Assembly (NCBI GenBank): GCA_949285735.1 | Contig: CASEAQ010000047.1 | Span: 1 to 35,075, forward strand | Direction: 5' to 3' | Source: an uncultured Bacteroidales bacterium | GTDB taxonomy: Bacteria > Bacteroidota > Bacteroidia > Bacteroidales > Muribaculaceae | Length of the DNA: 35,075 nt | Part shown: positions 1 through 35,075 of the stretch, one piece after another | Position numbering within the stretch: position 1 is the stretch's first letter | Layout of the letters: every line of letters starts with the position of its first letter | Translations under genes and position numbers: made by a program | The notes under the pieces: model-generated | What the model saw: the letters and a program-made list of their open reading frames with translations, nothing else | Database searches by the model: none | What the model was told of the DNA's origin: nothing

Positions 1-372
1 GTCGATGGACACATGCCCCACTCCAACGTGGAATTTTGGGAAGAGAAAATCGGGCGCAACCGCAGCCGCGACCAGCGCGACAAAGCCGCCTTGCGCAAAA
101 TGGGCTGGAAAGTGATGACCGTGTGGGAATGCCAGTTGCGCCCCGCAACGCGCGAAAAGACACTGCTCGAAATAGAATACCTCATCAACCACACCTACCT
201 GCAACGCTTCCGCCGCAAGCCCGCCACACCACGCCCCTACAACCAACCCACAACCACCGACGCCCCACTGCCAATAGCAGCCGAGCCCGCCACCCCCTAC
301 ACCAAATCCACCCCCAAACAAACTCCCCAAAAAGAACCACCACCCACCCCCTTAATTGAGAATAAACTCTAA
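1..372 (+). CDS. vsr: Very short patch repair (Vsr-like) endonuclease, 5'-truncated by the window edge
   Basis: The reading frame is open from base 1, so the N-terminus lies outside the window. The visible part carries the C-terminal half of the Vsr fold: a run reading NVEFWEEKIGRNRSRDQRD, then LRKMGWKVMTVWECQL, which are the family's FW..KI..N..RD and GW.v..VWEC signatures. Vsr nicks the T strand at T:G mismatches left by deamination of 5-methylcytosine, and usually accompanies a C5 cytosine methyltransferase; that partner would have to lie upstream of the window (inference). After the conserved core there is an unusual tail of roughly 50 residues rich in Pro and Thr (about residues 68-115 counted from the first internal Met), encoded by purine-poor DNA. 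Most Vsr proteins end soon after the VWEC region, so the tail is an oddity. Family assignment is fairly firm; activity cannot be judged because the catalytic N-terminal part is not visible. Confidence 0.75.
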   Translation, partial: VDGHMPHSNVEFWEEKIGRNRSRDQRDKAALRKMGWKVMTVWECQLRPATREKTLLEIEYLINHTYLQRFRRKPATPRPYNQPTTTDAPLPIAAEPATPYTKSTPKQTPQKEPPPTPLIENKL

Positions 373-1082
373 ATTTTGATTTTATACTTTTGTCTTGGAT
401 GGTTTGGTCTGCCAGGATAAAGCATTTCCAACATTTTCTCCCTCAACATACGAGGAAGTACAACATCCGCTACATACTTTACAGTTCTATTTACCTTTTG
501 GGCTATTTCTTCTTTATCCATCCAATCTTGACAAATACTTGCCACAAGTTCATCCATTTGCTGTTTTGACAATCTTTTCTTAGACATATCAGATTCAGAG
601 GTTCCCCTATTAACATCAGAAGCTCCCATATTAGCTTCAGAGGTTCCCATGTTAGCTTCAGAGGTACCCCTATTAACATCAGAAATCCCCTCTATAAATC
701 CATAAGCGCTCTTTTTATCAGACGATATTGCATCACCGTGCAATACATCTACTAATGTAAATAAGTTATTATCACCATCATCAGGAAGATAATATCTCGT
801 TCCCCTTCCTCGCCCCTGAGCCACAAGCAATCTTTTATGGCACATCTGTTTCAATAATGTTGCTATTTCCTCTTTATGCAAATTCAAGGAATAACGCAAT
901 CTTTCATTAGTCACACTGCCTTCGTCACAGACTAAAGCCAAAACCAATAAAACATTATGTTCAAATGTATTAACTATGTAACCAAATTTCTCTTCCAATC
1001 TCAACTTTGTATTTTCAGACAACAAGGATTCCATTGGCATAATAAGTTCAACTTTATCAGGATTTTGATGCACCTCTATCAT
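369..1082 (-). CDS. Two-winged-helix protein resembling the C-terminus of Schlafen/AlbA_2 ATP-binding proteins
   Basis: About 238 residues from the ATG at 1082. An in-frame TTG at 1127 would add 15 residues, but the ATG overlaps the stop of a small upstream frame as ATGA, which favours 1082. A first winged helix lies at about residues 40-100 (ending in RGRGTRYYL). A 35-residue linker of five 7-residue repeats (G-x-S-x-x-N/D-x) follows, then a second winged helix that ends in LYPGRPNHPRQKYK. That ending and the repeat linker are what I know from the C-terminal halves of Bacteroidota AlbA_2 (Schlafen-like) putative transcriptional regulators, but the ATP-binding AlbA_2 domain itself is absent here. 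It may be a remnant of a longer gene or a stand-alone DNA-binding protein. Its DNA is visibly AT-richer than the vsr gene, and the two genes converge and overlap by 4 bases. Confidence 0.55.
   Translation of the reverse strand: MIEVHQNPDKVELIMPMESLLSENTKLRLEEKFGYIVNTFEHNVLLVLALVCDEGSVTNERLRYSLNLHKEEIATLLKQMCHKRLLVAQGRGRGTRYYLPDDGDNNLFTLVDVLHGDAISSDKKSAYGFIEGISDVNRGTSEANMGTSEANMGASDVNRGTSESDMSKKRLSKQQMDELVASICQDWMDKEEIAQKVNRTVKYVADVVLPRMLREKMLEMLYPGRPNHPRQKYKIKI
585..689 (-). repeat. In-frame 21-bp minisatellite, five units
   Basis: Five consecutive 21-bp units encode heptapeptides of the form G-[ITA]-S-[ED]-[AVS]-[ND]-[MR] in the linker of the winged-helix protein. The units differ by a few substitutions but keep exact length and frame, so copy number could change without breaking the gene. 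Confidence 0.8.
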
Positions 1083-1294
1083 AGGAGCTCGCCAATTAAA
1101 TACCCTTTTAACTGAATACCACTGCAATCTTCAAGCATAAATCTGATATTAATTAACTGTAGCACCCATGCAAACAACACTCCGCCATAAAACACCAACG
1201 CGACAAACAAATTGGCTTTGTTTATCGCATTGACATTTAATACATTTAACCCGTTTAAAACCGTAAGTACTCCTCGTTGAAGAGATTTACCCAC
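1079..1294 (-). CDS. Possible small single-pass membrane protein overlapping the next gene
   Basis: A 71-codon frame with a GTG start at 1294. It contains a hydrophobic stretch of about 20 residues in its middle (NLFVALVFYGGVLFAWVLQL) and ends in TGA overlapping the ATG of the winged-helix gene as ATGA. The overlap suggests translational coupling. A -7-like element (TATCTTTA, 1373-1380) lies about 80 bp upstream. No homologue is recognised and the start is non-ATG, so it could equally be chance in AT-rich DNA or debris of the missing upstream part of the neighbour. Confidence 0.25.
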   Translation of the reverse strand: MGKSLQRGVLTVLNGLNVLNVNAINKANLFVALVFYGGVLFAWVLQLINIRFMLEDCSGIQLKGYLIGELL

Positions 1295-1330
1295 ATTGAT
1301 TATCTTACTTCAATTACAAGAATAAATCAA

Positions 1331-1408
1331 GAAATGCCATTCCGATGTTTGTTTAACTATTGACAATCTGTTTAAAGATAATAAACAAGTCTCAACTTTT
1401 GGCATTTC
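1331..1408. repeat. Nested inverted repeats in the spacer between the winged-helix and PLD genes
   Basis: Outer 9-bp arms GAAATGCCA (1331-1339) and TGGCATTTC (1400-1408) are perfectly complementary. They enclose inner arms TTGTTTA (1349-1355) and TAAACAA (1382-1388). The structure lies just downstream of the minus-strand PLD gene and could fold in a transcript or be a protein-binding site. It does not end in a U-run like the other terminators here. Nothing else is seen in 1295-1441. Confidence 0.5.
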
Positions 1409-1441
1409 GAATGAAAGGATTTGTTACAGTACAAATCAATT

Positions 1442-2608
1442 TTATCCATCAATTCCAAAAAACCATAACCCTTTCTTAGAGCAAGTGTTCATAATTGGAT
1501 ATTTGTCAGGGAATCGCCATGCTATCAATTCGCTAACACTCGAATCACTGAAATGTCTGAGTTGTTTACAACATTCATTTACTTTTTCGGCTGTAATATC
1601 TCCGTGGTTCAGCAAAGCATCCCAATAAGACCTAATGTCACTTAATGAATTATCTTTGGTAAAATTTGAGGCGTGACCACGCATGTCTCTTCCAAGTCCA
1701 AAGCAATTGAAAGTATCAAGAACGGCTCTAACCTCTTCTTTGTTTATCGTTTTAATTCTTGATGGAGAAGTTAGTTCCTTGACCAGTTCAGCACTTTTGA
1801 TTCTTCTGGGTTTATCATTCTGATTCCGATGCTGTTTGTAATGCTTTGATATTTCTTTAAAATATTTTTTGATCAAAGAAATTCGGGATGATTCTGTACA
1901 CAGTTGGACTTTTGTCAGTTTTTTGGAAACACAAACTACATGTTCAAGATAATCGAATAAATAATCTACTTCTTGAAGAAGAGTAAAGCCGTCACAAACC
2001 ATATCTTGGCATCGCCCTGTAATATTTTCATAAGTCTTGGCAAAGTCTATATATCTTGAGCATCGCGCAAAATACTTATCCATTTTTCCCGTTTCAGTAG
2101 AGTATGGTGGTAAATTAGTCTGTCGCTCATATCCATTATCCCCATTTTCAAACTCAGCTTGAGATAGTTTTTTCCCTTCGCTCCATGATGTTACTGGCTT
2201 GGCATTTTTGTTTTTCCAAAGCGAATTAAAAAATGTTTCCACCTCATTTAAATTAACATCATCTGTTCCTATCTCATACCTTTTACTGAATGCTGTTCCC
2301 GTAAGATTGGCAGAAGAAACCAAACACCAATCATCAATAATATAAATCTTGGCATGCAAACTTTTTAAGGATTTAATAGAATTCGGACGGTTATTTGTAA
2401 ACTCATTAAAAGTGTCCTGCTTTATAAATCCAGTTTCTATATCAGTAATCACCCTGAAATCAATATCACACCTCTTCCACGACCCTCCAATGATACGCAA
2501 GACATCCTTTATACTACCAATAAAAGGGGTACAAATCCAAATACGAGATTTTGCCTTATCACAGTGCTCGCGAAGTGTTTTAGCTAATGATGAAACGGTA
2601 TATATCAT
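1442..2608 (-). CDS. Phospholipase-D-fold putative nuclease with a C-terminal restriction-associated-looking domain
   Basis: About 388 residues from the ATG at 2608 (MIYTVSSLAK). A TTG-initiated extension to 2686 exists, but its sequence looks like untranslated leader. The N-terminal third has one HKD motif, HAKIYIID followed by SSANLTG, so a dimer would be needed for a complete PLD active site, as in BfiI-type nucleases. The middle is charged and helical. The last ~100 residues contain LSDIRSYWDALLN, then SSVSELIAWRFPDKYPIMN and SKKGLWFFG. I associate this layout with helper domains in restriction and defence proteins, though I cannot name the family with certainty. The gene is AT-rich and stands alone between two hairpin-bearing spacers. 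Known: single-HKD proteins include nucleases. Inferred: a DNA-targeting defence or mobile-element role. A lipid substrate is not excluded. Confidence 0.6.
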   Translation of the reverse strand: MIYTVSSLAKTLREHCDKAKSRIWICTPFIGSIKDVLRIIGGSWKRCDIDFRVITDIETGFIKQDTFNEFTNNRPNSIKSLKSLHAKIYIIDDWCLVSSANLTGTAFSKRYEIGTDDVNLNEVETFFNSLWKNKNAKPVTSWSEGKKLSQAEFENGDNGYERQTNLPPYSTETGKMDKYFARCSRYIDFAKTYENITGRCQDMVCDGFTLLQEVDYLFDYLEHVVCVSKKLTKVQLCTESSRISLIKKYFKEISKHYKQHRNQNDKPRRIKSAELVKELTSPSRIKTINKEEVRAVLDTFNCFGLGRDMRGHASNFTKDNSLSDIRSYWDALLNHGDITAEKVNECCKQLRHFSDSSVSELIAWRFPDKYPIMNTCSKKGLWFFGIDG

Positions 2609-2849
2609 AATATTATTATTTAAAATTATTTCTATCAAACGAGAAAAAACATTTCCGACAACAATCGTTTTAACGAATATTCTCAAGAGGATATAATCAT
2701 TTAGGTCTTTCCATGTTGAAGGATATTTAAGTTGAAAAAATATAGGTTACGACAACACTCCCGAACCTATACAAAGATAAACAAAATAAAAAGAATTAAC
2801 GAAGTTGAGAAACTAAAAAACTGGCAAATTGTTTTGCTACAAAATAAAA

Positions 2850-2878
2850 GGGAGGTAAAAATATTCATCTTACCTCCC
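2850..2878 (-). terminator. Intrinsic terminator of the DUF2795 gene
   Basis: A perfect 9-bp stem, GGGAGGTAA paired with TTACCTCCC, with an 11-base loop. On the minus strand it is followed by TTTTATTTTG. It lies 23 bases past the DUF2795 stop. The rest of 2609-2901 is AT-rich spacer in which I see no gene. Confidence 0.85.
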
Positions 2879-2901
2879 CACTGATTTTCCTTCACTCAAC
2901 A

Positions 2902-3111
2902 TCAATATTCTTCCTCGTCGAAGAAGAAATCGTCTTTGCTGGGATAGTCGGGCCAAATATCTTCGATGCTTTCGTAGGTCTCACCTTCATCTTCCATCTC
3001 TTGAAGGTTCTCGATTACTTCGAGCGGAGCACCCGAGCGCATAGCGTAGTCTATAAGTTCTTCTTTGGTTGCCGGCTGGCAAGTTCCAATGTCCAATACA
3101 TAGTGCTTCAA
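2902..3111 (-). CDS. Small acidic DUF2795 protein
   Basis: Sixty-nine residues, strongly acidic at the C-terminus. The core PATKEELIDYAMRSGAP, then VIENLQEME and SIEDIWPDYPS, matches the DUF2795 proteins widespread in Bacteroidota; the function is unknown. The frame has no ATG at its 5' end. TTG at 3111 is the only standard start upstream of the conserved core. A perfect -7 element (3143-3150) puts the likely transcript start near 3137, about 26 bases before this TTG, which supports it. The gene is monocistronic, with its own terminator. Confidence 0.85.
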   Translation of the reverse strand: MKHYVLDIGTCQPATKEELIDYAMRSGAPLEVIENLQEMEDEGETYESIEDIWPDYPSKDDFFFDEEEY

Positions 3112-3142
3112 TGTTTAAGATTATAAGTCAAAAAATTTTGCG

Positions 3143-3150
3143 CAAATATA
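3143..3150 (-). promoter_or_regulatory. Promoter -7 element TATATTTG for the DUF2795 gene
   Basis: Exact match to the Bacteroidota -7 consensus TAnnTTTG on the minus strand, with a TTTG about 19 bases upstream as a plausible -33 element. It helps fix the TTG start of the DUF2795 gene. Confidence 0.7.
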
Positions 3151-3255
3151 GTGCAAGCCTCAAATAAAACAAAAGAAAAGCATCTGTTTTTTACTTATAA
3201 TTGTTAACCAGCAAGCAGAAAACAGCAAAACAATGTCTCTTTACGCCAACAGATG

Positions 3256-4014
3256 TTAAAACGCCAGTTCTGCCCCGTTGCCATCGACCGTGAGTGTCAC
3301 CCACGCCCCCTCGGGCATGGGATAGTTGGCATCGGTGTGGCCAACCGGGAATCCGTATGCCACGGGGAAGTCATACCCATCGACGATGCTCTCCACCATG
3401 TCATAGACGTGGGCAAAATCGGGAGTGTATTTAACATCGGAAAAAGAGCCGACTATCAACCCTTTTATACGACCAAGCGTTCCGTTCACCTTCAGCGTAT
3501 AGAAGAGGCGATTGAGGCGTTCGAGCGACTCTCCGACATCCTCAACAAACAGTATGACATCGCTATCGGCATAGCGCGAAAGCATATCTATGGGCGATGC
3601 CGTGAAACTGTTGAGCAAGGCAAGATTGCCACCAAGCAGCAAGCCGCTCGCCTTGCCATTACGGTTGCGACGGTCGGCAGCGACCTTGTAATGCGGCATC
3701 TTCCCGCGCGAACAGAGTATGGCTTTTATCTCGGGATCCATCAGGGCTGCTTCGAGGTCGCCCTTGCGCTCAGCAATTGTGCCCGAGAAAGAGCCGTGCT
3801 TGCCCTTGGCATGAGCCGACACCACTGGTACATAGCCCCACTCCCTGAGCACTTCGCAAGCACCCGTGATATACTTTTCCTTGCAGGCACTCGCCGGGCT
3901 TATTATCGCCACCTTGTCGCCAGGCGCAAGCGACGCTGGGCGCAACAGCCCTTGAGCCAACGCCATTCCGCACCCCAGCCACAACACGACTGCCAAAATC
4001 TTGATTCTATCCAT
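3256..4014 (-). CDS. Secreted LD-carboxypeptidase (peptidase S66) with an internal deletion
   Basis: 252 residues from the ATG at 4014. The protein has a signal peptide (residues 1-20, cleavage after ALA), then the S66 N-terminal motif LAPGDKVAIISPAS. S66 enzymes cut the L,D bond in murein tetrapeptides using a Ser-Glu-His triad. The Glu (E158 in LFVEDVGE) and His (H226 in PVGHT) are present. The segment that should carry the nucleophile Ser (GYSDITAL-type motif) is absent: sequence passes from AILCSRG (residue 104) straight into KMPHYKV, which in relatives follows about 75-85 residues later. The protein is correspondingly short (relatives run about 300-340). The frame is intact across the junction. 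It is probably inactive as a peptidase, or is a recent deletion allele. The gene is divergent from dusB, with its own promoter. Confidence 0.85.
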   Translation of the reverse strand: MDRIKILAVVLWLGCGMALAQGLLRPASLAPGDKVAIISPASACKEKYITGACEVLREWGYVPVVSAHAKGKHGSFSGTIAERKGDLEAALMDPEIKAILCSRGKMPHYKVAADRRNRNGKASGLLLGGNLALLNSFTASPIDMLSRYADSDVILFVEDVGESLERLNRLFYTLKVNGTLGRIKGLIVGSFSDVKYTPDFAHVYDMVESIVDGYDFPVAYGFPVGHTDANYPMPEGAWVTLTVDGNGAELAF

Positions 4015-4053
4015 CACTCAATTGAAATTAAATATCATTCAAACTTTTTTTGA

Positions 4054-4061
4054 CAAATATA
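4054..4061 (-). promoter_or_regulatory. Promoter -7 element TATATTTG for the LD-carboxypeptidase gene
   Basis: Exact TAnnTTTG match on the minus strand, 39 bases before the ATG at 4014. Confidence 0.65.
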
Positions 4062-4228
4062 AGAAACGGTTTTGATTTTTAAAAAAACTCTGTTCACAAA
4101 GAAAAAACGACAGACTATTACCCCCGCAATTGGACACATTTCCAACCACAGATTGGGCAAATTCGTCCTATTTTTCTTAATTATTACCACAAACGGCAAA
4201 GGCATTTTCTCATAATGCATATTTAGGC

Positions 4229-4236
4229 TAACTTTG
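4229..4236 (+). promoter_or_regulatory. Promoter -7 element TAACTTTG for dusB, unusually close to the start codon
   Basis: Exact TAnnTTTG match that ends only 7 bases before the dusB ATG. If it is used, the transcript would begin at or within a few bases of the start codon. Other promoters in the window leave at least about 19 bases. Confidence 0.55.
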
Positions 4237-4243
4237 CAGAGAA

Positions 4244-5227
4244 ATGAAGATTGGAAATATAGACTTAGGCGAACGTCCGGTGTTGCTTGCCCCTATGGAA
4301 GATGTCACCGACCGCTCTTTCAGGCTCATTTGCCGGGAAGAGGGTGCCGACATGGTATATACTGAATTTGTGTCGGCAGACGCACTGATACGCAACATCG
4401 ACAGTACCACACGCAAGCTCAACATAAGCCCAGCCGAACGTCCGGCTGCAATCCAGATTTATGGCCGCGACATCGACTCGATGGTTGAAGCCGCCCGCAT
4501 CGCCGAGGCTGCCAAGCCTGACGTGCTCGACATCAACTTCGGCTGCCCGGTGAAAAAAGTGGCATCGAAAGGAGCCGGCAGCGGAATGCTGCGCAATGTG
4601 CCTCTGCTGCTCGACATCACCCGCGCCGTGGTCAATGCCGTGAAAATCCCCGTGACGGTTAAAACCCGCCTCGGCTGGGATTGCGAAAACAAGATAATAA
4701 CAACGCTCGCCGAGCAGTTGCAAGACTGCGGCATACAGGCTTTGACAATACACGGGCGCACTCGCAGCCAAATGTACACCGGGCAAGCCGACTGGACGCT
4801 CATCGGCGAGGTGAAGAACAACCCGCGCATCAAGATTCCCATCATCGGCAACGGCGACATCACAACGCCGCAAGCCCTCGTCGAGCATTTCGACCGCTAT
4901 GGCGTTGACGGCATAATGGTGGGGCGCGCATCGATAGGCGCTCCGTGGATATTCAGGGAAATGAAGCACTACATGCAACATGGCACCCTGCCTGTCATTC
5001 CGGCTTCGGAGAAAATGAGCCTCATAAGGCGACAGATAAGAGAAAGCATCGACCGCATCGATGAATACCGCGGCATATTGCACATACGCCGCCACCTTGC
5101 TGCCACCCCTTTGCTCAAAGGCATTCCAAACTTCCGCGAGACTCGGATAGCGATGCTGCGAGCCGACACATACGCCGAACTCGATGCCATATTGAACTTA
5201 ATCGAGGAAAGATATTTACAATCATAA
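4244..5227 (+). CDS. dusB: tRNA-dihydrouridine synthase, DusB type
   Basis: 327 residues, the usual Dus length. The enzyme uses FMN and NADPH to reduce uridine to dihydrouridine in tRNA. The N-terminal LLAPMEDVTDRSFR is the FMN-barrel signature. NFGCPVKKV carries the catalytic cysteine (C101). HGRTRSQMYTG (about residue 165-175) and GNGDI followed by GVDGIMVGRA are the FMN-phosphate-binding strands of the TIM barrel, and the C-terminal helical domain follows. The start is fixed by homology: the family's N-terminal motif begins a few residues after this Met. The GIN-domain gene follows 36 bases downstream on the same strand and is probably co-transcribed. Confidence 0.95.
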   Translation: MKIGNIDLGERPVLLAPMEDVTDRSFRLICREEGADMVYTEFVSADALIRNIDSTTRKLNISPAERPAAIQIYGRDIDSMVEAARIAEAAKPDVLDINFGCPVKKVASKGAGSGMLRNVPLLLDITRAVVNAVKIPVTVKTRLGWDCENKIITTLAEQLQDCGIQALTIHGRTRSQMYTGQADWTLIGEVKNNPRIKIPIIGNGDITTPQALVEHFDRYGVDGIMVGRASIGAPWIFREMKHYMQHGTLPVIPASEKMSLIRRQIRESIDRIDEYRGILHIRRHLAATPLLKGIPNFRETRIAMLRADTYAELDAILNLIEERYLQS

Positions 5228-5263
5228 GGAACTCAACCTGTCTCATTGCATAATTGATGAGCT

Positions 5264-6088
5264 ATGAAGCGATTTTTACTTATTGCCTGCATCATGCTGG
5301 CAAGCACCCTCTTCACAACATGGGCGCAAGAAAGACAACGATATGAAATCCAGGTGGGCGACTTCAACAAGATGTATGTCGCCGACGACCTCAACGTAGT
5401 ATATCGCTGCAATGCCGACTCGGCTGGCATGGCAGTAATCATCTCCACACCCAAAGAAAAGCAAGCATTGCTCTTCCGCAACAAATATTCAACGCTGATT
5501 GTGCAAATGTCAACCGACTATGCGCTCTCGAGCCATACTATGCCGCCCATCACAATCTATTCGAGCAAGATATCCAAAATCGAGAACTCTGCCGACAGCA
5601 CTGTGTATGTCGATGGCGTAACGCTAAGTACCCCGTTGGAGCTAAAACTAACCGACAACGGCACTATTGTCGCCAGAGATATATCAATTACCGAGCTAAA
5701 CGCCAAGGTCATAACTGGGAAAGGGTTGATTGAACTCTCAGGCAAATGCGACAAAGCCAGCTTGAGATGCACAGGCACGGGCAAAATAAAAGCCAACAAC
5801 CTGATAGCTACCAATGTCACTTGTATGATTCTCGGCACTGGTTCGATAAGTTGCTATGTTAATGGCGGTGAACTTGTTACAAAGGGTAGCGGACCAGGGC
5901 GGGTGTACTTCGACGGCACTCCCTCAGAAATAAAGTCACGCCACATAGGACGACTGAAAACCATTCCTTACAAGGAAGAAGAGGTGGAGGAAAGCCCTGC
6001 CGACAGTACGCTTATTATTCCCGAGAACAGCACAGTAAAGCCAGAAACCGGCCTCGATAACGACACCATCGACTTCAACGAAATATAA
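5264..6088 (+). CDS. Secreted GIN-domain (DUF2807) protein
   Basis: 274 residues with a signal peptide (residues 1-21, ending TTWAQ). The body is a repetitive beta-strand pattern typical of the putative auto-transporter adhesin head GIN domain: short strands separated by Asn/Asp/Gly turns (KLTDNGTIVARDI, SGKCDKASLRCTGTGKIKA, GSGPGRVYFDG) that should stack as a right-handed beta helix. The last ~45 residues are acidic and Pro/Thr-rich and probably unstructured. The protein is exported to the periplasm or surface; its function is unknown. It is likely an operon partner of dusB by spacing only, with no functional link evident. It converges with the NimA-like gene, the two stops being about 20 bases apart. 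Confidence 0.85.
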   Translation: MKRFLLIACIMLASTLFTTWAQERQRYEIQVGDFNKMYVADDLNVVYRCNADSAGMAVIISTPKEKQALLFRNKYSTLIVQMSTDYALSSHTMPPITIYSSKISKIENSADSTVYVDGVTLSTPLELKLTDNGTIVARDISITELNAKVITGKGLIELSGKCDKASLRCTGTGKIKANNLIATNVTCMILGTGSISCYVNGGELVTKGSGPGRVYFDGTPSEIKSRHIGRLKTIPYKEEEVEESPADSTLIIPENSTVKPETGLDNDTIDFNEI

Positions 6089-6109
6089 CGCCATGGGGTG
6101 GGGCGTATA

Positions 6110-6604
6110 TCATTCGCCCTTCACCTTGCGCCGCTTTGCTGTCATCGCCTCAACGTGCAGTGCCATAACCGTAGTGCGGTCAACGGCTTGCTGGTTAAAT
6201 TCAAAATGCCCGTCGTGGTAGCGGTCGGTCAAGATTGTCAATGCTTCAATCTTCTTGTCTCGCTCATGGATTATTTCAACCGTTCCGCGCCCCACAACGC
6301 TCTCATATTCCATCGTGCAATGCCCACGCTCCGAGTTCGACACCAACCGATGCTCGCAATCCATCTCAAATGCCGCCCTCGGGTCGCGTGCTATCACGTC
6401 ATACTTATACCCTTCGGTCGCACCATGAAAATACAGCGTCACCGAGCCGTCAACGCCTTCTGCCACACCGAAGTTCAACGGCAGGATGTAGGGCACACCC
6501 TCTTTTGTGTCGTTAAAAGCCAACCTGCACACATCACACCGTTCCACGACCGCCATTATCTCGTCGTGGACAACAATCTCCCTGTCACTCCGTCTCATTT
6601 TCAT
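6110..6604 (-). CDS. NimA-like pyridoxamine 5'-phosphate oxidase family flavoprotein
   Basis: 164 residues with a split-barrel FMN-binding fold. The N-terminus MRRSDREI, then CDVCRLAF, YILPLNFGV, LYFHGATEGYK and FEMDCEHRL follow the pattern of the 5-nitroimidazole-resistance (Nim) related group in anaerobes. Characterised Nim proteins are linked to nitroimidazole resistance, but most chromosomal relatives have no known substrate, so this is not a resistance call. Two in-frame ATGs (6604, 6598) are possible starts. A perfect -7 element lies 19 bases before the first. Confidence 0.85.
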   Translation of the reverse strand: MKMRRSDREIVVHDEIMAVVERCDVCRLAFNDTKEGVPYILPLNFGVAEGVDGSVTLYFHGATEGYKYDVIARDPRAAFEMDCEHRLVSNSERGHCTMEYESVVGRGTVEIIHERDKKIEALTILTDRYHDGHFEFNQQAVDRTTVMALHVEAMTAKRRKVKGE

Positions 6605-6623
6605 CTTCGTCGCTCTTTTTGTG

Positions 6624-6631
6624 CAAAATTA
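6624..6631 (-). promoter_or_regulatory. Promoter -7 element TAATTTTG for the NimA-like gene
   Basis: Exact TAnnTTTG match on the minus strand, 19 bases before the ATG at 6604. Confidence 0.65.
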
Positions 6632-6716
6632 CGACTTTTAGCAATAGCAGAAAAATACCCGCAACGGCAGCCAATCCAGACTGTCAACACTTCAACCAAA
6701 CTATTATGCCAAATGA

Positions 6717-6830
6717 CCGAACAAATCTACGCCAAACGACCGAACAAATCTACGCCAAATTGCCGAACAAAACCGCGCTAAATTACCGAACAAGACCGTG
6801 CCAAATCACCGAATTTAAAATTATTTGATT
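6717..6830 (+). repeat. 23-bp tandem repeat array upstream of the AAA ATPase
   Basis: Units beginning CCGAAC start at 6717, 6740, 6763 and 6786, and a degenerate fifth (CCGAAT) starts at 6809, giving an exact 23-base period. The first two are almost identical (CCGAACAAATCTACGCCAAA) and the later ones diverge. A decayed unit may precede at about 6696. The array ends directly at the promoter of the AAA ATPase gene. A 23-bp period is not a codon multiple, so it is unlikely to encode protein. Confidence 0.85.
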
Positions 6831-6837
6831 ATCTTTG
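6830..6837 (+). promoter_or_regulatory. Promoter -7 element TATCTTTG for the AAA ATPase
   Basis: Exact TAnnTTTG match, 20 bases before the ATG at 6858 and abutting the 23-bp repeat array, so repeat-bound protein would touch RNA polymerase. Confidence 0.7.
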
Positions 6838-6857
6838 CTGGCGTAAACATTTAAATT

Positions 6858-8141
6858 ATGGACGGTTACAAGCATAGAATAATGGATAGCTTGCTTGAAA
6901 AAAAATTGCAAGCAAAAGGTGCCATACTCATTGAAGGACCTAAATGGTGTGGCAAAACCACCACAGCCGAAGAAATAGCAGCCAGCAAAATAATGCTGGC
7001 AAGAATCGACGTGAAAAATAATTTCAAAAACCTGTTAGAGATTGATATAGATGCTGCATTGGCTGGTGACACACCTATGCTTATCGACGAATGGCAGACT
7101 GTTCCCAAATTATGGGATGCTGTAAGATATACCGTTGACCAACGCCGAAAGATGGGGCAATTTATATTGACAGGCTCTGCCGTTCCCGACAAAGAAGCTG
7201 AAGCAGAACGAGAGCACTCTGGCACAGGTCGTTTTGCTTGGCTTACAATGCGTCCAATGTCGCTATATGAATCGGGAGAATCAAATGGGAAAGTCAGTCT
7301 TGGCGACCTGTTTGCAGCTCCAGAGAAAATATTAGAGAAAAACGAATTGAAACTACAAGATATTGCTTTTTTGATTTGCCGCGGAGGTTGGCCAATGGCA
7401 GTAGGGCTACCCGAAGAGGCTGCATTGGAACAGGCATTTGACTATTACGACGCAGTAACCAAGGAGGACATTACCAAAGTTGATGGAGTAAAACGTGCTT
7501 CTGAAAGAGTGCAACGCCTCATGAGGGCTTATGCACGTCACCAAGGAACACAGGCTTCAATCGCAACATTGAAAGATGACTTGAAGAGCAATGACACAGA
7601 CACACTCGATAATGACACAATAAGTTCATATCTCGAAGCACTGCGAAAGATATTCGTTGTAGAGGATATGCCTGCCTGGAATCCAAATCTCCGTTCAAAA
7701 ACTGCTATTCGCACTGCCGACACCCGCTATTTCGTTGACCCGTCTATCGCAACAGCCGCATTAGGCTTAGGACCAGCCGACTTGATTAACGACTTAAATA
7801 CTATGGGCTTTTTATTCGAGGCAATGTGCGTGAGAGACTTGCGAGTGTTTGCCGAAGCACTAAACGGCAAGGTATATCATTATCGCGACAAAAGCGGCTT
7901 GGAATGCGATGCTGTGGTGCATCTTCGCAATGGACAATACGGCTTGATAGAAATAAAACTCGGGGGCGAATCTCTAATAAATGATGGCGTGGAAACCCTC
8001 AAAACATTGGCAACACAAATAGACACAACCCGTATGAAGTCTCCTGCATTTAAGATGATATTAACAGCAACAGGCGAATATGCATACCGCCGCCCCGACG
8101 ATGGCATTTACATCGTTCCAATAGGCTGCTTGAAACCATAA
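6858..8141 (+). CDS. AAA_14/DUF4143 ATP-binding protein
   Basis: 427 residues. The N-terminal AAA domain has a Walker A, GPKWCGKTT (residues 27-35), and a Walker B, MLIDEWQ (74-80). A sensor-like strand FILTGSA follows, then the GR(F)..MRPMSLYE segment typical of AAA_14. The C-terminal DUF4143 part ends in a PD-(D/E)xK-like pattern: D351 in LECDAVV, then E365-I-K367 in LIEIKLG. These proteins are very common in Bacteroidota and archaea, often in several copies, and their role is unknown; nuclease activity is only suggested by the fold. The gene is monocistronic and AT-richer than dusB. It is preceded by a tandem repeat array and promoter, which hints at dedicated regulation or acquisition as a cassette. 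Confidence 0.9.
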   Translation: MDGYKHRIMDSLLEKKLQAKGAILIEGPKWCGKTTTAEEIAASKIMLARIDVKNNFKNLLEIDIDAALAGDTPMLIDEWQTVPKLWDAVRYTVDQRRKMGQFILTGSAVPDKEAEAEREHSGTGRFAWLTMRPMSLYESGESNGKVSLGDLFAAPEKILEKNELKLQDIAFLICRGGWPMAVGLPEEAALEQAFDYYDAVTKEDITKVDGVKRASERVQRLMRAYARHQGTQASIATLKDDLKSNDTDTLDNDTISSYLEALRKIFVVEDMPAWNPNLRSKTAIRTADTRYFVDPSIATAALGLGPADLINDLNTMGFLFEAMCVRDLRVFAEALNGKVYHYRDKSGLECDAVVHLRNGQYGLIEIKLGGESLINDGVETLKTLATQIDTTRMKSPAFKMILTATGEYAYRRPDDGIYIVPIGCLKP

Positions 8142-8180
8142 TTCCGCCAACAAAGGAATCGGAACTATCATTAAAAACAG

Positions 8181-8188
8181 TAATTTTG
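8181..8188 (+). promoter_or_regulatory. Promoter -7 element TAATTTTG for the flavin-reductase-like gene
   Basis: Exact TAnnTTTG match, 26 bases before the ATG at 8215, in the 73-base gap after the AAA ATPase. The gene therefore probably has its own promoter. Confidence 0.65.
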
Positions 8189-8214
8189 CTATTGAATAAA
8201 AACAACACTGCATT

Positions 8215-8721
8215 ATGGAAAAGATTGATGTAAAAACGTTGAACGACAATGTATTTGACCTCATAGGCAAGGAATGGATACTGATAACGGCAGGAAACGA
8301 AGCCCACTTCAACACGATGACGGCATCGTGGGGCTGCCTTGGATGGCTGTGGAACAAGCCCGTGGCAGTAATCTTCGTCCGCCCCGAACGCCACACACAC
8401 CAATTTGTTGAACAGCAGGAATTTTCGACACTCGCATTCCTTGGCAACAGCGACGAAGCCCGTGCGATATACAACTTTTGCGGCAGCAAGTCGGGCAGGG
8501 ACTACGACAAGGTGAAGGAAACAGGGTTGAAACCCATAGTCACCGAACTTGGCAACGTCACCTACGAGCAAGCCCGCCTGACGCTCGAATGCCGCAAGCT
8601 ATACAAAGACAACATCAAACCCGAATGCTTCATCGACAGCTCGATAGCAAAGTGGTATGGCGAGAAAGGCGACTACCACGACATATACGTCCTTGAAATA
8701 GTCAACGCCTATAAAAAATAA
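8215..8721 (+). CDS. Flavin reductase-like (FMN-binding split barrel) protein
   Basis: 168 residues. The sequence runs ILITAGNEAHFNTMTASWGCLG, then VAVIFVRPERHTHQFVE and FSTLAFLG, then a conserved CGSKSGRDYDKV. This is the pattern of the flavoredoxin/flavin-reductase-like family: the N-term..ASWG strand and the R..R.T loop contact FMN, and CGxxSGRD.DK is a family marker. It probably reduces or carries FMN in the cytoplasm; the redox partner is unknown. The gene has its own promoter and ends at a strong hairpin shared with the convergent symporter gene. Confidence 0.85.
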   Translation: MEKIDVKTLNDNVFDLIGKEWILITAGNEAHFNTMTASWGCLGWLWNKPVAVIFVRPERHTHQFVEQQEFSTLAFLGNSDEARAIYNFCGSKSGRDYDKVKETGLKPIVTELGNVTYEQARLTLECRKLYKDNIKPECFIDSSIAKWYGEKGDYHDIYVLEIVNAYKK

Positions 8722-8757
8722 CACCGCCACACCCTCGTGTGTCGGCAAAGAATAAAA

Positions 8758-8799
8758 TTAGCAGGAATGCATGGCATCATGTGCGTACATTCCTGCTAA
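8758..8799. terminator. Bidirectional terminator between convergent genes
   Basis: A perfect 12-bp stem, TTAGCAGGAATG with CATTCCTGCTAA, around an 18-base loop. It is flanked by T-rich sequence after the plus-strand arm (TCTTTTAG) and by TTTTATTC on the minus side. It sits between the stops at 8721 and 8808. Confidence 0.85.
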
Positions 8800-8807
8800 T
8801 CTTTTAG

Positions 8808-10166
8808 CTATTTTGCAAAATATTGCTTTACAAGGCGTTTCACTCGTGGGGCGAGCAATATGGCAGCAATCATATTGGGGAAAGCCATCAGGGCAAACGA
8901 CAAGTCCATCAAAGCTACAACCGAGTCGAGCGGTATCACGGCTGCCACGATTATCATAACGAGATAGAAGTAGTTATAATACTTTGCATTGTTGGCACCA
9001 AACAAGAAGTTGGTACACTTCAACCCATAATATGAGTACGAAAACATGGTGGAAAATGCAAAAAACAGCACTATCACCATCAGCAAATAATGCCCGTAGC
9101 CCGGCAGCAATTCGCCAAACGAATTGAGTGCAATATACAGCCCCTTTATTTCCACAAGTCCAGCATAATCACCAGCAATAATGATGGGGATAGCCGAGAG
9201 CGTACACACAAGCCCCGAGTCGATTGAGGGTCCTATCATTGCCACAAGCCCCTCGCGCACGGGGTTATCGTTGCGCGACGCACCGTGCATGAGCGATGCC
9301 GTGCCCACACCAGCCTCGTTGACATAAGCCGCACGGCGCGCGCCGATAATGGCAGTGCCAACAAGCCCGCCTATCCCGGCTTCGAGGTTGAATGCTCCAT
9401 GAAAAATCTTGGCAAACACCCCTGGAACTTGGTCGGCATGAATGATTATTATGGCAAACACCAGCAGGAAGTAAAGCCCCACCATCGTCGGAACAATCTT
9501 TGTGGCAATATGCGATATGCGCGTTATTCCGCCCAAAATCACCGATGCCACCACAGCACAGAACACAGCCCCGAGCAAGAAGCGCAGCAACAGGGTGTTT
9601 TCAATCCCCAGCGGAGTGGTGACGACAGTGGTTATAGCCTCGACAAGCTGGTTCGACTGCATGAAGCACAACGTGCCGAGCAGGGCGAAAATGGCAAAGA
9701 AGTATGCCATAGGCTTCCACTTCTGCCCAAGTCCGTTGATTATTATATACATCGGTCCGCCTTGCACCTCGCCGGCACTGTCCTTCCCCTTGTACATGAT
9801 TGACAATGCGCCCTCGAAGAACTTGGTACACATTCCAAGCACGGCACTAACCCACATCCAGAATATCGCCCCGGGACCGCCCATCGTGAGGGCTATCGCC
9901 ACACCGGCAATGCTACCCATGCCGACAGTCGAGGAAATTTCGCTCATCAGTGCCTGAAACGAACTAATCTGCCCTGCGCCACGGGCTCCCTGCTTGTAGC
10001 GCAATGCCTTGACGGCACTACCATAGCGCCGCAACGATATGCCACCCGAATAAATGAAGAAAAACACACCGCCACCCATGAGCAAGATGAAAAACGGGTA
10101 TCCGCACACCACATTGCTCACAGCCGTGATGCCGTCGCCAAGCGCGCTTAAAAATTCCTCAATCAT
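8808..10166 (-). CDS. Sodium:alanine/glycine symporter (AGCS family)
   Basis: 452 residues with about ten membrane segments. Family markers are visible: SSFQALMSEISSTVGMGSIAGVAIAL (residues 66-92), GGPMYIIINGLG and AAYVNEAGVGTASLMHGA, which are the substrate- and Na+-binding helices of AGCS carriers. The protein takes up neutral amino acids, typically alanine or glycine, with Na+ across the inner membrane; the exact substrate is not deducible. It lies 26 bases downstream of the DUF418 gene on the same strand and is probably co-transcribed. Confidence 0.9.
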   Translation of the reverse strand: MIEEFLSALGDGITAVSNVVCGYPFFILLMGGGVFFFIYSGGISLRRYGSAVKALRYKQGARGAGQISSFQALMSEISSTVGMGSIAGVAIALTMGGPGAIFWMWVSAVLGMCTKFFEGALSIMYKGKDSAGEVQGGPMYIIINGLGQKWKPMAYFFAIFALLGTLCFMQSNQLVEAITTVVTTPLGIENTLLLRFLLGAVFCAVVASVILGGITRISHIATKIVPTMVGLYFLLVFAIIIIHADQVPGVFAKIFHGAFNLEAGIGGLVGTAIIGARRAAYVNEAGVGTASLMHGASRNDNPVREGLVAMIGPSIDSGLVCTLSAIPIIIAGDYAGLVEIKGLYIALNSFGELLPGYGHYLLMVIVLFFAFSTMFSYSYYGLKCTNFLFGANNAKYYNYFYLVMIIVAAVIPLDSVVALMDLSFALMAFPNMIAAILLAPRVKRLVKQYFAK

Positions 10167-10192
10167 AACACAGTTCCGTTATTAATCCTATA

Positions 10193-11374
10193 CTACCTGC
10201 GCGTTCCAATCCACGTGAGGCGGTGCCAAATAGTCTCCAACGGGCCTCGGCGGAAGTGCCTGAACCACCAATGGGCAAACACCAATTGCAACACGAGCAT
10301 TGCAACGCCAATGAGCACGCTGAAGGTAGTTCCGCACACCTTGTGCATCTCCATCCCGTAGCCAAAATAGATGAAGCTGCCCATAATCGACTGCGTGATG
10401 TAGTCGGTGAGACTCATGCGCCCGTATGGAGCAAGAATACGCAACACAGCCCCGTTGAAGCTCCAATACAGCAACAAGAACGCCCCAGTCATTGCAAGCA
10501 TGAAGGCAAGGTTATACCACGAGTTCATCATCGTCTCGACCGATGCGAGCATAAACGGGTTGCCGATTTGCGAATATATAAATTCCTTGAAGAAATACAT
10601 GACCACAGCCACAGGCAACGACAGGCACACCACGCGCGTCCAGAAACGGCGTGAACGCGCCAACGCCTCATCGTCGGACGACGAGAATAGCCCCATGCGC
10701 CCCAGCAACAGCCCAAGCATGAACAAGGCACACGTTTGGAACACACGCCCATAACACCAAGCCCAGTTAAGGCTAGCAAGCTGCCCAGTCACGAAATTTG
10801 CCTTGACCATCTCGATGAAGCTGCTGCCGCCAAGCTGCGGATACACATCGCCGAGCGAGAAAATCATCTGTTCGGGATTGGCTTCGGGATTAATGGCGGC
10901 ATACACCACCTTTGCCCATTCAAGCGGTTGCAGCATCAGCACAACGAGCGTTGCGAGCAGCACCTTGTTGCTCACATTTCTCACAGGCACAAGCACAAAT
11001 CCCAAAATGGCATACAGCACCAATATCTCGCCCGGGAAGAATATAGCATTCACGAAGCCGAAGAGCAGCAACAGCACGAGTCGCCACATGTAGCGATTCT
11101 TGAAGTCCTCGCCACGACGGTTGCAACTGCGGCTTTGCAGATAGAAAGTGAAGCCAAACAACAATGCAAAAATGGCATACGCCTTGCCCGAGAATGAAAA
11201 AAACAAGAAATCCCATATCGTGCCGTCGAGAGCCTTCAACACGCCCGACGTTTCGGGAAACGAATAGAAATTGAAGTGCTCTATGTTGTGCAACAAGACG
11301 ATGCCCATCACGGCAAATCCGCGCAATGCGTCCACGGCAAGAATCCGGTCTTTTGTCGGAGCAATATTTGTCAT
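10193..11374 (-). CDS. DUF418 multi-pass membrane protein
   Basis: 393 residues. It opens with RILAVDALRGFAVMGIVLLHNIEHF, the LRG.A..GI...N motif of DUF418/acyltransferase-3-like membrane proteins. About ten hydrophobic segments follow, with LAPYGRMSLTDYITQSIMG and a C-terminal FRRGPLETIWHRLTW, both hallmarks of DUF418. The family may move acyl groups across the membrane, but no activity is established. The start is the ATG at 11374; no clear -7 element was seen. It is the first gene of a likely pair with the AGCS symporter. Confidence 0.88.
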   Translation of the reverse strand: MTNIAPTKDRILAVDALRGFAVMGIVLLHNIEHFNFYSFPETSGVLKALDGTIWDFLFFSFSGKAYAIFALLFGFTFYLQSRSCNRRGEDFKNRYMWRLVLLLLFGFVNAIFFPGEILVLYAILGFVLVPVRNVSNKVLLATLVVLMLQPLEWAKVVYAAINPEANPEQMIFSLGDVYPQLGGSSFIEMVKANFVTGQLASLNWAWCYGRVFQTCALFMLGLLLGRMGLFSSSDDEALARSRRFWTRVVCLSLPVAVVMYFFKEFIYSQIGNPFMLASVETMMNSWYNLAFMLAMTGAFLLLYWSFNGAVLRILAPYGRMSLTDYITQSIMGSFIYFGYGMEMHKVCGTTFSVLIGVAMLVLQLVFAHWWFRHFRRGPLETIWHRLTWIGTRR

Positions 11375-11438
11375 GTTTTTAGGTCGAATTTAGAGAATAC
11401 CTTCGTAAAAAACTTTTTTTAAAACAAGCTATCAAAAC

Positions 11439-11464
11439 AAACGGGCGGCTTATACCGCCCGTTT
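11439..11464 (-). terminator. Intrinsic terminator of the POT transporter gene
   Basis: A perfect 10-bp GC-rich stem, AAACGGGCGG with CCGCCCGTTT, and a 6-base loop. On the minus strand it is followed by a T-rich run (TTTGTTTTGATAG). It lies 35 bases past the transporter stop. Confidence 0.9.
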
Positions 11465-11498
11465 CACTCAATTATTTTTTTTGCCTCATAGAAGGGCT

Positions 11499-13166
11499 TT
11501 ACTTTCCAGCTACGATGCGTTCGAGCCACTTCATCATACCCAGCATCACTGTCATCGAAATCAGGCAGAAGCCTGCAAACACAGCCCAACACATCCATTG
11601 TTGCGGGAATTGGTTGAGCATGGTCACACCGAGTGCAATGAAGAGATTGCCAATTGCCGTTGACGAGAGCCACAAGCCCTGGCATATACCTTGCAAGTGC
11701 TTGGGTGCAATCTTCGACACGAACGAAAGTCCAAGCGGAGAGATGAAAAGTTCGGCAACAGTAAGGAAGAAATAAGTAAGTATAAGCACATAAGGACCTG
11801 TCTTCATCCCTATTTTGACGCTTTCATCGAGCCCCTTGAATTCTTCGCCCGAAGGATACCCGTTGACAATTGCCACCACGATGAGGAAAATGTAGGCAAG
11901 CGCAGTGATAAACATACCCAAGGCAATCTTCCTCGGAGTGGAAATTTCCTTGCCACGTTTTGCCAATGCGGCAAATGCAAACATAATGATTGGAGTAAGG
12001 ACAATTACAAAGAACGGGTTGATGCATTGCCATATTTCGGGAGCAATGTTATCGGTTGTCACGAAGTCACGTGCGAATACCGATAGGGCTTGACCGTTTT
12101 GGTGGAACGAGAACCAGAAGAAAACAACCACTGCAAGCACGGCAAATAGGGCATACATGCGTTGGCGTATTTCCTTGGCATCGCTCTGTATTTCCTCCTG
12201 CGAAGCTTTGACTTCCTTTTGCTTCTTGACTGGGTTAGGCAAACGCTTCATCGCCCATGCGAATACACCCAGCGATATGAGCATTGCCAACACAGATGCA
12301 ATGAACGAAAAATGAACGCCAGTGTTGAAAATATTAAGGTACTCGCTGCAGAATGCGCCATCGACAACTCCCGAATGCCCCACTTTGCTTGCCAGCGTCG
12401 CAAGGTTGGCTGTGTCGCCAGCAGTCATGGCGGCAGGAGTCTCTATGAGTTTGTGGCACAAACGTGGCAGGTCGGCGTTGTAGGCGAGATTGTGAGCCTT
12501 GAGCCAAAACTCGCGGAGCAGCGGAGCGATAAACGGTGCCACTACACCGCCGATGTTGATGAACACATAGAAAATCTGGAATCCCGAGTCGCGACGCCCC
12601 TTTACCGCCTCCAGTGCTTCGGGTCCCTTCTTGGCAGCCTCGGCTTCGAGGTTGTCATACATCTGCCCTACTATAGCTTGCAAGTTGCCCTTGAACAAAC
12701 CGTTGCCAAAAGCAATTATGAGCAGTGCGAAGCAGGTGAATATCAGCACCCAGCCGCCATAGGGCTGGTCGGAGAATACGGGAATGGAGAGCAATCCGTA
12801 GCCGAGTGCCATTGTGGTAAGCCCTGCTATGATTGTTCCCTTGTATTTTTGAGTGCGGTCGGCAATTATACCGCCCGGCAAGCTCAAAACGTAAATCAAG
12901 AAGTAGAAAACAGCATAAATCCAGCCTGCCGCATCATCGCTGATGCCAAATTTCGAGCAGAGGAACAGCAACAACACTGCATTCATGATATAATATCCGA
13001 ATCGCTCGCCCATGTTGGCTATAGCTGCGGGAATAAGCCCCTTGGGGTGGTCGCGGCGTGCCTTGATGATATAAAACACTAACAGCGGCAAGACCACTAC
13101 AAGAATGCAAAGGAGTATCACCAATGCTTGGTTTTCTTGCCAGAAACTTGGAATAGAAAGTAGCAT
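11499..13166 (-). CDS. Proton-dependent oligopeptide transporter (POT/PTR, MFS)
   Basis: 555 residues, 12 or more membrane segments. The signature GERFGYYIMNAVLLLF (residues 53-68) is the ExxER-region motif of POT carriers, and FYVFINIGGVVAPFIAPLLRE is the second PTR2 signature. Later FWFSFHQNGQALSVFARDFV contains the conserved QxG/F segment. It imports di- and tripeptides with protons across the inner membrane. The charged loop around residues 315-340 (KKQKEVKASQEE) is the usual inter-domain linker. It lies 39 bases after sufE on the same strand, so it could be co-transcribed with it, with its own terminator downstream. Confidence 0.93.
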   Translation of the reverse strand: MLLSIPSFWQENQALVILLCILVVVLPLLVFYIIKARRDHPKGLIPAAIANMGERFGYYIMNAVLLLFLCSKFGISDDAAGWIYAVFYFLIYVLSLPGGIIADRTQKYKGTIIAGLTTMALGYGLLSIPVFSDQPYGGWVLIFTCFALLIIAFGNGLFKGNLQAIVGQMYDNLEAEAAKKGPEALEAVKGRRDSGFQIFYVFINIGGVVAPFIAPLLREFWLKAHNLAYNADLPRLCHKLIETPAAMTAGDTANLATLASKVGHSGVVDGAFCSEYLNIFNTGVHFSFIASVLAMLISLGVFAWAMKRLPNPVKKQKEVKASQEEIQSDAKEIRQRMYALFAVLAVVVFFWFSFHQNGQALSVFARDFVTTDNIAPEIWQCINPFFVIVLTPIIMFAFAALAKRGKEISTPRKIALGMFITALAYIFLIVVAIVNGYPSGEEFKGLDESVKIGMKTGPYVLILTYFFLTVAELFISPLGLSFVSKIAPKHLQGICQGLWLSSTAIGNLFIALGVTMLNQFPQQWMCWAVFAGFCLISMTVMLGMMKWLERIVAGK

Positions 13167-13205
13167 AATGAAAGATTTGAGTGAGGTTTATTAAGATATT
13201 TTTAG

Positions 13206-13643
13206 TTATTTATTTCCAGCGTCTTTGGCTCTGAATGCCATGGCATACATCCTCATCTGCTTCACCATCGCTACAAGCCCGTTGCTGCGAGTAGGCGAAA
13301 GATGCTCCTGCAACCCCACTTCCTTGATAAAATACAGGTCGCTGTCGAGAATCTCCTGTGCAGTGTGCCCCGAAAGCACTTGTATGAGCATCGAAATAAT
13401 ACCCTTGACAATAATCGCATCGCTGTCGGCATGGAACTGTATGCGCCCCTCGCTGTCTTCCTCGGCGGTAATCCACACGCGGCTTTGACATCCCTCAATG
13501 AGGTATTCGGGCGTTTTATATTTTTCGTCTATCGGTTCAAGAGCGTTGCCGAGATCGATAATGTAGCTGTAGCGATCCATCCATTCCGACAAGCCCTCAA
13601 ATTCTTCGATAATTTCGTCTTGTATCTCGTTGATTGATTTCAT
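13206..13643 (-). CDS. sufE: SufE-family sulfur acceptor for Fe-S cluster assembly
   Basis: 145 residues, normal SufE length. The LIEGCQSRVW motif carries the sulfur-accepting cysteine (C52), which takes persulfide from SufS and passes it to SufBCD. Other family blocks are IDEKYKTPEYLI, IVKGIISMLIQVLSGHT and GLQEHLSPTRSNGL. No suf genes are adjacent, which is common in Bacteroidota. A perfect -7 element lies 22 bases before the ATG. Confidence 0.92.
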   Translation of the reverse strand: MKSINEIQDEIIEEFEGLSEWMDRYSYIIDLGNALEPIDEKYKTPEYLIEGCQSRVWITAEEDSEGRIQFHADSDAIIVKGIISMLIQVLSGHTAQEILDSDLYFIKEVGLQEHLSPTRSNGLVAMVKQMRMYAMAFRAKDAGNK

Positions 13644-13665
13644 ACCCTAATTAGAATAATTTGCT

Positions 13666-13673
13666 CAAAAATA
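13666..13673 (-). promoter_or_regulatory. Promoter -7 element TATTTTTG for sufE
   Basis: Exact TAnnTTTG match on the minus strand, 22 bases before the sufE ATG and just after the ppiD terminator. Confidence 0.65.
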
Positions 13674-13696
13674 GGTAATTTTCGGTAAAAATGCAA

Positions 13697-13724
13697 CAAG
13701 GGCAACGCAAATACGCTACCCTTG
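13697..13724 (-). terminator. Intrinsic terminator of ppiD
   Basis: An 11-bp stem (CAAGGGCAACG with CGCTACCCTTG, two positions G-U on the minus-strand RNA) and a 6-base loop. It is followed on the minus strand by TTGCATTTTTACC and lies 30 bases after the ppiD stop. Confidence 0.8.
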
Positions 13725-13753
13725 CCCATATAGATATTTATTCTCTACTGCGA

Positions 13754-15814
13754 TTAGAAGAATTTTATCATCAAGTTCTCAACATCGGTTGCGTTGCGCA
13801 AGATGTTGATAGCTTGGCTCATCACTGCTTGGCTACCGCGTGTGCGGGCAAACTGTTGAGTGGTTTCCATATCGGTTACTTCGCGCTTCGACTGCTCTTG
13901 GTTGACAATCTCATACACGATTACCGATGTGTTGGCTTTTATCGGACCCATCACTTTGCCAGGCTCTGCAGTGGCTACACTTGCAGTAAGAGCCGATTCG
14001 CCTGCGCCAATCTTGGCAATGTAGTTTTGACCAAATGTCACTTTTGCCGAGTCAACAGCAACGTCCATCAATTTTGCATAGCCTGCGATATCGCTTGCCT
14101 TGCCTTGGTATTGGGCAACAAGCGCGTCAGCTTTCTTCTCGTTGCGTATTTCGGCAGTGATTTCCGAAGTGATTTCAGGAGCAGAAACCGGCATATAACC
14201 CTCTTCATACACCTTGTCGAGTGCTGCAACCACCATCTTGTCGTTGTTTTGCTTGTCGAATATTGCCGACACAGCTCCCGGCTGAACCTCAAAGAGCCAC
14301 TTCACAACTTCGCGGGTGTTTTCAATACCGTTCACTTGCGGAGTCGAAGATGTTACGCGGGCAGGCATTGCGTTGTAACCAGCCTTTGCTGCATTCTGCA
14401 CAAACAATTCAGTAGTATTGTTGGTGTTGATAAACGACTGCAAGCTGTCGCGCAAGTCCTCGATAGTTTTTGTACTTGGATAAACAGTATAGGTGATTTG
14501 GGCGATGTCATAAAGTTGCTTCGGAGCTTTCAGCTCGTTAACTTTCACATAGATTGCACCTTGAGCCGACTGGTTGAGCACGAAATAGTCCTTGCCGGCA
14601 GCCTTGAACTTGGCAATTGTAGAGTCGGGCGCACCAACGAGTGTTTGCCAGAAATTTTCTTGACCTTGAGTGCCTTGAATCTTCTGAATCTCGGCATACG
14701 AAACCCCGGCATTAAGCATATTGAGAACCGAATCCTGCAAATTCTTTGCACCTGCGATGCTCATCATGCTCACGTTAACCGAGTCAAGACCCATTTCCTT
14801 GCCGAGGAGCTTCGTAATAGTGTAGGTGTTAGACTGGAACTTGGGCGAAGTAACATCGCCGACAACTGCTTTTGCTACAAACTCACGCACGTCGTTTTGC
14901 CTAACGTCGTTCAAGCGCACTTTGTTTTCGTTGATTACGAGGTCGCTATTGTTGCGAATATCATCTATGCCTTCGTTTGACACAAGTGTCGTGTAAACGC
15001 CATTGATATTTTCCTGTGCAAGATTGAGGTCGGCAGTCGATGGAGAAACGTTCACCGAGATGATGTGAGCCATGCGCATCTCTTCGGGCAACTTATAAAG
15101 CTCTTTCTGCTTGTTGTAGCGTTCACGTATCTCACTGTCGCTCACTTGATAATCATCGTTTTTCAATGTCGAATAGTTGACACGAGCAAATTGTATAGTG
15201 CTGGTTGTAGCATTTTCGGCAGCCATTTCCTTCTTGTCGAGGTCGTTGGCTTGGAATGCACCCATGATGAGGTTTTGCAGCTTTTCATATTTTAAGCCTT
15301 GAGTAACATTTTCTTCAAGCGTAATCCACATGCTCTTCAGTTGTGCCACGTCGGCATCAGTCATGCCATACTTCGACGGATTGAAAATGAGGTCATACAA
15401 CTCGCTTGCCGACTGCATACCAGCTTGCTGAACCAGTTGCATCACCTGCGGACGCACGTTGTTGCCCACCATTGCATCGGTGATTTCTTCATCGGTGACA
15501 TCTATGCCAAGAGCCTCAAGCTCATCGTTGAGCAGCACTTCTTGAATCATTTGAGTCATCACCTGACTTTGCAACACAGCACCGTCGATTGACCGTTGTC
15601 CACGTGATTGCATTTCTTGACTTGCGGTCTCATAACGACGTTGGAATTGCATTGCGTCGATTTTAGTGTTTCCCACCTTGGCAACGGTGTTGCCGTCACC
15701 GAAGAACGTTCTGCCCGAGTTGAGGAAGTCGGTCAAAATAAAGGCTAAAAGAGCCAAGCCTATGACAACCGTCAACAGGACTGCTTTGCTTCTAATCTTC
15801 TCTAAAGCTGCCAT
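13754..15814 (-). CDS. ppiD: PpiD-like periplasmic peptidyl-prolyl isomerase/chaperone
   Basis: 686 residues. A short cytoplasmic N-terminus (MAALEKIRSK) leads to one membrane helix (about residues 11-29, AVLLTVVIGLALLAFILTDF). A SurA_N-like chaperone domain follows (VAKVGNTKIDAMQFQRRYE, then VLLNDELEALGIDVTDEEI). Parvulin-type regions begin near EEMRMAHIISVNV and recur later. The architecture is that of PpiD, an inner-membrane-anchored foldase that helps newly exported envelope proteins. Whether both parvulin domains are catalytic cannot be told from inspection. The gene is monocistronic, with its own promoter and terminator. Confidence 0.88.
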   Translation of the reverse strand: MAALEKIRSKAVLLTVVIGLALLAFILTDFLNSGRTFFGDGNTVAKVGNTKIDAMQFQRRYETASQEMQSRGQRSIDGAVLQSQVMTQMIQEVLLNDELEALGIDVTDEEITDAMVGNNVRPQVMQLVQQAGMQSASELYDLIFNPSKYGMTDADVAQLKSMWITLEENVTQGLKYEKLQNLIMGAFQANDLDKKEMAAENATTSTIQFARVNYSTLKNDDYQVSDSEIRERYNKQKELYKLPEEMRMAHIISVNVSPSTADLNLAQENINGVYTTLVSNEGIDDIRNNSDLVINENKVRLNDVRQNDVREFVAKAVVGDVTSPKFQSNTYTITKLLGKEMGLDSVNVSMMSIAGAKNLQDSVLNMLNAGVSYAEIQKIQGTQGQENFWQTLVGAPDSTIAKFKAAGKDYFVLNQSAQGAIYVKVNELKAPKQLYDIAQITYTVYPSTKTIEDLRDSLQSFINTNNTTELFVQNAAKAGYNAMPARVTSSTPQVNGIENTREVVKWLFEVQPGAVSAIFDKQNNDKMVVAALDKVYEEGYMPVSAPEITSEITAEIRNEKKADALVAQYQGKASDIAGYAKLMDVAVDSAKVTFGQNYIAKIGAGESALTASVATAEPGKVMGPIKANTSVIVYEIVNQEQSKREVTDMETTQQFARTRGSQAVMSQAINILRNATDVENLMIKFF

Positions 15815-15901
15815 TTAATGTTTATGTTTTTTGTTATTTTTTACAATAATAAGACCCAGCAGAGAGCTGCCAGGCAAAGTATATGCCCAAATAAAGGCGC
15901 A

Positions 15902-15909
15902 CAAAGATA
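15902..15909 (-). promoter_or_regulatory. Promoter -7 element TATCTTTG for ppiD
   Basis: Exact TAnnTTTG match on the minus strand, about 87 bases before the ppiD ATG, implying a leader of roughly 80 bases. Confidence 0.6.
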
Positions 15910-15976
15910 CCAAATTTTTATGTTTTTGCACAAAAAGTACCCAAATTTTTGTATTTTCAAGCAATTACACGATTTT

Positions 15977-16342
15977 TCACATGCGCCACGGCAGCAATTG
16001 CATCCTTGCCTGACGCGGCAATTTCTGGCGCACGAGTTCATAGGATTTGATTATCAGTTCCTCGATTTGCACATCGGGCATGGCTTCGCGGTCGAGATAG
16101 ACGTCGTTCCAATGCACTTTGTTCATGTGCCACGCCGGGCAAACGTTGCTATACCGCTCGCGCAATTCCAGCCCCATCTCGGGCGGCAGTTTTATGGCAA
16201 TGCGCGGTTCGGGCGAGTCGAGAGGCAGATACATAAACACCTTACCTCCAATGCGGAATGCTATCCATTCGGGTCCGAAAGGCATATCCTCGGTCGCCGA
16301 GGGCAACGTCAGGGCAAAAGCCCTTGCTTGTTCTATATCCAT
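15977..16342 (-). CDS. MmcQ/YjbR family protein
   Basis: 121 residues, family-typical. The markers are LTLPSATEDMPFG near the N-terminus (family pattern: LPga.e..pfG), then FRIGGKVFMYL, RIAIKLPPE, CPAWHMNKVHWNDVYLD and an ending with a helical ELIIKSYELVRQKLP. The fold is a double-wing DNA-binding-like domain, but no role is established for the family. The gene is separated from ppiD by about 160 bases that contain the ppiD promoter. Confidence 0.88.
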   Translation of the reverse strand: MDIEQARAFALTLPSATEDMPFGPEWIAFRIGGKVFMYLPLDSPEPRIAIKLPPEMGLELRERYSNVCPAWHMNKVHWNDVYLDREAMPDVQIEELIIKSYELVRQKLPRQARMQLLPWRM

Positions 16343-16454
16343 AAGGTCGAAACAGTAAATTAATCGTCAACAAATTTAAGTAAAATCACATTCCACTGCA
16401 ATGTGTATAGCGCGATTCTGCTGCAACGTTACCGTAAAAATCAAAACAGTTTCT

Positions 16455-16462
16455 TAATTTTG
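16455..16462 (+). promoter_or_regulatory. Promoter -7 element TAATTTTG for the SDR epimerase gene
   Basis: Exact TAnnTTTG match, 23 bases before the ATG at 16486. Confidence 0.65.
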
Positions 16463-16485
16463 CAAAAAAGTCAAGAAACTACATT

Positions 16486-17502
16486 ATGGCAAAACGCGTA
16501 TTGGTAACTGGTGCCGGAGGCTTCATCGGCGGTTTTATCGTGGCTGAAGCCTTACGGCGCGGATATGAAACTTGGGCGGCTGTGCGAGCCACCACGTCCC
16601 GCCAATTCCTGCAAGACGAGCGCATAAAGTTTATCGAACTCGACTACTCCAACGGCGACACACTGCACAAGCAAATAAGCGACACACTGGAGCAGATGGG
16701 CGGAAAATGGGATTATGTGGTACACAACTTGGGCGCGACTAAATGCCTCAACTTCCTCGACTTCAACTTGGTTAATTATGAATACCTGCGCACGCTTGTC
16801 GATACGCTGCGCGAGACCGATGCCGTGCCCGAGGCTTTCTTGATGATGAGCAGCTTGAGCGTAATGGGTCTGGGAGACGAAAAAGGATATACGCCCTTCA
16901 CGTCGAAAACGATACCGCTGCCCGACACCCGATATGGAGTGTCGAAGCTGAAAGGCGAAACCTACCTGCAATCGCTGTCGGGATTCCCCTATATAATTTT
17001 CCGCACCACAGGGGTATATGGTCCCCATGAACGCGACTACTATATGATGATGCGCAGCATCAAGATGGGGTTTGACTTCAGCGTAGGGTTCAAGAAGCAG
17101 ATGCTCACATTCATCTATGTCAAAGACCTTGCCCGCGCCATATTCGACGCGCTGGAGAGCAATGCCACGCGTCGCAAGACCTACCTGATGGCTGAGCCGC
17201 GCAGCTACACGCAAAAAGACTTCCGCAAGATTGTTGCAGCAGCATTGCACAAACGCTTCGTATTGCCCGTTTGCTGCCCGATATGGATGCTCTACACCAT
17301 CTCGGTAATTGCCGAGTTCATAGGCAAACTCACATTGAAACCCAGCACATTCAACCGCGACAAGTTCAAGATAATGAGGCAACACAACTGGACTTGCGAC
17401 ACGAGCGATGCTGTGCGCGACTTCAACTTCTCGCCACAATACGACCTCGAAAAGGGGGTAGCTGAAGCCGTGGAGTGGTACAAGCAGGCTGGTTGGCTGT
17501 AA
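16486..17502 (+). CDS. NAD(P)-dependent epimerase/dehydratase (extended SDR)
   Basis: 338 residues. The Rossmann dinucleotide motif TGAGGFIGGF sits at residues 8-17. The catalytic Tyr and Lys are Y150 and K154 in RYGVSKLKGE, preceded by MMSSLSVMG with the active-site Ser region. FRTTGVYGPHERDYYMM and TFIYVKDLARAIFDAL are standard extended-SDR blocks. The substrate is probably a nucleotide sugar or a related hydroxy/keto compound and cannot be named from sequence alone. The gene is monocistronic by its promoter. The hybrid-kinase gene 148 bases downstream has its own promoter. Confidence 0.9.
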   Translation: MAKRVLVTGAGGFIGGFIVAEALRRGYETWAAVRATTSRQFLQDERIKFIELDYSNGDTLHKQISDTLEQMGGKWDYVVHNLGATKCLNFLDFNLVNYEYLRTLVDTLRETDAVPEAFLMMSSLSVMGLGDEKGYTPFTSKTIPLPDTRYGVSKLKGETYLQSLSGFPYIIFRTTGVYGPHERDYYMMMRSIKMGFDFSVGFKKQMLTFIYVKDLARAIFDALESNATRRKTYLMAEPRSYTQKDFRKIVAAALHKRFVLPVCCPIWMLYTISVIAEFIGKLTLKPSTFNRDKFKIMRQHNWTCDTSDAVRDFNFSPQYDLEKGVAEAVEWYKQAGWL

Positions 17503-17569
17503 GCCTCGCGCCCCGCTTCAGTGTGGAGATTTTGAACAGCAAAACAGCGGCTGTGTCGAGTCTTTTTTG

Positions 17570-17577
17570 TACTTTTG
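17570..17577 (+). promoter_or_regulatory. Promoter -7 element TACTTTTG for the pseudo-hybrid kinase gene
   Basis: Exact TAnnTTTG match, 73 bases before the ATG at 17651, leaving a leader of roughly 65-70 bases. The presence of its own promoter argues that the gene is expressed. Confidence 0.6.
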
Positions 17578-17650
17578 TGTATCGGGAGTCGGGCAAGTGC
17601 CTCGCATGGCAGTTTGCATCGCCGCAACACACTAACCTCCTACAATCATT

Positions 17651-19090
17651 ATGCTGGCAATAAGACACATAATCATCGCTTCGCTATCGCTCCTGCCCTG
17701 GTGTGCCGCTCACGCCAGTTGCCAAGCCGATGGCGGCTTGCCGTCGCGCATATTGGCAGCTGCCGAGCCGGCAAGCATTTTCTCACCCGACAACCAGTAT
17801 TGGCCCTACCTGCTCGCAATTGCCGTTGCCTTGTTCATGACAATCGTGTTCATCGTCATATCGGTAGTGCGCAACAGGCGCATACGACGCTACTTGAAAA
17901 TAACCAACCAAACAATAGGCGCACTAAACGAGGAATTGATGCGTTCAAAAGAGGAAACCGACCGCCTGAATGCCTACCGCGGCGCATTTATCGAGAACCT
18001 TGCGCGCGAGCTGAAAACGCCGCTCAACACCATCAGCGACTTCACCGTAACTTTGTCGAAGCCCGGACTTAAACAATCGGAAATTGCCGATTATGGCAAA
18101 ATCATTCGCCACTCGGCAAGGAAAATGAAACAGACCATCGACGACATTTCCGACTACTCGAAATCATATTCAAGCGGCACGCGGCTCAACGTGGGCGACG
18201 TGTGCATCAACGACTTGCTGCGCGACATATACTCCGACTTCAAGATTATCATGAGTGAACGGGCTGTGGGCATTAACCTCGTGTTGCCACTGAAAGACGA
18301 GGATAGCCACATCGTCAGCGACCGCGAACGCATCTCAAAGATTGTATATCACCTGCTCGACAACTCGCTCAAATACACCGTACAAGGCAAGATAACATTC
18401 GGCTACCGCATAACAGCCGACCGCAGCAGCATACTCATTTCGGTCAACGACACTGGAATAGGCATTCCGCAACGGCGGCAAATGTTGCTGACGCAGATTT
18501 TCGACAGCCAGCAATTCAACATCATGAACCTGCACGAAAAGATGGGATTGGGGCTGACTATCGCCCAACGCAACGCACGGCTGCTGCACGGCACACTGTC
18601 GTTCAAATCGACGCAAGGTGTCGGCACCACGTTCACTCTGCGGTTGCCGCTGCGCATCGACGACGGCAGCACATCGAGTGCCGTAATTGCCGACCCGCAC
18701 TACCCCACCGTGCTTATAGTCGAGGCTGAAAGCACGTCGTTCCTATACCTGAAGGTGCTTATGGAACGGCTCGGAGCAAACCTGTGGCTCGTGCAGCACG
18801 CACGGTCGGCAAGCGAGGCAATCGCCATTTGCCGCAACAAGCCTGTCAACATGGTGCTGGCTGGCGTGAACCTGTCGATCGACGAGGGTCAGAAAGCCAT
18901 CGAGGGCATACACGCCATTGCCCCGTCGCTGCCCATCGTTGCCGTGCTGCCATCGGGGTCGAAATCAGAAATCGACGATGCCATAACCGCTGGCGCAGCC
19001 GACTATCTCGTGAAACCTGTAAACCGCAGCGCACTGATGCAATTGTGCCGCAAATACCTCAGCAACTACCTCTCCAGCAGCAAGCAGTAA
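17651..19090 (+). CDS. Hybrid histidine kinase-like protein lacking both phosphoacceptor residues
   Basis: 479 residues. Domains in order: signal peptide (1-23), about 28 extracytoplasmic residues with no sensor domain, a membrane helix (about 52-72), a coiled linker, HisKA (about 110-175), HATPase_c (about 210-340) and a receiver-like domain (about 355-470). The ATP-binding boxes look intact: LLDNSLKYT (N box), VNDTGIGIP (G1) and MGLGLTIAQ (G2). In the HisKA motif the usual SHE(I/L)(R/K)TPL reads ARELKTPL, so the phosphorylatable His is Arg (R119). In the receiver, the phospho-Asp position is Gly (G405 in MVLAGVNLS) and the acidic pair reads VEAES, with one acidic residue lost. The Lys of the LVKPVN motif remains. 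It therefore cannot do standard phosphorelay. It may be an ATP-binding scaffold or an allosteric partner of another kinase (inference). It has its own promoter, and its stop lies within a tandem duplication. Confidence 0.9.
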   Translation: MLAIRHIIIASLSLLPWCAAHASCQADGGLPSRILAAAEPASIFSPDNQYWPYLLAIAVALFMTIVFIVISVVRNRRIRRYLKITNQTIGALNEELMRSKEETDRLNAYRGAFIENLARELKTPLNTISDFTVTLSKPGLKQSEIADYGKIIRHSARKMKQTIDDISDYSKSYSSGTRLNVGDVCINDLLRDIYSDFKIIMSERAVGINLVLPLKDEDSHIVSDRERISKIVYHLLDNSLKYTVQGKITFGYRITADRSSILISVNDTGIGIPQRRQMLLTQIFDSQQFNIMNLHEKMGLGLTIAQRNARLLHGTLSFKSTQGVGTTFTLRLPLRIDDGSTSSAVIADPHYPTVLIVEAESTSFLYLKVLMERLGANLWLVQHARSASEAIAICRNKPVNMVLAGVNLSIDEGQKAIEGIHAIAPSLPIVAVLPSGSKSEIDDAITAGAADYLVKPVNRSALMQLCRKYLSNYLSSSKQ

Positions 19091-19188
19091 CCACACATTG
19101 CCATCGTTGCTATCCAATAAAGCCCCCACCTCTCCAGCAGCAAGCAGTAACCACACATTGCCATCGTTGCTATCCAATAAAGCCCCCA
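19069..19188. repeat. Perfect 60-bp tandem duplication spanning the pseudo-kinase stop codon
   Basis: Bases 19069-19128 and 19129-19188 are identical. The first copy contains the last codons of the pseudo-hybrid kinase gene and its TAA; the second is noncoding. The identity suggests a recent slippage or duplication event. Confidence 0.95.
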
Positions 19189-19210
19189 TCACCTATAAGC
19201 AATAAAGCCG

Positions 19211-19290
19211 GGCGACGCAGCTGTCCAACTATGCCGTAACCAGGGGGTGACGCAGCCCCACGCAGTGAGTAAGGAGCACTCGGAACAGCC
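19211..19290. repeat. Dispersed intergenic repeat, copy A
   Basis: This roughly 80-base block aligns with 34011-34088 at most positions. The shared core GTCCAACTATGC is followed by TAACC and then GGTGACGCAGCCC. It is followed by a pentanucleotide stretch (ATTAC three times, then variants, 19291-19315). The whole 19091-19479 spacer holds only repeats and hairpins; I see no gene in it. Confidence 0.75.
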
Positions 19291-19350
19291 ATTACATTAC
19301 ATTACACTACACTCTCTTACAAAAAGTGTATTTACATTTTTTGTAAACAA

Positions 19351-19446
19351 AACAGTTAGCCAGCCACCGACACTCTTCTGCCGATAGCTGGCTAATATAA
19401 CAGTTAGCCAGCCACCGACACTCTTCTGCCGATAGCTGGCTAATAT
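19351..19446 (-). repeat. Two perfect 48-bp tandem hairpin units, probable duplicated terminator
   Basis: Units 19351-19398 and 19399-19446 are identical. Each contains TTAGCCAGC and its complement GCTGGCTAA. Read as minus-strand RNA, each arm extends to 17 base pairs through G-U pairs around a GAAGAG-type loop. Read as plus-strand RNA, the extension is broken by A-C mismatches, so the minus strand is the functional sense. The units lie just past the stop of the minus-strand outer-membrane gene and are followed by a T-rich run, as expected of a terminator present twice. Confidence 0.8.
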
Positions 19447-19479
19447 GCTATTACATTGATTTATACCGCAGTCAGCCAA

Positions 19480-20169
19480 TTAGAAATGCCAACCAATGCG
19501 CAACGTGGGCATCACGTGGAAACCAAAAGAGTTATCCATGCTCGAATTGCTGCCTTTTACCTCTTGCTTGTTGTTGGCACTTTCCGAAGTAGTGGTGCTA
19601 CGCTTCGTTTTCATCATGCTGTAGCCCAATCCGAGTTCAGCACCTACATAAAGCCCTTTGCAGAGATACACATCGACACCACTCACTGCATTGATGGCAA
19701 ATCCCAGTCCTGGGGTCTTCACCTCGTCACGAGTTTGGGCATGTTCATCTTCTTTGACATTCTTCGACGACAATGTGCGAATACCCAACTCAGCACCTAC
19801 ATAGGGCGAGATTCTGTCAAACTTGTTGAAGTGATACTCAAAACCTGGCATGAAAGAGAATGTAGTCACCGTGGTCTTGTCGATCCGCTCATACTCCTTA
19901 TCATCAGCCACGTCGGTGTAGAAAGAAGAGCCTTTGTCGGTATCAAGCCCCAAGCCAAGATTAAAACGCACAACCCAATTGTCGTTCAAAAACAGCCTAA
20001 CCTTCGCACCATACTCGGGCAATTGCAAACCGTCATTAGTGTTTGCCCCACCCCACGAATAGTTGATTTCGGTAGCAACACTCATGGCTTCGGGTTTGTA
20101 CTGGTTTTCTGCTACGACACTGGTTGAAATAGCTGCCACCAAGACAGCCGCCAAAATAAATTTCTTCAT
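19480..20169 (-). CDS. Outer-membrane beta-barrel protein
   Basis: 229 residues from the ATG at 20169 (MKKFILAAVLVAAISTSVVAE). An upstream in-frame start at 20235 would put 22 residues before an obvious signal peptide, and the promoter position rules it out. After the signal peptide (cleavage near VVA-EN), alternating hydrophobic strands recur: WVVRFNLGLGLD, FSFMPGFEYHF, ISPYVGAELGIRT, GLYVGAELGLGYSM. The last strand ends FHVMPTLRIGWHF, with the aromatic C-terminal residue needed for barrel assembly. It is a small porin-family/OmpW-like barrel of unknown ligand. Loops carry charged, variable segments (DKGSSFYTDVADDKEYERID). Confidence 0.85.
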   Translation of the reverse strand: MKKFILAAVLVAAISTSVVAENQYKPEAMSVATEINYSWGGANTNDGLQLPEYGAKVRLFLNDNWVVRFNLGLGLDTDKGSSFYTDVADDKEYERIDKTTVTTFSFMPGFEYHFNKFDRISPYVGAELGIRTLSSKNVKEDEHAQTRDEVKTPGLGFAINAVSGVDVYLCKGLYVGAELGLGYSMMKTKRSTTTSESANNKQEVKGSNSSMDNSFGFHVMPTLRIGWHF

Positions 20170-20239
20170 AACTTTTTTTGTTAATTTTATTATTACATGG
20201 TCAAAATAACCACTTTTTTCCATTAACATTACCACAGCA

Positions 20240-20247
20240 CAAAGATA
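20240..20247 (-). promoter_or_regulatory. Promoter -7 element TATCTTTG for the outer-membrane protein gene
   Basis: Exact TAnnTTTG match on the minus strand, 70 bases before the ATG at 20169, and upstream of the alternative start at 20235 by only 4 bases, which excludes that longer start. Confidence 0.65.
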
Positions 20248-20317
20248 ATTATATTTTTGTTAACTCATGACTTTCACACCACTTTTCAGTATCTTCATGA
20301 CATAAATCTATTAAAAC

Positions 20318-20355
20318 GAGCATGTCAGGCACACTACCGTCCACCTGACATGCTC
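20318..20355 (-). terminator. Intrinsic terminator of lrgAB
   Basis: A perfect 12-bp stem, GAGCATGTCAGG with CCTGACATGCTC, and a 14-base loop. On the minus strand it is followed by GTTTTAATAG. It lies 36 bases past the lrgB stop. Confidence 0.88.
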
Positions 20356-20391
20356 ATACAACAATTCTTTTATATAAAGCCACACAGGCTG

Positions 20392-21087
20392 TTACAGCAC
20401 TCCCATCAGGTCGAGAATGGTGGGTGTGAGCAACGCCGTAAAAATGCCATTGATTGTCAGCCCAAGGCTTGCAAACGCACCATACTTGCCGCTGACATCC
20501 ATTGCCCGCGACGTGCCCATGGCATGAGCCGCCGTGCCGAGCGACAATCCCTGTGCGATGGGGCTGCCGATGCGCGTCAACTTCATCACACGGAATCCCG
20601 TCATGCCGCCAAAGATGCCCACGCAGATAACCACAGCCGCCGTGAGCGAAGGTATGCCGCCAACGGCTCGCGTGACTTCCATCGCAATGGGTGTCGTCAC
20701 CGACTTTGCAGCAAGCGACAGCACTACATCTTTTGTCGCGCCAAGCAATTGTGCCACAAGCACTACCGAAATGATACCTGCCACGCAGCCAGCAAGCTCC
20801 GACACCAGCAAGGGCAACAATTGCTTGCGAATCGCCGACAACTCTTTATACAACGGCACTCCAAGTGCAACGACTGCCGGCTTCAGCCAAAATTCTATCA
20901 ACTTGCCGCCTTCGTTATAGGTTTCGACACTCACGCCTGTAAATTTCAAAAAGGCTATCAACACCACAGCCGACACGAGTATCGGGTTGAGTATTGTCCA
21001 CCCCGTGCGCAATTGCAGGATTTGGCTTGCGGCATACACCACGAATGTCAAAGCCAACAAGAAATACATGTTATTTAGATATTCCAT
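20392..21087 (-). CDS. lrgB: LrgB/CidB family membrane protein
   Basis: 231 residues with about six to seven membrane helices. Characteristic blocks are FWLKPAVVALGVPLYKE, VVLSLAAKSVTTPIAMEV and IAQGLSLGTAAHAMGTSRA, the last being the LrgB signature. LrgAB/CidAB proteins are holin-like pairs linked to murein hydrolase control and, in several bacteria, pyruvate or glycolate transport. The role in Bacteroidota is not settled. Its start lies 17 bases inside the upstream lrgA gene, so the two are translationally linked. Confidence 0.93.
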   Translation of the reverse strand: MEYLNNMYFLLALTFVVYAASQILQLRTGWTILNPILVSAVVLIAFLKFTGVSVETYNEGGKLIEFWLKPAVVALGVPLYKELSAIRKQLLPLLVSELAGCVAGIISVVLVAQLLGATKDVVLSLAAKSVTTPIAMEVTRAVGGIPSLTAAVVICVGIFGGMTGFRVMKLTRIGSPIAQGLSLGTAAHAMGTSRAMDVSGKYGAFASLGLTINGIFTALLTPTILDLMGVL

Positions 21088-21436
21088 GACTGCCCCCTCC
21101 CACGAGCTTGCGCATCAACTGATGCACCCAACCAGTAATTACTATCACAAGCATTGTGCTCAATGCCGAGGCAAGTAATATAGGGAGCCACTGAGCCTTG
21201 ATGATGTCGAAAAAGAGCATCAGCGACACCGCAGCCGGAACAAAAAAGAAACCGAGATTCTTGACAAGGAAATTTGCCATTCCCTCAACTTGGTCGAGCC
21301 TGACGATGCGGAAGTGCAACAACGCCGTCAGCAACAACATTCCAATCATGCTCGAAGGCAACTTGATGCCAGTGAGCCACACTACAAGTTCCCCGAGTGC
21401 CAAGCACCCGAAGATAATCGCGCATTGAATAACCAT
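21071..21436 (-). CDS. lrgA: CidA/LrgA family holin-like membrane protein
   Basis: 121 residues with four predicted membrane helices. GIKLPSSMIGMLLLTALL and FLVKNLGFFFVPAAVSLM are the CidA/LrgA signatures. The C-terminus is basic. It forms an operon with lrgB, overlapping by 17 bases. A perfect -7 element lies 83 bases upstream, and a perfect 10-bp palindrome lies in the leader between promoter and start, a possible operator or structured leader. Confidence 0.92.
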   Translation of the reverse strand: MVIQCAIIFGCLALGELVVWLTGIKLPSSMIGMLLLTALLHFRIVRLDQVEGMANFLVKNLGFFFVPAAVSLMLFFDIIKAQWLPILLASALSTMLVIVITGWVHQLMRKLVGGGSHGISK

Positions 21437-21472
21437 AAAACAATCTTCCTTTTTTCACAGCCTGTTTAATTT

Positions 21473-21495
21473 TATAACTTTTCGTAAAAGTTATA
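21473..21495 (-). promoter_or_regulatory. Palindrome in the lrgAB leader
   Basis: TATAACTTTT and AAAAGTTATA are perfect complements separated by 3 bases. The site is about 25 bases downstream of the -7 element and 37 bases before the lrgA ATG. It could be a dimer-binding operator or an RNA hairpin; it lacks the U-run of a terminator. Confidence 0.55.
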
Positions 21496-21519
21496 CAGAC
21501 TTTTTTTTAAAATCGGGCG

Positions 21520-21527
21520 CAAAGTTA
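21520..21527 (-). promoter_or_regulatory. Promoter -7 element TAACTTTG for lrgAB
   Basis: Exact TAnnTTTG match on the minus strand, 83 bases before the lrgA ATG. Confidence 0.65.
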
Positions 21528-21544
21528 GCGCATGGTTTGAAAAG

Positions 21545-21568
21545 AAAAAACAAATCGGTTTGTTTTTT
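21545..21568 (-). terminator. A/T-rich terminator after the yfhO-methyltransferase operon
   Basis: A perfect 10-bp stem, AAAAAACAAA with TTTGTTTTTT, and a 4-base loop. On the minus strand its 3' arm is itself a T-run. It lies 63 bases past the stop at 21632 and just upstream of the lrgAB promoter. Confidence 0.7.
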
Positions 21569-21631
21569 TTCAATTCACAATGGCGAAAATCCATTATAGC
21601 CCACACATCACAATCGCACGGGCAGCAATCA

Positions 21632-22366
21632 CTACAGCCAAATGCTGAAGTCTTGACGCGGCAACTTCGGATTGAGTATTACGAATGCCATTTTACCGTT
21701 GCTGAAAGTCATGCCATATTTCATGCCCTCCTTGCAACGTTTCCACAATGCTGCCGCCACACGCGACGTCCCTATGTTGCGCAGCACGAGCACTCCCTGC
21801 TGCTTCACAAGATTGTCAACCAGGCGATTGGCAACATCGACATCGCTGTCGGCAATGTTGTTTATCACCACAAAGCGGTTCTCTTCGCCGGCAATGCTGT
21901 CATAGCTGTCGATTGCCCCTTGCAGTGTGGCAGTGTCGCTTATGCGGCTGCCATAGTTGGCAAGTATTTCTTGCGCAGTGACATTCTCCTTTATTGCAGT
22001 GTCATATAGCACAACGCGGCTGCGGCGCGACACCATGAGCAGGCTTGCAACAGCCACCCCATAGCTGCCACCTATCGACAGGAACACCGACGGGTTGTAA
22101 TAATTTGCCACGCGAAACATTGCAGCAGCTTCGCTCAGCGGAATCACACGTGGCTTGTAACCCTGTTCGTAGCGAGTGCGGCTTGTCACAGTGGTACGCA
22201 ACAGTTGCAAACTGTCGTAGCTGTAGTAGCCATACTTTTCATCAAGCACATTCAGAATGAAACTGAACGCAAATGGCGAGTGCACACCAAACCCCTTGCT
22301 CGTCTGGTAACGAGAAAACGTCGAACCTATATTCTTCAACCTGCCCATTATGCGGCTATTTTGCAT
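21632..22366 (-). CDS. Methyltransferase-fold protein of unknown substrate
   Basis: 244 residues. The opening GVHSPFAFSFILNVL and KYGYYSYDSLQLLR is the start of a conserved Bacteroidota protein. A central VFLSIGGSYGVAVASLLMVSRRSRVVLYDT resembles the glycine-rich SAM-binding loop and following acidic residue of class I methyltransferases, although the glycine pattern is loose. FVVINNIAD and GVLVLRNIG would be later strands of the same fold. The substrate is unknown, and loss of catalytic function is possible. The gene overlaps the 3' end of the yfhO-family gene by 11 bases, so the two are co-translated; a link to envelope glycan or lipid work is inference from that context. Confidence 0.65.
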   Translation of the reverse strand: MQNSRIMGRLKNIGSTFSRYQTSKGFGVHSPFAFSFILNVLDEKYGYYSYDSLQLLRTTVTSRTRYEQGYKPRVIPLSEAAAMFRVANYYNPSVFLSIGGSYGVAVASLLMVSRRSRVVLYDTAIKENVTAQEILANYGSRISDTATLQGAIDSYDSIAGEENRFVVINNIADSDVDVANRLVDNLVKQQGVLVLRNIGTSRVAAALWKRCKEGMKYGMTFSNGKMAFVILNPKLPRQDFSIWL

Positions 22367-24902
22367 TAGTGTTCTTTACGTCTGCCGTTGCTTGTCGCTT
22401 CCTACACTTCATCACCCCGATGGCGATGGTGGCAATGACAGCAATGTATATGAGTATTATGGAAATATAAGCAAGCGTCTCGGTCACAGTCACCGACTTT
22501 GGCTCAAACGTGAATGTCACCGTGTGGCTTCCTGCCGGAATGCGCAACGCCCGCAACACATAGTTGACGCGCCCGATGGGTGCAGGATTGCCATCGATGG
22601 TAGCCTCCCAGCCCCACGGGAAATACACCTCCGAGAAGACTGCCACGCCGCCATTCTTGCTCTCGGCATGGTAAGTGAGGCGGTTGGGGGCATACGTCGT
22701 TTCATAAATAGTGTCACCGGCAGCCTTGGCTGGTATGCTTGAGCCGAGTGCCAACTCAAATTGCTTGTCGGCAACAGCCTCCACCGACGGATCGAAATTG
22801 TCGAGAAAGTGCATTTCCTCGTTTGGAGAGTCAACATACTTCACATTGTCAACAAACCACGCATTGCCCAAAGCTCCCGGATTGACCGACACATCAGTAT
22901 TGCTCGTCACCACATACTTTGTGTTGAGCATATCGAGCACCTTGATGTTTATATTGTTGTTGCGTGGGTCGATCTGGTAACTCATCAGGTCTTGGTAACG
23001 CGACAACTTGGCTGCATGGTAACCGCCAATCGACTTATGGTAATACGACGGCATTGCATCTTCAAAAAGCGGAATATCAAACACGCGGTAGTTCATCGCC
23101 GTGTCGCTCAATATCGCCTTGTCGGCTGGTCGCATGGCAAACAACTCCTGCTCGTTGGTTTCGACAGGCTTGACAAACGACTCATGGCTCAAATAACGCT
23201 TGTTGACAGTGTAAAGGTCGATAAGCACCACAACACCAATCAAAACCGTAGCCACGACAGGCTTGATTTCCCCTGCCCGCATCACGAATATCACCCCAAG
23301 CCCGAGCGCGATGATGACAAAGCTGCGGATGGCATCCGAGGCAATCATCGCCGCCCTCACGTCGGCAATTGCAGCATACAGCGTGGGCAACTGCTGCGAA
23401 TAGCCCTGATTGAAAAAGTCGGCTTCTTGCTGCGAATACAGGTTGAATATACCCGGGAACCAATACACAATGAGGCACACCAAGGCACATGCACCGAGCG
23501 TGGCAAACGTAGCTGTCCACTGCCACGGCTTCAGTTCCTTATCGAACAACACCTTCTGCAATGCAAGCATTGCAAGCAGCGGGATGGTGAACTCTGCCAC
23601 CACAAGAATGCTCGACACCGTGCGAAACTTGTTGTAGAGTGGGAAATGGTCGATAAACAAGTCGGTGAACCACATCAAGTTATGCCCCCACGAGAGCATC
23701 ACGGTGATGATGGTCACAATGAGCACAGCCCACTTCATGGAACCCTTTATGATGATACACCCGACGACAAACAGCGCGAAAATCAATGCACCCACATAAA
23801 CAGGACCATTGGTCATCGGCTGGTCGCCAAAGTATTGGGGAAATTGCGACAGATATTGATAGTCTTGCGACGAGATTTTTCCTTCTTTAAGCAGCCTCTT
23901 GGCTTGGTCGGTATCGGCAAGCGTGAGCATATTGTTATTTCCGCCCACGGGCTTTATCGTTGCACCACCGTCAACGTTGGGAATGAGCAGCGTGAAAGTT
24001 TCCGACTTTCCATAGCTCCAGGCTGTTATATAATCTTTGTTAAGACCTCCATTAGTGGAATTTGCAGTGGCAGTGGCGAGTTCCGAGTGTCCGCCACGCA
24101 TTGTCTCCTTGCTATATTCGTAGGTATTATACAAGTTGGGCGAATTGGCAAGCACGGCAAGCACGGCAGCCACGGCAAGCACTCCTGTGGCAACCCCCCA
24201 TTGCTTCACACGCTTTTCGCGCCACGCCATCACCAAATATCCTATTGCAAGCCCCGCTATCAGGAACAAGAAATAATAGGACATCTGTATGTGGTTAGAC
24301 GAAATCTGCATGGCGGCAAACAATGCTGCGCACGTTCCGCCAAGCAAGTAACGACCGCGATAGCACCAAATGATGCCGGCAATAGTCGGCGGCACATAGG
24401 TGAGCGTCAAGAACTTCCATATATGCCCGGCACCGATTATTATGACGAAATATGACGAAAACGCATAGGCAATAGCTCCTATCAAGGCGATATGCCACCG
24501 TGCCCGGCAAGCTATCAGCAAGATGAAGAAGCCAAGCATCATCATAAACAGCAAGTTGGCTGGAGATGGCAACCACAACCCATACACGTCGTTAACCCAC
24601 GACAACAACGCGCTGCTGCCATAAGAGGGCGCAATCTGGAACATCGGCATACCCGAGAACAGCGAATTAGTCCACCACGACGTTTCGCCCGTCTCGGCTT
24701 TAAATTCCTTTGCCTCTTGCCCGTTTGCCACGCCCTGCACAATATCGTGCTGGCGCAACACGTTGCCCTCGATTGCATCGGGATAGAAAAATGCCAATGA
24801 AATCAACGCCATCACCACCACGGCAATGACCACAAACAGTGCTTGTGGCTTCTTCCGTTCTCCGGCAAAACTGCCACCACTTGCCACGCTATCTTTCTCC
24901 AT
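22356..24902 (-). CDS. YfhO-family multi-pass membrane protein
   Basis: 848 residues from the ATG at 24902 (MEKDSVASGG). A GTG-started extension to 24980 runs through the promoter and is rejected. After a first helix (ALFVVIAVVVMALISLAFF) comes a loop with LRQHDIVQGVANGQEAKEF and WWTNSLFSGMPMFQIAP, the YfhO-family signature near the presumed active loop of these GT-C-like glycosyltransferases. Twelve or so helices follow, and the C-terminal ~250 residues form an extracytoplasmic domain ending NRLTYHAES, VYFPWGWEATIDG and VLRALRIPAGSHTVTFTFEP, also typical. Characterised YfhO relatives add sugars to lipoteichoic acid or related polymers; the substrate here is unknown. It is the first gene of an operon with the methyltransferase-fold gene. 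Confidence 0.88.
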   Translation of the reverse strand: MEKDSVASGGSFAGERKKPQALFVVIAVVVMALISLAFFYPDAIEGNVLRQHDIVQGVANGQEAKEFKAETGETSWWTNSLFSGMPMFQIAPSYGSSALLSWVNDVYGLWLPSPANLLFMMMLGFFILLIACRARWHIALIGAIAYAFSSYFVIIIGAGHIWKFLTLTYVPPTIAGIIWCYRGRYLLGGTCAALFAAMQISSNHIQMSYYFLFLIAGLAIGYLVMAWREKRVKQWGVATGVLAVAAVLAVLANSPNLYNTYEYSKETMRGGHSELATATANSTNGGLNKDYITAWSYGKSETFTLLIPNVDGGATIKPVGGNNNMLTLADTDQAKRLLKEGKISSQDYQYLSQFPQYFGDQPMTNGPVYVGALIFALFVVGCIIIKGSMKWAVLIVTIITVMLSWGHNLMWFTDLFIDHFPLYNKFRTVSSILVVAEFTIPLLAMLALQKVLFDKELKPWQWTATFATLGACALVCLIVYWFPGIFNLYSQQEADFFNQGYSQQLPTLYAAIADVRAAMIASDAIRSFVIIALGLGVIFVMRAGEIKPVVATVLIGVVVLIDLYTVNKRYLSHESFVKPVETNEQELFAMRPADKAILSDTAMNYRVFDIPLFEDAMPSYYHKSIGGYHAAKLSRYQDLMSYQIDPRNNNINIKVLDMLNTKYVVTSNTDVSVNPGALGNAWFVDNVKYVDSPNEEMHFLDNFDPSVEAVADKQFELALGSSIPAKAAGDTIYETTYAPNRLTYHAESKNGGVAVFSEVYFPWGWEATIDGNPAPIGRVNYVLRALRIPAGSHTVTFTFEPKSVTVTETLAYISIILIYIAVIATIAIGVMKCRKRQATADVKNTNAK

Positions 24903-24923
24903 ATATAAATCTGTCGTAAAATA

Positions 24924-24967
24924 TTGCGGTAAAGTTACAAACAAATAAATAATTGCGCAAACCCCAA
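24924..24967. repeat. Left direct repeat flanking the toxin-antitoxin cassette (contains the yfhO promoter)
   Basis: The 44 bases match 25750-25790, including a 25-base perfect stretch at 24943-24967. The -7 element of the yfhO gene lies inside. Differences from the right copy are one extra G, one substitution and a 2-base indel. Confidence 0.85.
24930..24937 (-). promoter_or_regulatory. Promoter -7-like element TAACTTTA for the yfhO operon
   Basis: Matches TAnnTTTG except for the last base, on the minus strand and 27 bases before the ATG at 24902. It lies within the left direct repeat. Confidence 0.5.
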
Positions 24968-25091
24968 GGTTACAGCCCACACAAAAACAACCTACTTAGA
25001 TTTTATTGCTCAACAATTTGGAACGCTTTTCCAAGACAAGTTTTACACTTTTTTGAACAAGTTTAGCCAACTGTCAAAAAAGCACCAACAC

Positions 25092-25424
25092 TCACAACTC
25101 AGCAACCAACTTCTTTAATTCCTTGTCGGATATAGAACTATATTCCGATTTGTCATAAATCGTCAACAATACTATTTGCTGCTCCTGCACTGCAATTATT
25201 GTCGTATAAGTTATGACTCTTGCTCCTCCGCTCTTCCCTCTATTTTTTGAAGTAATATTCATGCGTATCTTTTGTAAACCTCCGCCTAAATCTACACCCA
25301 TTTTGGGATTTTCAATCAATTTAGCCTCCAACTTTCTCAAATCAAGCACAATAGACGGGTATTTCTTTGCCAATTGTTTTACCCTTTTTACAAAAGTCCT
25401 ACCTGGTATAACAGTAACTTTTAT
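25092..25424 (-). CDS. RelE/ParE-type toxin with no standard start codon
   Basis: The recognised core, AKKYPSIVLDLRKLEAKLIENPKMGVDLG with KIRMNITSKNRGKSGGARVITY and VLLTIYDKSEYSSISDKEL, is that of RelE/ParE-family mRNA or gyrase toxins. The only standard start, TTG at 25373, would remove the first beta strand and helix. Homology continues upstream in frame (IKVTVIPGRTFVKRVKQL) to about 25412-25424. No ATG, GTG or TTG occurs there before an in-frame stop. ATT (within the 3' end of the antitoxin) or ATA is the likely start, so the 5' coordinate is approximate. The gene is downstream of and overlapping its antitoxin. Toxin family is fairly sure; the target (ribosome-bound mRNA or gyrase) is not. 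Confidence 0.75.
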   Translation of the reverse strand: MKVTVIPGRTFVKRVKQLAKKYPSIVLDLRKLEAKLIENPKMGVDLGGGLQKIRMNITSKNRGKSGGARVITYTTIIAVQEQQIVLLTIYDKSEYSSISDKELKKLVAEL

Positions 25425-25684
25425 TTCGTTTCTTCTAATTCGGCATACAGTTCATTCATAGACATGAATTGACTTTTCCCATTTTTCACGTCCTCCACTT
25501 CCCTCAAAGCCTCCTTCAAATCAGCTCTCAACTCTTCTTTAAACTGTGCCGAGCCTTTTATCTTTTCTGCTCGTTTCAATTGACGTATATAAGCACATAT
25601 TTTACCAAGCACATCTGGATTGTTGATTGACATCAATTCCTCCATCATGCTGTATTTCAAACTATTCAATTCTGCGGTTCTCAT
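25421..25684 (-). CDS. Antitoxin of the RelE/ParE-type pair
   Basis: 87 residues from the ATG at 25684 (MRTAELNSLKYSMMEELMSINN). The longer frame to 25783 would cross the promoter. It is helical and charged, with a Met-rich N-terminus and a C-terminal tail (SQFMSMNELYAELEETK) of the kind that wraps the toxin. Many Bacteroidota RelE-type pairs start with a protein like this, but I cannot name the family. It overlaps the toxin's 5' end and is transcribed from a -7-like element in the right direct repeat. Autoregulation is expected from the family and not visible here. Confidence 0.7.
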   Translation of the reverse strand: MRTAELNSLKYSMMEELMSINNPDVLGKICAYIRQLKRAEKIKGSAQFKEELRADLKEALREVEDVKNGKSQFMSMNELYAELEETK

Positions 25685-25749
25685 ATAGTCCTGTTTTTTC
25701 GATATATACAATTCTTTTGTAATAGTCGGCAATCTATTAAAAAGTTTTG

Positions 25750-25790
25750 TTGCGTAAAGATACAAAAATAAATAATTGCGCAAACCCCAA
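25750..25790. repeat. Right direct repeat flanking the toxin-antitoxin cassette
   Basis: Copy of 24924-24967, with 25 bases perfect at 25766-25790. It supplies the -7-like element of the antitoxin gene. Its right half is also one arm of the panB terminator. Confidence 0.85.
25755..25762 (-). promoter_or_regulatory. Promoter -7-like element TATCTTTA for the toxin-antitoxin operon
   Basis: Matches TAnnTTTG except for the last base, about 70 bases before the antitoxin ATG. It is the repeat copy of the yfhO promoter element. Confidence 0.5.
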
Positions 25791-25816
25791 CAGTGGAGGT
25801 CTGCGCAATTATTTGA
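25769..25816 (-). terminator. Intrinsic terminator of panB
   Basis: Arms AAATAATTGCGCA...ACC and GGT...TGCGCAATTATTT pair over about 16 bases with one mismatch around an 11-base loop. On the minus strand it is followed by ATTTTTGTATC. It lies 12 bases past the panB stop. Confidence 0.82.
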
Positions 25817-25827
25817 ATGTGTGTTTC

Positions 25828-26649
25828 TTAATATTGTTCTTTCTCGTTGGGGAAATCTCCGCTCTTCACGTCGTTGATGTAGTTGCCCACAGCCTCAATG
25901 ATGGTCGAGCCAATCGAGGCATAGCGGCGCAAGAAGCGCGGCGAGAAGCCCATGTTGATGCCGAGCATATCGTGCATCACAAGCACCTGGCCGTCAACGC
26001 CTCCGCCGGCACCAATACCGATTACAGGTATTTCGAGTTCGTCGGCAACTTGCTTGGCAAGTGCTGCCGGGATTTTCTCAAGCACAAGTGCAAAGCACCC
26101 TATCTCTTGCAACATACGCGCATCGCTGATGAGCTTTTCTGCCTCAGCCTTTTCCTTGGCACGAACGGCATAAGTACCAAACTTGTTGATTGACTGCGGA
26201 GTCAAGCCAAGGTGACCCATCACGGGAATACCTGCACAAAGAATCTTCTCGATTGATTCGCGTATTTCGGCACCGCCTTCGAGTTTCACACAGTCGGCAT
26301 GGGTCTCCTTCATGATACGCACCGCCGACGAGAATGCCTCAAGCGGGTTGCCTTGATATGTTCCGAAAGGCATATCCACCACCACCAATGCGCGGTTGAC
26401 AGCCTTCATCACCGACTTGCCGTGATATATCATTTGGTCGAGCGTCATGGGCAATGTAGTGACATTGCCTGCCATCACGTTCGATGCCGAGTCGCCTACA
26501 AGGATAACGTCCATGCCAGCCTCGTCGATGAGCTTTGCCATCGAATAGTCGTAAGCCGTTAGCATTGAAATCTTTTCACCACGCTGCTTCATTTCTATCA
26601 AGCGGTGAGTGGTGACTTTACGTTTATCTTCAGCTGTGTAAGTTGACAT
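25828..26649 (-). CDS. panB: 3-methyl-2-oxobutanoate hydroxymethyltransferase
   Basis: 273 residues from the ATG at 26649 ([17 protein letters not shown]). The ORF reaches 26715, but that part crosses the promoter. PanB makes ketopantoate from 2-oxoisovalerate and methylenetetrahydrofolate, the first committed step to pantothenate and CoA, in the cytoplasm. Signatures are [25 protein letters not shown] with the Mg2+-binding Asp (D53), [32 protein letters not shown] and FALVLEKIP with the catalytic Glu, then [15 protein letters not shown]. The gene is monocistronic, with a perfect -7 element and a strong terminator. Confidence 0.97.
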
Positions 26650-26679
26650 AATTTTAGTTATTTTTTGAAATTGACGCGG

Positions 26680-26687
26680 CAAAGATA
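26680..26687 (-). promoter_or_regulatory. Promoter -7 element TATCTTTG for panB
   Basis: Exact TAnnTTTG match on the minus strand, 30 bases before the ATG at 26649. Confidence 0.68.
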
Positions 26688-26770
26688 CAGCAAGCCGATA
26701 GCAATTGCAAATCATGCGGGCAAGATTTTACGCCCCGCACCACAATAATGGCAAAATATCACACTCACAT

Positions 26771-27697
26771 TCAAGGTGTTTCGGGCAACAGCGAGGCATT
26801 GCGGCTCAGTCCGTCGAGACGGGTGCGGCGCACGGCGCTGTGGGCAAAAAGGTGCCTGAAGCGCGAAGGCGACATCGCCACAATATCTTGCCGCGAGAGC
26901 GAAAGAAACTCGTCGGTGGGCTGGAACGCATCTACAGCAGTGGGCAATGCATTGCGGTTGTGCGGGCACACAAGTTGGCAAGTATCACAGCCATACACGC
27001 GATTGCCCGCCACCTTGGCAACCCAGTCGGGCAACCCGCCGCGCCTCTCTATCAACTGGCACGACAAGCACCTCCGCGCATCGAGCGCACTGCCACCTTG
27101 CAACGCTCCGCCAGGGCACGCAACCTCACATCGGCGGCAGTCACCGCAAGTCAAGGCACATGGCTCATCAGGCTCGACTTCGAGCGTAGTAACAAGTTCG
27201 CCCAAAAAAAAGAATGAACCATGCCCGGGAATTATCAACGTATTGTTGCGCCCGATGAAGCCAAGCCCTGCACGACGTGCCCAATATCGCTCTCGCAACG
27301 GCGCGGTATCGGTACACGGGCGCGACTTACACCCCGTTTCCTGCTCGATGAAGGCTGCAAGCTGATACAGCATCCCTTTCACCACTTCGTGATAGTCTTG
27401 CCCGTAGGCATACAAGGCAAATTGCGGCACCTCCAGCCGCTGCCTCACAGCTGGCAAATAATTAAGTGCCACAGAAATAACTGTTTTGGCGCCATCGAGC
27501 AGCAAACGCGGGTCGTTGCGCACGTCGCGATAACGTGCAGCATAGTCCATGCAGTCGTTTTTGCCCGAGGCAATCCACTCGTCATACTGTTCCACCGCCC
27601 ACTGCTCCACCACCTCGGCACGAGCAAAACCACAAGCGTCAAATCCCAACTCAATAGCCTTGCGGCGCACCATCTCGCGCACGTCGTCGCGGCTCAT
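26771..27697 (-). CDS. queG: Epoxyqueuosine reductase
   Basis: 308 residues. QueG reduces epoxyqueuosine to queuosine in tRNA using cobalamin and two [4Fe-4S] clusters. The catalytic Asp is D130 in CTDTAPLRERYWA, followed by RAGLGFIGRNNTLI. The cluster cysteines are in LTCGDCRRCEVACP and CLSCQLIE, then VYGCDTCQLVCPHN. The start is the ATG at 27697, overlapping the stop of the polysaccharide deacetylase by 4 bases (ATGA-type), so the two are translated as a unit although no pathway link is apparent. The protein lacks the extra C-terminal HEAT-like region of longer QueG proteins, which is common. Confidence 0.95.
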   Translation of the reverse strand: MSRDDVREMVRRKAIELGFDACGFARAEVVEQWAVEQYDEWIASGKNDCMDYAARYRDVRNDPRLLLDGAKTVISVALNYLPAVRQRLEVPQFALYAYGQDYHEVVKGMLYQLAAFIEQETGCKSRPCTDTAPLRERYWARRAGLGFIGRNNTLIIPGHGSFFFLGELVTTLEVEPDEPCALTCGDCRRCEVACPGGALQGGSALDARRCLSCQLIERRGGLPDWVAKVAGNRVYGCDTCQLVCPHNRNALPTAVDAFQPTDEFLSLSRQDIVAMSPSRFRHLFAHSAVRRTRLDGLSRNASLLPETP

Positions 27698-28311
27698 GGC
27701 TCTATGATTGACGAAAATTCATACCCCTGCTCGATGAGCCACTCAATCGAGCGCGGCAAAGCATACTTCATGTTTGCCTCGGCTTTCAACGAATCGTGAA
27801 ACACGATAATCGACCCGTTGCGCACATAACGGCGCACGTTGCGAAACACCTGCTCGCCTGAGAGCTTGCGGTTGTAGTCGCGCGTCACGAGGTCATACAT
27901 CACTATATTGTAGTGGTTCTTGAGCAATCGTGCAGTGCCCCAGCGCATTATGCCATGTGGTGGGCGAAACAGTGTCGAGCCGATGAGCTCTTCCGCCTCC
28001 TTCACGTTGCGCAGGTAGGTGCGAGTGGTGACAATCGAACTTTGCACGTGGTTCATCGTGTGGTTGCCCACGCTATGCCCTCTGAGCCTCAGCTCCTTGA
28101 AAAGTTCGGGATTGCGCTTCACGTTTTCCCCCACGCAGAAGAATGTGGCTTTCACTCCATAGCGGTCGAGCGTGTCGAGCACCCACGGCGTGACTTCGGG
28201 AATCGGACCATCGTCGAATGTGAGGTAAACCACCTTTTGACGGCGGTTGAGCCTCCATATCGCCTCTGGGAAGAGCATACGGTAGAGTAACGGTGGTTGT
28301 TCTATCAACAT
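27694..28311 (-). CDS. Polysaccharide deacetylase (NodB/CE4 family)
   Basis: 205 residues. The NodB motifs are complete: TFDDGP (residues 31-36; catalytic base D33 and metal D34), the metal-binding histidines in GNHTMNH (H84 and H88), the RPPHG motif around residue 117, and a late IIVFHDS with the catalytic His. CE4 enzymes remove N- or O-acetyl groups from chitin-like or murein glycans. No clear signal peptide is seen; the N-terminus (MLIEQPPLLYRMLFPEAIWRL) is only weakly hydrophobic, so the location is uncertain. It is the first gene of a pair with queG. Confidence 0.92.
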   Translation of the reverse strand: MLIEQPPLLYRMLFPEAIWRLNRRQKVVYLTFDDGPIPEVTPWVLDTLDRYGVKATFFCVGENVKRNPELFKELRLRGHSVGNHTMNHVQSSIVTTRTYLRNVKEAEELIGSTLFRPPHGIMRWGTARLLKNHYNIVMYDLVTRDYNRKLSGEQVFRNVRRYVRNGSIIVFHDSLKAEANMKYALPRSIEWLIEQGYEFSSIIEP

Positions 28312-28338
28312 ATCTGTCCAATAATACTTCTAAACGCT

Positions 28339-28379
28339 ACAATGCCGCACCCCTTTGTAACGTGAGGGTACGGCATTGT
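28339..28379 (-). terminator. Hairpin after the DUF2723 gene
   Basis: Arms ACAATGCCGCACCC and GGGTACGGCATTGT pair with one mismatch around a 13-base loop, 17 bases past the minus-strand stop at 28397. The T-run follows on the plus strand (TTTTTC); on the minus strand the tail is AGCGTTTAG, so it is a weaker terminator in that sense. Confidence 0.6.
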
Positions 28380-28396
28380 TTTTCTTCAAACACACA

Positions 28397-31300
28397 TTAT
28401 TGTTGGTGAGGCTGGCGGAACTGCAACTGGCGGTTGAGATTCACACCACGGTTTTCAATCCTCTTAACCATGCTCTCGGTCTGTTCATCGCTTGCTATTA
28501 CACCATACAGGTCGAGCAACGACATCAAGTAGTGCTGATCGACATACTGGTCGTTATACGACAAGCGGCGATAGTCGTTCAAGTCGAGCGACTGGCAGAA
28601 CACAACATACTGTGCATAACGGTCTATCTCTCTGTCGAGCAACGCAATCGCCTTCTGCGTATCGGCTTCGCTCTGACAATCTTCGCCAATCAAGGCATAA
28701 GCCTGGGCGATGCGCTGACCCATCTGAATCGAGTAGGGCGACGTATGTTCAGGCAGCTTCTCGAGCATCAAGTCGAGCACCTCACGAGCCTTGTCGTACT
28801 TGCCCTCCTCGATGAGCGACATTGCAAGGTCGGTGATAGTAGAGCGAGTCGTAGTCACCATGCGGCGCACCGTCTCGTCGAGGTAGAGGCTGCCATCCTT
28901 GTCTTGGTCGAGCCCGCCCCAACGGAATTTGTTGACAACGTTGTCATACATCTTGTCGGTGTCAACGGCAATCACTCCACCACGCACATTGTTCTTTATC
29001 GGCACCAACTGGTAAGCCATGCCTGTGCATAGCATATATTTCTGCAAACCAAGGTAATAACTTTCAGGAACAGTCATTGCAAAGTAAACCGGGCGTTTCC
29101 ATCCCTCCGCGATGCTCGCATTGATAATATCCAAGCACATCACCTTGCTCGATGTCATGCCCATTTCACGTGCCGTATATTGGTCGGCAAGCATGTTGCA
29201 GTCGATATATTCCTCAATAGCTGCTGCGCGTTCTGGCTTTACTATGCCGGCGTCAACAACTGCCTGCGAATCAACAGGTATGTACATCACCGGATATTTC
29301 ATCTCGGGCAACTTCCAGTCGTTGTTCTTGCTGTCGGGAGAATAGTATTGCTCCAACGAGGTACTTACAGGCACTGGAATCGTGTCGGGATAAATGAAAT
29401 AGCCATACTGACGGTCGTTGTAGGCAAATGTCATGCCATCAGCCATCATCGGCAGCGGAGCCGACTCGTATGCTGGGCGGCGCATCTGGTTGATATACCA
29501 GTCAGTAGCAAGATACGATAGGTTTACAACGCGCACGTCGGTGCGGAACCCTTCTACCTCCTGGCAATACCACAGCGGGAATGTATCGTTGTCGCCGTTG
29601 GTGAATATTATACCATTTTCACCCACGCTCGACAAGTAGTTCATACCAAAGTCGCGTGCTGCATACCTGCCCGAGCGGTCGTGGTCGTCCCACGTTTGGC
29701 TCACCATCTGGAACGGCACCACAAGCCCCACGATGCAAGCCACGGCAGCAACGGCAAGACTGTTGCGGCTCGTGAAATCTTCTTCGGCAGCTTTGGGCTG
29801 CTTCTTGGCTTTCTGCATCAAGTACATCACAGCCTTCCAGAATCCTGCGACACCCATTCCCACCCATATTGCAAAGGCGTAGAACGAGCCGGCAAATGCA
29901 TAGTCGCGTTCGCGAGGCTGGTTGGGCGTTTGATTAAGGTATATCACGATGGCGATACCCGTCATGAAGAACAGGAAGAATATCACCCAGAATTGTTCGA
30001 TGCCTCGCTTGTCGGCAAATGCCTGCCACAACAAGCCAATGATACCCAGCAGCAACGGCAAGAAGAAGAACACGTTGTGCCCCTTGTTGCCCGTAGTGAG
30101 ATCGGTCGGCAACAACGACTGGTCGCCAAGGCGTGGATTGTCGATAAACGGGATACCGCTCACCCAGTTACCGTGGGTGATTTCGCCCTGACCCTGAATG
30201 TCGTTCTGGCGACCAACAAAGTTCCACATAAAGTACCGCCAATACATATAGTTAAGCTGGTAGTCGATAAAGAAACGCAAGTTTTCGAGCATTGTCGGCT
30301 TGGTCTTCATCTCGGTCTTGATGGGGTTGCCATTGCGGTCGAGCTGAGTAGTAGCCTTCACCTGCGTGCCCTTCAAGCCTATCCAGTCGCGATATTGCGT
30401 AGCGTGTTGCGGACTGTAGATGCGCGGGAAGAGCATCTTCATCTCGGGGGCATACTCATAGGTTTCGGAGTAGCCTATAGCCTTGTAGCGGTCGGGCTGG
30501 TCGGGCGAAGTCTTCACTTCCTTGGCATAGAGCGTCTTCCCCTTGTGCGACACCGGGCTCATCACGCCGTTCGACTGCTCTTGGTAAACAATCGGAGCAT
30601 TGAGCATCTGTCCGTAGAACAGAGGACGGTCGCCATACTGCTCACGGTTAAGGTAGCTGCTGAGGGCAAATACGTTGTCGGGCGAGTTCTGATCCATGGG
30701 TGTTTGCGCCGACGAACGTATCAATATCAACGCATACGACGAGTAGCCAATGAAGATAACGAGAATGCTCAATACCGTTATCGAGAATATGCGCACTGGT
30801 ATTCGCTTGCACAACTTGAACAGGTAGTAGAGCAGTCCGGCGATAAGCACCACCGGTAGCAACCAACCGTCGCCGATGAAGAGCATTCCCGAGAGGAACA
30901 CGCTCAAGAAGAACGACCACTTGATGGCTGTCGCATTCTTTTGTCGGTAAAGTTCATACAAGCTCCAGATGAACACAGCCAAAACCAAGATGGCATATAT
31001 CAACACACCCGTGTTGAACGACATGCCAAGGGTGTTCACGCAGAAAAGTTCAACGTATTGCGCCGTCTCGATGAATCCGGGAACAAGCCCATAAAGAATA
31101 AGCACGATTATGCCAAACGACACAAGCAGAGCCAACAACGACCCCTTGACCGAGGTGTTCTTGAACTTCTTGTAGTAGAACACCAACACGATTGCGGGGA
31201 TACAGAGCAGGTTGAGCAAGTGGACGGCTATCGAAACGCCTATCACATAGGCGATTAATACCAAGTATCGGTCGCTGTGAGGCTCGTCGGCTCGGTTTTC

Positions 31301-31795
31301 CCACTTGAGAATGAGCCAAAACACGAGCGCGGTACAGAACGACGAAAAGGCATACACTTCGCCCTCGACTGCCGAAAACCAGAATGTGTCGCTCCAAGTG
31401 TAAACAAGCGAACCGGCAATGCCGCTGCCGAAGATAATGAGCATCTGCACGAGCGACATCTCTGTTGCACCGTCCTTCACCACAAGCCGCCTCACGAGGT
31501 GGGTTATAGTCCAGAACAGCAGCAAGATGGTGGCTGCACTAAGCAATGCCGACATCGAATTGACACACCGTGCCACGGTCGATGGGTCGCTGCTGAAGTT
31601 GATGGCAAAACGGGCTGCCAACATGAATATCGGGTTGCCCGGTGGATGACCTACTTCGAGCTTGTACCCCTGAGAGATAAATTCGCCGCAGTCCCAAAAA
31701 CTCGCGGTTGGCTCGATGGTCAACAAGTAGGTGACGGCAGCCACTGCAAACATGAGCCATCCGAGCGCATTGTTTAGAATGTTGTATCTTTTCAT
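28397..31795 (-). CDS. DUF2723 GT-C-type membrane protein with C-terminal repeats
   Basis: 1132 residues from the ATG at 31795 (MKRYNILNNALGWLMF). The longer frame to 31846 overlaps the promoter. The N-terminal motif FWDCGEFISQGYKLEVGHPPGNPIF (residues 33-57) is the DUF2723 signature, with the Asp/Glu thought to be catalytic in GT-C transferases. About 14 membrane helices follow. Next come an extracytoplasmic part with RYAARDFGMNYLSSVGENGIIFTNGDND, and a C-terminal ~250 residues of helical pairs resembling TPR-like repeats (KYDKAREVLDLMLEKLPEH). DUF2723 proteins are widespread in Bacteroidota and are assigned to GT-C-type (GT117) transferases; acceptor and donor are not established here. The gene is monocistronic, with a perfect -7 element. 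Confidence 0.9.
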   Translation of the reverse strand: MKRYNILNNALGWLMFAVAAVTYLLTIEPTASFWDCGEFISQGYKLEVGHPPGNPIFMLAARFAINFSSDPSTVARCVNSMSALLSAATILLLFWTITHLVRRLVVKDGATEMSLVQMLIIFGSGIAGSLVYTWSDTFWFSAVEGEVYAFSSFCTALVFWLILKWENRADEPHSDRYLVLIAYVIGVSIAVHLLNLLCIPAIVLVFYYKKFKNTSVKGSLLALLVSFGIIVLILYGLVPGFIETAQYVELFCVNTLGMSFNTGVLIYAILVLAVFIWSLYELYRQKNATAIKWSFFLSVFLSGMLFIGDGWLLPVVLIAGLLYYLFKLCKRIPVRIFSITVLSILVIFIGYSSYALILIRSSAQTPMDQNSPDNVFALSSYLNREQYGDRPLFYGQMLNAPIVYQEQSNGVMSPVSHKGKTLYAKEVKTSPDQPDRYKAIGYSETYEYAPEMKMLFPRIYSPQHATQYRDWIGLKGTQVKATTQLDRNGNPIKTEMKTKPTMLENLRFFIDYQLNYMYWRYFMWNFVGRQNDIQGQGEITHGNWVSGIPFIDNPRLGDQSLLPTDLTTGNKGHNVFFFLPLLLGIIGLLWQAFADKRGIEQFWVIFFLFFMTGIAIVIYLNQTPNQPRERDYAFAGSFYAFAIWVGMGVAGFWKAVMYLMQKAKKQPKAAEEDFTSRNSLAVAAVACIVGLVVPFQMVSQTWDDHDRSGRYAARDFGMNYLSSVGENGIIFTNGDNDTFPLWYCQEVEGFRTDVRVVNLSYLATDWYINQMRRPAYESAPLPMMADGMTFAYNDRQYGYFIYPDTIPVPVSTSLEQYYSPDSKNNDWKLPEMKYPVMYIPVDSQAVVDAGIVKPERAAAIEEYIDCNMLADQYTAREMGMTSSKVMCLDIINASIAEGWKRPVYFAMTVPESYYLGLQKYMLCTGMAYQLVPIKNNVRGGVIAVDTDKMYDNVVNKFRWGGLDQDKDGSLYLDETVRRMVTTTRSTITDLAMSLIEEGKYDKAREVLDLMLEKLPEHTSPYSIQMGQRIAQAYALIGEDCQSEADTQKAIALLDREIDRYAQYVVFCQSLDLNDYRRLSYNDQYVDQHYLMSLLDLYGVIASDEQTESMVKRIENRGVNLNRQLQFRQPHQQ

Positions 31796-31843
31796 TCGCT
31801 GTGCGTTATACTGTCGTATATAGTATTGTGATTTTTCAGTTTG

Positions 31844-31851
31844 CAAATATA
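31844..31851 (-). promoter_or_regulatory. Promoter -7 element TATATTTG for the DUF2723 gene
   Basis: Exact TAnnTTTG match on the minus strand, 48 bases before the ATG at 31795. The remaining spacer to 32003 holds the start region of the divergent sensor kinase gene; no exact -7 match was found for that gene. Confidence 0.68.
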
Positions 31852-32002
31852 GTGCTTAATACTCGCACCTTAAGCAACTCCTTGGATATTTTAGGCTTTT
31901 TTTACCGCATAATGGTCAAAAACATCGTGCCGAGACTCATTCGATTGGAAAATAATTCTTACCTTGGAGCGGAATTTCACATATAATCACTTTTGTTAAT
32001 AG

Positions 32003-33898
32003 ATGAGACTGTTTTGTATTATCATTGCGTGTCTGCTGGCTCTCGGTTTTCACGCTTCTGCCGAAGACCCCGAACTTGTACAGCTAAACGACAATCTTAA
32101 ACGTGCCCAAGCACTCGACGACGGCGATAGCATAGCCGCAGCATATTGCCTACTGGGCGAGTATTATGCCTATCGTTCAATCGACACCGCCATGCACTAT
32201 TCGCAACAGGCGCTGCTGCACATCGAGAACAAGCACGACTCGTGGTATTCTGCCATATTGTGCGACCTTGGTTATGCCCACTTCTCGATGGGCGACATGG
32301 ACAGTGCCCTCGCCTGTTTCCTCGAAGCAAGGAAAGTTGCCGCCGAGGTGGGCGACACCGTGTGCCTGTCAACGGCATTGTCAACCCTGGGGCTCGTGTA
32401 TAAGCGCAAGGAGATGCCCGACTCGACGCTATATTATTACAAGGAGGCGTTGACACTGCTCGAAAACAGCTCCGAGCATGGCGAACTCGCCTACCTGCTG
32501 GGCAACATGACGGTGTTTTGCATCAACGAGAAACGCCTCGACGAAGCCATTTACTATGGCAACCGCGCCGTCGAAGAGGCACAACTCAGCGGCGACATCG
32601 ACATGATGTTCTACACCGGTTATGCTTGCGGCAACGCCTACTTCAAACTCGAACGCTACGACGAGGGCATGAAGCACATAAGGCAGGTAATTGCCGAAGC
32701 ACGCAAGCACAACCTTCCGCAACTGATGCTCAAAGGGTATGCCACAATGATACAGACCCACGATGAATTGCAACACCGCGACTCGGTGAAGTATTACCTT
32801 TCCGAGGGCGAACGGCTTCTGCCATTGCTGCCCGAGGGGTCGGCTGAGGTGCTCGGGCTGCTCGAAGCCAAGGCTATCGTGCTGGGCAAGTGGGGCGACC
32901 ACCGCGAAAGCCTCAAGCTGTGGCAACAGCTCGAAAAGCACAACGGAAAAGGGCTGCACACTCCTGCCGACAAGCTATACCTGAACATCGCGCGCAACAG
33001 CCGCGCCCTGCGCGACTATGCCACAGCCACCAACTACTACGAAAAGGCATACTCCACAGCCGACAGTTTGCGGCAGCAAGACATCGACCAACAAATTTCA
33101 GAACTCACCGTGAAATACGACACCCGTCAAAAAGAGCTTGAAATAGCGAAGTTGCAAAGCGAACAAGCCGAGCAACGGGCTTGGACTGCCATGTGGGCTG
33201 TGGTGGCTCTCGCCGCCATATTGCTGCTTGCCGCCGCCGTGGCTCACCATGCCGCAAGGCGCAAGAAGCAACGCCGCGAGGAAGAACTGCGTCTGGCGCA
33301 AAGCCGCATCGACGGCATGGAGCGCGAACGCGCCCGCATAGCCCGCGAGCTGCACGACGGCGTGTGCAACGACCTGCTTGGCATCGGCTACCGCCTGCAA
33401 GCCGACGGGGCTGCTGGCAACGAGGCACTGAGGCTAATCGAGCAAGTCCGTGGCAGCGTGCGAAACCTCTCCCACGAACTCATGCCGCCACACTTCCACA
33501 ATGCCTCGATTGCCGAGGTCATCGACGACTACGTGGCATCGCTCGCTTCACCAGTTCCCGTCAACCTGCGGTTGCAAGGGAGCGATGCCGAGTTTGAAGC
33601 CGTGCCACAACGCATCGCCCACGAGACCTACCGCATACTGCAAGAGCTACTTGCCAACGTGCTGAAACACTCCGATGCCACCAGCATCACAGTAACGATG
33701 GCAATAGCCGACGGCACTCTACGGCTCACAGTCTCCGATGACGGACACAACCTCAACCCCTCGCCAAACAGCAACAACGGCAATGGCATAGGCATGGTGA
33801 GCATCAACGAACGGGCAGCATCGGTCGGCGGCAAGTTCATCGCCACCCAGTCGCCCCAAGGGCAACACTTCGAGCTGACAGTCACCCTACCCCAGTAA
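32003..33898 (+). CDS. TPR sensor histidine kinase (HisKA_3/NarX-NreB type)
   Basis: 631 residues. Signal peptide at 1-20, then about 340 periplasmic residues of TPR-like helix pairs (AILCDLGYAHFSMGDMDSAL, ALSTLGLVYKRKEMPDSTLYYYKEAL and others). A coiled segment and a membrane helix follow (about 395-415). The HisKA_3 domain carries phosphoacceptor H451 in RIARELHDGVCNDLL. The ATPase has the N box in LQELLANVLKHSDA, then VSDDGHNL and GIGMVSINERA. It should autophosphorylate and pass phosphate to a NarL-type regulator. The likely partner starts about 550 bases downstream on the same strand, beyond an inverted-repeat element. The signal sensed by the TPR domain is unknown. Confidence 0.93.
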   Translation: MRLFCIIIACLLALGFHASAEDPELVQLNDNLKRAQALDDGDSIAAAYCLLGEYYAYRSIDTAMHYSQQALLHIENKHDSWYSAILCDLGYAHFSMGDMDSALACFLEARKVAAEVGDTVCLSTALSTLGLVYKRKEMPDSTLYYYKEALTLLENSSEHGELAYLLGNMTVFCINEKRLDEAIYYGNRAVEEAQLSGDIDMMFYTGYACGNAYFKLERYDEGMKHIRQVIAEARKHNLPQLMLKGYATMIQTHDELQHRDSVKYYLSEGERLLPLLPEGSAEVLGLLEAKAIVLGKWGDHRESLKLWQQLEKHNGKGLHTPADKLYLNIARNSRALRDYATATNYYEKAYSTADSLRQQDIDQQISELTVKYDTRQKELEIAKLQSEQAEQRAWTAMWAVVALAAILLLAAAVAHHAARRKKQRREEELRLAQSRIDGMERERARIARELHDGVCNDLLGIGYRLQADGAAGNEALRLIEQVRGSVRNLSHELMPPHFHNASIAEVIDDYVASLASPVPVNLRLQGSDAEFEAVPQRIAHETYRILQELLANVLKHSDATSITVTMAIADGTLRLTVSDDGHNLNPSPNSNNGNGIGMVSINERAASVGGKFIATQSPQGQHFELTVTLPQ

Positions 33899-33955
33899 TT
33901 AATGAGGAATTAGGAATTGAAAACCCGTATAATGCAGCTTTTAAACAGTTAGCAT

Positions 33956-34003
33956 GGCTCTTTCATTTAGAATGTGATAACGGTGCTGTTCGGAATACAT
34001 TGG
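33956..34003 (+). repeat. Left terminal inverted repeat, 48 bp
   Basis: Bases 33956-34003, starting GGCTCTTTCATTTAGAATG, match the reverse complement of 34231-34278 at 44 of 48 positions. Confidence 0.92.
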
Positions 34004-34010
34004 CTCAGAG

Positions 34011-34088
34011 GGCGGCGAAGCCGTCCAACTATGCGCTAACCGCCGGTGACGCAGCCCTACGAGGTGGGCAAGGAACCGGCGGACAGTC
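34011..34088. repeat. Dispersed intergenic repeat, copy B
   Basis: Aligns with 19211-19290. Shared core: GTCCAACTATGC, then TAACC, then GGTGACGCAGCCC and A(A)GGA. It is entirely inside the inverted-repeat element, whereas copy A has no such terminal repeats. Confidence 0.75.
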
Positions 34089-34230
34089 GCACCCTCCACC
34101 CCGAAAGGGCCTCGAAGAGGTCCAACGAAGCTACATTGCCTTTCTTCTGTGAAAGGACAACGCACATATCCTCCATGTTTGGCAGTTTTAACGAATGTTT
34201 GAGTACTGCAAAAGCGGCACGTTCTCTGTG

Positions 34231-34278
34231 CCACTATATTCCTAACAGCACCGTCATCACATTCTAAATGAAAGAGCC
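34231..34278 (-). repeat. Right terminal inverted repeat, 48 bp
   Basis: Reverse complement of the left repeat with four substitutions. Its outer end is GAGCC at 34274-34278. Confidence 0.92.
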
Positions 34279-34325
34279 GCGTTTTTCCTTAAAGAAAATC
34301 CTAAAAAAGTTGCGCTGCAACCACC

Positions 34326-34349
34326 AAAATCACCGAAAACAGTGATTTT
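34326..34349 (+). terminator. Intrinsic terminator or attenuator before the response regulator
   Basis: An 8-bp perfect stem, AAAATCAC with GTGATTTT, and an 8-base loop followed by TTTTG. It sits after the inverted-repeat element and before the regulator's promoter, so it probably ends the kinase transcript. Confidence 0.75.
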
Positions 34350-34367
34350 TTTGTTTCGTGGATTATG

Positions 34368-34375
34368 TTACTTTG
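34368..34375 (+). promoter_or_regulatory. Promoter -7-like element TTACTTTG for the response regulator
   Basis: Matches TAnnTTTG except at the second base. It lies 77 bases before the ATG at 34453 and just after the terminator, suggesting separate transcription of the regulator. Confidence 0.5.
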
Positions 34376-34452
34376 CAAAAAAATGTTTTTCGGGCAACTG
34401 CAACCGCCATTAGCGGTGCGCACCGATGCCGACACAGAAAAACCATTATTTG

Positions 34453-35075
34453 ATGGACTGCAGCAAGCAACAGAGCATATTATTAGTTGACGACCACGAC
34501 CTGGTACTGCAAGGGTTGAAGAGGATTATCGAATCCTCTCTGCCCGAAATTTCTGTTGTATGCACCGCCAACACGGGGCAAGAGGCTCTGGCTCAAATAG
34601 AGCTGATGCGCTTCGATGCCTATATGCTCGACATCGAACTCCCCGACATCAACGGGCTGGAGCTGGTGAAGCTCATACGCGCCAAGCACCCCGACAGCCG
34701 CATCATCATCAACACCGTACACGAGGAAATATGGTTTATTAAGGACATCATGCGCCACAATGTCAACGGGGTGCTGTTCAAGTCGATTGACTCGGAAAAA
34801 GTGACCGATGCCATCAGGCAAGTCATTGCCGGCGGCACATACTATTGCCGCAACGCCGAGCGGGCGCGCCGCAAGATAGGTATGCGCACCGGCGTGTTGT
34901 CGTCGCGCGAAATCGACGTGCTGAAGCACATCTCCGACGGCAAAAGCACTTCCGAAATTGCCACCGAACTATGCCTGTCGGTCAACACCGTCGAAACACA
35001 CCGCCGACACCTGCTCGACAAACTCGGAGCACGCAACGTCGCCGACTTGGTGATGACAGCCGTCTCCGAAGGCAT
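34453..35075 (+). CDS. NarL/FixJ-type response regulator (REC-LuxR), cut by the window end
   Basis: About 207 residues visible, frame still open at the window end; family length is about 210-220, so only a few residues are missing. The receiver has the acidic pair D13-D14 in LLVDDHD, the phosphoacceptor D60 in YMLDIELPDING, and a conserved Lys in LFKSI. The LuxR-type helix-turn-helix follows: VLSSREIDVLKHISDGKSTSEIA, then LSVNTVETHRRHLLDKLG. It probably accepts phosphate from the TPR sensor kinase upstream, which has the matching HisKA_3 domain. An in-frame ATG at 34426 is an alternative start; 34453 is preferred because of the A-rich sequence before it. Confidence 0.93.
   Translation, partial: MDCSKQQSILLVDDHDLVLQGLKRIIESSLPEISVVCTANTGQEALAQIELMRFDAYMLDIELPDINGLELVKLIRAKHPDSRIIINTVHEEIWFIKDIMRHNVNGVLFKSIDSEKVTDAIRQVIAGGTYYCRNAERARRKIGMRTGVLSSREIDVLKHISDGKSTSEIATELCLSVNTVETHRRHLLDKLGARNVADLVMTAVSEG

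Follow-up and report, generated by a model that had tools for sequence, protein, structure and literature searches.

The stretch of DNA analysed here (the window; 35,075 nucleotides) belongs to a Muribaculaceae genome of 2.6 Mb in 85 contigs that is estimated to be 80% complete, and carries near its middle a gene for a protein with the layout of a hybrid histidine kinase (Table 1). Its frame is open throughout, with no internal stop and in agreement with the original prediction, and the HisKA, HATPase_c and Response_reg domains of its product each score above the curated Pfam cut-off. A first structure model based on a 9-row alignment was poor (pLDDT 52.0), whereas a second one, based on 38 rows, reached a mean pLDDT of 82.3 with confident HisKA, HATPase and receiver folds; since its pTM was 0.52, the relative placement of the domains was left unused. 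Within the hydrophobic N-terminal stretch, a helix is modelled with low confidence at residues 2-13. The last codons and the stop of the gene fall within an exact 60-base tandem duplication (19068-19188), so that the 3′ end of the gene is present in two copies, and a second exact repeat, of two tandem 48-base copies, follows a few hundred bases further 3′ (19351-19446). Elsewhere in the window are an ordinary-looking TPR histidine kinase (32003-33895; HisKA_3 with its His, and HATPase_c) followed by a response regulator that has its Asp (34477-34818), and an open reading frame on the reverse strand (1442-2686) with a weak match to the DISARM phospholipase D-like protein DrmC (35.5 bits, cut-off 133). 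An exact promoter element had also been proposed for the gene. A -7-type octamer, TACTTTTG, is indeed found upstream of it, but no TTTG lies at the -33 spacing. The window contains 30 matches to the pattern TAnnTTTG (22 expected), and at the five places where a TTTG precedes it by 17-23 bases the match is not this octamer. The same octamer is present at most 200 bases upstream of the gene in 5/9 orthologues.

Table 1. Window coordinates of the hybrid kinase-like gene, its promoter octamer, its domains and its conserved or altered motifs.
Feature	Position	Strand	Evidence
-7-type promoter octamer TACTTTTG	17570..17577	+	73 bases 5′ of start codon
Pseudo-hybrid histidine kinase gene, 479 codons + stop	17651..19090	+	ORF and Pfam
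N-terminal hydrophobic stretch, residues 1-23, likely signal peptide or first membrane helix	17651..17719	+	sequence reading
Transmembrane helix, about residues 51-74	17801..17872	+	sequence reading and confident helix in model
HisKA (DHp), residues 110-171	17978..18163	+	PF00512, 37.1 bits, cut-off 26.9
R119 replacing the phosphoacceptor His	18005..18007	+	R in 9/9 genus, H in 31/31 outside
HATPase_c (CA), residues 224-335	18320..18655	+	PF02518, 66.8 bits
N box HLLDNSLKYT, N238 and K241 kept, N234 to His	18350..18379	+	alignment with 31 homologues
G1 box DTGIGIP	18449..18469	+	invariant in 9/9
Degenerate F box TQIF, with T/S for F281 and I for R283 across the genus	18491..18502	+	alignment
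End of ATP lid and G2 box KMGLGL, Gly297 to Lys, G299 and G301 kept	18539..18556	+	alignment
Pseudo-receiver, residues 354-465	18710..19045	+	PF00072, 47.4 bits
Acidic pocket EAE, second acidic residue to Ala359	18722..18730	+	A in 9/9, D in 25/25 outside genus
G405 replacing the phosphoacceptor Asp	18863..18865	+	G in 9/9 genus, D in 26/26 outside genus
L433-P434 replacing the conserved Thr-Ala	18947..18952	+	L, P in 9/9; outside genus T 25/25, A 24/25

Within the family (397 genomes, E 1e-40), matches to the protein were obtained in nine genomes, all of one genus, and a search of that genus (which includes Candidatus Avimuribaculum pullicola) gave an orthologue in each of the nine genomes sampled. 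The eight other orthologues are 61-79% identical to the window protein over the shared part, and a scan of genome contigs returned 14 loci, eight of them these same orthologues and six with 22-25% identity. That the protein has almost no extracytoplasmic sensor, as had been noted, is true of the window copy and of five others (445-479 aa), but three of the nine orthologues (G064, G112 and G023; 773-774 aa) retain an N-terminal periplasmic ABC_sub_bind sensor. The missing sensor is thus a secondary condition, and the six sensor-less copies may descend from one loss or two (two changes on the nine-row tree, a single one in 32% of bootstraps). In the order-wide search (393 genomes, 1e-45) 134 genomes were matched, some with proteins of identical full architecture. 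These sensor-bearing ABC_sub_bind-HisKA-HATPase-REC hybrid kinases of Bacteroidales (e.g., L071) are built like the long orthologues and likely represent the ancestral kind, although, unlike the window protein, they possess the His, the Asp, the Thr and a full F box. A tree of 23 proteins resolves the genus as one clade (support 100/100) on a long stem of 1.22 changes per column, and its neighbour is a kinase of the same family (L036; pairing support 89/89) with a sensor and an intact His and no receiver.

The replacement of both phosphoacceptors, the central claim of the original prediction, is borne out. R119 lies within ENLARELKTPL and G405 within MVLAGVNL, and the acidic pocket of the receiver reads VEAES, as had been stated, identically in all nine orthologues. 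The protein therefore lacks the HisKA His and the receiver Asp that define a functional hybrid histidine kinase. Both substitutions are fixed in the nine genus members, which makes either chance or a sequencing error untenable as an explanation, and none of these nine genomes has an orthologue with the His or the Asp or with a frameshift. Outside the genus the His is present in 31/31 aligned homologues (the best-scoring loci among those fetched, not a random sample) and the Asp in all 26 that have a receiver there. In addition to the Asp, the receiver has lost the second acidic residue (DD2) and the Thr and has retained Lys455 in 9/9, and so falls among pseudo-receivers, in which at least one of DD, D, T and K is missing. 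The window gene is also an exception in its own genome. Of 13 HisKA places, 12 have the motif His (11 by pattern, and L112 read by eye) and this gene alone has Arg; likewise, 15 of 16 receivers have the Asp, including one cut at a contig end (L124) that was scored from the window translation, and the window gene is again the only one without it. In published counts, 0.9% of HisKA domains (722 of 76,471) have no His and 2.0% of receivers (3,111 of 152,269) have no Asp (PMC12632262). By parsimony, the loss of both sites would be a single event on the genus stem.

The ATP-binding boxes had been described as intact, which applies to the nucleotide core only. N238, K241, D267, G269, G271, F284, G299 and G301 are retained in the nine genus members, but four other positions are altered in all of them: N234 (Asn in 31/31 out-of-genus homologues, His in the genus), F281 (Phe in 31/31, Thr or Ser in the genus), R283 (Arg in 29/31, Ile in the genus) and G297 of the ATP lid (Gly in 31/31, Lys in the genus). 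Judged from these alignments, a kept core with an altered lid would fit binding better than catalysis.

Selection on the gene is purifying, as had been anticipated for a maintained protein. Over residues 51-475, 19 of the 36 genus pairs have a finite dS, and their dN/dS (Nei-Gojobori) ranges from 0.033 to 0.155; these values are approximate because finite dS is high (0.95-2.95) and the remaining 17 pairs are saturated. With HisKA and HATPase both present, the His absent throughout the genus and the gene under such constraint, the protein has the features by which a pseudo-histidine kinase is recognized. Purifying selection by itself, however, is silent on what is selected. Median pN/pS is lowest of the five regions in HATPase (0.161), followed by the HisKA-HATPase stretch (0.178), HisKA (0.210), the receiver (0.241) and the transmembrane and linker region, which is the least constrained (0.377). 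In two His-bearing paralogues from the same genomes, the only two groups that served as controls, HisKA is 93-100% and 96-100% identical and HATPase is less frozen. The HisKA/HATPase ratio of amino-acid differences is accordingly 1.71 (1.09-2.73) in the pseudokinase and 0.22 (0.05-0.49) in the first paralogue over five genomes, and 1.36 (0.82-2.25) and 0.18 (0.00-0.49), respectively, over the four genomes of the second comparison; in neither did the pseudokinase ratio come down to that of the paralogue in any of 5000 bootstraps. In the pseudokinase, HisKA has thus lost its special constraint. That its HATPase exceeds its HisKA in absolute conservation is not firm, since the bootstrap interval excludes 1 in the five-genome set only (over all nine genomes the ratio is 1.34, 0.94-1.91). 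HATPase itself is about as constrained as in the paralogues (pN/pS 0.139 vs. 0.177 and 0.154 vs. 0.110, pseudokinase first). As far as such sequence comparisons reach, this pattern fits a repurposed protein.

A conserved partner was looked for in the gene neighbourhood. When the 25 window open reading frames were compared with 13-16 kb around the eight other orthologues, no family was common to all nine, a few were common to two to four neighbourhoods, and the upstream epimerase that adjoins the gene was found near the orthologue in three of the eight. A divergently read neighbour of 1400 aa occurs in 3/9 genomes (L020:3411-7622, G098 and G064) and has no Pfam match above cut-off. The nearest His-bearing paralogue of the same genome (C11; 880 aa) was considered as an obligate partner and rejected, being present in 5/9 genus genomes only; its piece analysed with Pfam has PAS, HisKA and HATPase_c domains only, and by eye its N-terminus (L101, L129) resembles a related periplasmic sensor.

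The receiver raises a related question, as that of a hybrid kinase normally passes its phosphate to an Hpt domain (PMC11481889). No Hpt domain (PF01627) was matched in the nine genus genomes or in five further genomes of the family, and among 198 family genomes there were 10 with a match at E 0.01 and one with a match above cut-off. By contrast, Hpt was matched in all 12 genomes from outside the family in which sensor-bearing homologues occur; the outgroup list includes matches of ~680 aa that are presumably CheA, and Bacteroides ihuae, also in this control, had no match. The pattern suggests that the receiver may have been orphaned before its residues were lost. Hpt loss as a sufficient cause was nevertheless rejected: Hpt is nearly absent from the family and was not matched in the genus, yet hybrid kinases with receivers persist in the genus, among them one with both His and Asp (L048, L049, L050 and L052), and the Hpt-free B. 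ihuae was also counted against it. A stronger version, in which Hpt loss in the family orphaned the receiver and the genus then rebuilt the kinase as a phosphate-free membrane switch, either a sensor of ATP or ADP or a docking platform gated by nucleotide, with the ATP-binding domain and its own modified lid as the working part, seems rather unlikely.

Several described proteins resemble the pseudokinase in part. Members of the DivL family bind a phosphorylated single-domain regulator. DivL of Caulobacter (PDB 4q20) shares with the window protein the HisKA and HATPase fold, a fixed substitution at the His (Tyr in DivL) and, as it is described, a transmitter turned to binding (PMC4211667). Its structure ranks fifth among the PDB sequence matches, both proteins have His at the N234 column, and it has the highest target TM-score (0.83) among the 50 structures listed for the model. 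This shared fold is, however, generic for HisKA kinases, and the solved structures closest to the model are ordinary kinases of this type with DivL among them. Moreover, the window protein falls outside the DivL family, which has Tyr (or Ala) rather than Arg at the His site and several PAS domains before HisKA, of which Pfam matched none in the window protein at E 0.01; unlike DivL, it has a fused pseudo-receiver. RetS of Pseudomonas, which was also matched by sequence in the PDB (6dk7, 6dk8), is a hybrid kinase reported to act on another kinase, GacS, by forming a heterodimer (PMC12189002). The phosphatase and phosphate-siphoning actions described for RetS in the same source contrast with the absence of both acceptors here, and no co-inherited or neighbouring live kinase was found among the nine genus genomes as a RetS-type partner. 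With its receiver fold lacking D, DD2 and T, the window protein also resembles bacterial pseudo-receivers (PsR). The pseudo-receiver of ShkA is described as regulating a live kinase (PMC12632262), whereas that of the window protein follows a kinase that is itself dead, at its C-terminal side, and both losses are combined in one hybrid protein. CCNA_03265 of Caulobacter is likewise a hybrid kinase with a HisKA domain that lacks the His, but is described as retaining the receiver Asp (PMC11481889). Together with a ChrS variant, DivL and RetS provide reported precedents for dead or rewired kinases that act via binding (PMC4211667, PMC12189002, PMC9491836).

Alternative explanations differ in what they require of the parts that have been kept. 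Simple decay, in which the gene is turning into a pseudogene and sensor loss marks one more stage, would agree with the sensor missing in 6/9 orthologues, with a HisKA less constrained than in the paralogues (in one orthologue it scores 23.8 bits, below the Pfam cut-off of 26.9) and with the burst of change on the long stem. It is nonetheless highly improbable, as the frame is unbroken in 9/9, dN/dS is far below 1, HATPase is constrained as in His-bearing paralogues and identical substitutions are fixed in all nine genomes; the original view of a maintained pseudokinase is thus upheld. Maintenance could also mean that catalysis persists in a cryptic form, in which the phosphate goes to an unusual acceptor, e.g., Arg119 itself, or is donated in trans, within a heterodimer, to the His of the partner kinase. 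Phospho-Arg is a phosphoramidate, as is phospho-His, Glu120 beside the acceptor position is invariant in the nine orthologues, and the nucleotide core is retained in a strongly constrained HATPase. The changes at N234, F281, R283 and G297, which are near-invariant in the 31 homologues, the fallen constraint on HisKA and the failure to find a partner all speak against this reading, which we regard as very unlikely.

HisKA proteins can dephosphorylate a response regulator even when they have no autokinase activity, and a role as response-regulator phosphatase would account for the conserved Glu120 and for the Thr at position 123 of the window copy. This Thr, the residue of the HisKA phosphatase motif, is found in 31/31 out-of-genus homologues, but is Ala in 6/9 genus members, so that a phosphatase role would not be general to the genus and is not what has been retained. 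The His is reported to be inessential for HisKA phosphatase activity, in favor of this alternative, although it still contributes to the reaction (PMC12632262), and on balance a phosphatase appears improbable. Finally, the protein may be purely structural, left with dimerization or complex assembly and binding nucleotide merely to fold. A transmembrane and stalk region kept without the sensor in 6/9 orthologues would be expected of such a protein, but membrane and linker form its least constrained part and HATPase its most constrained one, the reverse of what is predicted, which makes this possibility unlikely as well.

The gene is best regarded, and with reasonable probability, as a maintained pseudo-histidine kinase that binds nucleotide and, much as DivL or RetS does, acts in trans by docking. 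More generally, because both acceptors are lost, the gene is intact in nine of nine genomes and the ATP-binding part is the best protected, the protein very probably signals by binding partners rather than by phosphate transfer. In the proposed model, a sensor-bearing hybrid histidine kinase would have lost the phosphate-carrying residues of its HisKA domain and receiver on the genus stem. Its descendant would dimerize at the membrane and hold ATP or ADP in the modified pocket, where the nucleotide would act structurally or allosterically, so that the shape of the membrane-anchored dimer would depend on it. The dimer stalk, the ATPase face and the pseudo-receiver could then provide the docking surfaces through which the state of another kinase or of a response regulator is altered, and the protein might in this way serve as a scaffold or allosteric activator, as originally suggested. 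Since the periplasmic sensor is gone in the window species and in five others, the input would there be cytoplasmic, i.e., a nucleotide, a partner or the expression level.

To our knowledge, histidine kinases dead at a single site and dead receivers are known but have rarely been explained. The titles and abstracts of the literature searched described no hybrid kinase in which both sites are dead, and the search found no paper joining ‘Avimuribaculum’ and ‘histidine kinase’. In all species sampled from the genus, one and the same hybrid protein has lost both sites, and its living sister architecture is found outside the genus, which provides a dated before-and-after case. The loss of the conservation advantage of HisKA while the constraint on HATPase is kept may serve as a measurable signature for finding repurposed kinases in other genomes, and the loss of Hpt partners from a lineage provides a testable idea on why receivers die.
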